64,000 bases of DNA from Clostridia bacterium (GTDB lineage: Bacteria > Bacillota > Clostridia > Lachnospirales > Lachnospiraceae). The notes beneath the pieces were generated by a model. It searched no databases, was not told the DNA's origin, and worked only from the letters and a program-made list of their open reading frames with translations. This document shows, in pieces, positions 1 through 64,000 of the stretch. The stretch lies in NCBI GenBank assembly GCA_003249225.1, contig QKJQ01000001.1:1-64000 (forward strand), read 5' to 3'. The translations under genes were made by a program, and so were the position numbers. Each line of letters begins with the position of its first letter. Positions within the stretch are counted from its first letter, which is position 1.

Positions 1-59
1 AATCAGACACGAGTCTATACATCAAATCCTAAAGGTCTTCCTCCCATAATATTTAGACG

Positions 60-86
60 GCTGCTAGAAGGTCAACTTCTGGCAGC
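60..86 (-). terminator. Hairpin downstream of the SLH gene, weak terminator candidate
   Basis: Eleven-base arms GCTGCTAGAAG and CTTCTGGCAGC pair with one mismatch or wobble around a 5-base loop, 34 bases after the stop of the minus-strand SLH gene. There is no real T-run after it on either strand, so termination is uncertain. Confidence 0.45.
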
Positions 87-120
87 ATAGCTGTCATTGA
101 AATTTAGTGAGTTTATACGA

Positions 121-1404
121 CTACACTTTTCTTGACAATTCCATTGTAAATTTATTAGCAAAGGAACTAACATATTCCATCAAACGAAGGTTAACTTCAT
201 TGTCTGTGTAAGAAATCACAACGTAGTCTCCTTCTTCATAATCGGAGGCAAGACCATCGTATGCAATCTCATTTGTGTTACCATCCAGATCCTGGACCGA
301 CAGGTACACGCCATCAGTAGTCGATGAAACACCTGAAATCACGCCAAAATACTCAATGTTGTATTCATCCTCTGTAAGCAGTGTTAACACAGAGTTATCA
401 GCGTCAAGAATTATAGTGACTGCGTCACCAACTTCCACGCTGCCACCGACCGATACCTCATCAATGGCATCTTCACTTCCAAGAGTATACGATTTGCCAC
501 CAATTGTAATCGTACTCGGATTTAATGCATTCGGTGATATGCTTTCAACCACGCCGACTGCTTTTGCATTGTATGCAAATATTGTATTCACATCTTCACA
601 GTAATATACAACATCATATTCATTGATCGAATCGGATGTGCTAAGTTCTCCATTCAGGTAAACAATTGCACTGTCAATGGCAAAAGGAATCTCCTCTTCC
701 CAGTCACTAGTTACCATGACAGGTCCGTCAAGTTCATAGCTGTCCTCTGAACTTGTGACCAGTGCTTCGTAGTCAATTTCATCATTATCGTCGAGTGTAC
801 AGTCAAATGTTTCTCCATACAAGGATCCATTCGTTTTTTCGGATTTTAGCAGATTATAGAGTAACGTCATACAATCAGATTCAGTAAGATCGTCTTTTGC
901 AGCTAAGGAAAGATTATCATTCAATCCTGTTTTTTTGTACATTGAGATGACACCAGTCGAAGTCGATGTCACAGAAGAGTCTGTATATCCCAGAAGTGTC
1001 AGGCAGGCTTTTGCTGCCTCAAGTAAGGTGATTGGTTCATCCGGTTTAAAGTATCCGGATAGGTATCCGTTCATTAAATCCGCTTTCGTTACATAATAAA
1101 TATATCCGGATGCCCAGTATGAAGATTTTACATCAGGATAAGATGAATAGCCAATGTCTTCAACATCGCTGTCTCCATCCATGTAAAGAGTATATAGAAT
1201 CTGTGCAAACTGCGCTCTGGTCACCACATCGGTATTATTTTCCGCAATGGGTTCATCTGTCTCCATTAATCCTAAATAATCAATTACAAGTTGTCTGTTC
1301 TCGTTTCCTGTCGCCGCATAAGCAGTTCCACTGGATAACATACCACTGCACAGTCCTATGGTAAGTATCATCGCCAGAGCAATCGACACGCTCCTTTTCA
1401 TCAT
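121..1404 (-). CDS. Exported SLH-domain protein
   Basis: This 427-residue protein starts at an ATG at 1404 preceded by AAGGAAG; a second ATG follows directly. Residues 1-31 form a Sec signal peptide ending in AYA. Residues about 55-185 contain S-layer homology repeats, for example YPDVKSSYWASGYIYYV followed by FKPDEPITLLEAAKA. SLH modules are known to bind secondary cell-wall polymers non-covalently, so the protein is probably held on the outer surface of the wall. The last 230 residues are acidic and beta-rich, and I do not recognise them as any enzyme or binding family. It appears monocistronic. The SLH call is firm; the function is unknown. Confidence 0.85.
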   Translation of the reverse strand: MMKRSVSIALAMILTIGLCSGMLSSGTAYAATGNENRQLVIDYLGLMETDEPIAENNTDVVTRAQFAQILYTLYMDGDSDVEDIGYSSYPDVKSSYWASGYIYYVTKADLMNGYLSGYFKPDEPITLLEAAKACLTLLGYTDSSVTSTSTGVISMYKKTGLNDNLSLAAKDDLTESDCMTLLYNLLKSEKTNGSLYGETFDCTLDDNDEIDYEALVTSSEDSYELDGPVMVTSDWEEEIPFAIDSAIVYLNGELSTSDSINEYDVVYYCEDVNTIFAYNAKAVGVVESISPNALNPSTITIGGKSYTLGSEDAIDEVSVGGSVEVGDAVTIILDADNSVLTLLTEDEYNIEYFGVISGVSSTTDGVYLSVQDLDGNTNEIAYDGLASDYEEGDYVVISYTDNEVNLRLMEYVSSFANKFTMELSRKV

Positions 1405-1579
1405 TGTATTATCTTCCTTTCTTATTGAGTATTCATTGCCTTGTCACACGTAAGTATCCTACCAAGAGCCTGTGAAGTTTTTCAGAAAAAATTGTGTATA
1501 AACTGTGTTATTTCTGTGTTCGTGAAGTCTGAACTGGAAAATGAATGTATATCTGCATAAAACGCGAAACACAACATGC

Positions 1580-1629
1580 AAAAAAACAGGCAGGAATATC
1601 CGGTCAAGTGACCGTGCATTCCTGCCTGT
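1580..1629 (-). terminator. Rho-independent terminator of the acyltransferase gene
   Basis: The arms ACAGGCAGGAAT (1586-1597) and ATTCCTGCCTGT (1618-1629) pair perfectly. A smaller inner hairpin (CGGTC, AAGT, GACCG) sits between them. On the minus strand a run of seven T follows, 47 bases after the stop of the gene ending at 1676. This is a textbook intrinsic terminator. Confidence 0.93.
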
Positions 1630-1675
1630 AATAACGTTACTGTTTTGTAGTTTCCAGAATACTTTGCTGGTAATT

Positions 1676-2422
1676 CTAACTCGCTTTTTCTCTTACAATG
1701 AATGGATCTCCATTATCGATCTCTGCTATCTTTTCTCTTATTTTATCTGAAACCAGACTGGCTATCTCACTGGTTGTCATATCCTTATACTCTTCAAATG
1801 GTATAGGTCTCAGGAAATGGACCTGCGTTACCACTTTTCTGTAACTATTAAATTCAAATGGTATATAGGAATCATAGATTGCGACCGGAACGACCGGACA
1901 CCTTGCTTTCTCAGCACACTTAAAACTGCCAGACTTGAAAGTATTCAGCGTATTATGGTTCTTATCGTAACTGCCTTCTGGAAAAATCAAATACCTTTCA
2001 CCCTCTTTAACCTCTGCTATGATTTCCTTCAACGTAGCAGCCTGCTGCCTTATATCCTTTAGATCCAGCCTTTTACTGCCGGTAAGATCAATGAACTGTG
2101 TCGTTATCGGTTTTTTTGACCGGTGCATTGCCATGACGACCTTACATGGCTTGTCGTGTGCTCCCATAATTCCCAGCGCGTCGTACCTTCCCTGATGATT
2201 GGAATACATGATATAGCCACCTTCCTGCGGCAGCAGATCCTGTCCGGTTACTATCGTTTTTATTCTGCCTTTTCTGGCAACACAGCCTATAACATCCTGC
2301 GCAAGATGATATCTGTCTTCTTCTGAATATTTTTCCGTATTCTTTATATATACATTCATTTTAGGCAACAAATATAATATATTTCCAATATTCAGTACTA
2401 TTACAATAAAAAAACGCAGCAT
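1676..2422 (-). CDS. PlsC-like 1-acylglycerol-3-phosphate acyltransferase
   Basis: This 248-residue protein has an N-terminal hydrophobic segment (residues 1-22) that probably anchors it to the inner face of the membrane. The acyltransferase block I, NHQGRYDALG, supplies the catalytic HxxxxD-type motif with Gln in place of the usual variable residue. Block III is FPEGSYDKNHN, followed by a PVVPVAIYDS segment. The family transfers an acyl chain to lysophosphatidic acid in phospholipid synthesis. The start at 2422 has a strong G-rich ribosome site (GGGGGAAG). The translation GTPase gene lies 29 bases upstream on the same strand, so the two may be cotranscribed. Exact acceptor specificity cannot be read from sequence. 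Confidence 0.88.
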   Translation of the reverse strand: MLRFFIVIVLNIGNILYLLPKMNVYIKNTEKYSEEDRYHLAQDVIGCVARKGRIKTIVTGQDLLPQEGGYIMYSNHQGRYDALGIMGAHDKPCKVVMAMHRSKKPITTQFIDLTGSKRLDLKDIRQQAATLKEIIAEVKEGERYLIFPEGSYDKNHNTLNTFKSGSFKCAEKARCPVVPVAIYDSYIPFEFNSYRKVVTQVHFLRPIPFEEYKDMTTSEIASLVSDKIREKIAEIDNGDPFIVREKAS

Positions 2423-2451
2423 AACACTTCCCCCTATCCTTGCAACTACTG

Positions 2452-5169
2452 TTACATATCCTTCATTAATTCTTTAAATGGAAAATCTCTTCCGGTTCTT
2501 TGACATTCCAGGTACTGTTCCCTGATCTCCGCATTCATACGGTCGATCTCTTGTTTTAGATCCAGGGCGGAATACCGGACCGCTCCCTGACCCATAATGA
2601 TCATCTGTTCCAGTGCATCGGATGTTGCTACTGTGACCCTGTGCTTTTTCCCTATTTCATGTGTAACCTTTTCAATATACATGTCTGCAGTTTCCGCTTC
2701 CTTTGTATACACGACATGTATGTTGTGGTAATCCGACATATCCCCTGGATTTCCTTTGACTTTATACGCATCAAAGACCAGAATCAGGATGCATTGTTTT
2801 ACTCCCTGATAATTACAAAGTATATCCATCAGGCGCATTCTTGCGGCATCCAGATTGCTTTTTGCAATATCATTCAGTTCATCCCATGAAAATATTATAT
2901 TATATCCGTCTACCAGAAGATAGTCTTTTTTTTCTAATTCCTGTTTTGAAATGACAACCGGCTTCTTTTCCTGTACTGTTTTCTGTCTTTCCATTGAAAA
3001 CTGTTTCGTCTCGTATTTGTTTCTCCGGTCTGTATCGATTTTTCCGTAGGTTCTTTCAAAAATAGCTTCCAGTTCCTTTGTCATACCCTGATAGTTCGAG
3101 GACTCCAAACTCTTGTCCGCGCTTTTTCTGACAGGCATCCTATTCTTTTCTGCTAGTTCTCCTGTTCTTTCCTCCTGACCTGGAAATGCTGCTGTTTCGC
3201 TGTATGCCATTCTTTGATAAGAACTTTCCGGAAGCTTTGCTCCTTCGAGATGCATATAGTTTCTGACCTGCTCCCATGGAACAGTAAAACCGGTACCATG
3301 AGAACAAAATACAGATCCGGTAGGATTCTGCATGTCTCGTTCACTGTCATAGCCAATCTCAGCAATAACCTCTTCTGCATTGTGACACGGCTGGTACCCT
3401 CCGGCTTCACACTGGTATCTTCCCTGTCCCCTTGTGTATGTCACGACTTCTCTCCCATATTCCCGCATCAGCGCGACCGGAGCTGTTCCCCGAAGAACAG
3501 CCATTCCCCCGACCGTCTCCCATGGTTCCATAACAGCCTGTCGTTGCTGCAGATCAGCCAGTGCTTTTCCTACCATTGACTGCGGAACTTCCAGCCAGAA
3601 CGAATAATACGGTTCTAAAAGAATGCTTTCCGCCATCTTCAGTCCATGACGGACTGCCCGGTACGTCGCTTCCCGGAAATCTCCGCCTTCTGTATGTTTG
3701 ATATGTGCTCTCCCGGAAATCAGCGTTATCTTTATATCCGTGATCGGTGATCCGGTCAGTACACCCTTATGAATCTTTTCCTCCAGATGTGTCAGCACCA
3801 GCCTCTGCCAGTTCTTATCCAGATCATCCGTACTGCATTTCAGTTCAAAGACCAGACCGCTTCCCGATTCACCAGGCTCCAGCAGGAGATGCACTTCCGC
3901 ATAATGCCGGAGCGGTTCGAAATGTCCGACTCCCTCGACCGTTGACGCAATGGTCTCCTTATAAACAATTGAACCGGGTCCAAACGATACATCAAAATGA
4001 AACCGGTCTTTTACAAGACTCTGAATAACTTCCAACTGTACCTCACCCATTAGCTGGATCTGAATCTCTTTGCTGTCTTCTCTCCAGATTATATGAAGCT
4101 GAGGATCTTCTTCCTCAAGCTGTCTTAGCATGGCAAGCACCTTGACCACATCAATGGTCTGCGGGTGAAGCACCTGATAAGACAGAACCGGAGCGAGAAG
4201 TGGAACTTCAGAATCTTCCTCCTCGCCCAATCCTTCTCCGGGATAACTGGACATAAGTCCTGTTACAGCGCATAGCGTTCCTGCCGCTACCTTCTGCTTT
4301 GCTTCAAATCTGCTGCCTGAATAAATACGAATCTGATCCACTTTTTCATCGATTGACTGATCGGGGAATTCATGCCGAATCATATCCTTTACCTGCAGAC
4401 TCCCGCCTGTGATTTTCAAATGAGTAAGCCGCATCCCCTGCTCATCGCGCGTTATCTTATAGATTTTTGCGGCAAATCGGTCGTCGTATGTGATATCGGC
4501 TGTGTAGCGAAGCATACCATCCAGAAGTTCTTCGATTCCTTCCAGTTTCAATGCCGAACCAAAAAAGCAGGGATAGATTGTTCTGTCTGCGATCAGGTTC
4601 TTTATGGTCTCTTCCGGAACTTCGCCCTGTTCCAGATATTTATCAAGCGCAGCTTCATCCGTCTCTGCTATGGCTTCCATCCAGGCTTTTTTTTCAACAC
4701 CAACAGAAAAATCAATACCGTGTTCCGATAGCAGCGAATGAATTTCATCCATCACATGTTGTTTATCTTGTGCCAGATCCATTTTATTAACAAATAAAAA
4801 TACCGGAATATTGTAAGTCTTCAGTAACTTCCATAAGGTCCTTGTATGCCCCTGGACCCCTGCGCTTGCACTGATTACCAGTATGGCATAATCAAGGATC
4901 TGCAGCGTCCTCTCCATCTCCGAAGAAAAGTCAACATGTCCCGGGGTATCGACCAGCGTCAGTTCCATATCCCGCCAGGTCAATTCTGCCTGTTTTGAAA
5001 ATATTGTTATTCCTCTGTCACGCTCCAGGGCAAATGTATCAAGATAGGCATTCTGATGATCCACCCTTCCAAGTGTTCGGATCTGTCCCGTCAGATACAG
5101 CAGCCCTTCGGATAAGGTTGTTTTACCGGCGTCTACATGAGCCAAAATACCAACGACAAGTTTCTTCAT
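2452..5169 (-). CDS. TetM-like translation GTPase fused to a Rae1/YacP-type NYN nuclease domain
   Basis: The protein is 905 residues, against about 640 for classical TetM/TetO. The GTPase motifs are intact: AHVDAGKTT at 10-18, DTPGHVD at 74-80 with the catalytic His, and NKMD at 128-131. EF-G-like domains II-V follow to about residue 640. After a charged linker, residues about 749-885 match the ribosome-associated endoribonuclease Rae1 (YacP): LVDGYNII (D754), VFDAYKVKG (D800), TKEAETADMYIEK (D829) and VATSD (D851). The loop that dislodges tetracycline in TetM (Ser-Pro-Val) is Ile490-Lys491-His492 here, so a plain resistance role is doubtful. The architecture suggests a factor that enters the ribosomal A site and delivers a nuclease to the mRNA. 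That role is inference; the domain calls are strong. Confidence 0.88.
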   Translation of the reverse strand: MKKLVVGILAHVDAGKTTLSEGLLYLTGQIRTLGRVDHQNAYLDTFALERDRGITIFSKQAELTWRDMELTLVDTPGHVDFSSEMERTLQILDYAILVISASAGVQGHTRTLWKLLKTYNIPVFLFVNKMDLAQDKQHVMDEIHSLLSEHGIDFSVGVEKKAWMEAIAETDEAALDKYLEQGEVPEETIKNLIADRTIYPCFFGSALKLEGIEELLDGMLRYTADITYDDRFAAKIYKITRDEQGMRLTHLKITGGSLQVKDMIRHEFPDQSIDEKVDQIRIYSGSRFEAKQKVAAGTLCAVTGLMSSYPGEGLGEEEDSEVPLLAPVLSYQVLHPQTIDVVKVLAMLRQLEEEDPQLHIIWREDSKEIQIQLMGEVQLEVIQSLVKDRFHFDVSFGPGSIVYKETIASTVEGVGHFEPLRHYAEVHLLLEPGESGSGLVFELKCSTDDLDKNWQRLVLTHLEEKIHKGVLTGSPITDIKITLISGRAHIKHTEGGDFREATYRAVRHGLKMAESILLEPYYSFWLEVPQSMVGKALADLQQRQAVMEPWETVGGMAVLRGTAPVALMREYGREVVTYTRGQGRYQCEAGGYQPCHNAEEVIAEIGYDSERDMQNPTGSVFCSHGTGFTVPWEQVRNYMHLEGAKLPESSYQRMAYSETAAFPGQEERTGELAEKNRMPVRKSADKSLESSNYQGMTKELEAIFERTYGKIDTDRRNKYETKQFSMERQKTVQEKKPVVISKQELEKKDYLLVDGYNIIFSWDELNDIAKSNLDAARMRLMDILCNYQGVKQCILILVFDAYKVKGNPGDMSDYHNIHVVYTKEAETADMYIEKVTHEIGKKHRVTVATSDALEQMIIMGQGAVRYSALDLKQEIDRMNAEIREQYLECQRTGRDFPFKELMKDM

Positions 5170-5207
5170 TCTGCTTCCTGTTCCTGCGTTTCATAATGCG
5201 CATAAAT

Positions 5208-6932
5208 TTACATCTGGACTTTTACCATCCTTGAATAAGCTCCGTTATTCTTAATTAATTCTTCATGTGTGCCCTTTTCCACGATTTCACCATGTTCCAG
5301 AACAAGTATTATATCAGCATGCCGTATGGTCGATAAGCGATGTGCAATCGCAACAATTGTTCTCGTACCAGCCAGTTCATCGATCGCTTTTTTGATCTCA
5401 CGTTCTGTCTCAACATCCACCGAAGCAGTCGCCTCATCCAGAATAATGACCGGTGCATTTCTGACTATGGCACGCGCAATTGCAATACGCTGCTTTTGCC
5501 CGCCGGACAAACGCAGTCCACGCTCACCGACTCTCGTCTGATAATCTTCCGGCATGTCCATGATTGCTTCATGAATGTGAGCAGCTTTTGCCGCTTCTAT
5601 GATTTCTTCCATTGATACGTTTCTTGATGCATAGCCAATGTTCTCTGCGATTGTACCGTTGAAAAGGAAGGTATCCTGCAGCACCGGTGCAATGTTCCTT
5701 CGCAGACTTTCCAGCTTCATGGTCGAGATGTCGATTCCATCCATCAGTATCCTGCCCTTCGTCGGATCATAAAAGCGAAGTAACAGCTGGGAAAGTGTCG
5801 TCTTACCAACACCTGTCTCCCCGACCAGTGCAATCATCTGACCCGGCTTTACCTCAAACGATATATCTTTTACTACCGGAATATTATTCTGATAATGAAA
5901 ATGTACATGATCAAAGGCAATGTTTCCCTTCACCCTTCCCACATCCAAGGCACCTTCACAGTCTGAAATCTCCGGCTTCGTGTCCAGAATCATCATGACA
6001 CGTTCTGCACCGGCATAAGCATTCTGTGCATCTTCCAGCAATCTCGCAATGCTGGTGACTGGTCCGTAGAATAAAGAAAGATACAAAAGGAAAGCTACAA
6101 TATCCGATACCGACAGCTGATTGTGAAAGGCAAGAACCCCGCCAACACCAACGACCAGAATAGTTCCGACTGCGGAAAAGAATTCAACGGTCGGATGGAA
6201 TACCGCCCCAAGTTTTAATGCCTGAAGCATTGCATCGATATGGGTAAAGGTTACTTCTCGTACGCTTTCGGATTCTTCATCTTCCTTGGCAAAGACCTGA
6301 ACTTCATGAATTCCGCTTAGGTTATCCTGCAGTTTTGCGCTAAGATCGCCCTGCAACTTGTGTGACTTTTTAAAATATGGCTGGATTTTATGAGTGAACA
6401 GCCAGCCTGCCGCTATTATAAACGGAATTGGAATAAAGGTAAGCAGCGCCAACTTGACATTGATGAACAAAAGAATGACCATAACACCAAAGATCGTTAC
6501 AACATTCGTTATCGTATCCGGAATGATATGGGCATACAAAAGTTCAAAATCCCTGGTGTCGTTAATAACACGGCTGACAAGATCGCCGGTCTGCTTATCA
6601 TGGTAAAAGCTCATGGATAATCCCTGGAGCTTATTATAAACTTTCATACGCATATTTCCAACCAGATACCATGCCGCTTTATGAGCCAGATAATTGCTGG
6701 CAAAACGAAATAAAATTCGCAAAAGATACAGACCAATCAAAAGAATCGTATAATTTCGTATATCCTTAAGGTCGTCAGAGGTCATTCCGTCTTCCACAAG
6801 TCCTGTTACATTCGACAAGATCTTTGGGGCTGTGAGATTTACGAGCGTGATTGCCAGTGTCGACAATATGGCTGTCAGATAGATAAATTTGTGTTGAATA
6901 GCTTCCTTACTTAATCGTAATAATAATTTCAT
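5208..6932 (-). CDS. ABC exporter, fused membrane and ATPase domains
   Basis: This 574-residue half-transporter is of the MsbA/BmrA type. Residues 1-310 hold six membrane segments of an ABC type I exporter. The ATPase domain has Walker A GETGVGKTT (371-379), signature LSGGQKQR, Walker B VIILDEAT and the switch IAHRLST. Such proteins act as homodimers or heterodimers and export lipids, drugs or peptides. It starts at 6932 behind GAGGAGAAG and lies 38 bases upstream of the GTPase gene on the same strand. Because there is no second half-transporter gene beside it, a homodimer is likely. Substrate unknown. Confidence 0.92.
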   Translation of the reverse strand: MKLLLRLSKEAIQHKFIYLTAILSTLAITLVNLTAPKILSNVTGLVEDGMTSDDLKDIRNYTILLIGLYLLRILFRFASNYLAHKAAWYLVGNMRMKVYNKLQGLSMSFYHDKQTGDLVSRVINDTRDFELLYAHIIPDTITNVVTIFGVMVILLFINVKLALLTFIPIPFIIAAGWLFTHKIQPYFKKSHKLQGDLSAKLQDNLSGIHEVQVFAKEDEESESVREVTFTHIDAMLQALKLGAVFHPTVEFFSAVGTILVVGVGGVLAFHNQLSVSDIVAFLLYLSLFYGPVTSIARLLEDAQNAYAGAERVMMILDTKPEISDCEGALDVGRVKGNIAFDHVHFHYQNNIPVVKDISFEVKPGQMIALVGETGVGKTTLSQLLLRFYDPTKGRILMDGIDISTMKLESLRRNIAPVLQDTFLFNGTIAENIGYASRNVSMEEIIEAAKAAHIHEAIMDMPEDYQTRVGERGLRLSGGQKQRIAIARAIVRNAPVIILDEATASVDVETEREIKKAIDELAGTRTIVAIAHRLSTIRHADIILVLEHGEIVEKGTHEELIKNNGAYSRMVKVQM

Positions 6933-6979
6933 TCTTCTCCTCGTTCTTTCATTTCCCTATTCTTTTACGCTTGTTTCAT

Positions 6980-8041
6980 TTACCGTTTCCCTTCTGCTAT
7001 CCTTTTTTGCTCATCACTTGCACAAGGGTAATTATCCTTCGAGGGAAAAAAGCATTCTGTAAACTTTCCTTCATCATGATTCCGGACGAATACACCGAAA
7101 CTGTTATCCTCATAGATATGAAGCAGCACAGAGCTGCAAAAAATACCTCTGATGTTCTCAAAACTTGATACATTGAACTGCCTGATATCATGCCAGTCTG
7201 TCCCGGCTATCCTTCGGTATGCATCCTTTCCTGCCCATTCAAAATCGCTGAAATGTGCATGCCCGTAGAAATGCATTTTCACACCTGAAGGTAATGGAAA
7301 GAGCCTTCCAAGCAGATCGCTGCCCCGGTTTCCGCCGGGATAGGCATAATGGCTTGCCGTAATGATCGGAGAAACCTCCTCTTGCATTTGTTTTCGGATT
7401 GCCTCGGCCGTCTCCTGGGTGTAAGGATACAGATCATGTCCTCTCCGCACCCGTCCGTGTGTTGTACACCAGCTGTTATCTTTAGCCACATGGTCACAGA
7501 AAAAATACACCTTAAAATCTCCGACACTTGCAGTGAAATAGATATCTTCGTAAGAAGCGGTTGTCTTCCATCCTTCTGCTTCATGGCTTCGTACCATTTC
7601 CCAGAACGGCAGGATGGGAAGTTCTTCTGGATGGTGGTTGCAAAAATCAAAATCATGATTCCCGAGTGCATAGTAAAGTGGTATCCGGTATTTTGAAAAT
7701 GCATCCCCCTGCAGCTTAGCCATCTTGTACAGATTGTCCGTATCATCCCGTTCCACCGCATCGCCAAGATACCAGATCATCTCTGCCGGTGCTTTTAATG
7801 CTTCATAATCCCTTATTGATATGTCAAGGCACTGTTTTGTAAGTTCCGGCTCTTCCTGCTGAAGATCCGAAAGCAGCCATATGATATGCTTTGCCTTTTC
7901 TTTTGAGCAGTCATACAGATAACTCTTAAATTTTTCTTCCATCGTATTCATTACGGCTGATTGTATTCCAGTCAGCCTGTCTCCATTCCTTGTTTGTTTC
8001 ATGCACGCATGAAGGGCACAGTCTTTTGACACTGGTATCAT
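6980..8041 (-). CDS. Calcineurin-like metallophosphoesterase
   Basis: The metal-binding motifs of the family occur in order: LLSDLQQ, WYLGDAVE (the GD motif), ALGNHDFDF (GNHD), ITASHYAY and FYGHAHFSDFE (GHxH). These coordinate a dinuclear metal centre that hydrolyses phosphoesters. There is no signal peptide, so it is cytoplasmic. The frame gives 353 residues from an ATG at 8041 with only a weak GGGAAA far upstream. Internal ATGs at MKQTRNGD or MNTMEEKF are also possible because no motif lies before residue 50. The ABC exporter lies 47 bases downstream on the same strand, and the substrate is not evident. Confidence 0.85.
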   Translation of the reverse strand: MIPVSKDCALHACMKQTRNGDRLTGIQSAVMNTMEEKFKSYLYDCSKEKAKHIIWLLSDLQQEEPELTKQCLDISIRDYEALKAPAEMIWYLGDAVERDDTDNLYKMAKLQGDAFSKYRIPLYYALGNHDFDFCNHHPEELPILPFWEMVRSHEAEGWKTTASYEDIYFTASVGDFKVYFFCDHVAKDNSWCTTHGRVRRGHDLYPYTQETAEAIRKQMQEEVSPIITASHYAYPGGNRGSDLLGRLFPLPSGVKMHFYGHAHFSDFEWAGKDAYRRIAGTDWHDIRQFNVSSFENIRGIFCSSVLLHIYEDNSFGVFVRNHDEGKFTECFFPSKDNYPCASDEQKRIAEGKR

Positions 8042-8218
8042 AATATATTATTTTCCCATTGATTACAACCTTTCAATGAAAACAGGCTTTTCTTTTTCCT
8101 GTTTCTTCCGGCTGTTTTCGTCCTGTTTTATTAAGTTTACAAAAAATTAATTCTCCCGTCTTCTTGTTCCGTGGTATACTATCTTTAGTTTTGACATCGA
8201 TTTACAGAAAGGAGCACT

Positions 8219-8815
8219 ATGAAGAAGTTAATTCTTGTAACATCACCGCCGGCTTGTGGAAAAACTTATGTATCAAAACAACTGGCCACTGCACTAAAAC
8301 ACGTTGTTTATCTTGATAAAGACACACTGATCCCCTTGTCTAAACAGATTTTTAAAGCTGCGAATCAGGAGTATAACCGAAGTTCTGATTTTTTTGAAGC
8401 TTATATTCGTGACTTTGAATATGAGACTATCGTTGATCTTGCTCTGGAGGCTTTGATTTACGATGATATAGTACTCATCAATGCTCCCTTTACTGAAGAA
8501 ATAAGGGATCATGCTTACATAGAAGCACTGAAAGAAAACCTGAAACAAAAAAATGCCAGCCTTGTTGTTATCTGGGTAGAAACTTCCATCGAAGTGTGTC
8601 ACCAGAGAATGATCGACAGAAATTCAGACCGAGATACCTGGAAGCTTGCGAACTGGGATAAATACATTGCTGATATTGATTTTTCCATTCCCAGTAACCT
8701 GGATGATCCGGCTGTTATCGATGACCTTCTGATCTTCCAGAATTCATCGGATGATGAGTTCGCATCTTCACTTGACCGCATCACAGCCATTCTGGAAGAA
8801 ACTACAAAACTGTGA
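8219..8815 (+). CDS. P-loop kinase, AAA-type small-molecule kinase
   Basis: This 198-residue protein starts behind a clear AAAGGAG at 8209. The N-terminal beta strand leads into SPPACGKTY (residues 9-17), a Walker A loop with Lys15, and a later Arg-rich lid region (RMIDRNSDRDTWK) resembles nucleoside/shikimate-kinase folds. Proteins of this shape in Clostridia are usually annotated only as ATP-binding or AAA proteins; some relatives are zeta-toxin-like or nucleotide kinases. It faces away from the metallophosphoesterase gene and is followed by a bidirectional terminator. The P-loop call is good; the phosphate acceptor cannot be named. Confidence 0.72.
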   Translation: MKKLILVTSPPACGKTYVSKQLATALKHVVYLDKDTLIPLSKQIFKAANQEYNRSSDFFEAYIRDFEYETIVDLALEALIYDDIVLINAPFTEEIRDHAYIEALKENLKQKNASLVVIWVETSIEVCHQRMIDRNSDRDTWKLANWDKYIADIDFSIPSNLDDPAVIDDLLIFQNSSDDEFASSLDRITAILEETTKL

Positions 8816-9007
8816 CCCGTTCACTGCCTTACATTTACGTTATTTAATAAAGCGCTGGGTTTTGCTGTACTTTGTCTGCCGTCTGCAAGAGTCAGAATGG
8901 TTCTGCTTCTTACTTTGAAACAGCAGATATATTCATGGTACCTATATCTGTTCTGGAACATGCTTTATTTTAAATGCATTCCTATGGTGAAACCAATCCA
9001 AAAAGGA

Positions 9008-9040
9008 AAGGACCTGTTGATATTAACAGATCCTTCTTTT
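9008..9040. terminator. Bidirectional terminator between the kinase and antiporter genes
   Basis: The arms AAGGACCTGTT (9008-9018) and AACAGATCCTT (9025-9035) pair with one mismatch. TTCTTTTTG follows on the plus strand and TTTCCTTTTTGG on the minus strand. It sits between two convergent genes and can serve both. Confidence 0.85.
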
Positions 9041-9059
9041 TGTTATTATGAACTTTTAA

Positions 9060-10304
9060 TTATGCACTTTGTCTGGCGTGTCCGGCAATGCTGTGTTTGT
9101 ACTGTTTGCTTCCACTGTTTTTATTCTTATCTTTGAAGGCCAGCTTTAAGAGAATCGGTGCCACTATGGTCGTTGCCACAACAACAATAACGATCGGGCC
9201 GAACATGGTCGAAGACATAATGTCAAGAGAGGCTCCTTTGCTTGCAACAATCAAAGCAACTTCTCCTCTGGATATCATACCACAGCCAATCTGCAGACTT
9301 TCTTTCTTGTTAAACTTACACGCTCTTGCGCCTGCCCCGCATCCGATGATCTTTGTAAGCAATGCTACGACAGTAAGCAGTACAGCAAACAGGATAATTT
9401 CCATGGTCATCTCCGGAAGAACAACTTTTAAACCAATGCTGGCAAAGAAAATCGGAGACAGCAATACATAGGAAACCGTCTCGAACCGACTCGAAATATA
9501 CTCAGAAAATTTAGAATTGGATATTACAAGTCCTGCTATATATGCCCCTGTAATATCGGCAACACCAAAGAAAACTTCCGATGAATAGGACATCAGCAGA
9601 CAGTAAACAAAAGCAAGTATAACAAAACGTCTCATATCTTTATTATAATGCAATGTGATCTTCCTGAAAATATAAAAGAAGATAATTCCTGAAACAATTG
9701 AAAACACAAAGAAAAGAGCAATCTTCCCAAGCACGATCATAAAATGCACGGATGTATCTGCGAGACTTGTTATAAATGTCAGAGCCACAATGCCCAAAAT
9801 ATCATCAATTATAGCAGCACCAAGAATTGCCGTACCAACATCGCTTCGCAGCTTTCCCATTTCTTTTAATGTTTCGACCGTTATACTGACAGAAGTCGCC
9901 GTCAGAATGACACCGATGAACATATTCTGTAAAAATAATGAGGCTTCAATATCAGACTCCATAACTCCCGGTCTGTTGAACCCAAAGGCCACGAAATATC
10001 CGCCGATTAAAGGTATAATGACACCCAGAACAGCAATGAGCAACGATGCTTTTCCTGTTTTCTTGAATTCCTTGATATCCGTTTCCAGACCGGCTGCAAA
10101 CATCAGAATGATTACCCCGACCTCGGATAATGAAATGATAAAGTCCGTCTCCTGCAGAATATTAAAACAGGCAGGACCAAGCAATAAGCCTGCAAGCAGC
10201 GCCCCAACGACCTGCGGCATCCTGAACTTCCTGGTGAGCAATCCAAAAGCTTTTGTACTAAGCAGGATCAATGCCAGGTCAATCAAAAACTTGTACGATT
10301 CCAT
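9060..10304 (-). CDS. CPA2-family cation/proton antiporter
   Basis: This 414-residue integral membrane protein has about 12-13 hydrophobic segments of the KefB/GerN/NapA type. It begins directly in a membrane segment (FLIDLALILLSTKAFGLLTRK) and has the GALLAGLLLGP motif of CPA2 carriers. The acidic pair in IIDDILGIVAL is the expected proton/cation site. There is no C-terminal TrkA-N or TrkA-C domain, so it is the short antiporter-only form. It would exchange Na+ or K+ for H+ across the cytoplasmic membrane. The start at 10304 has AGAAGGGAA. It is monocistronic, with its own promoter at 10360-10388. Confidence 0.9.
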   Translation of the reverse strand: MESYKFLIDLALILLSTKAFGLLTRKFRMPQVVGALLAGLLLGPACFNILQETDFIISLSEVGVIILMFAAGLETDIKEFKKTGKASLLIAVLGVIIPLIGGYFVAFGFNRPGVMESDIEASLFLQNMFIGVILTATSVSITVETLKEMGKLRSDVGTAILGAAIIDDILGIVALTFITSLADTSVHFMIVLGKIALFFVFSIVSGIIFFYIFRKITLHYNKDMRRFVILAFVYCLLMSYSSEVFFGVADITGAYIAGLVISNSKFSEYISSRFETVSYVLLSPIFFASIGLKVVLPEMTMEIILFAVLLTVVALLTKIIGCGAGARACKFNKKESLQIGCGMISRGEVALIVASKGASLDIMSSTMFGPIVIVVVATTIVAPILLKLAFKDKNKNSGSKQYKHSIAGHARQSA

Positions 10305-10359
10305 AGTACGATTCCCTTCTTCTCAAAAGTAAGAACTTTGTAAAAACCCTTTGTCGTCT

Positions 10360-10388
10360 ATGGTACTCCATTTCTACAAGCATTGCAA
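10360..10388 (-). promoter_or_regulatory. Promoter of the CPA2 antiporter
   Basis: On the minus strand TTGCAA (10383-10388) is followed after 17 bases by TACCAT (10360-10365), 56 bases upstream of the antiporter ATG. Confidence 0.6.
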
Positions 10389-10441
10389 GAATTTTAGTGT
10401 CTTATTTCCTATTTGTTACTGCTTGATTTTTCTCGGATTAT

Positions 10442-10457
10442 GTGATAGGGTAATCAC
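10442..10457. promoter_or_regulatory. Palindromic operator-like site before the lipoprotein gene
   Basis: GTGAT, six bases, ATCAC forms a perfect 5-base inverted repeat 34 bases before the lipoprotein start. A possible -35 TTGATT lies just upstream and the palindrome covers the expected -10 area. The protein that would bind is unknown. Confidence 0.4.
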
Positions 10458-10490
10458 TACGTTATTAAATATTTTATTGAGAGGACTACT

Positions 10491-11138
10491 ATGAAGAAAG
10501 CATTTTTCCTTGTGCCACTTGTTCTAACTGCAGCTTTGCTTATCGCCTGTAAGGGTACCGATACAGATACAGCTGAAACAACAGATGCTACACCGACCGT
10601 AACAATAACAGCAGAAGCATCCCCCACTGATGAACCCATAACAGAAGCAACAAAAGCACCGACTGACCAGCCGGAAGATACAGCGACTGGTACGCCGACT
10701 CCCACACCGGAACCGGTAGCTGTTGATACACCGGTAGATCCGGAAATTCCAGATTTTTCAGGTTCCTGGTTCGAAATCTTTGCTCATAAAGGATATCTTA
10801 CACTGGTACAGGATGGATATAACATCACTGCTACCTGCTCCTGGCCCAGCAGTGCAAATGAAATCTATGAATACAGCTTCAGCGGTGTTCTCGACCCTGA
10901 GACATATATCATGGAGTACACCGATGGTGTCTGCAGCATCAATACCTATGAGAGTGAGGATGCCTACACAACCTCCACAGGATATGAGAATGGCACAGGC
11001 CGTCTGGTCTTCACAGAAGAAGGACTGGAATGGTATGACGACATGAACGATGCAGATGATCTTGGAATGCCGAATTATTTTAATCACACGGCATCAGGTC
11101 CAGCGGTAACGGATGCACCAGCTTCAGACGGTAATTAG
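10491..11138 (+). CDS. Lipoprotein with Thr/Pro-rich linker and compact beta domain
   Basis: This 215-residue protein starts behind TTGAGAGGAC. Residues 1-20 are a lipoprotein signal with lipobox LIAC, so Cys20 should be diacylated and the protein held outside the membrane. Residues 21-85 are a low-complexity Thr/Pro/Glu linker of the kind that spans a cell wall. Residues about 90-200 begin FSGSWFEIF and are rich in aromatic and acidic residues, suggesting a small beta-barrel or sandwich. I recognise no named family. A strong terminator follows, and the next gene is a convergent SLH protein. Confidence 0.8.
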   Translation: MKKAFFLVPLVLTAALLIACKGTDTDTAETTDATPTVTITAEASPTDEPITEATKAPTDQPEDTATGTPTPTPEPVAVDTPVDPEIPDFSGSWFEIFAHKGYLTLVQDGYNITATCSWPSSANEIYEYSFSGVLDPETYIMEYTDGVCSINTYESEDAYTTSTGYENGTGRLVFTEEGLEWYDDMNDADDLGMPNYFNHTASGPAVTDAPASDGN

Positions 11139-11185
11139 CAAGTACTTTTTTCTAAACGCTTGGAAAATTCATAAATGGAATAAAA

Positions 11186-11228
11186 AAAAGACAGAAATCG
11201 CATTTCATGCCGTTTCTGTCTTTTTCTA
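11186..11228. terminator. Bidirectional terminator after the lipoprotein gene
   Basis: The arms AAAAGACAGAAA (11186-11197) and TTTCTGTCTTTT (11213-11224) pair perfectly, with T-rich tails on both sides. It serves the lipoprotein gene and possibly the convergent SLH gene. Downstream to 11330 is only a T-rich stretch of TTCTTCTAT-like motifs. Confidence 0.92.
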
Positions 11229-11330
11229 TCGCATTCTGTAATCAAATCTTAGTTTCTTCTATTATTATTTCTTCATAATTATTTTCTTCTATATTGTTTT
11301 CTTCTTACTTAATTCCTATCGTTCGTTTTA

Positions 11331-12410
11331 TTACTGTACTTCAATATAATAACCATCCTGATCAATAAAATCATCCGTTACCGTTACATAAGCCCTGAGT
11401 CCTGCTATTTTATCTTTGATTGCTTCAAAAGCATCTCCGGACAAAGTGTCTGTGAATACCAGTTCATCCTTTCCAGCAATCTCAGTTGTCATCAGGGCAT
11501 CCGTGAACATTCGGTCCGCCGACCACTGATATAATACATTCTGTTCTTCATCAAGCAGTACATAATCAAAAACTTTACCGCTTAAAGAATTAAGATATAC
11601 AGAAGTCGTATTCGGATTGGTGACCTTAATACTCACCTGGATGCTATCGTTGTTCAAAACGGCATCTGGTGTTACTCTCACATCCTGCATTTCTTCTGCT
11701 AAGAGACTCGATAAACGATAGATCACAATGGCCGCATCACCTCTGCTGGCAGTACCCTGCGGATGGAACAGATTGTTCTTTCCCTTGATCAGACCTGCCT
11801 GCTGCGCTCTTGCAATATCATCGTTGTATATCGGTGTAATCTGATCCGCATCATCAAACGTTGCGAGCATCATTATGCTCATTGAAGGATAGTTATCGCC
11901 CAGCAGATACTGGTATGCTTTCATCAGATAATGAATCATTTCTTCTCTTGTTATTGTGGCATCCCCATTAAAATCTCCGCCAGCTTCAAACACCCCTGCT
12001 GTGACCAGATCAATTACCTGGTTGGAATAGACTGCATCACCATCAAGATCATCAAAATAATCCGCGGCATTCGGTGCAACAAAATATTCCATATGGATAT
12101 CCATTGCCTTTGCCAGCATATAGCTAAATTCACCTTTGGTTATTGACTGATACGGTGAAAATACTCCACTGTCCCACGAAATGGCATCCTGTCCTGCCAA
12201 AAAGCTGACCGCATCGTTTGACCAGTGTCCTGTAACATCCGCATACAATTGATACGAAATGAGAATTGGCTGCATAATTGATTCACTGCCAAATAAACTG
12301 TCATAGGAAACAGACGTAACCTCTGCCGGAACTTCTGCCATTGCTGTTATATTCGGTGAAGAGAGCAGCATAGCTGCTGTTAATGCAAATCCTATTGTTC
12401 TGTATTTCAT
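11331..12410 (-). CDS. Exported protein with three SLH repeats
   Basis: The start is placed at the ATG at 12410 because GGAGG lies six bases upstream and the sequence that follows (MKYRTIGFALTAAMLL) is a Sec signal ending near AMA. Starting 66 bases earlier would put 22 polar residues before the signal. Three SLH repeats run from about residue 50 to 230: DVTGHWSNDAVSFLAGQD, the YFDDLDGD repeat with ITREEM, and FDDADQITPIYNDDIARAQ with TASRGDA. A C-terminal beta-rich domain of about 110 residues follows; it resembles the intracellular-inhibitor/BsuPI-like beta sandwiches often found at the end of SLH proteins, but that match is uncertain. Probably attached to the cell wall. Confidence 0.85.
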   Translation of the reverse strand: MKYRTIGFALTAAMLLSSPNITAMAEVPAEVTSVSYDSLFGSESIMQPILISYQLYADVTGHWSNDAVSFLAGQDAISWDSGVFSPYQSITKGEFSYMLAKAMDIHMEYFVAPNAADYFDDLDGDAVYSNQVIDLVTAGVFEAGGDFNGDATITREEMIHYLMKAYQYLLGDNYPSMSIMMLATFDDADQITPIYNDDIARAQQAGLIKGKNNLFHPQGTASRGDAAIVIYRLSSLLAEEMQDVRVTPDAVLNNDSIQVSIKVTNPNTTSVYLNSLSGKVFDYVLLDEEQNVLYQWSADRMFTDALMTTEIAGKDELVFTDTLSGDAFEAIKDKIAGLRAYVTVTDDFIDQDGYYIEVQ

Positions 12411-12572
12411 AGAAACCTCCATTCTGTAAACTGAATTTACAGGGATTAGACGGTGTAAGCATCTATCCGGTTCCATTCCTCTGTAATCATTAACATTGCC
12501 TGTGCATGTAACGGTCCGGATCTGCCTTACTAATCTTTATCAAATCCAATGCTTCCTGCGCTTTCTCCCGTC

Positions 12573-13007
12573 CTATACCGCCACTGCAGCTTCGGGAACG
12601 TTCACGATCATCATCATTCCGCATCCCTCGTTATCATTCGGACGCTTGTGAAATCCGTGTTTGCAATAGAATTCTTCCTTTCCGACAGCTGCCATAAGCC
12701 CGATTCGTATCGTCGAACCAGGTACTGCCTCTGCTTTTATATATTCCAGCAGATCAAGCAAAATAGTCTGCCCAATTCCTTTTCCCTGATACTCCGGCAG
12801 GATGAAGAGATCCTGAATGTAAGCAATTTTAGCCATGTCACCTACGACCCGTCCCATGCCTACCGTCTTCCCATTCACTTTAGCAGCAATCAGATACGGT
12901 GTGTTTTTGAGCGCCTTTTTGATCATTTCAATGCTTGGTTCTCCAAAACCTACACTTTTCTGTAAAAAACAAAATTCTTCCGCGGTAAGCTCATGTACAA
13001 ATTTCAT
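12573..13007 (-). CDS. GNAT-family N-acetyltransferase
   Basis: The start is set at 13007, where GAGGG precedes the ATG and the product begins MKFVHELTAEEF, giving 144 residues. The acetyl-CoA motif A appears as LFILPEYQGKGIGQTIL, with the Q/RxxGxG/A pyrophosphate loop. The C-terminal GFHKRPNDNEGCGMMM strand is typical of small cytoplasmic GNAT enzymes. The acceptor substrate is not predictable. It is a single gene between the SLH gene and the MMPL terminator. Confidence 0.88.
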   Translation of the reverse strand: MKFVHELTAEEFCFLQKSVGFGEPSIEMIKKALKNTPYLIAAKVNGKTVGMGRVVGDMAKIAYIQDLFILPEYQGKGIGQTILLDLLEYIKAEAVPGSTIRIGLMAAVGKEEFYCKHGFHKRPNDNEGCGMMMIVNVPEAAVAV

Positions 13008-13072
13008 ACCATTCCCTCTTTTCTTATTTATAGAATTTGTGAAACAATCCTTGCATTGAACAGGTTCATAAA

Positions 13073-13125
13073 GCAAACAAAAAGGACCCTGTTGATGTTC
13101 TGCTGAACATTCAATACGGTCCTTT
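13073..13125 (-). terminator. Terminator likely closing the MMPL transporter transcript
   Basis: AAAGGACC (13081-13088) pairs perfectly with GGTCCTTT (13118-13125), with further pairing inside (TTGATGTTC with GAACATTCAA). The minus strand continues TTTTTGTTTG. It lies 190 bases past the MMPL stop and just before the GNAT start. Confidence 0.75.
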
Positions 13126-13317
13126 GCTCTATACCTGTCAGACCGCAGACTTACAAGACATCTTTCTTCCTGTAACTCTGCGCTATGCTCGTTACATGGA
13201 AAAATGTCTGGATCTGCGTCTTAAACTTGTAACAGTCAAGTTGCGAATCATCTGTTTTCCTCCATTTGTCTTCGTAAAAATATATTGTGACTACAATATC
13301 ATTTTTCTATGGTCAGG
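13126..13317. other. Non-coding gap, no feature seen
   Basis: The stretch between the MMPL stop and the terminator at 13073-13125 has no credible start with a ribosome site on either strand and no strong hairpin. It is probably the 3' untranslated end of the transporter mRNA. Confidence 0.5.
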
Positions 13318-15759
13318 TCAAGATTTATTTTTCTTTTCTATGATCCAGCGGTCCAGTGCGGAAAGCATTCCCGGCAGCAGGAATATGATCAGCAGTGTGG
13401 CACACAGGGCACCCTTTGATATACTCTCGCAGATCTGGCTGATCGCAGGGTTTGTAAAAGCATTTCCCAGGATTCCGGTAACGATTATCATAATTGCACC
13501 GGACGTCATGATCGTTGGCAGAGATTCTGTGTAAGAAGCCCACAGAGCTTCCCTCTTTTCCTTGGTTCTTCGGTGTTCTCTGTAATAGGATGTGAATAGG
13601 ATTCCATAGTCAATGGTCGCACCCATCAGGATACACTGCACCACTAATAGTGCAATAAAATAAATGCTGTAACCCTGTATGTTTATGATTCCCATCATGA
13701 TAAATACACTGCATTGAATAACAAGGACCAGAATGAGCGGAATCAGGAAGGAACGGAACGTCACCGCTACGACTAAGAAGATCGCCACGGCAGTAATAAT
13801 GGTAATACGGTTCAGCTCACTTTTAAAGCTCTGTGACATTTCGTATGCCATCGGTGAATTACCGATCAGATAAAAATCATTCGTCAGTTCTGCTTCCCCG
13901 GATTTTTGAAGATCATCGATAAATGTCATGGTCTCATCCGTCGCTTCCGGCAGGGTTGTCGTTATTATGAGTCTGCCATAGGTATCTCCCAAAAGCTGCG
14001 CTGCGCCTTCTTTCATTGTTTCATACGTAGTGTTAAGCTGCGCTGCGGTTGTTGCATCAAATAAGCTGGCTACAAAGGAACCGCTTGAAAACTCATTCAC
14101 AAGATTTTCTATAAAATCAAAGACCGAGATTGTTATGCCATCCGGATTCATCTGTGCATCAGCTGCTGAAAAGTACATCTCATAAAGCAGTTTTGCCATT
14201 GATTCATCCAGTCCCGCCATAGCTGCAAATTCGGAATACGTCATCTCCTGTGCCAGTACAGCGGAAGCCTGATCTCCCATGGACTGCAGCGTTGCGAACT
14301 GCTGCATCATATCCTGTGTAATAAACGACGAAGCCAGTGGATTTTGCATCATCTCCTGCATAAAGGGAAGCAGAATAGAAAGCTGGACTTTCGCAGTCTC
14401 AAGTGTATTCTGATCTGCTGTCATGTGATAATACAGCCATTGCACAGTGGATGCATCCATGCCAAGACTTCCCGCCATTTCAGATGCGGTAAGTTCCTTA
14501 CCAAGTGTATTGGCATACCCATTCACTGAGCTGACATTTTCATTTGCCTCAAGATCACTTACGATTCCTGCTATATTTTCCTCGTCCGCTTTGTCATACA
14601 AAAGGACAATGGTATTCTCGGCAGGAAAGATATTCGCGATTTTATCATTTTGTTCAAGAATATAAGAAATATTCGTCGAACTGCGATACCATAACATGAA
14701 TATAAAAAGTCCCAAAAAGGCGAGTGTAATGATCCATCTTCCTTTTACTCCAAATCCTGCAAGATGTTTCAGGGAAGGCAGATATACTTTCTTCTTTGTC
14801 TTTTCTATAAAATTGTCGAACGTTACAATAAGGAATGGAAGAACCGTAAAGATACTGAACAAACTGAAAGCCACACCTTTTGCAAGAACGATGCCCATAT
14901 CCTCACCGATCTTAAAGCTCATCAATACCAGAACAAGAAGTCCGACGATCGTTGTTACTGAGCTACCAAGGATGGCACCGATCGAGTGCTGTAAGGCATT
15001 GATCATGGCAAGGATCCTTGACTCTTCCTTTTTCTTTTCCTGTCGGTACCGGTTCATCAGCATGATGGAGTAGTCAACAGATAGAGCAAGCTGTAATATC
15101 GCCGTAATTGAATTTGTCATGGTCGATACGCTTGGCAGGAATGCATTCGTTCCCATGTTCATGAAGATTGCCATTGCAATTGCCAGAATAAAGAATATCG
15201 GTTCCGCAAAGGAATCACTCAGAATGAACAGGATCAGAATCAAAAGCCCGGCAGCAAGAGCAATGATCCAGAGTGGAAGATCTTCGGCGTTTGCTGTTAC
15301 AATATCTCCATCTGTTTCTATCTCATAGTCTTTTTCCATGGTATTTACGATGGTGTCATAGGTATCTTTTGCTTCCTTTGAATCGGTCGCCTGATCCAGG
15401 GTCACAACATACAAAGAATAACCATCCTTTTGATAATCTGTACTTTCCGCATCGTAAGCCACGTTAGTTACATGGTCAAATGCAGCGAGGCTGTCATATA
15501 TCGTTTCATTTTCCGTCGAACTAAGACCTGTAAACATGATTCGGAAGGACCCGTAATCATTTGTTTCATCTAACTCACCAAATTCTGCGTTCATAAGCGC
15601 CAGGCCGTTTTTCATCGGCGAATCATCCGGCAGATATTCTGTCATATCATCATTTAGAACGATTTTAGGGATTAAAAAGATCGACCCTGCTGTAAGGACA
15701 AGCACAAATAAAAATAAATACAAACGTTTGTTAACAATAAATTCTGCTACTTTTCTCAT
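13318..15759 (-). CDS. MMPL/RND-family transporter
   Basis: The ATG at 15759 has GGAG six bases upstream (itself overlapping an earlier in-frame ATG at 15771), giving 813 residues. The layout is two-fold: one membrane segment, a large extracellular loop and a five- to six-helix bundle (about residues 165-340), then a second single helix, loop (about 370-640) and bundle to the C-terminus. ALSVDYSIMLMNRYRQEKKK and GATIDYGILFTSYYREHRR are the paired signature segments of the MMPL domain, each with the central Asp used for proton coupling. Such proteins export lipids or amphiphilic drugs. Divergent from a TetR gene, which is probably its regulator. Confidence 0.9.
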   Translation of the reverse strand: MRKVAEFIVNKRLYLFLFVLVLTAGSIFLIPKIVLNDDMTEYLPDDSPMKNGLALMNAEFGELDETNDYGSFRIMFTGLSSTENETIYDSLAAFDHVTNVAYDAESTDYQKDGYSLYVVTLDQATDSKEAKDTYDTIVNTMEKDYEIETDGDIVTANAEDLPLWIIALAAGLLILILFILSDSFAEPIFFILAIAMAIFMNMGTNAFLPSVSTMTNSITAILQLALSVDYSIMLMNRYRQEKKKEESRILAMINALQHSIGAILGSSVTTIVGLLVLVLMSFKIGEDMGIVLAKGVAFSLFSIFTVLPFLIVTFDNFIEKTKKKVYLPSLKHLAGFGVKGRWIITLAFLGLFIFMLWYRSSTNISYILEQNDKIANIFPAENTIVLLYDKADEENIAGIVSDLEANENVSSVNGYANTLGKELTASEMAGSLGMDASTVQWLYYHMTADQNTLETAKVQLSILLPFMQEMMQNPLASSFITQDMMQQFATLQSMGDQASAVLAQEMTYSEFAAMAGLDESMAKLLYEMYFSAADAQMNPDGITISVFDFIENLVNEFSSGSFVASLFDATTAAQLNTTYETMKEGAAQLLGDTYGRLIITTTLPEATDETMTFIDDLQKSGEAELTNDFYLIGNSPMAYEMSQSFKSELNRITIITAVAIFLVVAVTFRSFLIPLILVLVIQCSVFIMMGIINIQGYSIYFIALLVVQCILMGATIDYGILFTSYYREHRRTKEKREALWASYTESLPTIMTSGAIMIIVTGILGNAFTNPAISQICESISKGALCATLLIIFLLPGMLSALDRWIIEKKNKS

Positions 15760-15836
15760 ATTCTGCTCCATTTCTTATAATCATGGCTTGGCATAGCATT
15801 CTTATGCCATTCTGATTGACTTCCTTTTGTAAAAGC

Positions 15837-15865
15837 AGTATAGTAAACAAAAGATTATTTTGCAA
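15837..15865 (-). promoter_or_regulatory. Promoter of the MMPL transporter with flanking inverted repeat
   Basis: TTGCAA (15860-15865) lies 17 bases before TATACT (15837-15842, minus strand), about 78 bases before the transporter start. The -35 is part of an inverted repeat, TTTTGCA and TGCAAAA, about 27 bases apart. A repressor site here is plausible. Confidence 0.7.
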
Positions 15866-15977
15866 CCAACTGTTGAGTTTTTATTGGATGCAAAAGCAAC
15901 AATATCCTTATTAAATGTTGCTTTCAAGGCATTTTTTACATAGTTTTAATAAGTAGCAGGTCAAAAGTAAGGAAATC

Positions 15978-16026
15978 CGCTCGTTCAAACTTATTATGCG
16001 CTGAAAACCCGCGCAGAAAGTGAGGT
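15978..16026 (+). repeat. Direct repeat copy 1 in the tetR leader
   Basis: This 49-base block recurs 99 bases downstream with one mismatch (C to T). It ends GTGAGGTT and is followed by ATG TCG AAA TTG TAA, a four-codon reading frame behind a ribosome site, so the copy looks like an old gene start cut short. Confidence 0.9.
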
Positions 16027-16029
16027 TAT

Positions 16030-16053
16030 GTCGAAATTGTAAACATTTTCGAC
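16030..16053. promoter_or_regulatory. Palindrome between the two leader repeats, candidate TetR operator
   Basis: GTCGAAATT and ATTTTCGAC are arms of a 24-base imperfect palindrome with one mismatched pair. It lies 77 bases before the tetR start. TetR-family proteins usually bind such palindromes near their own promoter. Binding is inferred. Confidence 0.45.
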
Positions 16054-16076
16054 CAGTAAGTTTGTTCCTCGCGTCT

Positions 16077-16125
16077 CGCTCGTTCAAACTTATTATGCGC
16101 TGAAAATCCGCGCAGAAAGTGAGGT
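16077..16125 (+). repeat. Direct repeat copy 2, supplying the tetR ribosome site
   Basis: The second copy of the 49-base block ends with GTGAGGT, which is the ribosome site used by the TetR gene starting at 16130. The repeat period is 99 bases. Confidence 0.9.
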
Positions 16126-16129
16126 AGGT

Positions 16130-16687
16130 ATGGAAAATCAAAGAGTACGGTTAACAAAGTCTCTGCTAAAAGGTGCTCTTACCGATTTATTAAAGGAAAA
16201 GGACCTTGTTAAGATATCGGTCCGTGAACTCTGTGACATTGCACAGATCAACCGGACTACTTTCTATAAATATTATGGCAGCCAGTTTGATTTATTTTCA
16301 GAAATGGAAGAAGATCTGTTTATTGAGATTGAAAAGAATCTTGTTGTATCTGCCAACATGGATCCGGGTATTATTCGCCAGCGATTTATAAATTTGCTGA
16401 TCTACTTCCAGAATAACAGAGAATTCTGTCAGATCCTGATCAACACGAATACGGATAACAATTTTCCGGAAAAACTCCTGAACTTTCACCCGATTAAAGA
16501 CTACCTGAATTATCTGATTGCCAGCAATCGCTATACAGAATCTCAAGCCTCCTATGTCTATGATTTCATCGTTCACGGCGGGTATCAGATCGCCAGAGAC
16601 TGGCTGAACAAAGAAGAAAGGGAATCCCCAGAGGACCTGGCAGATTTTATTATGTCACTGGCTAATAAACATCTGAGTCCGGCTTAA
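16130..16687 (+). CDS. TetR/AcrR-family regulator
   Basis: This 185-residue protein starts at an ATG behind GTGAGGTAGGT. The N-terminal TetR helix-turn-helix is clear (VKISVRELCDIAQINRTTFY, then KYYGSQFDLF, residues about 26-58). The C-terminal ligand domain resembles the TetR_C_7/DhaS-like group of small Firmicutes regulators. It is divergent from the MMPL transporter, the usual arrangement for a repressor of an exporter, and lies downstream of a duplicated leader with a palindrome. The inferred role is ligand-responsive control of the transporter and of itself. Confidence 0.88.
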   Translation: MENQRVRLTKSLLKGALTDLLKEKDLVKISVRELCDIAQINRTTFYKYYGSQFDLFSEMEEDLFIEIEKNLVVSANMDPGIIRQRFINLLIYFQNNREFCQILINTNTDNNFPEKLLNFHPIKDYLNYLIASNRYTESQASYVYDFIVHGGYQIARDWLNKEERESPEDLADFIMSLANKHLSPA

Positions 16688-16783
16688 GAGGAGATACCCT
16701 TCCTTTTCTATAGTACTGATATTCAATTATTCTTGTTCTTTTTTATTTTAATACTATGTTCTGCTTCACTCTGTCTTTGAAGG

Positions 16784-17689
16784 TCATCCCTTCAGTCCCT
16801 CCGTACTGATTCCCTCCACCAGATATTTTTGAAAGAAAATAAATATCAGGAACACCGGAACCAGGGAAAGTGAAGACATTGCGAACATTGCACCCCAGTC
16901 CGACTGGGAGGATGGATCCGCAAACATTTTCAGTGCAAGCGATACCGGATAACTGCTTGGTTTATTCAGATACAACAAGGCTCCAAAGAAATCATCCCAT
17001 CTCCACATAAAAGAAAAAATACAAGTTGTGATTATAGAGGGTACGATCATTGGCAGAATGATCTTCGTAAATACACCATAGTAGGAGCAGCCATCAATTC
17101 TGGCTGCTTCATCCATTTCTTTTGGAATTCCTTTAATGAACTGCATGTTCAAAAAAATGAAAAAAGCTTGTCCAAAGAAATGCGGTACGGTAAGCGGCAG
17201 GATTGTGTTGATCCAGTTCAGCTTTTGAAATATTAAGAACTGCGGAATCATGACGACCTGATAGGGAAGCATCATCGTCAGCATCATACAGGAAAACCAG
17301 AAATTCTTTCCCTTGAACTGAAATCTAGCAAAACCATAGGCAATTATAACCCCGGATGCAACGGCTCCTATGGTCGCTGTTATCGTAATAAGAAATGAAT
17401 TTTTAAAAAAAGTTCCAAACGAATAATCTGCAAAGCCCTTCCATCCATTCGTATAATTTTCGAACATAAAGGTTTCCGGTATCAGATTGTCTGCATCCCG
17501 AAAGATGGACGAACTTTCTTTGAATGAACTCATGATCATCCAGAGCAGAGGATAGATCATAACAATACCAAACAGAGTAACCAGCACATGATAAATGGTC
17601 GACGATGCTAATTTTTTGATCTTTTTTGATGTCGATCCCGACTGCTTACTTCTGTTTCTTTTTTTATCTGCTGTAACTGCCTGTTCCAT
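16784..17689 (-). CDS. Carbohydrate ABC transporter permease, MalG type
   Basis: The start at 17689 is chosen because AAAGGAGTGAGGGA precedes that ATG and it lies just after the stop of the first permease (17694); the upstream ATG at 17710 has no ribosome site. The 301-residue product has an N-terminal charged tail, six membrane segments and the EAA loop MDEAARIDGCSYYGVFTKIILPM that contacts the ATPase. It belongs to the CUT1 (sugar) class. No ATPase gene is present here, so a shared MsmX-type ATPase elsewhere would be needed. Last gene of the binding-protein operon. Confidence 0.9.
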   Translation of the reverse strand: MEQAVTADKKRNRSKQSGSTSKKIKKLASSTIYHVLVTLFGIVMIYPLLWMIMSSFKESSSIFRDADNLIPETFMFENYTNGWKGFADYSFGTFFKNSFLITITATIGAVASGVIIAYGFARFQFKGKNFWFSCMMLTMMLPYQVVMIPQFLIFQKLNWINTILPLTVPHFFGQAFFIFLNMQFIKGIPKEMDEAARIDGCSYYGVFTKIILPMIVPSIITTCIFSFMWRWDDFFGALLYLNKPSSYPVSLALKMFADPSSQSDWGAMFAMSSLSLVPVFLIFIFFQKYLVEGISTEGLKG

Positions 17690-17693
17690 TCCC

Positions 17694-18623
17694 TCACTCC
17701 TTTGATTCATAATAGACCCAGCGTCCTGAAGACTTAAACAGTATCGCTGTTACACTTGCAACAATAACAAGCAGAACCCAGGCCATGGCACAGGCATAGC
17801 CCATATCATAGTTGGTAAATGCTTTCTGATAAAGGTAAAAAGCATAGAACAAGGTACTGTTTAAGGGTTTACCGCCGGTAATAATATAGCTTTGTGTGAA
17901 TGCCATAAATCCATTGATGGTCTGCATAACGAGATTAAAAAAGATGGTAGGCGTCAGCAATGGCAGCGTAATCTTAAAAAAACTCTGTATTTTTCCGGCT
18001 CCATCAACAATGGCTGCTTCATACAGTGTTCGTGGAATCTGTTTTAACCCAGCTAAAAAAATCAGCATGGAGGATCCAAACTGCCATACGGATAACAAAA
18101 TCAATACCCAGATAGCTGTATTTTTATTGCCCAGCCAGGACTGCTCACACGGAATTCCCACCGACATTAACAGAGCATTGATTACACCGTCACTTGAAAA
18201 GATCTGCTTCCACATTACCGCTACAGCAACACTGCCGCCTATGATGGACGGAAGATAATATACCGCTCTGTAAATAGCTGATAGTTTTGACGGGCGAACC
18301 AGAATCATTGCCACAACGAGTGCCATAAGAAGCCGCAGCGGTGTAGAGACTACCGCATAAAAAAACGTGACCTCAAGGGATTTAATAAATTTGCTGTCAG
18401 CAGTAAACATCTTTATAAAGTTATCAAGTCCAATAAAGGATGGCTTTGATAAAATATCGTAATCCGTAAATGCCAGCAGAAAGGAGGCAATGATCGGAAT
18501 GATTGTGAAGATCATAAAGCCGATGATAAATGGTGCAATAAAGACATACCCCGCTGCCTGTTCGTGACAGAGAACCGCTCTGATTCCACCAGACGGCTTT
18601 CTCTGCTGTCTTACTTTCTTCAT
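17694..18623 (-). CDS. Carbohydrate ABC transporter permease, MalF type
   Basis: The product is 309 residues from the ATG at 18623, which has GAGGAGG eight bases upstream; the longer frame to 18686 begins inside a terminator hairpin. It has six membrane segments, a conserved EAA loop (TLYEAAIVDGAGKIQSFFKITLP) and the AYVFIAPFIIGF-like start of CUT1 permeases. It would pair with the MalG-type protein immediately downstream and with the binding protein upstream. The hairpin before it probably lowers permease expression relative to the binding protein. Confidence 0.9.
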   Translation of the reverse strand: MKKVRQQRKPSGGIRAVLCHEQAAGYVFIAPFIIGFMIFTIIPIIASFLLAFTDYDILSKPSFIGLDNFIKMFTADSKFIKSLEVTFFYAVVSTPLRLLMALVVAMILVRPSKLSAIYRAVYYLPSIIGGSVAVAVMWKQIFSSDGVINALLMSVGIPCEQSWLGNKNTAIWVLILLSVWQFGSSMLIFLAGLKQIPRTLYEAAIVDGAGKIQSFFKITLPLLTPTIFFNLVMQTINGFMAFTQSYIITGGKPLNSTLFYAFYLYQKAFTNYDMGYACAMAWVLLVIVASVTAILFKSSGRWVYYESKE

Positions 18624-18639
18624 ATATTTCCTCCTCTTT

Positions 18640-18675
18640 AAAAACATTGGATTCCGTAATCTCCGGAATCCAATG
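18640..18675 (-). terminator. Intercistronic attenuator between binding protein and permeases
   Basis: The perfect 12-base arms CATTGGATTCCG (18645-18656) and CGGAATCCAATG (18664-18675) have a 7-base loop. On the minus strand TTTTTAAAG follows, running into the permease ribosome site. This is a partial terminator of the kind that keeps binding protein more abundant than permeases. Confidence 0.85.
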
Positions 18676-18701
18676 CTCTCTATCACTATTTTCTTCTTAG
18701 T

Positions 18702-20084
18702 TTATTGTCCATTTTCACCCATTAGGATATCATTGCCTTCTGTAAAGACCTGTTCAGCGGCATCCTCCGGTGTAATCAGACCATATCTTACCTGTTCTGT
18801 AAGATCGTTCAGCAGTGTCCCGATTTCGCTGCTGCCGGATGGAGTCGGAGGATCCATTGGTGTTGCAACTTCATTGATCTTATCAATAAAGTCAAATACC
18901 TCCTGCTCCTGCGGTGTCAGACGATCGCTGAAAGAAGCAAGGACTGCTGAATCAACCGGAACACCTCTCTCACCATTCAGAATTTTGTTTGCATCGACAG
19001 AAGTTACAAAAAAGTTAATAAAATCTGCAACGACCTCGGGATATTCTGTGGTCGCACTTGCTGTCAGGAACTGACTTGATTTCAGATACTGTACCTGCTG
19101 CACATCATCCTCTTTGCATGGGAACATGCTCATTCCAAGATCTCTGCCTGCCGTATTGCTGATGGTTGTATATTGATTTGAGTTCGTAAAAGAATTCCAT
19201 GTCGTCTGATCGATCAGCGGCATAGTCTCTACAATATTCGGGTCCTTTTCAACCAAGACTTCAGGACTCACATGCCATCCTTCATCCATAGCCTGTTTTA
19301 CCATAGTAAAGTAGTCCAGAAAAATACTGTCATCCTCACTGCCAAAAGAGGTTCCATCGGCAGAATACATCGTAAGCCCTTCTCCACGGTACATCATTCC
19401 AATAAGTCCGGAATCAAAATAGGTCTGCACTCCTGTTTTTTCAAAAATTGTTTTTGATATAGCAAAGAATTCCTGGTACGTCATCTGTTCCGGAATCGTT
19501 ACGCCTGCCGCCTGAATCGTCTCTTTATCGTAGAGAAGAACCGGTGTATTCAACCCGATACACATAGCATACAGATCCTCATTAAAGGACCCGCTCGCCA
19601 GAACTGCTCCAGATATTCTTGATGTATCAATAACACCACTTTCAATGTATGGCTGAAGGTTCAGCATAAGATTCTTATCGTAATAAGTACTCAGCTGACC
19701 GTAATCCTGCTGAATAATATCCGGCATTGATCCGGTTGCCGCCTGTGTTGCTAATTTGTCAAAATAACCGCTCCAGTCCGATGGTTCTGTTTCAAATGTT
19801 ACATTCGGATGCAGCTGTGTATAAAGGTCCAGTACCTGAATCGTAAGATCATTTCTCGTCTGGTTCCCCCACCAGGACATACGAAGCGTTATCTGCTCAT
19901 CGGAAGCATCGGAAGCATTTCCGGCTGTATCAGCTGCCGCAGTCGGTGTTGTCGCTGAATCCGATGCCACAGTTGATGTCGGTGTGACTTCCTTCCCAGA
20001 ATTACTCGTGCCCGCATTCCCGCACCCAGTAATGCAACTGACCAGCAACAGAGCTGTCAGCAGTAACGATATCTTTCTTTTCAT
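18702..20084 (-). CDS. Extracellular sugar-binding lipoprotein
   Basis: The 460-residue protein starts behind AAGGAGG. Residues 1-21 are a lipoprotein signal with lipobox ITGC, followed by a Ser/Thr/Ala linker to about residue 62. The rest is a family 1 solute-binding protein: LRMSWWGNQTRNDLTIQVLD at the first lobe, then ATGSMPDIIQQDY and YLKSSQFLTASATTEYPEVVADFINFF near the hinge. It would deliver a carbohydrate to the two permeases encoded next. The divergent sensor kinase, AraC regulator and pectinesterase-like gene suggest a plant-polysaccharide fragment such as a pectic oligomer, but that is inference from context. Confidence 0.92.
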   Translation of the reverse strand: MKRKISLLLTALLLVSCITGCGNAGTSNSGKEVTPTSTVASDSATTPTAAADTAGNASDASDEQITLRMSWWGNQTRNDLTIQVLDLYTQLHPNVTFETEPSDWSGYFDKLATQAATGSMPDIIQQDYGQLSTYYDKNLMLNLQPYIESGVIDTSRISGAVLASGSFNEDLYAMCIGLNTPVLLYDKETIQAAGVTIPEQMTYQEFFAISKTIFEKTGVQTYFDSGLIGMMYRGEGLTMYSADGTSFGSEDDSIFLDYFTMVKQAMDEGWHVSPEVLVEKDPNIVETMPLIDQTTWNSFTNSNQYTTISNTAGRDLGMSMFPCKEDDVQQVQYLKSSQFLTASATTEYPEVVADFINFFVTSVDANKILNGERGVPVDSAVLASFSDRLTPQEQEVFDFIDKINEVATPMDPPTPSGSSEIGTLLNDLTEQVRYGLITPEDAAEQVFTEGNDILMGENGQ

Positions 20085-20127
20085 AACATAATCCTCCTTC
20101 TATTTGCCTGTCCTCAGGCATGTGCCC

Positions 20128-20157
20128 ATTATAATCGTCTGGTCCGTTTCTTGTAAA
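20128..20157 (-). promoter_or_regulatory. Promoter of the first sugar ABC operon
   Basis: On the minus strand TTTACA (20152-20157) is followed after 18 bases by a perfect TATAAT (20128-20133), 44 bases before the binding-protein start. Confidence 0.7.
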
Positions 20158-20209
20158 TTTCAAAAACCTACCATCTAAGTTGTAAAACTGACCTTTCCCA
20201 AAGTAGGTA

Positions 20210-20238
20210 TTGTTATTTATTTTGACTGTTACTATAAT
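20210..20238 (+). promoter_or_regulatory. Promoter of the kinase-regulator-pectinesterase operon
   Basis: TTGTTA (20210-20215), 17 bases, then a perfect TATAAT (20233-20238) lies 44 bases before the kinase start. The divergent binding-protein promoter is 53 bases away. Confidence 0.7.
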
Positions 20239-20281
20239 GAAGTACGTAACAAAATCATAGCCGAGATGTAAAGGGATACCA

Positions 20282-22081
20282 ATGAAGCTTCAAGGACGCA
20301 GCAGGAACTGGGTTACAAATCTTTCACTTTATAAAAAAATATCCTACAGCAGTTTTGTTATTGTAGGTCTTCTGACTATTTTTTCCCTGTCAATGTATAT
20401 GAATACGACCAGGGTCTTCAGTAACCTTTTGTACAAGGAATCAGCAAATTCATTATCTTTTATCGCAAAAAATATTACCGCTCAGCTCCAGGTCATTGAC
20501 CAGTCAACCGAACTCCTTGTTGTAACGCAAAATCTTCAGTCGAACTTATCAAAAAACTATACCTCCCTCTCCTCCTTTGAACAGAATCATCTGAAAAAGA
20601 CCGTTGAGGATCAGCTATATACTTATTTTTATTCCAATAAATTCATAGACTCTATAACGATGATAACAGAGAACTATACCATTTGCACTGGTAATTCCGT
20701 TTTACAGGAAAACCAGGAGTACCAAAATGAAATGATTCTCGCAGCCCGAGCCAACCGTGGAAAAGAGGTCTGGTATCCCAGCTATGAAAAAGACGGAACG
20801 ATACTTTTGGTGCGTTCTGTCTTAAAAGTCGAGAATCTTGATCTTAGCGAGCTTGGTACCCTGATTGTCCGGATCAATTTTGATGATATTCTGACTCTTG
20901 CGATGAACAGCTATGATTATCTGTCAAGCGATTGTCCTTTGCTCATCTATACCGATACTACTATATTTCATGATGCTTCCTCAAACACTTCAGATCTGTC
21001 TGCGCTGTCTGCTTCCCTTAACCAGCCTTATTCGATACTTCATATCGATGGTGCCGAAACCTTCTGTGTTACAAGAAAAATGAAAGATCCTGACTGGATC
21101 TATACCTTACTGGTTCCTTACAATACGATATTTCAGACCATTAATACCAGTCTTCTAACCTTTGTGGTACTTCTTGCTCTGCTGGCCTTTATAATACAAT
21201 TCATTTCGGATCTGATGATCCGCAAAGTCACACTGCATTTTCATAACCTGAGCCGAAAGATGGAAGTTTTGCGGCACGGGGATACGGATGCTGTCGACGT
21301 TCATTATGACTACTCGACCCGACAGGATGAAATTGGTCTTCTTCATCAGAATTTTGACAGTATGCTTCATGATTTCAAACACCTGACTCTGGATAACTAT
21401 GCCAAACAGCTTTTAATCAAGGACACACAGTTAAAGGCCCTTCGTCAGCAGATTAATCCTCATTTTCTATACAATACACTGGATTCTATAAACTGGCGGG
21501 CAAAAGCCCTTCGCGATAACGATACCTCCGTCATGGTAGAATCTCTGGGGAAGCTCCTTCGTTACGCATTAAATGAGCAGGGAGATCTAGTCACTCTCCA
21601 GGAAGAGCTCCTGATTGCGGAACATTATATAAACATACAGAAAATCCGTTTTGGTGATCGTTTGAACTACATATGTGAGACCTGTGAACCGTTTCACTCC
21701 TCTCTTGTTCCCAAAATGAGCATCCAGCCGCTTTTGGAAAATGCCATAAAGTACGGTGTGGAGCATCTTGTGGTTCCCGGATGCATCCATCTTCAGATAA
21801 AAGGCAGCCTCGAAGAGCTGACCATTCTGGTCACCAACGATGGATCAGAAATTCCAACCAATATACTGGAGCTGCTTCAAACCGGCGCCTATCATACTGC
21901 CGGCTTTGGTATCGGCCTGCAGAATATCGATTCCAGAATTAAGCTCTTGTTTGGCGAGAAATACGGTCTTACCTTTCATTCAAAAAATGAAGTAACCACG
22001 GTAACCATGAATCTTCCCAATCAAACGGAACCCGAGAGAAAGAACGAATTGGTAACAGAAAAGGAGATTTTCCCATGTTAA
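20282..22081 (+). CDS. YesM-type membrane sensor histidine kinase
   Basis: The 599-residue kinase begins behind AAAGGG. A first membrane helix (about residues 20-42) and a second (about 287-312) flank a 245-residue extracellular sensor, probably of the dCACHE class. A HAMP-like linker follows. The His_kinase domain contains INPHFLYNTLDS with phospho-accepting His394, and the ATP-binding domain has LLENAIKYGVEH and GFGIGLQNIDSRI. Kinases of this type sit beside CUT1 sugar transporters and sense extracellular sugar, often with the binding protein. Its last 7 bases overlap the regulator gene, showing tight coupling. Confidence 0.93.
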   Translation: MKLQGRSRNWVTNLSLYKKISYSSFVIVGLLTIFSLSMYMNTTRVFSNLLYKESANSLSFIAKNITAQLQVIDQSTELLVVTQNLQSNLSKNYTSLSSFEQNHLKKTVEDQLYTYFYSNKFIDSITMITENYTICTGNSVLQENQEYQNEMILAARANRGKEVWYPSYEKDGTILLVRSVLKVENLDLSELGTLIVRINFDDILTLAMNSYDYLSSDCPLLIYTDTTIFHDASSNTSDLSALSASLNQPYSILHIDGAETFCVTRKMKDPDWIYTLLVPYNTIFQTINTSLLTFVVLLALLAFIIQFISDLMIRKVTLHFHNLSRKMEVLRHGDTDAVDVHYDYSTRQDEIGLLHQNFDSMLHDFKHLTLDNYAKQLLIKDTQLKALRQQINPHFLYNTLDSINWRAKALRDNDTSVMVESLGKLLRYALNEQGDLVTLQEELLIAEHYINIQKIRFGDRLNYICETCEPFHSSLVPKMSIQPLLENAIKYGVEHLVVPGCIHLQIKGSLEELTILVTNDGSEIPTNILELLQTGAYHTAGFGIGLQNIDSRIKLLFGEKYGLTFHSKNEVTTVTMNLPNQTEPERKNELVTEKEIFPC

Positions 22082-23595
22082 CTTTAATTATTGCCGACGA
22101 CGAAAAAATCATCCGTGATTCGATCAGCTCTCTGGTTGACTGGGAATCTCTAGGTATTCAACTGATCGGTGTCTGTCAGGATGGATTTGAAGCCTATAAT
22201 ATGATACTTGATGAAAATCCTGACATTGCAATCACTGATATCATGATGCCAGGTCTGAATGGAATTGAGCTGGTAAAACAATCCCGGGCCATGGGAGCAG
22301 AGACGGAGTTCATCTTTCTCTCCGGTTACCAGGAATTCGAATTTGCGAAGCAGGCCATGAAGCTCGAGGTAAGGGATTATCTGTTAAAGCCCTGCAGTGA
22401 AAATGAGATTCTATCGGTACTTTCGCGCGTAAAGGCACTTGTTCTTGAGCGTAAAGCCATGACACTGATTAATACCGAAAATGAATCACTTCGTACTTCA
22501 ATGCTCTCCTTGGCTGTAAAACAGACCATCATTGAATGTCTGGCTTCCCAGTCGGACGAATCCATGCTGCTTTCCGATATGTTCGGCAAAGAAGAGGCTT
22601 ACACCCTGATTCATGTACATTATCTTGAAAAAAAATATATTCCTGAGTTTTTAAAGAAAGCGGATCATCTGCTGCTGGATCATGCGAAGGTCTTCATGTA
22701 CTATGTCAGAAATACTTTAATCCTGATACTTCCCGTCCTGACGGAGGATTCCTGCACCCTGCTTTGTCACCATCTTGGTATGGTAACCTATACCGGACAG
22801 GCCGTAGCACTATCTTGTACGCACCAGACTTTTTTCACAATGAAATCGTTACTTGCTTTTCTACTTCCACGTATCCGGCGTTTTGACAAAATTTATATTG
22901 TTGAAGAGAACGGAAATGCAGAAGAAATATGTAATTATACCTTGCTGTTTGGCAGTATGGAACATTTACTTACGACCCTGAACAAGGACTTTGCTGCTTT
23001 TCAAAAGGAGTTGCTTCGCTCTCTGCGGGAATTCAAAGATCCTGAACTTGCAAGGATCTACAGTTTTCGATTGTTCCATTCGCTTCAGGTCTTTCTGAGC
23101 AAGTCATCCCCTTCCCTGCCTTTTTCTTTTTCCGCTTATTTACAAAGTCTTTTAAAGCTGCAGTCCGTGGAGGAAATAACACAGTTTACCTCCGACGCCA
23201 TCATTACCATATGTCTTAGCTATACCACTGCAGAAAACACGTATCGAAGCTTTATACAAAGGACCATTGATATCGCTACAGAGCATATGAGTGATCCCAA
23301 CCTCTCCCTGAAGCTGATTGCAGAAGACTATCTGTTCATGAATGTTGATTATGTAAGCCGTGAATTTTGCAAGGACACCGGAGAAAAATTCTCATCTTTT
23401 CTGACCAGAATTCGTATGGAAAAGGCAAAGGAGATTCTGGCCACCTCCTCACAGGAAAAAATCTATGCTATCTCTGAACAGGTCGGTTGCTGCAATCCTC
23501 AGTATTTCAGTCAGGTGTTTAAAAAATACACCGGTTTGTCACCGAGTACTTATATAGAATCACTCAAAGGAGATCTTCAACTATGGAATGCATAA
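22075..23595 (+). CDS. YesN-type AraC-family response regulator
   Basis: The 506-residue protein has an N-terminal receiver domain (residues 1-120) with the acidic pocket in DDEK, phospho-acceptor Asp55 in ITDIMMPG, and Lys in YLLKPC. A 270-residue middle region with no clear family follows. The C-terminal 100 residues are an AraC double helix-turn-helix (LKLIAEDYLFMNVDYVSREF, then AISEQVGCCNPQYFSQVFKK). It overlaps the kinase gene by 7 bases and the pectinesterase-like gene by 13. It probably activates the divergent sugar ABC operon, and perhaps its own operon, when phosphorylated. Confidence 0.93.
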   Translation: MLTLIIADDEKIIRDSISSLVDWESLGIQLIGVCQDGFEAYNMILDENPDIAITDIMMPGLNGIELVKQSRAMGAETEFIFLSGYQEFEFAKQAMKLEVRDYLLKPCSENEILSVLSRVKALVLERKAMTLINTENESLRTSMLSLAVKQTIIECLASQSDESMLLSDMFGKEEAYTLIHVHYLEKKYIPEFLKKADHLLLDHAKVFMYYVRNTLILILPVLTEDSCTLLCHHLGMVTYTGQAVALSCTHQTFFTMKSLLAFLLPRIRRFDKIYIVEENGNAEEICNYTLLFGSMEHLLTTLNKDFAAFQKELLRSLREFKDPELARIYSFRLFHSLQVFLSKSSPSLPFSFSAYLQSLLKLQSVEEITQFTSDAIITICLSYTTAENTYRSFIQRTIDIATEHMSDPNLSLKLIAEDYLFMNVDYVSREFCKDTGEKFSSFLTRIRMEKAKEILATSSQEKIYAISEQVGCCNPQYFSQVFKKYTGLSPSTYIESLKGDLQLWNA

Positions 23596-25925
23596 CCAAA
23601 AACAAAAGAACGCTCACCCTTGGTAAAAACAGCCTTTATGTCAATCCCGCCCTGACCGCTTCTAATCCTGAGCATTTTACCTATCGCAGTCTTCATGAAG
23701 CCGCTGCCATGATAGTTCCCGGCACTAAGAACTGTCCCTCCGTCATTTATCTTGAGCCGGATGTCTACGCAATGAATGGAACGAAGACCTCCTGCGGGCT
23801 GACCATACAAGGTGACTGGATCAGTCTGATTGGTCTGAGTGAGAATCCTCAGGATACAATTCTGGCGGATAACCGTGGACACATGGTAAATTCCTACCCA
23901 TCCGACGGCTTTCACTCCTCACCCGCCCAGACCCTGATGGTGGAAGGAAATGGCTTCCATTGTGAGAACCTTACCATCGGTAATTACTGTAATCTTGATC
24001 TGGTCTACCCTCTCGACCCGAAAAAAAACATGCCACGTTACTCGGATACCATAACACAGGCCTATGCGATCGGCGGCTATGGGTATGATCAATGGAGCTT
24101 TGAAAACTGTCATATCATTGGTATGCTCGATACCATTTCAACAAGACTTGAACGAGCCTACTACCATAACTGTGTCATTAAAGGAACCAAAGATTTTATC
24201 GGTGGTGCTGAAAGCATTGTTTTTCATGAATGTACCATAAAAATACAGGATACCTGTCCCATGTACATGTCTGGTACTGTTGCTGCGCTTTATAAGAGCT
24301 GTTCCTTTGAGGTAACACTGGAAGACTTTGATACGCTGTATCTTACCAAATTCGGAGGAATGTTGATTCTGGATCATTGTTCCTTTTTAGGGAATATGAA
24401 ACACATTGAATGGGCGCTTGAACCGGAAGATGATATGAGATGCTATGTTAACGAAGTAGTATGTTTTGATAACCCGGCAATTATCGGTGCATCAAAACCT
24501 CAAAATACGGTTACTATGACCAAGGAAATGGAAGACTCCCTAAGCATCTACAACCTGTTGTCCGGATCCGATGAATGGAATCCATCCGGTTCTGACATTC
24601 TTCCCGCGAGACCGATCCGTATAGAATTAAAAAATCCAGCAGGAACTTCAGGCTCTGAACCTTTTTCTCTTTCTTATCAGGAAGAAAGCGTTATTTTATG
24701 CCGTGTTGTGCCATTTATGCCTTTGGAAAGAATGAAGCTTTCTGTTATCGGTCCCATCTGTTGTTCCGTCTCTGGAAACGAGCTTCATCTTCGCAATGAG
24801 AATAAGGACACAAAGAGTCTGTCCGCCAATGTTTGCCTGTCTGCTTATGGCGTTCTCGGCTGCTATAGTCTGACCGCACACGCAAAAAAAACACCGCAGC
24901 CGGTGCTTTTCGCTGAACCTTCTATAATATTAGAGCAGGGAAAGGCAATTCTTTCTTATGCCTTTGATTGTAAGGACTCTGTGGATGAATCGGATATAAC
25001 CTGGTTTCGCATTGAAGGCGACAGGGAGGTTCCCGTTGCTGTAAGCCGAACAAAGCCATGCAGAGATTATCATCTGCTTCCAGGTGATATAGGTTGCCAG
25101 TTGAAAGCAGTTCTGTACCCAAAATATCAAAACAGCGAGGCATCTGATTTTGTAACCATTCTGTCTCCGTTCATTTCATCAGAAAATGTAAACACAAAGG
25201 AAATAACCGTAAATGACTTCTCCACTTTTTCACTTGAAACCAATTTCCGTAGTGGCTGCTTTCAAATCGATACCTGCCATCCATCGTACGAAGGGGTTGA
25301 AACCGAACATGTAGCCGCATGGGAAGCAGGAAATCCTTCCGAGGCGTTTGTCTATGGACGAGGACGTGATGGCGCTAGGTCAAGCTACGGACTGCTTACC
25401 TCTGCTCGTGGCTGCTGTCTCCGTTATTGGAATCTGCCCGATCGTGTACCTGCAAAAGCCATGAAATTATCGGTCGTTCTATGTCCTGAGAAAGATACCG
25501 GAGAGGGCTTTGGAAGTGCGAACGGACAATTTATTGAGCTTAAGCTAAACTATGATCCTATTACTAAGACAGGCCTTGGACTACGGATCGAGAGACTCCC
25601 TGTGAATGCCGTCAGCTGTTGCTTTTCTTTGCGCATTTATAAAAAGGGAATCTCCTCCCTGCTAGCTCCACCCGTTTTTTCCTCTGCCTACCTGACGCCC
25701 TGCACGGTTGTACTTTATGCCGATGCCAGTCATATAACAGCAGATATAACGAGTGAGGCGCAGCAGATGGAGCGTGCGAAAGTTTATGGTCTCTTACACA
25801 ATGTACATCTTGAGGCTCCTGTTCCGGCTTTTCCTTACCGAGATGTTGAAATCCACCATACAGGAACAGTTCCAACCGGAAATCGTACACTGATTGAACA
25901 GCTTTGTATCTCCTATCTTACATGA
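23583..25925 (+). CDS. Large pectinesterase-like (CE8-related) protein without signal peptide
   Basis: This 780-residue protein starts at 23583 behind AAAGGAG and overlaps the regulator by 13 bases. Residues about 15-290 form a right-handed beta-helix of the pectin methylesterase family: TQAYAIGGYGYDQWSFENCH (Gln159), GMLDTISTR (Asp183) and the hallmark GTKDFIGG (Asp204). Two usual active-site features differ: Leu182 stands where the second Gln is normally found, and LYLTKFGG (252-259) lacks the usual Arg-Pro-Trp. Residues 300-780 are beta-rich domains I do not recognise. With no signal peptide it would act in the cytoplasm on imported oligomers, unless exported by another route. Esterase activity is uncertain. 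Confidence 0.75.
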   Translation: MECITKNKRTLTLGKNSLYVNPALTASNPEHFTYRSLHEAAAMIVPGTKNCPSVIYLEPDVYAMNGTKTSCGLTIQGDWISLIGLSENPQDTILADNRGHMVNSYPSDGFHSSPAQTLMVEGNGFHCENLTIGNYCNLDLVYPLDPKKNMPRYSDTITQAYAIGGYGYDQWSFENCHIIGMLDTISTRLERAYYHNCVIKGTKDFIGGAESIVFHECTIKIQDTCPMYMSGTVAALYKSCSFEVTLEDFDTLYLTKFGGMLILDHCSFLGNMKHIEWALEPEDDMRCYVNEVVCFDNPAIIGASKPQNTVTMTKEMEDSLSIYNLLSGSDEWNPSGSDILPARPIRIELKNPAGTSGSEPFSLSYQEESVILCRVVPFMPLERMKLSVIGPICCSVSGNELHLRNENKDTKSLSANVCLSAYGVLGCYSLTAHAKKTPQPVLFAEPSIILEQGKAILSYAFDCKDSVDESDITWFRIEGDREVPVAVSRTKPCRDYHLLPGDIGCQLKAVLYPKYQNSEASDFVTILSPFISSENVNTKEITVNDFSTFSLETNFRSGCFQIDTCHPSYEGVETEHVAAWEAGNPSEAFVYGRGRDGARSSYGLLTSARGCCLRYWNLPDRVPAKAMKLSVVLCPEKDTGEGFGSANGQFIELKLNYDPITKTGLGLRIERLPVNAVSCCFSLRIYKKGISSLLAPPVFSSAYLTPCTVVLYADASHITADITSEAQQMERAKVYGLLHNVHLEAPVPAFPYRDVEIHHTGTVPTGNRTLIEQLCISYLT

Positions 25926-25938
25926 CCTTTCTTTTGAC

Positions 25939-26454
25939 CTATTCCTGTACCAGTGCCTCTGTGATCTCTACGACATAGAGGCAGTGCAGGTCAAAGTCAG
26001 GATAGAACTGGTCCATCAGACTGTCATCCAGAAATCCTCCCGGAACAAGTTCCTGAATGAACATTTTCTTGCATTTCAAAACCAGTTTCGCTTCCTCAAA
26101 ATACGGAACTTCATCTTTGTTCGTAAGCTTCAGTCTGGAATTGATCAGCTTATCTTCTGTTCTTCCGGATACGGTTCCAAAGAAAGAAAGGTCTTCTGCG
26201 TATTTCTTATGATCAAAGAAAGAAATCGAGAAGGATTCCGATGCGTCGATCAGCTCTTTTGTATACCGGCTGTTACGTATGACAACAAATGCCACATTTT
26301 TATTCCAAAGTACGCCAAGACCTCCCCACGAAGCGGTCATAGCGTTCATCTTATCTCCATCCTTTGCTGTAATCAGCATCCAGTCATTCCCGATCAACTG
26401 GAATGGATTCATATCCATCATTCTGATGTTTTCTGCTTTTTTAAACTGACTCAT
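25939..26454 (-). CDS. Flavin reductase-like FMN-binding protein
   Basis: The start is the ATG at 26454, with AAGGAG seven bases upstream, giving 171 residues; the TTG six bases earlier is too close to the ribosome site. The sequence fits the split-barrel flavin reductase family (NTAB/DIM6): WMLITAKDGDKMNAMTASWGGLGVLWNKNVAFVVIRN and SFSISFFDHKKYAEDLSFFGTVSGR are the typical FMN-contact strands, read here as two separate motifs of the barrel. It is cytoplasmic. It ends 13 bases from the convergent pectinesterase-like gene, and no partner oxygenase is nearby, so the physiological electron acceptor is unknown. Confidence 0.87.
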   Translation of the reverse strand: MSQFKKAENIRMMDMNPFQLIGNDWMLITAKDGDKMNAMTASWGGLGVLWNKNVAFVVIRNSRYTKELIDASESFSISFFDHKKYAEDLSFFGTVSGRTEDKLINSRLKLTNKDEVPYFEEAKLVLKCKKMFIQELVPGGFLDDSLMDQFYPDFDLHCLYVVEITEALVQE

Positions 26455-26637
26455 ATGCAATCTCCTTCCTGTATCATGATGCTATCATGTACTGTCCTTT
26501 TCAGGTTTTGTTACTATCTTCATTCTATCAGCTCAGCACTCCATCAAAAAGAAGAACAAAGAGAGTCTCCTCACTGATATCATTTTATTTGATATATAAA
26601 TTATAACAGGGAAATCAAATAGCGCAACCGTTTATTT

Positions 26638-27216
26638 TCACCACATTTTTGTTATTTCTTTTTGAAAACCATTTGTCGTAATGCTGATCAGCAGATTAAT
26701 CAGCTCTTCGATCGGCATATCTTTCCCATTTTTATACCACAACGTTATTGTGCTGAGCACGGCGGAACTCTGGTATTCCATTAGGTAATGAAGCTTCCTT
26801 TGACTTCTGATTGTTGGAAAATGAAGGTGCTTCATCAGGACCGGTGCAATTCTTTGAAGCAGTTTGTTTCGAAATGCCGGATCCCCATGTTCACCCAGCA
26901 GTACAGTGAAGTACATGTTCTTTTCCTCATATAATGAAAGGATGTCCTGCAGTGCTGCTTCCTTGCCATTCCTCTTTTTCATATTCTCAAATATGATCTG
27001 TTCAAATTCCTCTGCCGTAACGACAGATTCTTCAATCTGTTCCAGAACATCATAAACATCCTTAAAATAATCGTAAAATGTAGACCGGTGATACCCAGCC
27101 GCCTCGCATATTGCAGTCACAGAGATCTTATCAATACGGTTCTTTTCGTACAACTTCCAGAACGCTTCCATAAGATTCCTCTTTGCTGCATTTTCTGCAT
27201 CCTTCTTCACCTTCAA
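26638..27216 (-). CDS. TetR-family regulator divergent from an ABC exporter
   Basis: The product is 192 residues if translation starts at the TTG at 27216, seven bases after GCAGG; a GTG two codons later is the alternative. The helix-turn-helix is DKISVTAICEAAGYHRSTFY followed by DYFKDVYDVLEQIE (residues about 29-62). The C-terminal part resembles the TetR_C_7 group. Divergent from the two-gene ABC exporter starting at 27445, it is probably that exporter's repressor. A palindrome over the exporter promoter is a likely binding site. Confidence 0.85.
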   Translation of the reverse strand: MKVKKDAENAAKRNLMEAFWKLYEKNRIDKISVTAICEAAGYHRSTFYDYFKDVYDVLEQIEESVVTAEEFEQIIFENMKKRNGKEAALQDILSLYEEKNMYFTVLLGEHGDPAFRNKLLQRIAPVLMKHLHFPTIRSQRKLHYLMEYQSSAVLSTITLWYKNGKDMPIEELINLLISITTNGFQKEITKMW

Positions 27217-27360
27217 ATTCGTACCTGCTTTCTTATTACGAGATTGTGTATGATTGACTTGTCTTTTACTATTTTCTTCTGATTATATTTCATTTCGCGC
27301 TTTCAGGCAAATGAATGCTCAAATTTTACGTAAGCGCAAAGAACTTTCTTATAACCTAAA

Positions 27361-27415
27361 AACCGACACTTCCACCGAAATCGTCGGTTGAGTAATGCAG
27401 TAAGAATAGTATAAT
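27361..27415 (+). promoter_or_regulatory. ABC exporter promoter with overlapping palindromic operator
   Basis: The promoter is TTGAGT (27388-27393), 16 bases, TATAAT (27410-27415), 30 bases before the exporter start. AACCGAC (27361-27367) and GTCGGTT (27383-27389) form a perfect inverted repeat whose right arm overlaps the -35. Repression by the divergent TetR protein is the simple reading. Confidence 0.75.
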
Positions 27416-27444
27416 GGCAGTAATAAATGTAAAGGAGCCCTCCT

Positions 27445-28173
27445 ATGAACCAGCCTTTGGACCAAAAATCTGAAATCATTCTTACCGATATCGTAAAAAG
27501 TTTTAAACAAAAATGTGTCCTGGATCATATAAACCTTCATTTCCAATCCGGAAAAATTCATGGACTGCTTGGAGCCTCAGGTTCTGGAAAAACTACCCTG
27601 CTGAATATCATCATGGGCAGCCTGATTCCAAATTCCGGTACCGTGACCATACACGGACAAAGAATGCCTGACCGTCATATCCTGCAGCACATTGGTTATA
27701 TGCCACAGGAGGATGGTCTTTACCAGGAGCTCTCTCTGTATGATAACCTGCAGTTTTTTGCAGGCATTCAAAAGTTACCCAGAAGCGAATTCTCAAAAAA
27801 AGCACAGGAGTTAATCGAAATCGTTGGACTGACAGGAGAAGAGAACACGCTGGTCATGAATTGTTCCGGCGGTATGAAAAAACGTATATCGTTACTTGCC
27901 GCTTTGATCCATTCACCTTCTCTGCTGCTTCTGGATGAACCAACGGTCGGTATTGACCCGGTTCTTCGCCGACAGATTTGGGAATACCTGCACCGATTAA
28001 AAAAAGAAGGTGCGACCGTACTTGTTACGACCCACGTTATGGATGAAGTAGATAAATGCGATACGGCTGCTTTGCTTCGGGACGGTCATATCCTCCTTCA
28101 TGATACCATAGACGAACTAAAGAAAAACTCCCCGGATCACAGCATTGAATCACTTTTTTTCATGGCCCCTTAA
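27445..28173 (+). CDS. ABC transporter ATPase, drug-exporter type
   Basis: This 242-residue ATPase starts behind AAAGGAG. It shows Walker A GASGSGKTT (about residues 41-49), a Q-loop in MPQEDGLYQELSLYDNL, signature NCSGGMKKR and Walker B LLLLDEPTVGIDP, then the switch VTTHVMDEVDKC. These features place it in the CcmA/DrrA group that powers ABC-2 type exporters. It forms a two-gene unit with the membrane protein at 28292. The controlling TetR gene is divergent. Confidence 0.93.
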   Translation: MNQPLDQKSEIILTDIVKSFKQKCVLDHINLHFQSGKIHGLLGASGSGKTTLLNIIMGSLIPNSGTVTIHGQRMPDRHILQHIGYMPQEDGLYQELSLYDNLQFFAGIQKLPRSEFSKKAQELIEIVGLTGEENTLVMNCSGGMKKRISLLAALIHSPSLLLLDEPTVGIDPVLRRQIWEYLHRLKKEGATVLVTTHVMDEVDKCDTAALLRDGHILLHDTIDELKKNSPDHSIESLFFMAP

Positions 28174-28291
28174 ATTTCTGCAGAAAGCGGACCATATTTT
28201 GATCTTTTTACAAGACATATAAAAAGAATGATACTAGGATCAAAAGGCAAAATACCTTTTGACCCCAAAAACATAGAATGGAGATAATAAA

Positions 28292-29299
28292 ATGATAACG
28301 ATATGCATCCGGATTCTAAAACAAATGAAAAATGACCATCGTTCCCTTGGTCTTCTCCTGTTTGCTCCCATGTTCATCCTTCTCCTGCTGTATTTTATTC
28401 TTGGGGATGCGAGTGCTCTGCCTGTCGTCTCTGCATATCAGCTGCCAGAAGCTTTCACCCGGACGCTCTCGGACCATATGGAAGTAAATACATTGTCCGT
28501 CATGCCGGATGACATTGACGCATACCTGTATGAAGGAGATGCAGATGCATTGATTGCTGTTGATTCAAGCGGCATACAGGTCTATTTCCTTGAAACGAAC
28601 GCAAAGACCGCAGTTGTTCAAAAAACACTGCAATCAATCCTTATGAACCAGTTATCCCAGCCGCTGTCTGTGCACTACAGTTACACGGTAAATTCAGATA
28701 ATCAGCTGGATTCTCTAAGTTTTGTATTCTTAGGTGTCCTTGCTTTCTTCTTTGTGTTTCTGCTTTCCGGTGTGTCCTTTGTTAATGAACGTCATCACCA
28801 GACGCTTTCCAGAATGCTTCAGTCACCATTATCCAAGACATCCATAATTGGTGGTTATCTGCTTGGATATGGAATTCTGTCAACGTTACAAAGCATACTT
28901 TTACTGATCTTTTCTGCTTATGTCCTGAAGCTTCACTTTGAAGGCTCCATTTTACTCTGCATTCTTATCATGACTTTATTGTCCTTCTGTGCGGTCTCGG
29001 TCGGTACCCTGCTTTCGATTTTTGCCAAGACACAGCTGCAGATGATTCAGTTCATACCGATCGTTATCGTTCCGCAGATTTTCTTTTCCGGGCTGCTCCC
29101 ACTGGATACCATTCCTTTTCACATCGGGAAACTAAGCATATTATTTCCTGTCTATTATGGCTGCATTTCTTTGAAAAAGGTTATTGTATATGGCAGTGGC
29201 ATCGCAGATATCCTGCCGCTCCTTGGGGGACTGCTTCTCCTGACGTTTCTTATCTTTACTGCAAATGTCTTTGCTCTGTCGCGTCATAAAGCAGCCTGA
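28292..29299 (+). CDS. ABC-2 type exporter permease
   Basis: The 335-residue membrane protein starts behind AATGGAG, 118 bases after the ATPase gene. A first membrane helix (about residues 18-37) is followed by an extracellular segment of about 125 residues. Five further helices from about residue 145 to the end form the ABC2_membrane domain, with the LSGVSFVNERHHQTLSRMLQ amphipathic coupling motif. It would form a dimer with the ATPase and pump out a hydrophobic drug or peptide. The substrate is not evident. Confidence 0.9.
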   Translation: MITICIRILKQMKNDHRSLGLLLFAPMFILLLLYFILGDASALPVVSAYQLPEAFTRTLSDHMEVNTLSVMPDDIDAYLYEGDADALIAVDSSGIQVYFLETNAKTAVVQKTLQSILMNQLSQPLSVHYSYTVNSDNQLDSLSFVFLGVLAFFFVFLLSGVSFVNERHHQTLSRMLQSPLSKTSIIGGYLLGYGILSTLQSILLLIFSAYVLKLHFEGSILLCILIMTLLSFCAVSVGTLLSIFAKTQLQMIQFIPIVIVPQIFFSGLLPLDTIPFHIGKLSILFPVYYGCISLKKVIVYGSGIADILPLLGGLLLLTFLIFTANVFALSRHKAA

Positions 29300-29398
29300 C
29301 CTGTATTCCTAAGATTCCGATTACCTGACCGCCGAACTGCCTGACTGTTATAATGATACTGTGTGTAGAAATGTTTGCCTATTTTTGCCGTCATATTC

Positions 29399-30268
29399 TT
29401 AGAACAGATCACGGAAGATACTTTTATAACGCTCCTGAAAAATGCTCTGCTTTCGATACACCATAGTGAACTGATGATTAATAACAAAGTCTTTCAGTGG
29501 TATCTCTCGCAGGCTGCCATTCAGGAGCTCTTTTTCTACGGCTGCCTTATATAAAAATGTAATCCCGCAGTTCAAAGCCAGCATTGTCTTTATGGCGCTG
29601 ATGCTTCCAATCTCTGTGCGTTTTGAAAAATCCAGAACAGAGCCATTCCGCTCCATGATATGCCGCTCCAGAATCTCTCTGGTACCGGAACCCGGCTCGC
29701 GGAGAAGCAAACGTTCCTGGTACAGATCTGAAAGAACCCAGGGCTCCTTCCTAAATTTATACGAATCACTGCATACGGCAATGTAAGGCTGTTTTGATAC
29801 CAGAAACGATTCGTATTCGGCTTTCTGAAAATATCCTTCAATTATTGCAAAATCCAGCTCTCCGGTATCAATCTTAGCTAATAATGTTTCTGTATTGTCA
29901 ACGAGCATCCGAACCTCTGTATCCGGATGTTTTTCAATATAGCCTGCGATTCGTTCCGGCAGAACAAAGTCTCCGATTGTAAGGGTTGCCCCAAAAATTA
30001 GCGACTGCTGCTCTTTTTGCTGTAGCGCATCCATCAGAATCATCTCGTCATGCTTCATTGTTGTTACAGCATTTTGCAGCATTCTTCCTGCTTTTGTAAG
30101 ATATAATTTTTTCCCTTCATACGTAAAAAGGACTGCCTTGTAGTGCGTCTCAAGAAAATGTATATGCTGCGATACCGCTGGCTGCGTAATATGCAAAAGT
30201 TCTGCGGCTTTTGTAAAGTTCAGGGTCTGGCATACGGTTAAAAATGTTTCGATACGAAAATCCTGCAT
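29399..30268 (-). CDS. LysR-family regulator, likely controlling yeiH
   Basis: The 289-residue protein starts behind AAAGGTATTTT. The N-terminal winged helix (FLTVCQTLNFTKAAELLHIT and QPAVSQHIHFLE) is followed by a two-lobed effector domain typical of CysB/CysL relatives. It is divergent from the YeiH-family gene at 30442. A LysR regulator next to YeiH is a widespread pairing (YeiE-YeiH in enterobacteria). An inverted repeat at 30344-30360 between the genes fits a LysR box. Confidence 0.92.
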   Translation of the reverse strand: MQDFRIETFLTVCQTLNFTKAAELLHITQPAVSQHIHFLETHYKAVLFTYEGKKLYLTKAGRMLQNAVTTMKHDEMILMDALQQKEQQSLIFGATLTIGDFVLPERIAGYIEKHPDTEVRMLVDNTETLLAKIDTGELDFAIIEGYFQKAEYESFLVSKQPYIAVCSDSYKFRKEPWVLSDLYQERLLLREPGSGTREILERHIMERNGSVLDFSKRTEIGSISAIKTMLALNCGITFLYKAAVEKELLNGSLREIPLKDFVINHQFTMVYRKQSIFQERYKSIFRDLF

Positions 30269-30343
30269 AAAATACCTTTCTCTTACCTTCCGGTTCTGTC
30301 TCTGGCGGTGTTACGTACTTTTATGTGAATAGAATGATTATAC

Positions 30344-30360
30344 CATAAATTTTCTTTATG
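30344..30360. promoter_or_regulatory. LysR-type operator between the regulator and yeiH
   Basis: CATAAA, five bases, TTTATG is a perfect inverted repeat of the T-N11-A class, in the intergenic region 82 bases before the yeiH start and 76 bases before the lysR start. Confidence 0.6.
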
Positions 30361-30441
30361 ATTCAATTATTATTTATAATTTCATATTTTGTTTCATCAA
30401 TGATATCATGAACAAAAATACGTATAAAAAGAGAGGGTCTT

Positions 30442-31470
30442 ATGGTAAACTCAATAAAACAAAAATCTCCCGGTATCCTTCTTTGCCTTCTGATCGCAAT
30501 TCCTTCCTGGTTCTTAGGTAAGCTTATCCCGGTAATCGGTGGTCCCGTATTCGCCATATTACTTGGCATGTGTCTGGCGCTGCTTATTCATCAAAAACAA
30601 CGTAAAACATTAAATCCTGGAATAGCTTTTACATCAAAAAAGATATTACAGCTCGCCGTTATTCTGCTGGGATTTGGAATGAATCTTTCAGAAATCGCAT
30701 CGGTCGGACTGACTTCCATTCCCATCATTCTTTCAACGATCAGTATCTCTCTGATCACAGCCTTTGTTCTATTCAAGCTCTTAAAACTTCCATCCAATCT
30801 GTCCGTCCTGATCGGTGTCGGCTCTTCCATCTGCGGTGGATCCGCCATTGCTGCCACGGCACCTGTCATTGGTGCGGATGATGAAGATGTGGCACAGTCG
30901 ATTTCTGTTATCTTCTTATTCAACGTCATAGCAGCTCTTTTATTTCCAACGCTTGGTGGTCTTCTTGGTCTTTCCGACTACGGATTCGGACTGTTTGCCG
31001 GTACCGCAGTGAATGATACTTCCTCGGTTACCGCAGCCGCTACTGCATGGGATGCGATTCACCACGCCAATACACTGGATACGGCAGCCGTCGTCAAGAT
31101 GACACGAACACTTGCCATCCTGCCAATCACTCTGGTACTTGCTTTTGTAAGAACAAAAAAATCAGCTTCTGGCTCAACACAGTCCAAAGCCAATCTGAAA
31201 AAGATTTTCCCTTACTTCATTTTATTCTTCCTTCTGGCTTCTGTAATTACAACACTTGGAACTATGCTTCATGTACCCTCTGAAATATTTACCAGTTTAA
31301 AAACAGTAAGCAAATTCCTTATTGTAACCGCCATGTCTGCCATAGGACTTAACACCAACCTCGTGAAACTTATAAAGAGCGGAGCCAAACCAATTCTCAC
31401 CGGCTTTTGCTGCTGGGTCGCCATTGCTCTGGTAAGTTTAGGTATGCAGCATATTCTTGGAATCTGGTAA
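30442..31470 (+). CDS. yeiH: YeiH-family putative sulfate exporter
   Basis: This 342-residue membrane protein starts behind GAGAGGG and has about ten hydrophobic helices. It shows the family segments [50 protein letters not shown] and [17 protein letters not shown]. The UPF0324/YeiH family is annotated as putative sulfate or sulfonate efflux, with limited direct proof. It carries its own terminator at 31512-31546 and is probably induced through the divergent LysR protein. Confidence 0.9.
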
Positions 31471-31511
31471 TCGATACCAGTTCATTCCTTTTGCAGGATC
31501 CTTTCTGCGCA

Positions 31512-31550
31512 AAAAGAGACAGAAGCGTTCGCGCCCTGTCTCTTTTCTTA
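31512..31550 (+). terminator. Terminator of yeiH
   Basis: The perfect 11-base arms AAAAGAGACAG (31512-31522) and CTGTCTCTTTT (31536-31546) have a GC-rich loop and a T-rich tail, 42 bases after the yeiH stop. The other strand also has an A/T tail, so it may act on the convergent gene too. Confidence 0.92.
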
Positions 31551-31646
31551 TTGCTGCATTTTATTTTTATACTTTTCGATCGGGCTCAAAAGGTCTTTTG
31601 CTCCCGTGCTGCAGGGCATACTACTCTTACCCGAAATCTATTTATA

Positions 31647-32123
31647 TTATTCCTGTTCCGCTTTCTTGCGGATCAGCTCTGATTTTTTATTCGCCCGTTC
31701 TACCTTTTCAAGTGCATCATCGAAACCTTTCATAATGACTTTGAAGTCGTCGATGGAAACATCATGATTCAGGAATATATGCTCTGTTCTTTCCCGGATT
31801 CTGTCCATCTCTGCTGCCAGATCAAGAAAGATTCCGATATCATTCACTTCTTTTGCTTTTCGGAATTTCTTGACATCGTTTGTTATAAACTCAATAATCT
31901 CCGAATAGCTCGCATACTTACCATGAACCATGGCATATGGTTTCATCCGCTGTAAAAAATATTTATCACCATGTGTTATGTTAAACACATAGGCAACTTC
32001 CAGTCCATCTCCTAAATCAAAGCTTGCAATATGCATAGTACTTGAAAAATTACGAATTTCTTTCGCCCCAAGCTGGTTAAGCATCATATCAATAACATCA
32101 CCATTGACATTCTTTATCTGCAT
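31647..32123 (-). CDS. Conserved-looking hypothetical protein, 158 residues
   Basis: The start is placed at 32123 because GGAG lies six bases before that ATG; the longer frame to 32165 lacks a ribosome site. There is no signal peptide or membrane helix. The N-terminal half is beta-rich with FDLGDGLEVAYVFNITHGDKYFLQ; the C-terminal half (about residues 85-158) is highly charged and helical, probably coiled. I do not recognise the family. It is convergent with yeiH and lies upstream of the carrier at 32260 only in map position, since the carrier is transcribed toward it on the same strand and ends 137 bases before it. Confidence 0.65.
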   Translation of the reverse strand: MQIKNVNGDVIDMMLNQLGAKEIRNFSSTMHIASFDLGDGLEVAYVFNITHGDKYFLQRMKPYAMVHGKYASYSEIIEFITNDVKKFRKAKEVNDIGIFLDLAAEMDRIRERTEHIFLNHDVSIDDFKVIMKGFDDALEKVERANKKSELIRKKAEQE

Positions 32124-32259
32124 TATTCTCTCCATTCCGCTGCCAAACTCTGCGAATGACAGCAAGTTGCTGATTGAACTGTACTATACAGTTACAATCT
32201 ATCCTCATGTTGATGATAAGTCTGTTATCCGGACAGTGGTTCTTCCTCCGCATAACGTT

Positions 32260-33528
32260 TTAGCTAAACTTCAGTAATAAGAATACAGTTGCCACACATA
32301 TTGAAACAATCATTAAAGGAAAGCCTCTTTTTAAGTAATAACCAAAGGTAATCGGATATCCATTCTTTTTACTGATTCCGGATAGAACGACATTCGCAGA
32401 GGCACCGATCAGGGAACCATTTCCACCAAGACAGGAACCAAGTGACAATGCCCACCACAGAGGTGTTACATCCATTCCACTCGACTGCATGGTAAGAATC
32501 AACGGAATCATCGTTGCAACAAACGGAATATTATCAAGGAATGCGGAAAGAATCGCTGAGATCCAGACGATCAGAATCATAGTGAGAATCTGGTTTCCAT
32601 CGGTCAGGTGCAAAAGTCCGTTTGCCATCATTTTGATAACGCCGGTTGCTTCCATACCGCCAACCACAACAAAAAGTCCCATAAAGAACAATATAGTGGA
32701 CCATTCCACACTGAGTATAATATCTTCCGGATTCTGCTTGCCGATCAAAAGCATGATACATGCTGCTGAAAGAGCAATTACACTGGATTCCAGTCCAATG
32801 GCATCGTGCATGATGAATGCAACAACAACCAGGACCATGATTACAATACTCTTAATCATCAGTGATTTGTCTTTGATTGCTTTTCTCTCATCCAGTTCCA
32901 TGATCTTTTTCATCTTGTCAGAGGTAACTTTAAGTTTTCTGCCGTAAATGATAAAGAACAGACCTGCGAATACAATCAGAACTGCAAGAACCGTTCCGCC
33001 GGTGTTCTCAATAAAGTCAAGAAAACCTAAGTTCGCCGCACTTCCGATCATGATGTTTGGCGGGTCACCGATCAAGGTTGCTGTACCACCAACGTTTGAC
33101 GCAATGATCTGTGTCATTAAAAAAGGAATCGGATTTAATTCAAGAATACCGGTTACCGCTATGGTCATAGGACCAACAAGCAATACCGTTGTAACATTGT
33201 CCAGAAATGCTGACAGAACCGCCGTAATAATCATAAAGGATAACATTATGATCCAGGGCTTTCCTTTTGATAATTTTGCTGCTTTGATCGCGATATATTC
33301 AAAAATACCGGACTGCTTAACAACCGCAACAAAAAGCATCATCCCGACCAGCACACCAATGGTATTAAAATCAACTGCCTCAATTCCTTCTTCTGCTGAA
33401 ATCACTTTGAAAACAATCAACAGCACAGCACCTGCAATTGCTGCTACAGATCTGTGTACTTTTTCCGTCATTATGGCAATGATCGTAATAAGAAAAATTA
33501 CAATAGATATTACTTGTACTCCAGTCAT
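32260..33528 (-). CDS. ArsB/NhaD (ion transporter superfamily) permease
   Basis: The 422-residue membrane protein starts behind AAAGGAG and has about 11-12 helices in two repeats. Each repeat carries the family re-entrant signature: AFLDNVTTVLLVGPMTIAVT and AFLDNIPFVATMIPLIL. ASNVGGTATLIGDPPNIMIG and GSCLGGNGSLIGASANVVLSG follow. These are the paired motifs of the ArsB/NhaD/CitM group of anion or Na+/H+ carriers. No arsenic genes are nearby, so arsenite efflux is not favoured; a dicarboxylate carrier or Na+/H+ exchanger is equally possible. Confidence 0.9.
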   Translation of the reverse strand: MTGVQVISIVIFLITIIAIMTEKVHRSVAAIAGAVLLIVFKVISAEEGIEAVDFNTIGVLVGMMLFVAVVKQSGIFEYIAIKAAKLSKGKPWIIMLSFMIITAVLSAFLDNVTTVLLVGPMTIAVTGILELNPIPFLMTQIIASNVGGTATLIGDPPNIMIGSAANLGFLDFIENTGGTVLAVLIVFAGLFFIIYGRKLKVTSDKMKKIMELDERKAIKDKSLMIKSIVIMVLVVVAFIMHDAIGLESSVIALSAACIMLLIGKQNPEDIILSVEWSTILFFMGLFVVVGGMEATGVIKMMANGLLHLTDGNQILTMILIVWISAILSAFLDNIPFVATMIPLILTMQSSGMDVTPLWWALSLGSCLGGNGSLIGASANVVLSGISKKNGYPITFGYYLKRGFPLMIVSICVATVFLLLKFS

Positions 33529-33800
33529 ACTTACTCCTTTATTATATATTATATTTTCTCGTTTTGAAACGTATTTTTACCCATTGTACTGACATATTGA
33601 TTTTCCTTTTCACAAATCAGGAAAAAGGAAATAATGAAACAAAAATATCATTGTGTCACCCCCGACCATCAATGTACAATGGTATAATAAATAAGAAGAA
33701 ACACGTCTCAAAAAAACAACTTCGCCTATTATAATACTCGATTTTAAAAATTTCCACGTTTTTTTTAAACTTTTTTGCCAAAATACTTTATTTATTTAAT
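33529..33800. other. AT-rich intergenic region upstream of the carrier gene
   Basis: This is non-coding on both strands. It holds the carrier's 5' region, including tandem TATAAT-like sequences and a CGTTTTGAAACG near-palindrome at about 33562. No further gene, repeat or structured RNA is evident. Confidence 0.5.
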
Positions 33801-33890
33801 AAAAAGAACAAAGAGAACGAAGGAAGCCTGATGATTTGCCAATGATTTCTATATCATTGCAAATTTTCCTTAGACTCTCTTTGTTCTCTT
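33797..33890 (-). terminator. Long bipartite terminator of the alpha/beta hydrolase gene
   Basis: The outer arms AGAACAAAGAGA (33805-33816) and TCTCTTTGTTCT (33876-33887) pair perfectly. Inside, AAGGAA pairs with TTCCTT and CAATGAT (33840-33846) with ATCATTG (33853-33859), giving one extended stem of about 85 bases. The minus strand ends in TTTTTATT. It is unusually long for a simple terminator. Confidence 0.85.
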
Positions 33891-34024
33891 TCATTCTCAT
33901 GACACAATTTGTGTATTTATTAGTTTTTATGCATTTAATTTCATTTTACACAGATTTAACATGCAATTCACATATAATTTACCTATACTGAGTTTTATAG
34001 ATACTCAATCATCGCTTTCACTTA

Positions 34025-34894
34025 TCATTGCAGATACCTCTGTAAGAAAGGTACTACCATATCCGATGAATTCATTATGATATGTGCTCCTTCTATTATT
34101 TTTGTCTCTGATCTGGACACAAATCTTTTAATTCTTTCTTCCGCTTTTACCGCGCTCATTGTCGTATCATTCTTTCCTGCCACAAACAGAACTGGCATTG
34201 TAAGTCTCTTAAGCTGGTCATCCGTCATAAGAGGCAGACCACCGGTGAAAGGAATAAAGTTGTCCATTATTAACTTCATAAATTCGAGAACCTCTTTTGG
34301 AACTCCGCTTTCATTAAGAATTGTATCGGATGCTTCATTTTCACTGGTTGTTTCATTGATCTTTGTAGTCTGTTCCAGAAAAACATCCGGAGGTGGCACG
34401 ATTCCTGAGGCAGCGATAAGACCCAGAGCTTCAACGTTGTCAGGATAAATTACGGCGAATTTAAGTGCCATCCATCCCCCCATAGAATTACCGATTACAG
34501 AGGCTTTCTTAATCTTTAACTGATCCATAAGCTCCTTTAACCAGTCCGCATACTCATTGTTTACAAAGGAAAGCCGGTTGTCTTCGCTATTCCCCGGCTC
34601 TCCAGGGAGATCGATCGCAATTACCCGGTAGCTTTGTGCAAGTACCGGAAAATCACCGAGCCAGGCTGCGGTATTGCTGCAGGACCCATGAAGTAAAAGT
34701 ACGACCGGTTTTGTATCGTCACCGGCTTCAAGACAAAAAGTCTCACCACAGGATGTTGTGACATAATACTGTTTACAAGGGCAAAATCCTAGTATATGGT
34801 TGTAATAATTTCTGATCTTTTCACGGCCTTCTGCTGACCGAAAAACACTTTTTTTCTCTCTGCTGTTTGATTCATTTTCATTTACATTGTTCAT
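34025..34894 (-). CDS. Alpha/beta-hydrolase
   Basis: The 289-residue protein starts behind GGAGAG. It has the oxyanion segment LLLHGSCSNTAAW, the nucleophile elbow GNSMGGWMA with the catalytic Ser, an acid in FVAGKNDTT and the catalytic His in EGAHIIMN. There is no signal peptide. The fold covers esterases, C-C hydrolases and epoxide hydrolases, and the sequence alone does not pick one. It follows the HTH gene on the same strand across a tandem-repeat spacer. Confidence 0.88.
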   Translation of the reverse strand: MNNVNENESNSREKKSVFRSAEGREKIRNYYNHILGFCPCKQYYVTTSCGETFCLEAGDDTKPVVLLLHGSCSNTAAWLGDFPVLAQSYRVIAIDLPGEPGNSEDNRLSFVNNEYADWLKELMDQLKIKKASVIGNSMGGWMALKFAVIYPDNVEALGLIAASGIVPPPDVFLEQTTKINETTSENEASDTILNESGVPKEVLEFMKLIMDNFIPFTGGLPLMTDDQLKRLTMPVLFVAGKNDTTMSAVKAEERIKRFVSRSETKIIEGAHIIMNSSDMVVPFLQRYLQ

Positions 34895-34930
34895 TTCTAC
34901 TCTCCACTTTTTACTCTGCGCAATTAATTA

Positions 34931-35008
34931 CTGTTACTGATTTTCTGTTAGTGATTATCTGTTACTGATTTTCTGTTACTGATTTTCTGTTACTGATTTT
35001 CTGTTACC
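34931..35008. repeat. 14-bp tandem repeat overlapping the end of the HTH gene
   Basis: Five and a half copies of CTGTTACTGATTTT run head to tail; the second copy has two substitutions and the others are identical. The last copies encode the C-terminal VTENQ and stop codon of the gene ending at 34990, so repeat-number change would alter only the 3' flank or tail. Confidence 0.95.
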
Positions 35009-35433
35009 GCTTCTAATGACTGCAGGATAACGCTGGTGAATTTTAAGCTTCCCCATATCATGATCCGTACGGTGTCTTCCGTCTCCAGATACATGGTTCG
35101 AAGTGTTGATGGACCATATTCAGGGGGTTTTATGTTCATTGCCGCACTTAACATATTGATGATTCTCACCGCTTCTTCTTTGTCAATGACTTTGATATCT
35201 ATCACAGAGGACACGGTTACATTCTTCTCTGAATTTTCTTGTTTCTCCATGGTTCCTCCGATGGGGAGTTTCTCTCCTTCGGTGAACACACTCAGATCAT
35301 GTCCGGTAACTCTCCAACTTTTTCCGATCTTTGTTGCTCTTAATTTTCCTTCTCGGATATATCGCTGAACAGTCTTTGGGTGAATGCCGAGCATCTGTGA
35401 TATTTTCTCCACGCTATAATAACTTTCGCTCAT
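34990..35433 (-). CDS. Excisionase-like helix-turn-helix protein
   Basis: The start is the ATG at 35433, with AAAGGAG upstream, giving 147 residues; a much longer upstream frame has no ribosome site. Residues 1-52 match the excisionase/MerR-like HTH_17 domain (YYSVEKISQMLGIHPKTVQR, then YIREGKLRATKIGKSWRVTG). The remaining 95 residues are predicted mixed alpha/beta (IDIKVIDKEEAVRIINMLSAA), with no family I recognise. No integrase or element ends are nearby, so it is probably a small transcription factor rather than part of a mobile element. Its 3' end runs into a tandem repeat. Confidence 0.82.
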   Translation of the reverse strand: MSESYYSVEKISQMLGIHPKTVQRYIREGKLRATKIGKSWRVTGHDLSVFTEGEKLPIGGTMEKQENSEKNVTVSSVIDIKVIDKEEAVRIINMLSAAMNIKPPEYGPSTLRTMYLETEDTVRIMIWGSLKFTSVILQSLEAVTENQ

Positions 35434-35550
35434 GAAATGCTCCTTTCTGTTCCTTATGTAAGGAATTATAGGTAATGATAAGTAATTTGTCAAGTAATTT
35501 TTGAAAACTTTTTTAAGAATGAAACAGGTATAGCTTCCGAAGGACTGTAC

Positions 35551-35605
35551 ACAAAAAAACAAAGCTTTACGCCGGCAGTCTGAGGACTGCTTTAAAAGCT
35601 TTGTT
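35551..35605 (-). terminator. Terminator of the second sugar operon
   Basis: AACAAAGCTTT (35558-35568) pairs with AAAGCTTTGTT (35595-35605), and GGCAGTC with GGACTGC inside. TTTTTTTG follows on the minus strand. It lies 82 bases after the GH13 stop. Confidence 0.93.
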
Positions 35606-35686
35606 CTGATTGCTATATTTATTCGATTCTTTATTACTTTTTCATTCAATTGCTGGTTGCTTTATTCGTTTCCAGCCTCCGTTGTC

Positions 35687-37366
35687 TTAATGAAGTCCAT
35701 CTTTCTCCAGCTGCTTCTGAATGACAATGGTTTCGAACGGATGGAGAAACTCTTTTGAATGTTCCTTATAGTTACTTATCATAACTTTTGATGTTTCCAG
35801 ATCGTCGTAAAGCAATGGAACCGGCTTTGCTGAAAAATTGCACAGGACCTGTATCTCTTCTCCATTCAGCCTTCTTGTATAGCCAAAGATATTGTCGTCC
35901 TCGGGGTACAGGAGGGAGAAATCGCCGTAAAGTAAGGTGTCGCTTGTTGTCTTACATTGAATCAGCTGCTTGTAAAAGTAATAAAGTGAATCTGGGTCGT
36001 TCATTGCCTGTTCTACATTGATGACCGGGAAACTTTCATTCACCAAAAGCCATGGGGTTCCTTTTGTGAAGCCGGCATTCTTTTCAGCGTTCCACTGCAT
36101 GGGAGTCCTTGCGTGGTCTCGTCCCTTTCTGGCTATGGCACTCCACGCCTCTTCTTCCCTGCCTAACTTCTTTAACTCCTGGTAATACTGTATGCTCTCA
36201 ATGTCCATAAGCTGATCAACAGAATCGAACGCGGCATTGATCATCCCGATTTCTTCTCCCTGATAGAGAAATGAGGTGCCTCTTTGCAGATGCATCGCCA
36301 CAGCCAGCATTTTCCCTGCCAGAACACGTTCTTCCTGCGTATTCCAGGTAACAAAGCGGGACAAAGGCCGTGGCTGATCGTGATTTGACCAGAATAAGCT
36401 GTTCCAGCTGTCCTTCGTCGCCTCCTGCCAGCGCGCGATCACCTCTTTGAAATCCTTCATTGTGTAGGGAACGATTTCCCATTTTCCACTTTTTCCGCTG
36501 TCAATGTCCATCAGCTCGAACTGAAAGATCATATCAAGCATCGGATCTTCTTTTTTCAGGAACTTCTTTGCCGTCTCTGTGTCTGTAAATGGAGTCTCAC
36601 CGACACACATGCAGTCTCTTCCTGTAAAACACTTTTTATAAAGCTCCGACAGATACGTAAATGTCATCGGCTGGTTTGCAAAGTATTCCGGGGAGAATAC
36701 ATACCCGGAAGGTGTCTTGTCCCCCATTCCATCCGGTAAGCCCGGAGCTTTAGCCACCAGATTGATGACATCCATGCGAAAGCCATCGACACCAAGATCG
36801 AGCCAGTTGTTGATCATGCGATAGATCTCTTCCCGAACTTTTCCGTTCTCCCAATTGAGGTCCGGCTGTTTCTCTGAAAAGAGATGCAGGTAGTATTCAC
36901 CGGTACTCTCATCGAATTTCCATGCCGAAGGTGTAAAAAAGGAGGCCCAGTTATTCGGTTCTTTCTCCTGCTTGCCTTCCCGCCAGATGTAGTAGTCGCG
37001 GTAGGGATTGTCTTTTGATTTTCTTGATTCTATGAACCATTGATGTTCATCGGAGGAATGGTTCACGACCAGATCCATAATGATTCGGATTTCTCTTTTG
37101 TGAGCTTCTTCGAGCATTTTCTTAAAATCATCCATGGTTCCAAATTCCTTCATGATCTGCTCGTAGTCACTGATGTCATACCCCATGTCATCGTTCGGTG
37201 AAGCATAGACAGGATTCAGCCAGATTGCTCCAATTCCAAGACTTTTCAGGTAATCAAGCTTTTCTATGATTCCCGGAATATCTCCTATTCCATCCTGATT
37301 TGTATCATAAAAGCTTCTGGGATATAGCTGATAGATCACACATTCTTTCCACCATTTTCGCTTCAT
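35687..37366 (-). CDS. GH13 oligo-1,6-glucosidase / alpha-glucosidase
   Basis: This 559-residue cytoplasmic enzyme shows all GH13 motifs: DLVVNH (98-103), GFRMDVINL with nucleophile Asp199, GETPFTD with acid/base Glu257, and WSNHDQPR with Asp330. Val200 directly after the nucleophile is the residue associated with alpha-1,6 specificity in oligo-1,6-glucosidases; alpha-1,4 maltases usually have Thr there. It would split isomaltose-type oligosaccharides to glucose. The start overlaps the LacI stop by 4 bases (ATGA), so it is translated by coupling. Last gene of the operon. Confidence 0.93.
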   Translation of the reverse strand: MKRKWWKECVIYQLYPRSFYDTNQDGIGDIPGIIEKLDYLKSLGIGAIWLNPVYASPNDDMGYDISDYEQIMKEFGTMDDFKKMLEEAHKREIRIIMDLVVNHSSDEHQWFIESRKSKDNPYRDYYIWREGKQEKEPNNWASFFTPSAWKFDESTGEYYLHLFSEKQPDLNWENGKVREEIYRMINNWLDLGVDGFRMDVINLVAKAPGLPDGMGDKTPSGYVFSPEYFANQPMTFTYLSELYKKCFTGRDCMCVGETPFTDTETAKKFLKKEDPMLDMIFQFELMDIDSGKSGKWEIVPYTMKDFKEVIARWQEATKDSWNSLFWSNHDQPRPLSRFVTWNTQEERVLAGKMLAVAMHLQRGTSFLYQGEEIGMINAAFDSVDQLMDIESIQYYQELKKLGREEEAWSAIARKGRDHARTPMQWNAEKNAGFTKGTPWLLVNESFPVINVEQAMNDPDSLYYFYKQLIQCKTTSDTLLYGDFSLLYPEDDNIFGYTRRLNGEEIQVLCNFSAKPVPLLYDDLETSKVMISNYKEHSKEFLHPFETIVIQKQLEKDGLH

Positions 37367-38400
37367 GCATTTATTCTGCAGACAGATTCACGCTCTATGA
37401 TCTCCAGCGGAAGTATGCATTCTCCGCCAGACAGCTTACGAATTCCTTTTTCCTCTTCTTCCGCGAGATGCTTGTACAGCATTTCCACTGCCTGTTTTCC
37501 TTTCTCAAAGATGTCCTGCCCTACCGTAGTCAGGGAAGGTGTACAGTAATTTGCTATGTTCAGATTGTCAAAGCCCATGACAGAAATGTCTTCCGGAACT
37601 CTGATTCCCATTGAATTCAGTTCGCGAATGACACCGACAGCCATGATGTCGGCCGTACAGAATACTGCCGTTATATCAAGACCTCCCATGATCTTTCTTG
37701 TGATTTTTCGGGCTGCTTCAAACCCGACATTGCAGGTCATGACCCATTCATTCACTATCTTCTTCCCGGCTTCGTTCATCGCTTTTTCATAACCATTATA
37801 GCGGTTCAGACTGACACCGCCTTCTTTGCGTCTGCCGGAGAGGAAACCTATTTTTTCATGTCCATGTTCCAACAGATAGGAAGTCGCAAGATAGCCGCCC
37901 TGTACATCGTCCAGCTTGACCTGACTGTAGCCGTCTTTCTGCAGATAAGAGTCCACAAGTACGACCGGAATACTTTCGGAAGGAAGTCCGTTAAAAAAAT
38001 CTTCCGAATACGCGCCAATGACAATAACACCATCCAAATTACGCTGACTTGCCAGATTAAAATACTTTTCGTCTGCATTTGTTCCTGACACGATTACATG
38101 GTACCCCCGCAGTCTGGCATGATACTCTATGCTTGATAAGATCTGACTGTAAAATGGATTCTCAAAGACCATGGCACTTCCCGGTTCCGTCTGTGGGATT
38201 ACCACCCCGATCAGATGACTGGTATTGCTGACCAGCGAACTGGCCGAGTAATTCTTAATGTAGCCCAGCCGTTTGATTGCTTCCTGCACCTTCTGTACCG
38301 TTTCGGGCGGCAGATTCTTTTTCCCGTTGATCGCATAGGAAACCGTAGCAATCGAAAGACCTGTTTCATTCGCAACATCTTTTATGGTTACATTTCCCAT
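37363..38400 (-). CDS. LacI-family repressor of the sugar operon
   Basis: The 345-residue regulator starts behind GGAGGAG. The N-terminal HTH and hinge are VTIKDVANETGLSIATVSYA and the LPPETVQKVQEAIKRLGY helix. A periplasmic-binding-like sugar domain fills residues 60-340. It lies inside the operon it probably controls, between the GH31 and GH13 genes, and overlaps both. Two operators made of CGTTTAAACG units lie just downstream of the operon promoter at 43713-43764. The likely inducer is an alpha-glucoside or its product. Confidence 0.93.
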   Translation of the reverse strand: MGNVTIKDVANETGLSIATVSYAINGKKNLPPETVQKVQEAIKRLGYIKNYSASSLVSNTSHLIGVVIPQTEPGSAMVFENPFYSQILSSIEYHARLRGYHVIVSGTNADEKYFNLASQRNLDGVIVIGAYSEDFFNGLPSESIPVVLVDSYLQKDGYSQVKLDDVQGGYLATSYLLEHGHEKIGFLSGRRKEGGVSLNRYNGYEKAMNEAGKKIVNEWVMTCNVGFEAARKITRKIMGGLDITAVFCTADIMAVGVIRELNSMGIRVPEDISVMGFDNLNIANYCTPSLTTVGQDIFEKGKQAVEMLYKHLAEEEEKGIRKLSGGECILPLEIIERESVCRINA

Positions 38401-40321
38401 AGTACTCCTCCGCCTTCTGGTATTTTATGAATTCATCCAATGATATTATGTCTTTCTTTTGTTCTGCCGCATTCATCGAATCAGCCTCTCCAAAATATAT
38501 AAAACGCAGAACCTTATCGTTCTCTTCGTATCCATACGCTTTCCCAAGTCTGCCGTCTTTTCCGGTCTCTATCAAAAGAATGGTATTCTCCTTAACAAAT
38601 ACCGGTATCTCATCGAGCGGCACCTCCCTCTCGAGCCACTGCTCTCCCAGGTATCTGTCTCCGTTCCAGAAATCATACCAGCCCCCTTTGGGAAGGTAAA
38701 CCTTTCTTTTTAAAGCACCTTCCTCCAGAACCGGAGCTACCAGCAGATCGCCAAGCAGGTATTCATCTTCCATTGTATAAACCGTTTCATCCTCCGGATA
38801 ATCCAGGTATAAGTGACGAAAGAACGGGGTCTTGTCCTGAACACTTCTGCAGGCTTCCTGATATAGATATTGTACCAGATTCTTATGGATCCAGGCATAA
38901 AAAAGACCGTTCGTGAGAATACCTTCGTCCTCATAGATTGCCGCAATGTTCCACGGGCTTCTGTCATTAACGGCCCGTTCTCCTTTCATGACTTCTTCGA
39001 ACTGACCGCCTGCGGGCTCACTGTGCCATTGCATTGCCGGTAAAAATGCCGCCAGAGCCGTTGCACGAAAGTATAATTCCCTCGAAGGAACCGGACCTGC
39101 AAAACCTGCAAGATCAAGTGTCCAAAAGTATGAACCCGTCAGAGACAGAGATAATCCGCCACGCAGTGCTGCCTGCATCTCCGAGAATTCTGACATCTGA
39201 TCCCCTGCCCAGTGCATCGGCGTGACCTGTGACCCGGTATATCCTGCACGGCTGAACAGCACACCCTTCTCGCCAATAAATTCCTGATATGCTTCCTCGT
39301 AGTGAACCGGGTATAGATTCTTCTCCTGCTTTCCTGATCTGTTCTTATAAAAGATCAGATCTTCCTCGTAAACAAATTCACCGCCATCGGTCTTAAAACC
39401 TTCTACACCCATCCTCAGCAGATAGTCACGTTTTGAGAACCACCATTTCTTTGTCTCAGGATTCGTAAAGTCCGGCAGGGAAGCCCCAATGAACCACTGT
39501 TTTGGAATGGTGTAGATGCTTTTGTCAGCCTTGAGGGCTACTAATTTTTCACTTTCTGCATAAGCTCTGTCTTTATCGTGTTGTATGCAGATCTGTCTTT
39601 CGTCAAGTTCCTTTAACGCCGGAATCTGCCAAAGCACCAGATGCATGTCATTTTCCTTTATTCTTTTGATCATACCGACCGGGTCCGGCCATGGCTCATG
39701 ATAAGTGATCTCCGTCTCTGTATGACTTTGACTGCCATCCTTTGCCTCATAGCTGCTGCCATTCCACATATAAAATGTTGCTTCATCGCTCCAGGCTTCC
39801 AGCACGATTACAGAGGCAGGATACTGGTATTCTTCTATTTTATTTAACTGTTCCTCAACAATGCTTTGTGAATTCCAGCGGTTGGCAGATGCCCATACAC
39901 CAAATGCCCATTCAGGCGGCAGGACCGGATCACCGGTCTGTTCCATGAACTGTCTTATGATTTCCTTTGGTGTACCATAGTAAAAATGAAAGACTGCATC
40001 CTGTTCGCCGGATAATACAATCTCTGCCCTGCCTTTTTCAAAACGAAACACAGCAGGTTCCTGTGTCTCTACGAACAGCCCATATCCGTCTTCTGTATGA
40101 AAAAATGGAACCGGAAAATATGCGATCTCACCCTGGTGACAGAACTTTTCCACTACTTTGGATTCCAGTTGCTTACCTGCATGATTTACACTGCAGTAAC
40201 GTTCACCAAGTCCAAAAAAGGAAGCTGCATCGGTGTCAAACGAAATAATTCTCCGGTCATTCTTATATTCTTCCATAAAATTTCTTATTTTATTCTCATT
40301 CTTATTCTTTATCTGTATCAC
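38366..40321 (-). CDS. GH31 glycoside hydrolase (alpha-glucosidase/alpha-xylosidase type)
   Basis: The 651-residue enzyme starts at a GTG at 40321, with AGGAGG nine bases upstream; the start overlaps the permease stop in GTGA. GH31 motifs are GVEGFKTDGGE with nucleophile Asp312 and WAGDQMS with acid/base Asp374. There is no signal peptide, so it acts on imported sugar. GH31 covers alpha-glucosidases, alpha-xylosidases and sulfoquinovosidases; the neighbouring oligo-1,6-glucosidase favours alpha-glucosides. Its last 35 bases overlap the LacI gene in another frame, a longer overlap than usual. Confidence 0.92.
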   Translation of the reverse strand: MIQIKNKNENKIRNFMEEYKNDRRIISFDTDAASFFGLGERYCSVNHAGKQLESKVVEKFCHQGEIAYFPVPFFHTEDGYGLFVETQEPAVFRFEKGRAEIVLSGEQDAVFHFYYGTPKEIIRQFMEQTGDPVLPPEWAFGVWASANRWNSQSIVEEQLNKIEEYQYPASVIVLEAWSDEATFYMWNGSSYEAKDGSQSHTETEITYHEPWPDPVGMIKRIKENDMHLVLWQIPALKELDERQICIQHDKDRAYAESEKLVALKADKSIYTIPKQWFIGASLPDFTNPETKKWWFSKRDYLLRMGVEGFKTDGGEFVYEEDLIFYKNRSGKQEKNLYPVHYEEAYQEFIGEKGVLFSRAGYTGSQVTPMHWAGDQMSEFSEMQAALRGGLSLSLTGSYFWTLDLAGFAGPVPSRELYFRATALAAFLPAMQWHSEPAGGQFEEVMKGERAVNDRSPWNIAAIYEDEGILTNGLFYAWIHKNLVQYLYQEACRSVQDKTPFFRHLYLDYPEDETVYTMEDEYLLGDLLVAPVLEEGALKRKVYLPKGGWYDFWNGDRYLGEQWLEREVPLDEIPVFVKENTILLIETGKDGRLGKAYGYEENDKVLRFIYFGEADSMNAAEQKKDIISLDEFIKYQKAEEYYGKCNHKRCCE

Positions 40322-41151
40322 TGTTTGATACCTCCTGCCATTAATCCATTCTTCATCTTTCCGCTTGCTGCCGTGTAGACAAGAACGATGGGGATCATTG
40401 AGATAAGGCTTCCTGCCATGAGCACATTGTAATCCGTGTTGTACTGACCATTCAGACTGTTGAGTGCCAGAGTAAGCGTCATTTTTTTCTTATCGGAAAG
40501 CATGATCAGTGGCCATAAATAATCATTCCAGCTTTCCATGAATGTAGTTATCGAGAGACTGGCAATCGCCGGTGTACTAAGCGGCATAATAATCCGCCAA
40601 TAGATATATCCAAGTTTGGCTCCGTCCATCTGCGCTGCTTCCATAAAGTCATTCGGAATAGATTTCATATTCTGTACCAGCAGGAATACGGCAAATGCCC
40701 GAAAGACCGCAGGCAGAATAACACTCCCGTACGTATCAACAAGCTCTAACCGATTCATGATAACGAACAAAGGAATTAAGGTGACCTGTGTCGGTATCAT
40801 CATTGTTGCAATATAAAGACTGAACAGCACCTTCTTGCAGGGTACCGCAAGTTTTGCAAAGGCGAACGCCGCCATGGATGCCGAAAGGATCGTGATCCCG
40901 GTGTAAAATACAGAAATCCCAACACTGTTGAACATCGCTCTGATAAATGGAAAACGCTCAAATACCTGCCGGTATGCTTTTACGCTTGGTTCCTCCGGTA
41001 TCCACTGAATCGGCAGGGCCATCAGAGCACCTTTGCTCTTCAGTGAAGTAGACAGCATCCAGAAGAAGGGTATCAGAACTATAATTGTCATAAGAACCGA
41101 TATGAGATAGAAGCCTGCCGTATCTGCAATTTTTTTCCCTTTATGATTCAT
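40318..41151 (-). CDS. Carbohydrate ABC permease, MalG type
   Basis: The 277-residue permease starts behind GGTGGG and overlaps the end of the first permease by 11 bases. It has six helices, a CUT1 EAA loop (FMEAAQMDGAKLGYIYWRIIMP) and the MalG-like PTQVTLIPLFVIMNRLELVD segment. It works with the permease and binding protein encoded upstream to import an alpha-glucoside-type sugar. No ATPase is encoded here, as in the first sugar operon. Confidence 0.92.
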   Translation of the reverse strand: MNHKGKKIADTAGFYLISVLMTIIVLIPFFWMLSTSLKSKGALMALPIQWIPEEPSVKAYRQVFERFPFIRAMFNSVGISVFYTGITILSASMAAFAFAKLAVPCKKVLFSLYIATMMIPTQVTLIPLFVIMNRLELVDTYGSVILPAVFRAFAVFLLVQNMKSIPNDFMEAAQMDGAKLGYIYWRIIMPLSTPAIASLSITTFMESWNDYLWPLIMLSDKKKMTLTLALNSLNGQYNTDYNVLMAGSLISMIPIVLVYTAASGKMKNGLMAGGIKQ

Positions 41152-42031
41152 AATGTACCCACCCGTTCTGTAGTTTGAACTGCACCAGTGTCAGAATAAA
41201 AATGATTACAAAAAGCAGCCAGGAATAAGCGGAGGCAAATCCCATTTTAAAATAACTGAAACCATAGGTATAGATTCTCTCTACCACGACTCTTGTCGCT
41301 CCATTTGGTCCGCCCTCTGTCATGATCTGGACCTGGGGGAACAATTGAAAGGCATTGATCAACGACATTATAAGGCAAAAGAAAAGAGTAGGAGTAACAA
41401 GAGGCATCGTAATCTTAAAGAACATGGTGAGCTTTCCTGCGCCATCTACTTTTGCCGCTTCATAATAGGTCGTATTGATTGCGGTCAGACCGGACAATAG
41501 GAACAGACCATAGAACCCCATGTCTTTCCATACGGAAGCCAGTACAATTCCAGGCATCGCCCATACCGGACTCGACAACCAGGCCGGACCCGTTATTCCA
41601 ACGAGAGCAAGAAGATTATTAATGATACCATACTTGCTGCTAAGGACCCATTTCCAGATCAGACTGGCTGCGACCCAGGAAGTAAGCACCGGAATATAAT
41701 ATACAATACGAAAAAATGCAGTTCCTTTTCTTCCTTTGTTCAGAAGAAGTGCTATCCCCATGGACGCAAGCATGGCAAGTGGCAGATACAGTACGATAAA
41801 ATATACCGTATGTCCAAGAACCTGCCAGAACTCCGCACTGCCAAGAATATTGATATAATTCTTGAATCCGACGAACTCATTCTGTATCGTCGCCAGGTTC
41901 AGCTTGTCAAGTCCATTCCAGTCCGTAAAGCTCAGAACAATGGCTATTAGGATCGGAAGCAGACTTAGAACCACCATCCCCAATAAACTCGGAAGCAAAA
42001 AGGGAATTGATTTCCATTTACTTTGTTTCAT
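41141..42031 (-). CDS. Carbohydrate ABC permease, MalF type
   Basis: The 296-residue permease starts behind GAGGTAG. It has six helices and the CUT1 EAA loop YYEAAKVDGAGKLTMFFKIT. The KSIPFLLPSLLGMVVLSLLP start and FTDWNGLDK loop are typical of MalF/UgpA proteins. It is the second gene of the operon, separated from the binding-protein gene by 234 bases that hold two hairpins. Confidence 0.92.
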   Translation of the reverse strand: MKQSKWKSIPFLLPSLLGMVVLSLLPILIAIVLSFTDWNGLDKLNLATIQNEFVGFKNYINILGSAEFWQVLGHTVYFIVLYLPLAMLASMGIALLLNKGRKGTAFFRIVYYIPVLTSWVAASLIWKWVLSSKYGIINNLLALVGITGPAWLSSPVWAMPGIVLASVWKDMGFYGLFLLSGLTAINTTYYEAAKVDGAGKLTMFFKITMPLVTPTLFFCLIMSLINAFQLFPQVQIMTEGGPNGATRVVVERIYTYGFSYFKMGFASAYSWLLFVIIFILTLVQFKLQNGWVHYES

Positions 42032-42109
42032 GTTACTACCTCTCTCTGTACCTGCATTCTGTACATATCAAGTTTTAAGCCGGGAATTACGCTGGCGTAA
42101 AGCTTGCTG

Positions 42110-42201
42110 CATGAAATGCGTTCCATTTCATGATAACTTCAATCTCCTGCACATGGTCTCTGAGCATCTCCACACCGGTGTTCCTTACGGAGCCTCCGGT
42201 G
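42110..42201 (-). promoter_or_regulatory. Two hairpins between binding-protein and permease genes
   Basis: CATGAAATG (42110-42118) pairs with CATTTCATG (42124-42132) over a 5-base loop. CACCGG (42173-42178) pairs with CCGGTG (42196-42201), with TCC/GGA inside. There are no T-runs, so these are more likely mRNA-stabilising or ribosome-pausing structures than terminators. They fit differential expression of the binding protein. Confidence 0.65.
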
Positions 42202-42265
42202 CGAAGAAGTATTGTACCATTCTGCTCTTACACTAGACGAAACACATAGTACTGTTTTGCCGCCT

Positions 42266-43645
42266 TTATTTTAATGTGATCTGTGCTTCACACTCGCTCT
42301 GCGCTGCATCAAGTGCTTCCTGTACTGTCATGGTACCTGTTGCCGCTGCCGAAAGCTTGTCAGTGATAATATCTGCCATCATGCTGTAGTCTTCGATGAT
42401 CGGAGGAACCACAAGGTAATTCAAAGAGTCAAAGACTGCCTGACGGTTTTCCGGCGGTGTTATTGCAAGATACCCATTTAATACATCCTGATTGTTGATT
42501 GCAGGGAGGTCCCAGCCTGCTGCTATACGAAGCTGCGCTGATTCATCACTGGAAGCAAGCCATGTGATCCAGGTAATGGCAGCATCTTTTTTCTCACTGC
42601 TCGCATTCACAACCAGTGAATTGCTGAAAAAGTGTGTTGCCTTTTGTGTCTGTCCGGGTTCTACACAGATATCCCATGCAAAGTCACAGGCATCTGTAAA
42701 GGTATTGAATGCCCAGATACCGGTCGGAATCATACCAAGGCGTCCGCTCTCAAACAGATCCCAGTCACCCATACCGCCCATCTGTTCCGATGTAGGCTGT
42801 ACATTGCTGACCAGAATACGGTCTACCATCATCTGTGCCGCTGCAATGTTTTCTGCTGAGTTAATTGTAAACATTGTCTTATCACTATTCAACAAAGATC
42901 CACCAAATTGTGCCGCAACTTTAAAGAACTCATTGTAGGTGATCGGTGCATAGATTCCATAATAGTCATCACCAAGAGCTTTGATTGCTTCGGAAGCTGC
43001 CTGAACATCATCCCATGTCCAGCTGCTGTCCGGATAAGAAACACCGGCCTGATCAAAAAGATCTTTGTTAAAGAATAACACTACATTAGAAAAGTTGCCT
43101 GGCAGTCCGTACTGTGTTCCATTCACATTAAATGCACTCAGCGCCGTCGTGTTGAACTTGCTTGTATCGGAAGCAGAAAGATCTGCCAGTACACCTTTTG
43201 CCGCATAGGAAGCAAAATTTTCAATGTTCAGTTCATAACAGTCCGGTGCTGTTCCGCCGGCCACCCTAGTCTGCATTAAGGTGAAATAATCGGAATATGC
43301 TACGGTTTCGATTTCGACGGTTATGTTCGGATACACTTCGTGAAATGCTTCGTACATGGAAGCAAGTGTTGCTTCATTTCCGCCGGATGCATTGAAGTTA
43401 CAGTATGTGATCGTAACCGGTTCTGCTGCATCAGCCGCACTGCTGTCAGCAGCTGTACTGTTATCGGTAGCTGCTGCGCTGTCTGTTGGTGTACTGTTAT
43501 CGGTCTTTCCTGCATTTTCTGAAGTACTTGCAGTACCTGCTGTGTTCTGCGTATTCTGGCTTGTATTCGTTGTATTGGTGTTACCACAGGCAACTAAACC
43601 AAGCATCATTGCTGCAATTAATAGTATTACGAATCCTCGTTTCAT
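42266..43645 (-). CDS. Extracellular sugar-binding lipoprotein of the alpha-glucoside operon
   Basis: The 459-residue protein starts behind GGGAGG. The lipoprotein signal ends in LVAC (Cys20), followed by an Asn/Thr/Ser/Ala linker to about residue 75. The family 1 binding domain begins VTITYCNFNASGGNEATLAS, and further segments such as GGTAPDCYELNIENFASYAAKG are typical. It is the first gene of the operon, with a strong promoter and two LacI-type operators upstream. A small perfect palindrome (CCGCTG, T, CAGCGG, 43664-43676) lies in its leader. Confidence 0.93.
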   Translation of the reverse strand: MKRGFVILLIAAMMLGLVACGNTNTTNTSQNTQNTAGTASTSENAGKTDNSTPTDSAAATDNSTAADSSAADAAEPVTITYCNFNASGGNEATLASMYEAFHEVYPNITVEIETVAYSDYFTLMQTRVAGGTAPDCYELNIENFASYAAKGVLADLSASDTSKFNTTALSAFNVNGTQYGLPGNFSNVVLFFNKDLFDQAGVSYPDSSWTWDDVQAASEAIKALGDDYYGIYAPITYNEFFKVAAQFGGSLLNSDKTMFTINSAENIAAAQMMVDRILVSNVQPTSEQMGGMGDWDLFESGRLGMIPTGIWAFNTFTDACDFAWDICVEPGQTQKATHFFSNSLVVNASSEKKDAAITWITWLASSDESAQLRIAAGWDLPAINNQDVLNGYLAITPPENRQAVFDSLNYLVVPPIIEDYSMMADIITDKLSAAATGTMTVQEALDAAQSECEAQITLK

Positions 43646-43712
43646 AAATACCTCCCATTCTGTCCGCTGTCAGCGGTGTAAAATATAAAGCCCAATGTTG
43701 TTTCAGTTTGTT

Positions 43713-43764
43713 CGTTTAAACGTTTAACTTCCCGGGAAAAAATATAAACGTTTAAACGTTTAAC
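43713..43764. promoter_or_regulatory. Tandem LacI-type operators
   Basis: An identical 16-base block CGTTTAAACGTTTAAC occurs at 43713-43728 and 43749-43764, 36 bases apart. The second copy is part of a perfect 16-base palindrome (43746-43761). Both lie just downstream of the -10, where a bound LacI protein would block transcription. Confidence 0.88.
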
Positions 43765-43771
43765 TGCTTTT

Positions 43772-43800
43772 AGTATACGCTCGTCCTTCTCTAAAATCAA
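43772..43800 (-). promoter_or_regulatory. Promoter of the alpha-glucoside operon
   Basis: On the minus strand TTGATT (43795-43800), 17 bases, TATACT (43772-43777) is an excellent match for the main sigma factor. The operators begin eight bases downstream. Confidence 0.88.
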
Positions 43801-43968
43801 GCAGTAAAACTACACAATTCTGATGTGTGATTTTTGTGCATAATTAATGGGTGAAAATGAACCATTTCCACCCACATTCCTACTATGATTCGAGAGGAAA
43901 TCAAGGAACCGTTATAACTAAAGCGTAAAAACATAACTTTATGCCCCCTCTTGCTCCTCTTTTTACTT

Positions 43969-44019
43969 GTTCTCTTATTCATTTCTCTTATTCATTTCTC
44001 TTATTCATTTCTCTTATTC
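43969..44019. repeat. 13-bp tandem repeat
   Basis: Nearly four copies of ATTTCTCTTATTC run head to tail in the non-coding stretch 43801-44117, which otherwise holds only CT-rich low-complexity sequence. The DUF4003 gene ends 99 bases further on. Confidence 0.93.
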
Positions 44020-44087
44020 TCATCCTAATTCTTTTACCTTACTTTTTTCCTTTGTTCTTTTCCTTTGTCCTTTTCCTTCGCCAGCGT

Positions 44088-44144
44088 CTCTAGCTCGTTT
44101 CCGATGATGCAGCAGCTCTAGCTCGTTGCTGCCGATGATGCAGC
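44088..44144. repeat. Imperfect duplication across the stop codon of the DUF4003 gene
   Basis: CTCTAGCTCGTT followed by CCGATGATGCAGC occurs at 44088-44113 and again at 44116-44144, the second with three extra bases. It covers the stop codon and the Ser/Ala-rich tail of the gene ending at 44118, so the 3' end of the gene has been copied. Confidence 0.85.
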
Positions 44145-45110
44145 GGCGCTGGAAGCAGCGATGGCAGCACACATAGCCGCCTGTTGTGCAGCAACAAGTG
44201 CAATGGTCCCACTGACCGCGGAAGCATTCATTGCTGCGTTCTCTCCCTCCTGAAGCAGATCGCTGGTAAGAAGCATTCCGGCGTGCATATATCTCTGTTT
44301 TTTCCCAATGCCAAAGACTCCATACCCTTTCTGATTTGCCAGGAAAGCATCGATCTCAACCATATCACTTACGATATCTTTCACGTCTCCCGGAAGTTCT
44401 GCCAGTACACCAAGGGTTGCCAGTTCATAACTGGTACCATATTTCATTCCCTGCTCTCTCATTTTGTCATAGATTTCTATGGTTCTGCTGCATTTCGATT
44501 CTGCAGAACCATCGCCCAAGGCCAGTACATGGCTTAAAGACTGAATCGCATTTTTTGAGTAGAAGCGGTCCTTAACATTTACATAGCACCGTTCTGTTTC
44601 CTCGACCAACGCTTCTTTTGTTCTGTCCGAAAGAGCGAGCAGCCCCGCATAAATACTGTCCTCCGCAGAGGTCAAAAAAGGATGTTCCTTTTTCATCAGC
44701 TCATAGATTTGTCTGGTCTTATCTGCAATCCGTTGATAATCCCCTTCTTCAGCCAGATCGGCTAAAATCATTGCTGTCAGCGGAAGATACGAAGAGGAGT
44801 AAAACTGCTCTTTTAAGAGCTTGTACATCTCCAGTGCTTTTTCCATCTTACGCTCCGAGTTATTGTCTACCGCCAGCATGGATATCATGGCCGGTTTTAC
44901 AGTCCCACGAAAATTAGAGAATACTCCGGTCTGCGTTTTCAGGATCTCTTTGCATTCTTTGATCCGTTCTGCGTTTGCTGTCTTTTTCTTATCGGTAAAG
45001 ATAGCGGCGCACACCGGATGCATGTAGCTGCTGTCAAAAGGAAACGCTGCCTTAACTACTTCTTTGTTGCTGCTATAGCTTTTACATACTTCCAAAAGTG
45101 AATCTCTCAT
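44118..45110 (-). CDS. DUF4003-family protein
   Basis: The start is the ATG at 45110, six bases after AGGAGG; an ATG two codons earlier touches the ribosome site. The 330-residue product is mostly helical, with no signal peptide. SNFRGTVKPAMISMLAV, YLPLTAMILADLAEEGDY and FLTSAEDSIYAGLLALSDRT match my memory of DUF4003 proteins, whose function is not known. The last 25 residues are an Ala/Ser-rich low-complexity tail whose coding DNA is partly duplicated just beyond the stop. Confidence 0.78.
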   Translation of the reverse strand: MRDSLLEVCKSYSSNKEVVKAAFPFDSSYMHPVCAAIFTDKKKTANAERIKECKEILKTQTGVFSNFRGTVKPAMISMLAVDNNSERKMEKALEMYKLLKEQFYSSSYLPLTAMILADLAEEGDYQRIADKTRQIYELMKKEHPFLTSAEDSIYAGLLALSDRTKEALVEETERCYVNVKDRFYSKNAIQSLSHVLALGDGSAESKCSRTIEIYDKMREQGMKYGTSYELATLGVLAELPGDVKDIVSDMVEIDAFLANQKGYGVFGIGKKQRYMHAGMLLTSDLLQEGENAAMNASAVSGTIALVAAQQAAMCAAIAASSAAASSAATS

Positions 45111-45161
45111 ACTCATCCTCCTACCCAGTTCTTTCTAACTTTTCTACTTCATCGTATCGTC

Positions 45162-45956
45162 TTACTTGCACGGCTTCTCAGTTTCTGTACCACATAACCG
45201 CTTGTATTGAATCTTTCTTTTTTTGCGATATAAAACTGCATTGGTCGGACATTGATTGATACACCTTGTGCAGCAGAGACACCTCCTGCCAAAGACCGGA
45301 TACCCGTCCTTCATCTGAATGTTCTCCGCCGGACATTCTCTGGAACATTTTCCACACCCGATGCATTCATTCTTATCCGCGGAATATCGCATAAAGAAAA
45401 GTGGAAAAAGCTTCGTAAACGCGTGTCCGCTGATTTTACCTATAGTACTGGCAAAAAAGCCAGGATCTTCAAGCTTTGTCTCACCATCCAGAAAGCTCTT
45501 TATGTCATCCTCCAGCAGATGTTCAAGCAACCTCAGGTTTTCCATTTTTTTATCTTCAGCCGTCGGCTTTATCATATCAAAGATCAGCAGATTGTTGGCT
45601 ATTGAATAGGTCCTTGCCGTCTTCAAACGATAGTTTTTCTGCTTCAATATTTTTTTCATTTCCGCAAAACTTGTTTTGGAGGCGGAAGCCTCTGTTACAA
45701 AAGCAAAGACTGGGGTTTCACTCTCAGTTTTAGGGAGCTTATTCTTTAGATAATCAAAGATTGGAATTGCGGGATATTCATAATATTTTGGTGCTCCAAC
45801 AAACAGAAAATCATATTCCTTCCTCTGTAGCACAGCATCCTTTTCAATTGAATGAAGTTCGGCTTCCACTGACCGTCCGGACAGCTTTTCCTGTATTTTC
45901 TTTGCCACGTATTCTGTATTGCCGGTTCCGCTAAAGTATAGAAGTAAAGCTTTCAT
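45162..45956 (-). CDS. EFR1-family ferredoxin/flavodoxin protein
   Basis: The 264-residue protein starts behind AAAGGAAC. Residues 1-150 form a flavodoxin-like domain with the FMN phosphate loop YFSGTGNTEYVA (residues 7-18). Residues about 195-245 carry two [4Fe-4S] motifs, CIGCGKCSRECP and CLCCTRCINQCP. The EFR1 family of anaerobic Firmicutes combines these two carriers to move electrons between flavin and iron-sulfur partners. The physiological partner is unknown. It precedes the DUF4003 gene by 51 bases on the same strand. Confidence 0.9.
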   Translation of the reverse strand: MKALLLYFSGTGNTEYVAKKIQEKLSGRSVEAELHSIEKDAVLQRKEYDFLFVGAPKYYEYPAIPIFDYLKNKLPKTESETPVFAFVTEASASKTSFAEMKKILKQKNYRLKTARTYSIANNLLIFDMIKPTAEDKKMENLRLLEHLLEDDIKSFLDGETKLEDPGFFASTIGKISGHAFTKLFPLFFMRYSADKNECIGCGKCSRECPAENIQMKDGYPVFGRRCLCCTRCINQCPTNAVLYRKKRKIQYKRLCGTETEKPCK

Positions 45957-45989
45957 TGCTGGTTCCTTTCATTACGGTTTCTTCCATTG

Positions 45990-46040
45990 CATTCTTCCAT
46001 GTCATTCTTCCATGTCATTCTTATATGTCATTCTATCATT
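45990..46040. repeat. 13-bp tandem repeat between the EFR1 and SdpI genes
   Basis: Four copies of CATTCTTCCATGT-like units run head to tail (two exact, two with three changes or a shortened end) in the 119-base gap between two minus-strand genes. Confidence 0.9.
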
Positions 46041-46075
46041 TCATAATTGAGTTATTGATTCTGCTGCCATTGTTT

Positions 46076-46456
46076 TTACTCCACACGTCTTCCCTTTGCA
46101 TCAAATGTCCTTTTCAATGCAAGTTCTGTGGGAATAATGGTCACGATCATAAAGACACACTGTACTCCCGAAAGTACTCCTCCAACGATACCAACCGTAT
46201 CCGTTTCCTTTCCGAATACAGGAAGCAAAAGTACAACAGTAACAAGGGCTGAAATGATTCCTCCCTTCTGCCATGTCTTTCCCAGATGAATATGAGCGAA
46301 CTCCCAGGTTGCTTCACTTAGCATGGATCGTTTGGTGCGGTATCCTGTCAGTGCATTTTTATATTTCGGCGGTTTCTTTTGAAACCGCATCCCAATCAGA
46401 ATCATAGTGATCGGAATCAGAAGATCCATAATTGCCATGTATATCCAAAAAGCCAT
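46076..46456 (-). CDS. SdpI-family membrane protein
   Basis: The 126-residue protein starts behind AAAGGAGG and has three to four hydrophobic helices. GYRTKRSMLSEATWEFAHIH is the conserved loop of the SdpI/YhfL-like family between the first two helices. In Bacillus SdpI gives immunity to the SdpC toxin, but most relatives have no known role and there is no sdpC-like gene here. It belongs to a run of minus-strand genes. Confidence 0.8.
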   Translation of the reverse strand: MAFWIYMAIMDLLIPITMILIGMRFQKKPPKYKNALTGYRTKRSMLSEATWEFAHIHLGKTWQKGGIISALVTVVLLLPVFGKETDTVGIVGGVLSGVQCVFMIVTIIPTELALKRTFDAKGRRVE

Positions 46457-46517
46457 ACGATTACCTCCTTTTCATGTCAAACAGGCTCATTGCTGCAACC
46501 TGCTCAAGCAGGGTTGT

Positions 46518-47342
46518 CTACTCAAAATCCAAATTTTCATTCAACCACTTTGCTACACCGTCCTTCTCATTGCTTTCAATAATACCAGTTGCGATCTCTT
46601 TCAGTTTCTGAACTGCATTTTCTACCGCATAGCACTCATCTGATATCTGGAACATTGGGATATCATTGATGGCATCACCAAAGGAAATGACGCGGTCACA
46701 ACCCCATAGCTCTTTCAGTTGCTTGATCGCTTCTGCCTTTGTTGCTTTCTTTGGCATGATCTCACACCAGTATTCCGGACGATACAGTTCCTGCTGCAAT
46801 GTGCAGGTATAATCTGGATCTGCTGAAAAAATCTCATAGACAGGAAGCAGTTCCTGCTGCGTGCCTATGACAGTATAATAAAAATTCTGACCATCATACA
46901 GATTTTCTTCTGCATTTTGAGGCCGCATACGCTTATCATTCTTACGAAGACTCAGATATCGCTTACTTCCTTCGTTCTCTCGGTTCGTATCCCATGATAC
47001 TTTTTCAATGCCTTGTATATAAGAGTATACCAATGGACTTACCTTATGGTCATGCAGAACCTGCTTAACTTTCTCTGTTTCTTTTTCTGAAAATGTGATC
47101 GACGACAGCACCGTACCGGTTCCTGGATATATGATCAAGGCTCCATTGTATACAATTACCGGAATATCCTGAGATAAACCTTTGGTAACAATGGAAGCGG
47201 ATACCAGTGACCTTGCGGTTGCGTATGTGAACAACATGCCCTTTGAAACCAGTGAATTGATCACCGCAAGGCTGTATGTACTTATCGTATCCCGCTTATT
47301 TAACAAAGTACCATCGAGGTCCGTAACATAGAGTGTTTTCAT
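46518..47342 (-). CDS. Cof-type HAD-superfamily hydrolase
   Basis: This 274-residue enzyme has HAD motif I VTDLDGTLL (Asp8 nucleophile, Asp10), motif II in YATARSLVSA and motif IV VISFGDAINDIPMF. A C2-type cap covers residues about 80-200. Members dephosphorylate sugar phosphates or FMN-like compounds in the cytoplasm. Its 5' end abuts the plus-strand regulatory repeats of the first small-RNA element, so the two face away from each other and share a control region. The ribosome site is weak (GAGATG). Confidence 0.9.
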   Translation of the reverse strand: MKTLYVTDLDGTLLNKRDTISTYSLAVINSLVSKGMLFTYATARSLVSASIVTKGLSQDIPVIVYNGALIIYPGTGTVLSSITFSEKETEKVKQVLHDHKVSPLVYSYIQGIEKVSWDTNRENEGSKRYLSLRKNDKRMRPQNAEENLYDGQNFYYTVIGTQQELLPVYEIFSADPDYTCTLQQELYRPEYWCEIMPKKATKAEAIKQLKELWGCDRVISFGDAINDIPMFQISDECYAVENAVQKLKEIATGIIESNEKDGVAKWLNENLDFE

Positions 47343-47394
47343 TTTGTCAGCATCTCACTTTCTGTTCCATCGTATTCATTACTTCCTGTATCAA

Positions 47395-47448
47395 TTCACA
47401 CTTTCTTCACGTAAGTACCACGACTGCTTCACAATTTCGTTCTATACT
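47395..47448 (+). promoter_or_regulatory. Phased TTCAC repeat array and -10 of small-RNA element A
   Basis: TTCACA at 47395, TTCACG at 47406, ACCACG at 47417 and TTCACA at 47428 start exactly 11 bases apart in sequence. Nine bases after the last is TATACTAAG (47443). The same spacing recurs at element B. The layout resembles tandem response-regulator sites that replace a -35. Confidence 0.7.
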
Positions 47449-47454
47449 AAGTTC

Positions 47455-47618
47455 ATCAAAGAAAACAGAACAGAAAAACTTGCAAACAAACCCATCAAGG
47501 AACTTGATCTTCAAAGAAACACAAATAAGCTTACTTTCTTAAATTTAAATAGATTTCATAATACTCCCCTTAAAGAAGCGTTTTGTTTACCACCTCCCCG
47601 GTAAACAAAGCGCTTCCT
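47455..47618 (+). ncRNA. Candidate small RNA, element A
   Basis: The 5' end is placed about seven bases after TATACT and the 3' end after the hairpin 47576-47615. The 41-base block 47547-47587 matches element B at 40 positions and includes CTCCCC (47564-47569). The closing hairpin pairs AAGCGTTTTGTTTACC with GGTAAACAAAGCGCTT, 16 base pairs, with a CCTCCCC-containing loop. One pair is U-G when read on the plus strand but A-C on the minus strand, which favours plus-strand transcription. No conserved reading frame exists across the two copies. The tail after the hairpin is only moderately T-rich, so the 3' end is uncertain. Confidence 0.65.
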
Positions 47619-47635
47619 CCCTTTACAGGGAAGAT

Positions 47636-48091
47636 TTAGTGCCAATTATTTTGTTCGATCCGCTGCCGCAATTCATCTTCCTGGTCTTTGTTGCCCCAAA
47701 GAATCACTGCGCACTCTTTACGATTCATCTTTTCTAAAGCACTGAATCTGTGATTCCCATCGGTAAGAACAAGCCTTCCCTCATCGATTTGTGCAATAAG
47801 CGGTGGCATATCCCATTCATCAAGCTTTTCAATAATTTTGTCGACTTTGTGGTTGAACCATTTCACTTCATTCGCATCTGTAATATCTTTCTCAATTCGT
47901 ACCGTTGACAGACTGGTAAGCGGAAGCATCATAGGCCCAAAATAAACCCGCTCCTCTAAAAGAAGTCCATCCGCAAATCCGTAGTTAGGATTTGGCATAT
48001 CTTTGTCTTCATAACGAAGAAAGGCCTGAATCCATTCTTTTAGCTTATTGTTCACCGCATATTGTTTTGCTTCTGTTAATGTGTAGTTCAT
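47636..48091 (-). CDS. ParB-like nuclease-domain protein
   Basis: The 151-residue protein starts behind GGGGATAGG. DEGRLVLTDGNHRFSALEKM is the signature of the ParB/Srx-like domain (DGxHR), with the preceding VDKIIEKLDEWDMPPLIAQI helix-strand. There is no HTH domain, so it is not a chromosome-partitioning ParB; small stand-alone members are of unknown function, some with nucleotide-binding or nuclease activity. It lies between small-RNA elements A and B, with element A ending 18 bases past its stop on the opposite strand. Confidence 0.75.
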   Translation of the reverse strand: MNYTLTEAKQYAVNNKLKEWIQAFLRYEDKDMPNPNYGFADGLLLEERVYFGPMMLPLTSLSTVRIEKDITDANEVKWFNHKVDKIIEKLDEWDMPPLIAQIDEGRLVLTDGNHRFSALEKMNRKECAVILWGNKDQEDELRQRIEQNNWH

Positions 48092-48280
48092 AAACCTATC
48101 CCCAATTCAAAATTTATGATTCAGCTGCCTATGATATTGGTTTCAAAAGGTATCTTGTTAACAACATCATACTATTTACACTATACCACAATAATGATTC
48201 CTTTGGAAATATTTGATTCTAAAAGCAATAGCAAAATGATAACACTAAAAAATTGTGTTTTTTATACTGAGACAAATCAA

Positions 48281-48334
48281 TTCACAAATTATTCACTTTA
48301 CCGCCACTTCTGCTTCACATTTTCTCATTATACT
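48281..48334 (+). promoter_or_regulatory. Phased TTCAC repeat array and -10 of small-RNA element B
   Basis: TTCACA at 48281, TTCACT at 48292, GCCACT at 48303 and TTCACA at 48314 again start 11 bases apart, and TATACTAAG starts at 48329. Every spacing equals that of element A although most spacer bases differ. Confidence 0.72.
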
Positions 48335-48340
48335 AAGCAT

Positions 48341-48457
48341 AGAAACAAAAGAAACACATCAAGAAGCCTACTACCTAAAATTGAAATAGATTTCATAATA
48401 CTCCCCTTAAAAAAGCGTTTTGTTCTCCTTCCCCCCGGTGAACAAAGCGCTTTTTAC
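48341..48457 (+). ncRNA. Candidate small RNA, element B
   Basis: The predicted transcript is about 115 bases. It contains the block 48384-48424 shared with element A, with CTCCCC at 48401-48406, and ends in a hairpin AAAAAGCGTTTTGTTC / GAACAAAGCGCTTTTT (48410-48425 with 48440-48455). The loop is C-rich (six C at 48431-48436) and a run of five T closes it, so this is a good intrinsic terminator on the plus strand. The same U-G pair as in element A is kept. A 120-codon frame crosses it but in a different phase from the one in element A, so I do not call a protein. Confidence 0.72.
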
Positions 48458-48692
48458 TTGCTTTTACATAAAATGTGATTTTTCTGTTGTTTTTCGCAAT
48501 AATCGTCTATACTATTTCTATATAATTCCATTTTCCATTCTGACTGACCCTGGTCCTTCGTGCTATGTTCAGGTCTCAATTTAAAGTCAAACAAAATTCT
48601 ACTGACATTCAATAAATTTAAACATTTATGCAAGATTTTGTAATCTAATGCGAATAGATAGTTATAGATCGTTGGGGGGAGAAGAAAACTTT

Positions 48693-49259
48693 ATGAATGA
48701 TCAATCGCTGCTAACTTTATTGTACCAGGACAAGAATAGAGGACTTGAATCTGTTATGAAGCAATACGCCGGTCTTGTCTACACCATTGTCTTCAACAAA
48801 TTATCTTTTGTTTCCGGAACAGAAGATATTGAAGAATGTATAAGTGATGTCTTTTTTACCTTTTCACAATCATTTCAAAACGTAGATTTGGATCGTGGCT
48901 CACTAAAGTCTTACCTGGCGGTTATGGCAACCAGAAAGGCCATCTCAAGGTATCGAAGTCTTGTTTCCTTTAGCGAGATGGTTCCACTTGATGATAACAT
49001 GGCCCTTCAAAATGACAGTACTCCTGAAGAATTATTTTTTCAAAACATCTCTGCAAAGGCACTGGTGAATGCAATTAATAAACTCGGTGAGCCTGACCGT
49101 GAAATTATCATACGAAAATACTACTTCAGACAGAGCTCCAAAGAAATAAGCAAAGCAATTCATAGTAAGCCAAATACTGTAGATTCCCGTGTTCACCGTG
49201 CACTAAAAAAACTTAGAGATCTAATGATGGAGGTTGAAAATGGACCATTTTCTATATGA
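48693..49259 (+). CDS. ECF-type sigma-70 family factor
   Basis: The 188-residue factor starts at the ATG at 48693 with GGGGGGAGAAG (48674-48684) upstream; a longer frame from 48648 has no ribosome site. Region 2 covers about residues 15-85 (SDVFFTFSQSFQNVDLDRGS, then SYLAVMATRKAISRYR) and region 4 about 120-180 (LGEPDREIIIRKYYFRQSSK, then EISKAIHSKPNTVDSRVHRA). It is small, as ECF factors are. The next gene overlaps it by 20 bases and encodes a membrane protein with a cytoplasmic N-terminus, its probable anti-sigma partner. The long G-run in the ribosome site is complementary to the C-rich parts of elements A and B. Confidence 0.9.
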   Translation: MNDQSLLTLLYQDKNRGLESVMKQYAGLVYTIVFNKLSFVSGTEDIEECISDVFFTFSQSFQNVDLDRGSLKSYLAVMATRKAISRYRSLVSFSEMVPLDDNMALQNDSTPEELFFQNISAKALVNAINKLGEPDREIIIRKYYFRQSSKEISKAIHSKPNTVDSRVHRALKKLRDLMMEVENGPFSI

Positions 49260-50493
49260 AAAACTTGAAGATCTTGATATAGATCTGACCGAACAATTGC
49301 TGCAGGAATCTGTTAAACTGACGATACCGTATAAAACAAAGAAACGAATCGCCGCTAGAGCATTGGCAAAGTTAACTACCGTTAAAAATTCCAAACGTTT
49401 TCTTAAGCCAGTTCGTGTATCCTTGCTTTGTACCTGTTTTCTTGCATTTTTATTACTTATTGGAATATTTTTAAAAGACCAGTACTCCATAAAAATCCTG
49501 ACATTACCAGTTCCTCACCCGACACAGGATATATCAGATACTGATCCTCACTATGTTTTTGGCGCAGGAGGAGGTTTTTCACGACATTTTTTTTCGGTCC
49601 AAAATCTTTATATTCTTGATCGAAACAATCAGCTGGCATTGATAAACAAAGATTTTGAATCACTCACTTCGCTTGGTACTCTGCCTGAAAGCGGTGACTA
49701 TATTATCGATAAGGAAAACCAAAAAATCTATTATGTCTCTGATCAAAGTATTTATGAGACTGATTTTACCGCATCCTACGCAAACTGTATCTATACGAAC
49801 ACATCATCCGATGCGATTCGCTGTGTCTGGATAACCAACAAGCAACTTATTTTTTATACATCCTCCAGAGAAGATGGACTCTACCTTTTGGACAGCTACT
49901 TTTGCTTTGATCTTACGACCAATGCAATCAGACGTCTTCCCTTTGCTGATTATATCTTTATTGAAACCTCACAAGATGATCTGATTGTTTTTGAAGCCAG
50001 TCAATTTCCGCGTAATACGATCGAAGATATTCGGTCTCATGATATACCTGACACGCAATTACTGCAGACGTACGATTTATACACTGGTGAGCTTACAACA
50101 TTAGCGACTCTGGAAAAATCAGACGGCAGTGCTGACTCAATATACCTTGTTCAGATTCATGATGGTTATGTCTACTATCTTGCCTCATCGTCTGGCTTAT
50201 TTCGCGTTCCGCTGAACGCATCCTCTTCAACCGAGTTTCTGGTCAAAGATTTCGAGCGTTCAGCGATACGCTCCTTTGCATGGGCAAAAGACCACCTGAT
50301 CCTATGCATGAATAAATACTACAGCAACGCCAGTAAACTGTATGAATTTGATTTATCTGACAATACAATGAATACAATTATAAATTTAAAACAAGATATT
50401 TACTATATAAATAACGTTGAGTACAGCAATGGATATCTTTACTTATCTGATTTTATGAGCAATGATATGTATCGTCTGAAGCTCTTTCCATAA
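49240..50493 (+). CDS. Probable membrane anti-sigma factor with beta-propeller-like exterior
   Basis: The start is the ATG at 49240, seven bases after GGAGG inside the sigma gene, giving 417 residues. Residues 1-65 are cytoplasmic and helical with many charges, the place where an anti-sigma domain would be. One membrane helix lies at about 67-88 (VSLLCTCFLAFLLLIGIFL). The exterior 325 residues are repeated beta strands (YILDRNNQLALI, IYYVSDQSIYE, VYYLASSSGLFRVP, YLYLSDFMSNDMYRL) resembling a DUF5050/six-bladed propeller sensor. An external ligand sensed by the propeller is inferred to free the sigma factor. Confidence 0.8.
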   Translation: MDHFLYEKLEDLDIDLTEQLLQESVKLTIPYKTKKRIAARALAKLTTVKNSKRFLKPVRVSLLCTCFLAFLLLIGIFLKDQYSIKILTLPVPHPTQDISDTDPHYVFGAGGGFSRHFFSVQNLYILDRNNQLALINKDFESLTSLGTLPESGDYIIDKENQKIYYVSDQSIYETDFTASYANCIYTNTSSDAIRCVWITNKQLIFYTSSREDGLYLLDSYFCFDLTTNAIRRLPFADYIFIETSQDDLIVFEASQFPRNTIEDIRSHDIPDTQLLQTYDLYTGELTTLATLEKSDGSADSIYLVQIHDGYVYYLASSSGLFRVPLNASSSTEFLVKDFERSAIRSFAWAKDHLILCMNKYYSNASKLYEFDLSDNTMNTIINLKQDIYYINNVEYSNGYLYLSDFMSNDMYRLKLFP

Positions 50494-50558
50494 GTCGCAA
50501 GGAACACATGAACCCGAAGATGAACGTGTATGGCCGCTGTTAACCTAGTCTTATGATA

Positions 50559-51764
50559 TCATTTTATCCTGACAAACTTCTTCTTCCCGATTTTTAACAC
50601 ATCACCACTTTGCAGCAAATCCTTTAGAGCATCTTCTGTTATCTTCTCCTGGTTTCGCTGTACTCCATTCTGTCTAAGCATACGCAGGAACTCAGCTTTG
50701 CTTTTTACAAGCTCCATTTCGAGCAATTCCGGAATACAATCTGCCAGCGTTTTCTGCTCCTTTCCCAGAAGAAGTTCCGGGATGTCCTCCGGAATTGCCT
50801 TTTTACCAAAGGCTTCCCTGTAGTACTCTTCTGCTTTGTCCAGAGCTTCCATTGAATGGTAAAGTTTTGTTATGATCCTTGCCAATTTTAACTTACAGTC
50901 TCTTGGATTCATACCTGTCTCCAAATCTTTTCTGATCTGGTCGATGGTATCCGGGTGTTCATCGGTTGCAAGTTCAAAGTAGCGAAGGATCAGATTGTCC
51001 GGAATCTCCATGACCTTTTTGAACATTACTTCTGCCGGTTCATTGACCCCGATGTAATTACCAAGACTTTTGCTCATCTTCTCGATGCCGTCAAGTCCCT
51101 CCAGGATCGGCATGAAGAGTGCGACCTGCTGCTCTTTGTTCATTGCTTTTTGCAATGTTCTTCCCATCAGAATATTAAAGGTCTGGTCTGTACCGCCAAG
51201 TTCAAGATCTGCTTCAATGGCTATGGAATCGTAAGCCTGCATCAATGGGTAGAAGAACTCATGAATTCCAATGGGTACACCATTTTTGTAACGGTTCTGA
51301 AAATCATCGCGCTCCAGCATTCTGGCTACCGTTGTAATAGACGCTAATCGTATTACATCTTCAAAATTTAACTTTGACAGCCACTCGCTGTTGAATCTGA
51401 CAACGGTCTTTTCTTTATCGAGCACTTTAAAGATCTGGTCACAATAGGTCAGCGCATTCTCTTTGACCTGCTCATCAGATAATGCAATCCGTCCTTTTGC
51501 TTTACCGGTCGGATCTCCGATCTTGCCCGTAAAATCCCCGATTATGATGACTGCTTTGTGACCTAATTCCTGCATTTGTCTAATCTTTCGCAGAACAACT
51601 GCATGTCCCAGATGAATATCCGGAGCAGAAGGATCAAGCCCCAGTTTTATAATCAGCGGTCTTTTTTCCTTTTCCGTTTTTTTAAGCTTCTCGAGCAATT
51701 CCTCTTCATTCACGCACTGATGTGCTCCTTTGCAGATAATTCTTATTTGTTCTTCTGGTTTCAT
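50559..51764 (-). CDS. tyrS: Tyrosyl-tRNA synthetase
   Basis: The 401-residue class I enzyme has the ATP motif [11 protein letters not shown] (HIGH-type His-Leu-Gly-His at 51-54) and KMSKSLGN near residue 230. The C-terminal 60 residues form the S4-like RNA-binding domain ([20 protein letters not shown], then the [15 protein letters not shown] end). The spacing and lengths match the TyrZ/TyrRZ type. It attaches Tyr to tRNA-Tyr. Expression is controlled by a T-box leader with Tyr specifier at 51873-52159. The start at 51764 has AAGGA. Confidence 0.95.
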
Positions 51765-51800
51765 TCCTTATACCCTTTCTGCTGCGATTTATGATTGTTG

Positions 51801-51826
51801 ACAGGTTTTGCGCAGCGCAAGCCTGT
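51801..51826 (-). promoter_or_regulatory. Hairpin between T-box terminator and tyrS start
   Basis: ACAGGTTTTGC pairs with GCAAGCCTGT over a short loop. With no T-run in the minus direction it is not a terminator; it may protect the processed tyrS mRNA 5' end. Confidence 0.5.
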
Positions 51827-51872
51827 TTTACTAAATATCTGCAAAAGACTGATGAAGTAAGGCGGACAAAAT

Positions 51873-52159
51873 AAAAAACTCCCGTCCCTTTGTTACCAAA
51901 AGGACGAGAGTACAATCTCGTGTTACCACCTAAAGTTCACAGATAACTCACGTTACCTGTCTCATCAGGTACGGCAAAAGCGATACCCTGGCACTTGATC
52001 ACGGTGTGCTCTCCGTCGCAGCCTACTTTATGTTCGGTGCGCAGCTCAAAGAGGTATTCACACTTTCTATCCATGAGCCTCTCATCAACCGGCGTCTTTC
52101 TGTTTGGAATCAAAAATGCTACTCTTTCTTATCATAGCCTTTTTCAATCTATTTAGTTA
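51873..52159 (-). promoter_or_regulatory. T-box riboswitch (tRNA-Tyr) upstream of tyrS
   Basis: In minus-strand order: an AGAAAGAGTAG stem I entry, an AG-bulge region, then GAATACC, giving the Tyr specifier UAC at 52056-52054. Next comes AGGTGGTAACACG (51931-51919), the T-box motif, with UGGU for the ACCA end of tRNA-Tyr. The antiterminator ACGAGA/TCTCGT competes with a terminator at 51878-51911 (ACTCTCGTCC with GGACGGGAGT) followed by TTTTTT. Uncharged tRNA-Tyr would favour read-through into tyrS. Confidence 0.93.
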
Positions 52160-52165
52160 GGCAGT

Positions 52166-52194
52166 ATATTACCATAAACCACCAAACGAGTCAA
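52166..52194 (-). promoter_or_regulatory. Promoter of the tyrS T-box transcript
   Basis: On the minus strand TTGACT (52189-52194), 17 bases, TAATAT (52166-52171). The start point would be near 52159, just before the T-box. Confidence 0.8.
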
Positions 52195-52227
52195 GTGTAT
52201 TTTTGGGGGGGTAATCTCTTCTGCTTT

Positions 52228-53217
52228 TCAGGACAATACTTCTCTTATAATACGCAAAGCATTTTTTGAAAAGACTTTATCAATTTCAGATTCTGTAAAT
52301 CCATGCTTTTTCATCGCATCCGCAAGACTCTGGATTCCTTCTGCACCTCCAAAGTCAGTGGTTTCACCAAAACCGTCAAAGTCACTTCCAAGTGAAATAC
52401 ATTCAATTCCTCCAAGCTTTTTCAAATGTATCATATGGCGGACCATGTCATCCATACGTGCATTGTTCCTGTCATGGTACAAAAAGTCAGGACAAAAATT
52501 TATGCCTGCCACACCACCGCGTTCTGCCAGCTCTATAATGACCTCATCGGAGAGATTGCGCAGATGCCGGCAGACCGCTCTGGTATTGGAATGACTTGCC
52601 AGAATCGGTCCCTTTGTACAGGCAAATACATCCTCAATTCCTGTATCATTCAGATGTGAGATATCAATCAGCATACCGATTTTCTCCATCTCCTGTACGA
52701 TGTTTTGCCCCGCTTCTTTCAGCCCATTTTCACCGGGCTTTACTGCAGATTCCTCTCTGGTCTTGTAGATATTGGGAAACCCCAGTTCATTTTCAAAATT
52801 CCAGGTCAGTGTGGATATCCGGACCCCTCTGTCATACAGTGCATGAAGCTTTTTGATCTCGCCTTCATAGACCGCACCTTCCTCTACCGTCATAAGGGCC
52901 GACATTTTCCCATTGGCTTTGTTCCTCATTATATCCTGATAGCAGACTGCTTTTTCAATCAGATCGTTATTCGAAATTATCTGTTCTTCCCAGTAGTCTG
53001 CCAGTTTCAAGGCATGCTCATAGGGACTTTCCCTGCGGGATTGAAGCGCTTCCAGATAGGAGAACAGAGCAAAACACTGGCAAAGGTATCCGCCCATTTT
53101 CATGCGTTCCAGATCCATATGCATATGATTGGTCCGCAGCATTACATCCACACCTTCCCGGTGCTTTGCTTCCATCACTGATATCGTATCACAGTGAAGA
53201 TCTACTACATCAAACAT
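52228..53217 (-). CDS. Membrane dipeptidase (peptidase M19)
   Basis: The 329-residue enzyme starts behind AAAGGAGG. FDVVDLHCDTI supplies the HxD zinc ligands, TVEEGAVYEGE the bridging Glu, and ISHLNDTGIEDVF and ASHSNTRAVCRHLRN the His ligands. SLGSDFDGFGETT closes the site. The family is the renal dipeptidase/AhdP group, which hydrolyses dipeptides. There is no signal peptide, so despite the family name it is cytoplasmic. Third gene behind hisC and the Amt-PII fusion, and close to a peptide ABC transporter, which together suggests peptide nitrogen use. Confidence 0.93.
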   Translation of the reverse strand: MFDVVDLHCDTISVMEAKHREGVDVMLRTNHMHMDLERMKMGGYLCQCFALFSYLEALQSRRESPYEHALKLADYWEEQIISNNDLIEKAVCYQDIMRNKANGKMSALMTVEEGAVYEGEIKKLHALYDRGVRISTLTWNFENELGFPNIYKTREESAVKPGENGLKEAGQNIVQEMEKIGMLIDISHLNDTGIEDVFACTKGPILASHSNTRAVCRHLRNLSDEVIIELAERGGVAGINFCPDFLYHDRNNARMDDMVRHMIHLKKLGGIECISLGSDFDGFGETTDFGGAEGIQSLADAMKKHGFTESEIDKVFSKNALRIIREVLS

Positions 53218-53275
53218 ACCTCTACCTCCTTTCCTGAAAGATTATGGGTATGGTTCCATACTGCTTGGAGACCCG

Positions 53276-54940
53276 TTATTCTGAGGCTCCGCCCTGCATG
53301 GCATCATAACCCTTCTCACCGGTCCTGACACGTACAACATCTTCCAGCGTATGAATGAATATCTTGCCATCCCCGACATGACCGGTGTTCAACACTGCTC
53401 TTGCCGTAGTCACGACGTCCGCCACCGGTACCTTCGCCACTACAACTTCCACACGGATCTTTGGACGTAGCTGAACTTCAACAGGAATTCCCCGATATAC
53501 TTCCTTATATCCTTTTTGTACACCACAGCCGGATACCGGAAATACCGTCATACCTGTGATACCTATATCATTCAGTGCGATTTTAAGTTCTTCGAACTTT
53601 TCTTTTCTGGTTATTATTTCGATCTTTGTCAGCAAAGCGGCTTGTTGCTCTGCGGAACCCGTTTGATATTCATAAGCTGGCTCTGCTATATCTCCCGCCT
53701 TGCCATCTTCCTTCCAATCCTCACTTTTCAAAGCTTTCCTGTTAAAATGGTCTTTTTTTCTGTTGCGGTCCCGGCTGTCATTCCAGTCCGTGGTATCAAT
53801 ATTGTAAGTGAAATCATGGTAGGCACTCAGCAGTCCGTTCTCCTCCGTGTCCAGTCCCTCAATCTCCTGCTCCGGAAGCAGACGAAGTCCTATTGTTTTT
53901 TTCAGAATCCAGAACACCAGCGTAATGGTAATTGCCATGAGCAAAATGCTGAGAACTGCTGTTGCTGCCTGAATCCCAAGGGACGCAAGTCCGACTCCTG
54001 AAAATAAGCCTCTTGTCCTTGAAAACAGTCCTGTCCCAAGCAATCCTGCGATTCCTCCGATTCCAAAAATGGAAACATTACCGCTTGGATCATCGATCTG
54101 AAGATTCTGATCAAGATTTTCTATGGAAAACACAATGCAAAATCCAACTGCTATTGCGAGGATCACCACGCCCGGCAAACTGACTTCATCACAGAAACTG
54201 CTTCCGGCAATGGCACCGGACAGCATTCCACTTAGCGATATCGTAATATCCGGTTTCTTATACCTTGCCCAGGAAATCAACAGCGCCGTTAGACCGGAAA
54301 GGCTGACAGAAAGCAGTATATTCTGAACTATTTTATAGCCTTCTTCTATGCCCACCGATGCACGAAGGACAGAAGTCATTGCAAGGACGGATACGCAGAC
54401 AATCAGCAGAAGCATCCCAAGAATACTAAGCGGAATATTATGTCCCGGCATCGCTCTTGAAACACCACCTCCGGAGTATTTTCCGGTCCGTGCCCCCAGT
54501 GCTTTTGCCGAGAAAAATGCTCCTGCACCACCGACCAGACTGATTATTGAAAGACCGGTAAAATCATGCAGCCCACCCGGTAAAAGAAATCTGCTTTCAA
54601 GCATCCAAAAAAGCGGATAGATAAAAAGTGCAGTGATTATACATAAAAGAATGTACGCTGATAATTTCATTCTCTCACTGACAGCTCCGGCAATAATGTT
54701 CGTGATCATCGTGCAGGCCGCTGCCGACATAAAGGTCTGCAGTATCGAGTCATGACCTGCGGTAACATGCTGTCCCAGCAGAATAAATACAGGAATAGAA
54801 ATCATGAATCCGACTGCACATTTGACCACGGTATTCCCGGCGTTCTTTGCTCTTGCCATACCTGTTTCCATTGCCGAAAAGCCTACAACTGCAAGCAATG
54901 ATAACATTACACCTATAACAGGATACCAAGTATTCTCCAT
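53276..54940 (-). CDS. Ammonium-transporter-like protein fused to a PII signal domain, twin-His lost
   Basis: The start is set at the ATG at 54940, nine bases after AAAGGTGGG; a GTG 12 bases earlier sits too near GAGG. Residue numbers here count from that GTG. Residues about 7-360 form the 11-helix Amt fold, with SGA-AERMK-like AGAVSERMKLSAY and DDPSGNVSIFGIGGIAG. The conserved Asp is kept (Asp130), but the two pore histidines are Ser138 and Phe296, and the Phe-gate segment is Ala-rich. The linker 370-430 is charged. Residues about 435-550 are a PII domain (GCGVQKGYKEVYRG T-loop, VGDGKIF B-loop); the modified T-loop Tyr is replaced. A sensor of ammonium, or an altered channel, is more likely than a standard transporter. 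Confidence 0.88.
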   Translation of the reverse strand: MENTWYPVIGVMLSLLAVVGFSAMETGMARAKNAGNTVVKCAVGFMISIPVFILLGQHVTAGHDSILQTFMSAAACTMITNIIAGAVSERMKLSAYILLCIITALFIYPLFWMLESRFLLPGGLHDFTGLSIISLVGGAGAFFSAKALGARTGKYSGGGVSRAMPGHNIPLSILGMLLLIVCVSVLAMTSVLRASVGIEEGYKIVQNILLSVSLSGLTALLISWARYKKPDITISLSGMLSGAIAGSSFCDEVSLPGVVILAIAVGFCIVFSIENLDQNLQIDDPSGNVSIFGIGGIAGLLGTGLFSRTRGLFSGVGLASLGIQAATAVLSILLMAITITLVFWILKKTIGLRLLPEQEIEGLDTEENGLLSAYHDFTYNIDTTDWNDSRDRNRKKDHFNRKALKSEDWKEDGKAGDIAEPAYEYQTGSAEQQAALLTKIEIITRKEKFEELKIALNDIGITGMTVFPVSGCGVQKGYKEVYRGIPVEVQLRPKIRVEVVVAKVPVADVVTTARAVLNTGHVGDGKIFIHTLEDVVRVRTGEKGYDAMQGGASE

Positions 54941-54976
54941 TCTTGTTCCCACCTTTCCTCTTCTGCCCGGCAGATT

Positions 54977-56092
54977 TTACTCTTTTTTTGGTACATTTCC
55001 TTCTTCGATGACCTTCTTTATAATGGCAATCATGTCCTTATTTTGTTCCATGGTTCCAATCGTTATTCTGCTGTAATCAAAATTACCGCGTATGATAAGT
55101 CCGTACTTTTCCAGTTCATTCGCAAGTGCTGCGGTCTGATAACCGGAGTCGGCGTACAAAAAGTTCGTGTGGGACTCCCATACCTTCCAGCCGAGCAAAG
55201 AAAGCTCTTTTGTTATATATTCACGTCCCTGACGGATTCCTTCAATCGTTGATGTTACAAACTCCTCATCATCCATGGCTGCCATAACACCGGCAAGTGC
55301 GATTCTGCCCGCAACAAAGACCGTTGTTGCTTTTTGAAGTACACCATGAAGTTCTTTGTTCATAAGGGAATACCCCACACGTACGCCGGCCATCCCATAT
55401 AACTTAGAGAATGTTTTAATTATGATCAGATTCACATCATCCGAAATTTCTGAAACCATACTTTTTACTTTGGGATCCGTGGCAAACTCAATGTAAGCTT
55501 CATCTACAACAACGATTATATTCTTCGGCACCTTATGAATAAAGGCTTTCAGTGCCTCACTGTCTACTGCCGTGCCGGTGGGATTGTTGGGATTACAGAT
55601 AAAGATCATTTTTGTTTTTTCAGTAATGGCTTTGTATATTCCATCAAGATCATAAAGCTGATCTTCGGTAACCGGAACACGTACCACAACGCCGCCATTT
55701 CGTTTGCAGGCACCGCCATAAGCGCCAAAGGTCGGATCGCAATAGATCATTTCATCACCTTCTGTAATGAAGACTTCCCCGAGAAGAGAGATGATTCCGC
55801 AGCCTCCCTGTGATATGATTACATTATCACCACTGTCATCAAACCCGAATTTCTTTCCAATTTTCTTTCTCAGCTGAATGCAGAAAGGATCCGGATATAT
55901 GTTAGCCTCTGTCGCTGCCTTCACCATCGCCTCTACCGCCTTTGGTGATACCCCGTACTGGTTCTCATTGGAGGCGAGCTTCAGGACCTTATCAAGCTTA
56001 TACTTTTCTTTAACACTTTCTGCTGTTCTGCCCGGAATGTAGGCCGGTATGTTCTGTATTCCTTTTTTCGTTAACTTATCAATACCACTCAT
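54977..56092 (-). CDS. hisC: Histidinol-phosphate aminotransferase-like enzyme
   Basis: The 371-residue PLP enzyme starts behind GAAGGA. It has the cofactor Lys in IIIKTFSKLYGMAGVRVGY (Lys near residue 230), FICNPNNPTGTAVD and VVVDEAYIEFA, all typical of HisC. It transfers an amino group to imidazole acetol phosphate in histidine synthesis. No other his genes are near; isolated HisC-type enzymes may also act on aromatic amino acids, so the assignment to histidine alone is tentative. The Amt-PII gene follows 36 bases downstream. Confidence 0.88.
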   Translation of the reverse strand: MSGIDKLTKKGIQNIPAYIPGRTAESVKEKYKLDKVLKLASNENQYGVSPKAVEAMVKAATEANIYPDPFCIQLRKKIGKKFGFDDSGDNVIISQGGCGIISLLGEVFITEGDEMIYCDPTFGAYGGACKRNGGVVVRVPVTEDQLYDLDGIYKAITEKTKMIFICNPNNPTGTAVDSEALKAFIHKVPKNIIVVVDEAYIEFATDPKVKSMVSEISDDVNLIIIKTFSKLYGMAGVRVGYSLMNKELHGVLQKATTVFVAGRIALAGVMAAMDDEEFVTSTIEGIRQGREYITKELSLLGWKVWESHTNFLYADSGYQTAALANELEKYGLIIRGNFDYSRITIGTMEQNKDMIAIIKKVIEEGNVPKKE

Positions 56093-56120
56093 ATTCTATC
56101 CTTCTTTCTTGTAAAATCAT

Positions 56121-56177
56121 GAAAGCAGACACAGACGTAAGGTATTTTCTGGCCTGACGTCTGATGTCTGAACTTTC
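56121..56177 (-). terminator. Hairpin after the peptide-binding protein gene
   Basis: GAAAG plus CAGACACAGACGT pairs with ACGTCTGATGTCTG plus CTTTC (56121-56138 with 56157-56177) with small bulges. The minus strand continues only CATGATTTTAC, so terminator strength is moderate. It separates the opp operon from hisC. Confidence 0.7.
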
Positions 56178-56225
56178 TCATGCGTAAAAGCTTTTGAATT
56201 ACGGCAGGTAAATCACCGAATGCAG

Positions 56226-57926
56226 TTATTCTATAATGTCTGCATAGGTATAGGATGCTTCCCCTTTATCGTTATACGTAATTCCGGTAATATTTGAATT
56301 GCGAAGTCCAATGTAATGCATGGTAGAAACCGGTATTACATAAAAGTTCTTATTGATCAAAATATTCTGTGCTTCATGCAGGTAGGCATTTCTTTCTGCC
56401 GGATCCGCGGTGGTATTTGAGTTCTCAATGGCTGCATCATAATCTGCATCGTTTATGTGATTAAAATTAAGTGAAGAATTTGAGGTATAAAGAGACAGAT
56501 AGTTGATCGGATCATTAAAATCTGCGGTCCAGTTATAACGCAGTAATTCAAAGCTTCCCTCTCTCTTTGTTGTGTTATAGACTTCCGATTCCTGTGCCGC
56601 CAGATCAATGTCAATGTTCAGGACTGCTTTTAACTGAGCCTGAATTGCCTGCGCCAGGATTGCATCCTTTTCACTGCTTGGATAAGTATACGTAAGTTTC
56701 GGGAAGCCTTCTCCGTTTGGATATCCGGCATCCGCAAGTAACTGCTGTGCACGGGCTGCATCTTCCGCAAATGGAGTCTCTTCTTCGCTGAACGCAGCGC
56801 TTCCAGTATTCGAGAGCATGTACTTTGGAACCCAGGTATAGCTTGGTTCATAATTAGCACCCATGGATGCACAGATTGCTTCACGGGAAAGTGCAAGAGC
56901 CAGTGCTTCACGTACAAACTCATTGTTCAGCGGCTCCACATCCATATTGGGTAAGATTGCCGTCGTTGTAAGCATGTTCCAGATCGTAAGTTCATCAGAA
57001 CCTGCATACTGGGTCTCAACATAATCCGGAAGTCCGGAGCAGGCATTGATCTCACCGGTCTGATATGCTGCTATGGTTGACTGGGTGTCGGATATACAAA
57101 CATTTACGATAGTATCAATGTTGACTTTATCTGCATTAAAGTAATAAGGATTCTTAACCACTGTATAGGACTGATCCTGAATGTACTCTGTCAGCATAAA
57201 AGGTCCGTTACATAAATTCTTGGCAGGGTCTTTGTACCATTCCTTGTCTTCGTTCGTTGCCACGCCAGTTTTTGATGGATAAAAAACAGGAAGAGTCAAC
57301 AGCTTTTTAAAGTAAGGGCAGACCTTTGTAAGCTGGAACTCAAGTGTATATTCATCCACTGCTGTGACCATCACAGCGTCCAGTGTGCCACTGCCACTGT
57401 TTGCTTCTTCTGCTCCTTTGATACAATAAAGCATTTCTGCATAGATGGAGTCACTGTTTTCCGGATCCAGGGCACGTTTGATCGTGTTGATAAAATCATC
57501 CGCGGTTACAGCAGAACCATCGCTCCACTTCCCATCTTTTCGAAGTGAAAAGGTCCAGGTAAGCTGATCGTCGCTTACGGTATAACTTTCTGCTGCTCCC
57601 ATTACTTCAGCGCCTTCGCTGTCAAAGGAAAGCAGTGGTGTGGAACAAAGACTTGCAAAACCATTCCAGGTCTGAAGAGCAAAGCCTGCCGGATCCATAC
57701 TTCCAAACATTTCATCAATTGCGGTTACGATCTTCTTTTCTGATACCGCAGTCGTACTGTCTGTTGCCGTACCGGCATCGGTTGCCGCCGGTGTACTGGT
57801 CGCACTGCTTGCATTGCCGGCAGAACCATTGTCTGCTGCTGCATTTTTTGATTCATTGGAATTGCCGCAGCCGGCAAGACTTACCATAAGAATCATTACA
57901 AGAATACAGGAAATAATTTTTTTCAT
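56226..57926 (-). CDS. Oligopeptide-binding lipoprotein (OppA type)
   Basis: The 566-residue protein starts behind AAAGGAGAAAAG. Its signal has lipobox LAGC (Cys20), followed by a Ser/Ala/Thr linker to about residue 65. The family 5 binding domain shows WTFSLRKDGKWSDGSAVTAD, FNDPINYLSLYTSNSSLNFN and NAYLHEAQNILINKNFYVIPV. It captures peptides outside the cell for the permease encoded upstream. It lies 148 bases after oppF, and its expression probably differs from the permeases because of that gap. Confidence 0.93.
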   Translation of the reverse strand: MKKIISCILVMILMVSLAGCGNSNESKNAAADNGSAGNASSATSTPAATDAGTATDSTTAVSEKKIVTAIDEMFGSMDPAGFALQTWNGFASLCSTPLLSFDSEGAEVMGAAESYTVSDDQLTWTFSLRKDGKWSDGSAVTADDFINTIKRALDPENSDSIYAEMLYCIKGAEEANSGSGTLDAVMVTAVDEYTLEFQLTKVCPYFKKLLTLPVFYPSKTGVATNEDKEWYKDPAKNLCNGPFMLTEYIQDQSYTVVKNPYYFNADKVNIDTIVNVCISDTQSTIAAYQTGEINACSGLPDYVETQYAGSDELTIWNMLTTTAILPNMDVEPLNNEFVREALALALSREAICASMGANYEPSYTWVPKYMLSNTGSAAFSEEETPFAEDAARAQQLLADAGYPNGEGFPKLTYTYPSSEKDAILAQAIQAQLKAVLNIDIDLAAQESEVYNTTKREGSFELLRYNWTADFNDPINYLSLYTSNSSLNFNHINDADYDAAIENSNTTADPAERNAYLHEAQNILINKNFYVIPVSTMHYIGLRNSNITGITYNDKGEASYTYADIIE

Positions 57927-58074
57927 CTTTCTTTTCTCCTTTTAAATTAAATTCCAATCAAAAGCGAATTGCTCCTTCTTGGTTTCATTATATAAATGAC
58001 TGTATTGGTGACAGCGCCTTATCCCTAGACCAAACGCCATTGTTTGTCATAAATCTAATGATATACAGCATCAC

Positions 58075-59049
58075 TTATACATATTTATAACATGCTACTT
58101 TATGCCCGTTTACATTGGCTACGACCGGAGGATCGATACGGCATTCCGGTCGGCATTCCGGACATCTTGGACTGAATGGACAGCCGGAAGGAGTATGAAT
58201 CGGACTTGGCACTTCCCCCTCCAGTTTTATTCTCTCCTGCGTTCTTGACAGGACCGGATCAGCGACCGGGGCAGCAGATATCAGTGCCTGTGTATAGGGA
58301 TGCAGTGGGTTCTTATAGACCTCTTCTGCCTCTCCGAATTCCACCAGATGTCCCAGATACATAACGCCGATTTTATGGCTGATATGCCGAACCATGGTCA
58401 GGTCGTGTGCGATAAATAAATAAGACAGCTTTTTTTCATCCTGAATTTTTTCCAGAAGATTTATTATTTGTGCCTGAATGGATACATCAAGCGCAGATAT
58501 TGGCTCATCACATATAATAAAATCAGGATCCAGTGCCAATGTCCTTGCAATTCCTATCCTCTGCCTTTGCCCACCGGAAAACTCATGGGGATAGCGCGTA
58601 ATATGATCCGGCTTCAGACCCACCTGCTCCAACAGTTCCTGCACCTTTTCTTCCCGCTCTTTTTTCGTGTACATATTGTATATTTCCATGGGTTCTGCAA
58701 TGATTTCAGCCACGGTCAAGCGAGGGTTCAGGCTGGCATAAGGGTCCTGGAAAATCATCTGCATCTTATTGCGGTATGCTCTCATCTTACGATTGGAAAG
58801 ATGGGCAATGTCTGTGTTCTTATAAATGATTTCCCCTTCTCCGGGTTCGTAGATTCGTATGATCGTTCTCGCCAGCGTGCTTTTTCCACATCCACTTTCC
58901 CCAACGAGTCCAACGGTTTCGCCGGGCATTATATCAAAACTTACATCATCAATCGCCTTTACATAATCTGTCGCACCAAACACATGTCGGTTCGCTACAA
59001 AATACTTCTTCAGATGACGCACACTTACCACCGGTTTTTCTTTTTCCAT
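58075..59049 (-). CDS. oppF: Oligopeptide transporter ATPase OppF
   Basis: The 324-residue ATPase starts behind GGAGG and overlaps the oppD stop by one base. It shows Walker A GESGCGKST, signature FSGGQRQRIGIARTLALDPD and Walker B FIICDEPISALDVS. The C-terminal oligopeptide extension SGCPFSPRCPECRPEC has four Cys for an iron-sulfur cluster or Zn site. It forms a heterodimer with OppD to drive peptide import. Confidence 0.93.
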   Translation of the reverse strand: MEKEKPVVSVRHLKKYFVANRHVFGATDYVKAIDDVSFDIMPGETVGLVGESGCGKSTLARTIIRIYEPGEGEIIYKNTDIAHLSNRKMRAYRNKMQMIFQDPYASLNPRLTVAEIIAEPMEIYNMYTKKEREEKVQELLEQVGLKPDHITRYPHEFSGGQRQRIGIARTLALDPDFIICDEPISALDVSIQAQIINLLEKIQDEKKLSYLFIAHDLTMVRHISHKIGVMYLGHLVEFGEAEEVYKNPLHPYTQALISAAPVADPVLSRTQERIKLEGEVPSPIHTPSGCPFSPRCPECRPECRIDPPVVANVNGHKVACYKYV

Positions 59050-60104
59050 CAGGACACCTCCTCTGACATCATCCGTTCACTCTGTTTCGACACGATCCGA
59101 TCAGCGTGCTCTTTGCAATAATGCCAGCAGGAAGCATATTGTTCTTCTCCAAAGCTGGCAGCCTCCGGCAGGTAATCCTTACATATCTTCATAGCCTCCC
59201 TGCATCTTGGCATAAAGGCACAGCCAGTATTCAGCTTCAGAAGATCCGGCGGCGTCCCCGGAATGGAAGACAGGGACTGTCGTTTTGTGCTGTCGTGTGT
59301 TTTTACACTGTTTAGCAAACCTTTGGTATAAGGGTGCTGTGGCCGGTAAAATATATCATCGATCGTGCCATGTTCTACGACTTTTCCTGCGTACATAATA
59401 TTGACTGAATTACACATCTTGGCTACAACACCAAGATCATGCGTTATCATGATAATCGAAGTATCCTGTTCCTTCACAATTGCTTTCAGCAGATCGATAA
59501 TTTGCGCCTGAACAGTCACATCCAGTGCTGTGGTCGGCTCATCCGCAATAATTAACTTTGGATTGCAGGACAATGCTATGGCTATAACAATTCTCTGACG
59601 CATACCACCCGAGAATTCAAAGGGATATTGTGAAAAACGTTCCTCTGCACTGGGAATTCCGACCTGCTGCATTAAGGCAATGGCTCTTTTTTTCGCTTCC
59701 TGCTTCGAACATTTTTCATGCTTAATGATACCTTCCGTAATCTGCGTCCCGATCTTTAACACCGGATTTAAATAGGTCATAGGATCCTGAAAGATCATGG
59801 ACAGGTCTTTTCCCCTGATTTGCTTCATATATCTGTCATACCCTTTGGGGTCGTTCTTAAATTCTTCCGCTACCGGTGAAATGTTCCTGCCATTGAACCA
59901 TATTTCACCCTCTGTTATTCTTCCATTTCCGGCAAGCAGTCCCATCACTGCGAGCATACCAACACTCTTTCCTGAGCCGGATTCACCTACAATACCAAGA
60001 AGCTCTCCTTTCTCCAGAGAGAAGTTCACATCTCTTACGGCATTGACAATGCCATGCCTAGTCTGAAACTGTACGGACAAATTTTTTATCTCTAAAAGCG
60101 GCAT
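59049..60104 (-). CDS. oppD: Oligopeptide transporter ATPase OppD
   Basis: The 351-residue ATPase starts behind GGAGGAAGAAGG. It shows Walker A GESGSGKSVG, signature FSGGMRQRIVIAIALSCNPK and Walker B LIIADEPTTALDVT. GCAFMPRCREAMKICKDYLP is the C-terminal oligopeptide-type Cys motif. It partners with OppF. Genes oppB, C, D, F and the binding protein run in the usual order on the minus strand. Confidence 0.93.
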   Translation of the reverse strand: MPLLEIKNLSVQFQTRHGIVNAVRDVNFSLEKGELLGIVGESGSGKSVGMLAVMGLLAGNGRITEGEIWFNGRNISPVAEEFKNDPKGYDRYMKQIRGKDLSMIFQDPMTYLNPVLKIGTQITEGIIKHEKCSKQEAKKRAIALMQQVGIPSAEERFSQYPFEFSGGMRQRIVIAIALSCNPKLIIADEPTTALDVTVQAQIIDLLKAIVKEQDTSIIMITHDLGVVAKMCNSVNIMYAGKVVEHGTIDDIFYRPQHPYTKGLLNSVKTHDSTKRQSLSSIPGTPPDLLKLNTGCAFMPRCREAMKICKDYLPEAASFGEEQYASCWHYCKEHADRIVSKQSERMMSEEVS

Positions 60105-60118
60105 ATCCTTCTTCCTCC

Positions 60119-61030
60119 TTATCTGCTTCCTTTTGGATTTAACGCTTCGTCAAGTCCCTCTCCAATAAAGTTCAAGGCAAAAATGATCAGACAGATCATG
60201 GCAATCGGGCAGATCATCTGGTTCGGGTAGATCGACATATACATCCTTGCGCTTTGTGCCAGCGTTCCAAGACTTGCCTGCGGTGCAGAAATACCCATTC
60301 CGATAAAACTCAAAAAAGCTTCCATAAAAATAGCCTGCGGTACAGCCAGTGTTGCCGATACCACAATGGGTCCCATGGCATTGGTGAACAGATGACGGAA
60401 CAAAATTCTTCCAGCGCCAGCTCCCTGTGTATAGGCCGCAAGTGCAAATTCACGTTCTTTCAGTGTAATGACCTGCGATCTCATAAGCCGTGCAACCCCG
60501 ATCCAGCCGGAAACACACATACCAAGCATAATGCTTCCAATGTTCGATCCAAATATAAGCATCAGCAGTATGATGTACAAAAGAGAGGGTACCGCATACA
60601 TTACATCCACGATCCGCATCATGGCCATATCCGTTTTTCCGCCTACATAGCCTGCAATTCCGCCATACAAAATTCCCAGCACAATATTGATCAGGGTCGT
60701 TACGAACCCTATGGTAAGACTGATACGTATACCATATAAGACTCTGATGAACAGATCTCTGCCAAGTGCATCTGTCCCGAACCAATGGGTCAGACTTACT
60801 TTGGAATTGATCGAGGTTCCCATTCCATCATAGGAGTATGGTGACAGAATTGGTCCAAGCAGGGTAATTATCATGATAATGCCAAGAACGATTAACCCGG
60901 TCAGTGCACGCCGATTACTTTTGAACCGCTCCCAGACATCACGGACAAAGCTTTTTCGTTCTATCGCTATAAATTCGCTGTTTTGTTCTTCTTTTTCAAT
61001 CGGATCAAAGTACTCTTCCCTCTGTATCAT
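60119..61030 (-). CDS. oppC: Oligopeptide permease OppC
   Basis: The 303-residue permease starts behind GAGGTGG. The N-terminal cytoplasmic tail (about 35 residues) precedes six helices. LGTDALGRDLFIRVLYGIRI-type motifs (here FGTDALGRDLFIRVLYGIRI) and the EAA loop FALAAYTQGAGAGRILFRHL are typical of OppC/DppC. It forms the channel with OppB in the cytoplasmic membrane. Confidence 0.93.
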   Translation of the reverse strand: MIQREEYFDPIEKEEQNSEFIAIERKSFVRDVWERFKSNRRALTGLIVLGIIMIITLLGPILSPYSYDGMGTSINSKVSLTHWFGTDALGRDLFIRVLYGIRISLTIGFVTTLINIVLGILYGGIAGYVGGKTDMAMMRIVDVMYAVPSLLYIILLMLIFGSNIGSIMLGMCVSGWIGVARLMRSQVITLKEREFALAAYTQGAGAGRILFRHLFTNAMGPIVVSATLAVPQAIFMEAFLSFIGMGISAPQASLGTLAQSARMYMSIYPNQMICPIAMICLIIFALNFIGEGLDEALNPKGSR

Positions 61031-61049
61031 GTTCCACCTCGCATTTCTT

Positions 61050-61973
61050 CTATTTTGACTTATCCAGTTTTATTCTTGGATCTACCAAGGCACAGGATAT
61101 ATCACTTAACAGGTTTGCAATAATAATTATGCCGCCGACAAAGATCGTCAGACCCATGATCACGGTGTAATCTCTGTTATTTACTGAATTAACAAATTCC
61201 TTCCCGATTCCCGGAATCGTAAAAATATTTTCCACAACAAAACTTCCGGTAATCTGAAATGCAATCATAGGACCTGCTACGGTAACAAGAGGGATCAGGG
61301 CATTTTTCAGGATGTGCACCAAATGTACCCTGGCCTTCCCCAGACCCTTTGAATTAGCCATGACCACAAAATCCTGATTTATGGCTTCTGAGAAACTCGA
61401 ATGCACCAGACGAGAAATCTCTGCTATCGGATATACGGCCAGGGCTGTGACCGGAAGAATATAGCTTTTGAAGGAACCCGTCCACAGAACCGGAAGCCAG
61501 TTCAGCTTTACCCCAAAGAAAAGCATCAATACGATGGCAAGTACAAAGTTAGGGACACTGATGAACAAGGTCGAAGCAGTCAGCAGTCCTCCTCTGACAC
61601 TGTTTTTTCTGGTGACAGACATCCAGATTCCGATCATTATTCCAATCACGAGTGCAACTGCAAAAGATATCAGTCCAAGCTTCAGGGTGACCGGAAATCC
61701 GGTCGAAATCAGACGATTGACCGATACTCCTGTCTTTTTATAGGAAACACCAAGATTTCCGTGCAGCAGCTCCTTAATATACATCAGATACTGCTGGTCG
61801 ATTGGTTTATCGAGTCCATAATTTTCTTCCATCGCCGCAAGCATGGTCGGTGTGATATTTTCTGTTTCAAATGGACTTCCCGGCATAATTCTGGTCAGAA
61901 AAAAGGTGATTGTTATCAAAAAGAACATTGTGACCAACCCCATCCCCAGTCGTTTCATTATATACTTGACCAT
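61050..61973 (-). CDS. oppB: Oligopeptide permease OppB
   Basis: The start is placed at the ATG at 61973, nine bases after AAGGAGG; an ATG nine bases earlier directly abuts the ribosome site and cannot use it. The 307-residue product has six helices, the TFFLTRIMPGSPF start and a LARLTRSS-like EAA loop (DFVVMANSKGLGKARVHLVH). It pairs with OppC. The terminator hairpin of the MATE transcript ends right at the ribosome site, so expression may be controlled there. Confidence 0.92.
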   Translation of the reverse strand: MVKYIMKRLGMGLVTMFFLITITFFLTRIMPGSPFETENITPTMLAAMEENYGLDKPIDQQYLMYIKELLHGNLGVSYKKTGVSVNRLISTGFPVTLKLGLISFAVALVIGIMIGIWMSVTRKNSVRGGLLTASTLFISVPNFVLAIVLMLFFGVKLNWLPVLWTGSFKSYILPVTALAVYPIAEISRLVHSSFSEAINQDFVVMANSKGLGKARVHLVHILKNALIPLVTVAGPMIAFQITGSFVVENIFTIPGIGKEFVNSVNNRDYTVIMGLTIFVGGIIIIANLLSDISCALVDPRIKLDKSK

Positions 61974-61988
61974 TTTTCTCATCCTCCT

Positions 61989-62038
61989 TAAAAAAAGACA
62001 ACAAAGAAGCTCTGTTTCTTACAACTTCTTTGTTGTCT
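61989..62038 (-). terminator. Strong terminator abutting the oppB ribosome site
   Basis: The perfect 14-base arms AGACAACAAAGAAG (61996-62009) and CTTCTTTGTTGTCT (62025-62038) are followed on the minus strand by seven T and then immediately AAGGAGG of oppB. It closes the MATE transcript, yet no separate oppB promoter fits in the remaining gap. Confidence 0.93.
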
Positions 62039-62064
62039 GCTTTTCCTCTATTCTTTTCTTTCAC

Positions 62065-63480
62065 CTATTCTTGTCTTCTTGTTTCTGGCCTTCCTGCTTT
62101 TGCTCTGATTTCCCTGTTCAGTTCCCGTATGCCGTAAAAGTACATTACTGCGACAAGAAGCAGGGAGCATCCATCTGAGATACTGGTGCAGGCAAGCACA
62201 CCATTTAATCCATAAAGTCCCGGAACGATAAGCAGCGCCGGTATCAGAAAGAGTCCATTTCTGCTTATTGAGATAAGTACTGCTCTTCCCGGTCTCTTGA
62301 TCGATGAATAGTACATGGAAGCCAGGGTCTGAAATCCCAGTCCGAAGACAAATAATTTCCCATAATGCAAGGCGTGCACACCGTACTCCGCCAAGGCTGT
62401 ATCCTCTGAGAACAGATAGAACAGTGATTTTGGAAAAAACATCATCATGCTCCATACGAATACACTGACAACCATTGCAATGACCTGCCCTGTTAAGGTC
62501 GTCTTTTTTACACGGTCATATTGCTTCATGCCATAATTGAATGAAATAATGACGGAAAGCGCATTGTTCATTCCCATAATGAACATAATGGCAAAACTTT
62601 CAATGGAACTGATTACTGAAATTGCAGAAATCGCAAGGTCTCCGCCATTTTCTCCAAGCGCCTCGTTCCCATAATGCATTAAAAAATGATTGATCAGCGT
62701 GTTATTCAAAAAGCTTAGTCCCTGGAAGATAGCAGGAGCTGCCCCCAGTGAGAGAATTCTTATCATCACCTGCAGGTCGATTGCTCCTTTGCCAGACCAG
62801 CGAATGATACTCTTCCCTCGATAAAAATATAAAAAACTCAATCCGCAGCTGACGATCTGACTAAAAACAGTGGACCATGCCGCTCCGGCCAGTCCCATAT
62901 GAAAGCCAATGATCAGGACCGGATCGACCAGCGAATTCAGTACGGCACCAGTGAGCGTAACAATCATTGCGTATTTCGTATTTCCCTCTGCACGAATGGT
63001 CGCTGCCAAGGCCAGATTCACGATAATAAAAAATTGTCCGATTGCGGTAATCCTTAAATAGGTAACGGCCAGATCAAAAAGTCCTGAACTCTTCGTTCCA
63101 CCGCATAATGTTACCAACGGTTCTGTAAAGACCATGAAAATTAAACTAATACAGACTGCCAGCACAATTGCCATGACGGTGATGTTGGTGAAGGCCTTGT
63201 CTGCTTCTGACTGCTTTGCTTCACCAAGCGCTCTTGACATTAAGACACTGCCTCCGATGCTCAGCATAATGATTAAGGCTGATGTCAGATTATGAAGAGG
63301 AAAAATCAACCCAATGCTTCCCAGCGCATCAGTACTTACATAATGTCCTACAAAAAACCGATCCACGAAATTATAGATTGCATTTGCTACATTGGCACAT
63401 ATGGCTGGTACTGACATTGTGATGATCAGAGGAAGAATCTTTTGGTTTTTCATAGCTTCTATTCTGTTCTTATTTTGCAT
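62065..63480 (-). CDS. MATE-family efflux transporter
   Basis: The family start is placed at the ATG at 63480, giving 471 residues. The longest frame runs to 63591, but the promoter -10 covers that first ATG, so translation must begin further in; an ATG at 63453 is a close alternative and the ribosome site is weak in both cases. It has twelve helices in two halves. IITMSVPAICANVANAIYNF and NFVDRFFVGHYVSTDALGSI match MATE half-domain starts. It exports drugs or metabolites using Na+ or H+. The operator-like motif TTATACATG upstream is shared with the divergent gene. Confidence 0.9.
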   Translation of the reverse strand: MQNKNRIEAMKNQKILPLIITMSVPAICANVANAIYNFVDRFFVGHYVSTDALGSIGLIFPLHNLTSALIIMLSIGGSVLMSRALGEAKQSEADKAFTNITVMAIVLAVCISLIFMVFTEPLVTLCGGTKSSGLFDLAVTYLRITAIGQFFIIVNLALAATIRAEGNTKYAMIVTLTGAVLNSLVDPVLIIGFHMGLAGAAWSTVFSQIVSCGLSFLYFYRGKSIIRWSGKGAIDLQVMIRILSLGAAPAIFQGLSFLNNTLINHFLMHYGNEALGENGGDLAISAISVISSIESFAIMFIMGMNNALSVIISFNYGMKQYDRVKKTTLTGQVIAMVVSVFVWSMMMFFPKSLFYLFSEDTALAEYGVHALHYGKLFVFGLGFQTLASMYYSSIKRPGRAVLISISRNGLFLIPALLIVPGLYGLNGVLACTSISDGCSLLLVAVMYFYGIRELNREIRAKAGRPETRRQE

Positions 63481-63586
63481 TCGTTCTCTGAATCCCTCTT
63501 TTCTGTGTCCTCTTATCATATTTTCGAAAGTTCCTGCAACCTGAGCAAAAAAACTTGCCTGCCTGAAGATCTCCCTGAATGGCAAT

Positions 63587-63615
63587 ATCATAAAACAAAG
63601 TCTTTAATTAGTCAA
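63587..63615 (-). promoter_or_regulatory. Promoter of the MATE gene
   Basis: On the minus strand TTGACT (63610-63615), 17 bases, TATGAT (63587-63592). The -10 covers the ATG at 63591, which rules that codon out as the start. Confidence 0.75.
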
Positions 63616-63623
63616 GTATAATT

Positions 63624-63637
63624 TTATACATGAACAA
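63624..63637. promoter_or_regulatory. TTATACATG motif beside the MATE promoter
   Basis: TTATACATGAACAA shares its first nine bases and the final AA with the palindrome-like site in the divergent promoter at 63753-63766. A common regulator is plausible. Confidence 0.4.
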
Positions 63638-63745
63638 TATTTTTTTGTTTCTCTCTCTTTCTAAATTCAATTTAGTGCTATATTAATAGGTTTTATAGGT
63701 ATTTTCTAATATTCTTACGATTTTGATCTCACGTTTAATTTGTGG

Positions 63746-63774
63746 TTGACAATTATACATGTCTAATTTAATAT
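63746..63774 (+). promoter_or_regulatory. Strong promoter with operator-like palindrome in its spacer
   Basis: A perfect TTGACA (63746-63751), 17 bases, TAATAT (63769-63774) lies 78 bases before the start at 63852. The spacer holds TTATACATGTCTAA (63753-63766), a palindrome with one mismatched pair, well placed for a MarR- or TetR-type repressor. Confidence 0.75.
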
Positions 63775-63851
63775 AAAAGAAATCTGTCTCTTTTGAGCAA
63801 AGCACCGATTCATCAAAAATTATATTATTGAATTGAAAGGAGTTCTAATCC

Positions 63852-64000
63852 ATGAATAAAGTTGCTGTTCTCTATACGACCCCCTCCGGTAATGACATTT
63901 CCCTTGACGAGGTTTTAAAAACATGGGATAATCTTTCTAAAATACCTGGTGTAAGTTATACCATGGTCCACTTTGATGGTTTTCCCACTGCGGAGGAATT
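63852..64000 (+). CDS. Truncated unknown gene at the window end
   Basis: A reading frame opens at an ATG at 63852 behind GAAAGGAG and runs off the window after 49 codons with no stop. The visible product begins MNKVAVLYTTPSGNDIS and continues with a Trp-Asp-Asn-Leu helix and a FDGFP segment. The first strand looks like the start of an alpha/beta nucleotide-binding or hydrolase fold, but I do not recognise the family. The strong regulated promoter upstream and the clear ribosome site support it being a real gene. Confidence 0.7.
   Translation, partial: MNKVAVLYTTPSGNDISLDEVLKTWDNLSKIPGVSYTMVHFDGFPTAEE

Follow-up and report, generated by a model that had tools for sequence, protein, structure and literature searches.

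The question raised by this locus is what two similar elements, placed on either side of a 151-aa ORF in the analysed stretch of a Clostridia bacterium contig (QKJQ01000001.1; the whole stretch of 64,000 nt is here called the window), encode. We consider it likely (probability about 0.75) that both are small-RNA genes, whose products would cover the ribosome-landing site and the start codon of mRNAs; transcription, the regulator, the targets and the signal are inferred. The initial annotation had proposed two paralogous plus-strand small RNAs, and this is supported as the best reading, with transcription inferred. It had missed the complementarity of the shared 28-mer to a ribosome-binding site and AUG, the nature of the repeat array as an 11-bp-phased box, and the further copies and the spread of the design through the family.

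The twin elements and their copies

Each element is made up of a box, a -10, a variable spacer, the 28-mer and a hairpin (47395-47616 and 48281-48455; Table 1). The repeat search of the window detected the conserved blocks as 97-nt copies of 85% identity whose starts lie 837 apart, together with 62-nt copies of 76% identity (spacing 886) for the upstream arrays, and TATACTAAG stands directly after both arrays. The 28 bases are identical between the copies, 40 of 41 positions match once the block is extended, and both copies close with hairpins (fold z values -5.9 and -5.6). This twin layout had been described before, and it held, as did the observation that the block is crossed in different phases, by our count, by the plus-strand ORFs at 47344-47604 and 48116-48478. 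The 26-base core was detected at 6 places in this genome with no more than 3 mismatches and the reversed-pattern control gave 0, so the twin similarity goes beyond chance. The boxes are the only window sites with no more than 6 mismatches to the family box described below. Neither Pfam (E<=1) nor NCBIfam (E<=0.001) gave a match for the ORF between the twins, and its previous name, "ParB-like", found no support in these searches.

Table 1. Coordinates of the parts of the twin elements and of the ORF between them (window numbering)
Feature	Position	Strand	Remarks
Putative regulator box, copy 1	47395..47433	+	TTCAC / TTCAC / (N)CCAC / TTCACA, 11-bp spacing; 0 mismatches to family box
-10 TATACT, copy 1	47443..47448	+	9 bp past last repeat; inferred transcription start near 47455
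Conserved segment, copy 1	47547..47574	+	anti-AUG (UUUCAUAAUA) and anti-SD (CUCCCC); core kept in 10 copies; unpaired in fold
Terminator-like hairpin, copy 1	47575..47616	+	17-nt arms, pyrimidine tail CUUCCUCCCUUU; covariation
151-aa ORF between the twins	47636..48091	-	bystander; no family match found
Putative regulator box, copy 2	48281..48319	+	0 mismatches to family box
-10 TATACT, copy 2	48329..48334	+	inferred start near 48341
Conserved anti-AUG/anti-SD segment, copy 2	48384..48411	+	same letters as copy 1
Terminator hairpin, copy 2	48410..48455	+	U run; fold and covariation

We detected seven copies in this genome (G000; 4.24 Mb, 42 contigs): two in the window, three on contig C28 and one each on C4 and C35. 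G003, another genome of this genus, has three more, of which a tandem pair adjoins an ORF similar to the 151-aa ORF of the window; neither the RNA nor the box was matched in G001 or G002, also of this genus. The box, the -10, the conserved segment and the terminator recur as a unit in these 7 and 3 copies. The surroundings were listed for nine of the ten, which lie between long ORFs with mostly different neighbours. One of the C28 copies (C28c; L231 1469-5584, G000:C28) is found between two ORFs with a similar N-terminus (by eye), one of which carries Ig-like repeats and an HtrA-type trypsin domain; this small RNA is divergent from the second flanking gene.

The letters given in the core AAATA-ATTTCATA-TACTCCCCT do not vary across the alignment of the 10 copies. 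The reverse complement of this core, AGGGGAGTA-TATGAAAT, reads as a Shine-Dalgarno sequence separated by four bases from AUG and the codons after it (AGGGGAG-N4-AUGAAA). By folding, the core is mostly unpaired ahead of the terminator; the copy 2 segment is part-paired in the minimum-energy fold and unpaired in the centroid. The terminator stem covaries across the 10 copies, with both-side changes in 5 of 12 pairs. One stem pair is U-G in 5 copies and C-G in the other 5, so the RNA is the plus strand, and the initial statement that the U-G pair is valid for plus-strand RNA only held. The doubt expressed there, that only one of the two copies ends in a good terminator, stands: the tail of copy 1 is not a clean U run.

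The promoter box and its spread in the family

The box was characterized by aligning 17 promoters from 10 genomes at the -10, which placed the repeats at -48, -37, -26 and -15 with the consensus TTCAC / TTCAC / NNCAN / TTCACA, nine bases and TATAMT. No more than 3 mismatches to the box were found in 12 of the 17 promoters and 4-9 in the other five, G134 being the worst; the C4-type copies (one each in G000 and G003), with weak promoter matrix scores of 4.3 and 11.1, were left out of the alignment. An array of four repeats spaced at 11 bp that ends 9 bp ahead of TATACT is the layout of a response regulator of the OmpR type, which is inferred from sequence alone, and the box indicates the type of the regulator, not its name.

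The exact TTCACA-N9-TATACT occurs 6 times in G000, always at small-RNA genes, and 3 times in G003, once away from such genes. The promoter matrix put the RNA promoters at the top in 667 kb, 14 of them being the training set; leave-one-out scores were 22-49 for 13 promoters and 3.2 for G134. The best G000 site after the RNA promoters, in the searched sequence only, drives a secreted subtilase. Nine box sites were counted in G000, and the 7 that were placed correspond to six RNA genes and the subtilase.

Among the 397 searched genomes of the family, which we infer from its size (358 genus labels) and its class to be the Lachnospiraceae, the box alone (<=3 mismatches) matched 234 genomes and 206 of 334 genera. 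The reversed box matched one genome only, G210, by our reading of the table. An off-register control, whose pattern carried an extra base between repeats three and four, matched 6 of 397 genomes, this genome not included, and its own reversed control 1. The box-only search is a blind test of the upstream repeats, unlike the picks made by eye that are described below.

The linkage of the box to anti-start motifs was shown at 90 box sites, which are not a random sample of the matches. An anti-AUG motif lies 15-170 nt downstream at 69 of them, with an anti-SD motif too at 64, while the frequencies were 3.5% and 1.3% at random positions of the same loci (n=14048), 2.1% and 1.0% at other -10s (n=96), and no anti-start motif was found at the off-register sites (0 of 6). 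The motif was defined once 30 sites had been seen, which gave 23 and 22; the 60 sites fetched later gave 46 and 42. At the 69 anti-AUG sites, the sixth base past the -10 is C in 35 and T in 32, and the seventh is A in 45.

Two narrower searches gave fewer matches. The R1 search over the family detected 5 of 397 genomes including this one; among the other four, TCACA-N9-TATACTAAG is present only in G134, where the array is partly out of register, and no box was seen in the R1 matches of G379, G114 and G226. A further pattern was matched at 19 places, spread over 17 of the 397 genomes, whereas its reversed control gave 0 by our reading; of the 19 places, 10 were judged convincing by eye (8 outside this genome) and 9 not. 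The upstream 60 bases were in view during the judging, so the upstream repeats of those 8 are no blind test. One place judged unconvincing, L158, scores 20.5 with the promoter matrix and may be real. The R2 model has no base pairs and was not used in searching. As a separate observation, a second box-like promoter of matrix score 14.1 lies past the first small RNA in G197 (L154 1671-1727) and is followed by CUACUCCCACCC and a hairpin; the same CUACUCCCACCCUAUUAUACGC stretch is found after the L247 box in another genome.

RNA forms and proteins downstream of the box

By simple rules, slightly different from those of the motif counts above, the 90 sites fall into 54 with a hairpin between the anti-AUG and the anti-SD, 16 with the two close together and 20 with neither, the assignments of L271, L281 and L308 looking doubtful; the window copies have the two close together. 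In 34 of the 54 hairpin forms, chosen for TTTCAT-type motifs and a predicted hairpin, both-side changes were detected in 4 of 5 pairs, one pair being GC in 15, CG in 9, AU in 3, UA in 2, UG in 2 and broken in 3. The invariance of UUUUCAU in these 34 is by construction and the pair counts are biased to pairing; the pair-type changes are not. Downstream of the hairpin the sequence is rich in pyrimidines (9 or more of 12 bases in 47 of 53), although only 23 of 53 have four T in a row; it is thus possible that the hairpin is a terminator with the anti-SD in its tail, which remains an inference. Two further sites, L271 and L300, have a C-rich stretch (UCUCCCCCC) after the box, no UUUUCAU and then a hairpin, and might be another RNA type of the same regulon.

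A bolder reading, which we regard as equally likely to be right or wrong, is that in this family one OmpR-type regulator makes batteries of start-blocking small RNAs plus HtrA, a regulon previously unknown. The two hairpin flanks of the commonest form, the second being the 3' tail, would clamp the start region as a three-way junction, and the window would hold the form without the insertion, similar to the streptococcal csRNAs. If the clamp form is true, placing the anti-SD in a terminator tail would be a new arrangement, in which a single hairpin serves both to end the RNA and to pair.

At the 20 box sites without an anti-start class, 11 proteins were identified. HtrA was the commonest, with five HtrA-type proteases, L241, L331, L335 and L336 (Pfam trypsin and PDZ) and L330, assigned by NCBIfam similarity below the cut-off. 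The box was also found ahead of VTC-domain proteins (L242, L329, L332), an OmpR-type response regulator (L328), an ApbE-like protein (L246, below the cut-off) and a choline-binding-repeat protein (L333). In the L328 regulator the stretch NLEVYVSFLRKKL resembles the CiaR recognition helix VVEVYVSKVRKKL (PMC3091779), 9 of 13. Such recognition helices are common in this regulator family.

Proposed mechanism, known systems and rival explanations

In the mechanism that we propose, an OmpR/PhoB-type response regulator, inferred from the box, would bind the four 11-bp repeats and switch on transcription from about 7 nt past TATACT. Ending at the hairpin, this short RNA would pair through its middle with the Shine-Dalgarno and start codon of the target and block ribosome loading, as inferred from the complementarity; several similar copies may raise the dose. 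Throughout the family this box would drive HtrA-type proteases and further genes besides related anti-start RNAs, and from this we infer that stress of the envelope or of secretion is the probable signal, in parallel with streptococcal CiaR and with LisR of Listeria. The regulator gene was not found in this genome.

No strong target was detected: the 18-mer complement at <=3 mismatches matches the seven copies and three other sites. Eight G000 gene starts were evaluated by duplex energy with 200 shuffled seeds each; since matching was the ground on which they were chosen, the comparison does not test targeting. C29:360466 (sugar-binding lipoprotein) and C29:408944 (HutI-like) reached -23.8 kcal/mol each and beat all shuffles (minimum -20.3 and -21.1), C5:48086 and C35:163818 were slightly better than the shuffles, and the other four were not. 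The G003 matches also include a sugar-binding lipoprotein, with 25% identity to that of G000 over 208 residues (E 9e-10). The two lipoproteins are relatives and hardly the same gene, and we claim no target.

By analogy, the element resembles the CiaR-dependent csRNAs of streptococci (RF02379) in its working, but it falls below the csRNA cut-off and its box differs. The csRNAs likewise have several similar copies per genome and an unpaired anti-SD and anti-AUG before the terminator, the 5' hairpin being optional (PMC3091779, PMC8186281), and their OmpR-family regulator, a type that is inferred for the window element, acts through direct repeats separated by N5 (11-bp spacing), ten bases before the -10. 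The csRNA box, however, is TTTAAG in two repeats, against TTCAC in four repeats here; the base before the likely start is mainly C in csRNAs and C or T about equally here; and many family members have a hairpin between the anti-AUG and the anti-SD, unlike csRNAs. Among the csRNA criteria, the anti-SD and anti-AUG in an unpaired region are met (copy 2 being part-paired in the minimum-energy fold only), and so is the 3' terminator stem-loop (copy 1 without a clean U run). The CiaR promoter, TTTAAG-N5-TTTAAG ten bases before the -10, is not, the TTCAC repeats having similar spacing. The Rfam cut-off of 57 bits was not reached by any copy or related locus tested. At a relaxed threshold, weak full-length csRNA matches were obtained for copy 2 (20.1 bits) and the G003 tandem copies (18.0 and 23.3), and related loci matched in 3 of 9 (L161 43.3, L162 34.7, L169 27.1) and 1 of 20 (L260 44.1); copy 1 had no match at E<=10. 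Compared by eye only with the csRNA nonamer [A/C]UCCUAAA[A/C], copy 2 has ACCUAAAA and copy 1 UUCUUAAAU. The htrA gene is also driven by CiaR, and current evidence places it under LisRK as well as CiaRH (PMC12826053); according to a 2010 paper, CiaRH is found in streptococci and is apparently absent from other bacteria.

The LisRK-dependent LhrC1-5 of Listeria (RF00616) are likewise multi-copy and, as proposed here, under two-component control, with UCCC contacts to the target mRNA and a relation to envelope stress (PMC4132741). Unlike the window element, LhrC is not known to have an anti-AUG design and has its LisR-responsive element upstream of -53 (PMC4132741), and the LhrC cut-off of 110 bits was not met (16.1, 21.6 and 22.6 bits for window and G003 copies). 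No Rfam family was found that describes the element, and no description of such RNAs in this family was found in the open-licence literature searched, including PMC5171806, which provides a genome-wide start map for C. phytofermentans, a Lachnospiraceae.

The elements appear to be part of a large, undescribed set of start-blocking genes sharing one switch across the family, with expression and the regulator inferred. If the family is the Lachnospiraceae, as suggested by its size, its members are dominant gut anaerobes, and their small-RNA control is hardly charted. A box that predicts start-blocking RNAs and HtrA, in over half of the sampled genomes, provides a handle on RNA start and pairing. 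If true, this would be the third multi-copy sRNA family under a two-component regulator, beside CiaR/csRNA and LisR/LhrC, raising the question of whether the wiring has arisen repeatedly or is old.

The rival that survives best, though we consider it unlikely, is that the box belongs to the phosphate regulator PhoP and that the RNAs answer phosphate starvation. Several pst-type promoters share the layout by eye: in those indexed, TTTACA is repeated every 11 (or 22-23) bp and N9 precedes the -10. With the sRNA matrix, two pst-type upstream regions of G003 gave p values of 0.016, this one being in exact register, and 0.041. The sRNA promoter of G094 reads TTCACA/TTAACA/TACACC/TACACA, and three box-driven genes encode VTC-domain proteins; VTC proteins are linked to polyphosphate. 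Against this, the other 8 of 10 pst-type loci gave p 0.08-0.48 (0.079 for this genome's own), the pst boxes read TTTACA and the sRNA boxes mostly TTCACA, and HtrA is the commonest of the proteins identified under the box. Three of the 10 loci (G001, G002, G389) are uncertain as pst genes. PhoP was rejected as the regulator, with the same geometry and different letters and the matrix negative at 8 of 10 loci and borderline at two, and is kept as a rival. Separately, we observed that the phosphate-binding protein of the pst operon in this genome (L061 5629-7437, G000:C29) is a single 602-aa ORF with two tandem PstS-type domains.

It is very unlikely that the minus strand is the functional one and that a small peptide or leader is translated from AGGGGAG-N4-ATG as a true ribosome-binding site and start. 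The complement does make a good start-site sequence, and the copy 2 hairpin has T runs on both sides. However, the minus-strand frame of the window copies ends after MKSI, the promoter is oriented along the plus strand, the U-G/C-G pair fits plus-strand RNA only, and the box predicts the anti-start motif in one orientation. Equally remote is the view that the copies are a dispersed repeat, mobile or terminator-like, that regulates nothing, which would account for multi-copy, intergenic elements with two in tandem in G003, but not readily for spacers that differ in length, hairpins that covary, and a promoter and start-complement that recur across genera with different hairpins.

Two further features were noted in the window. 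At gathering score, Rfam detected only a T-box leader there (RF00230, 104 bits; 51897-52144, minus strand), which is ordinary, and the ORF downstream of it (50559-51764, minus strand) is, by our reading, tyrosyl-tRNA-synthetase-like. At 46000-46044, a 13-base unit (TGTCATTCT...) is present in three imperfect tandem copies.
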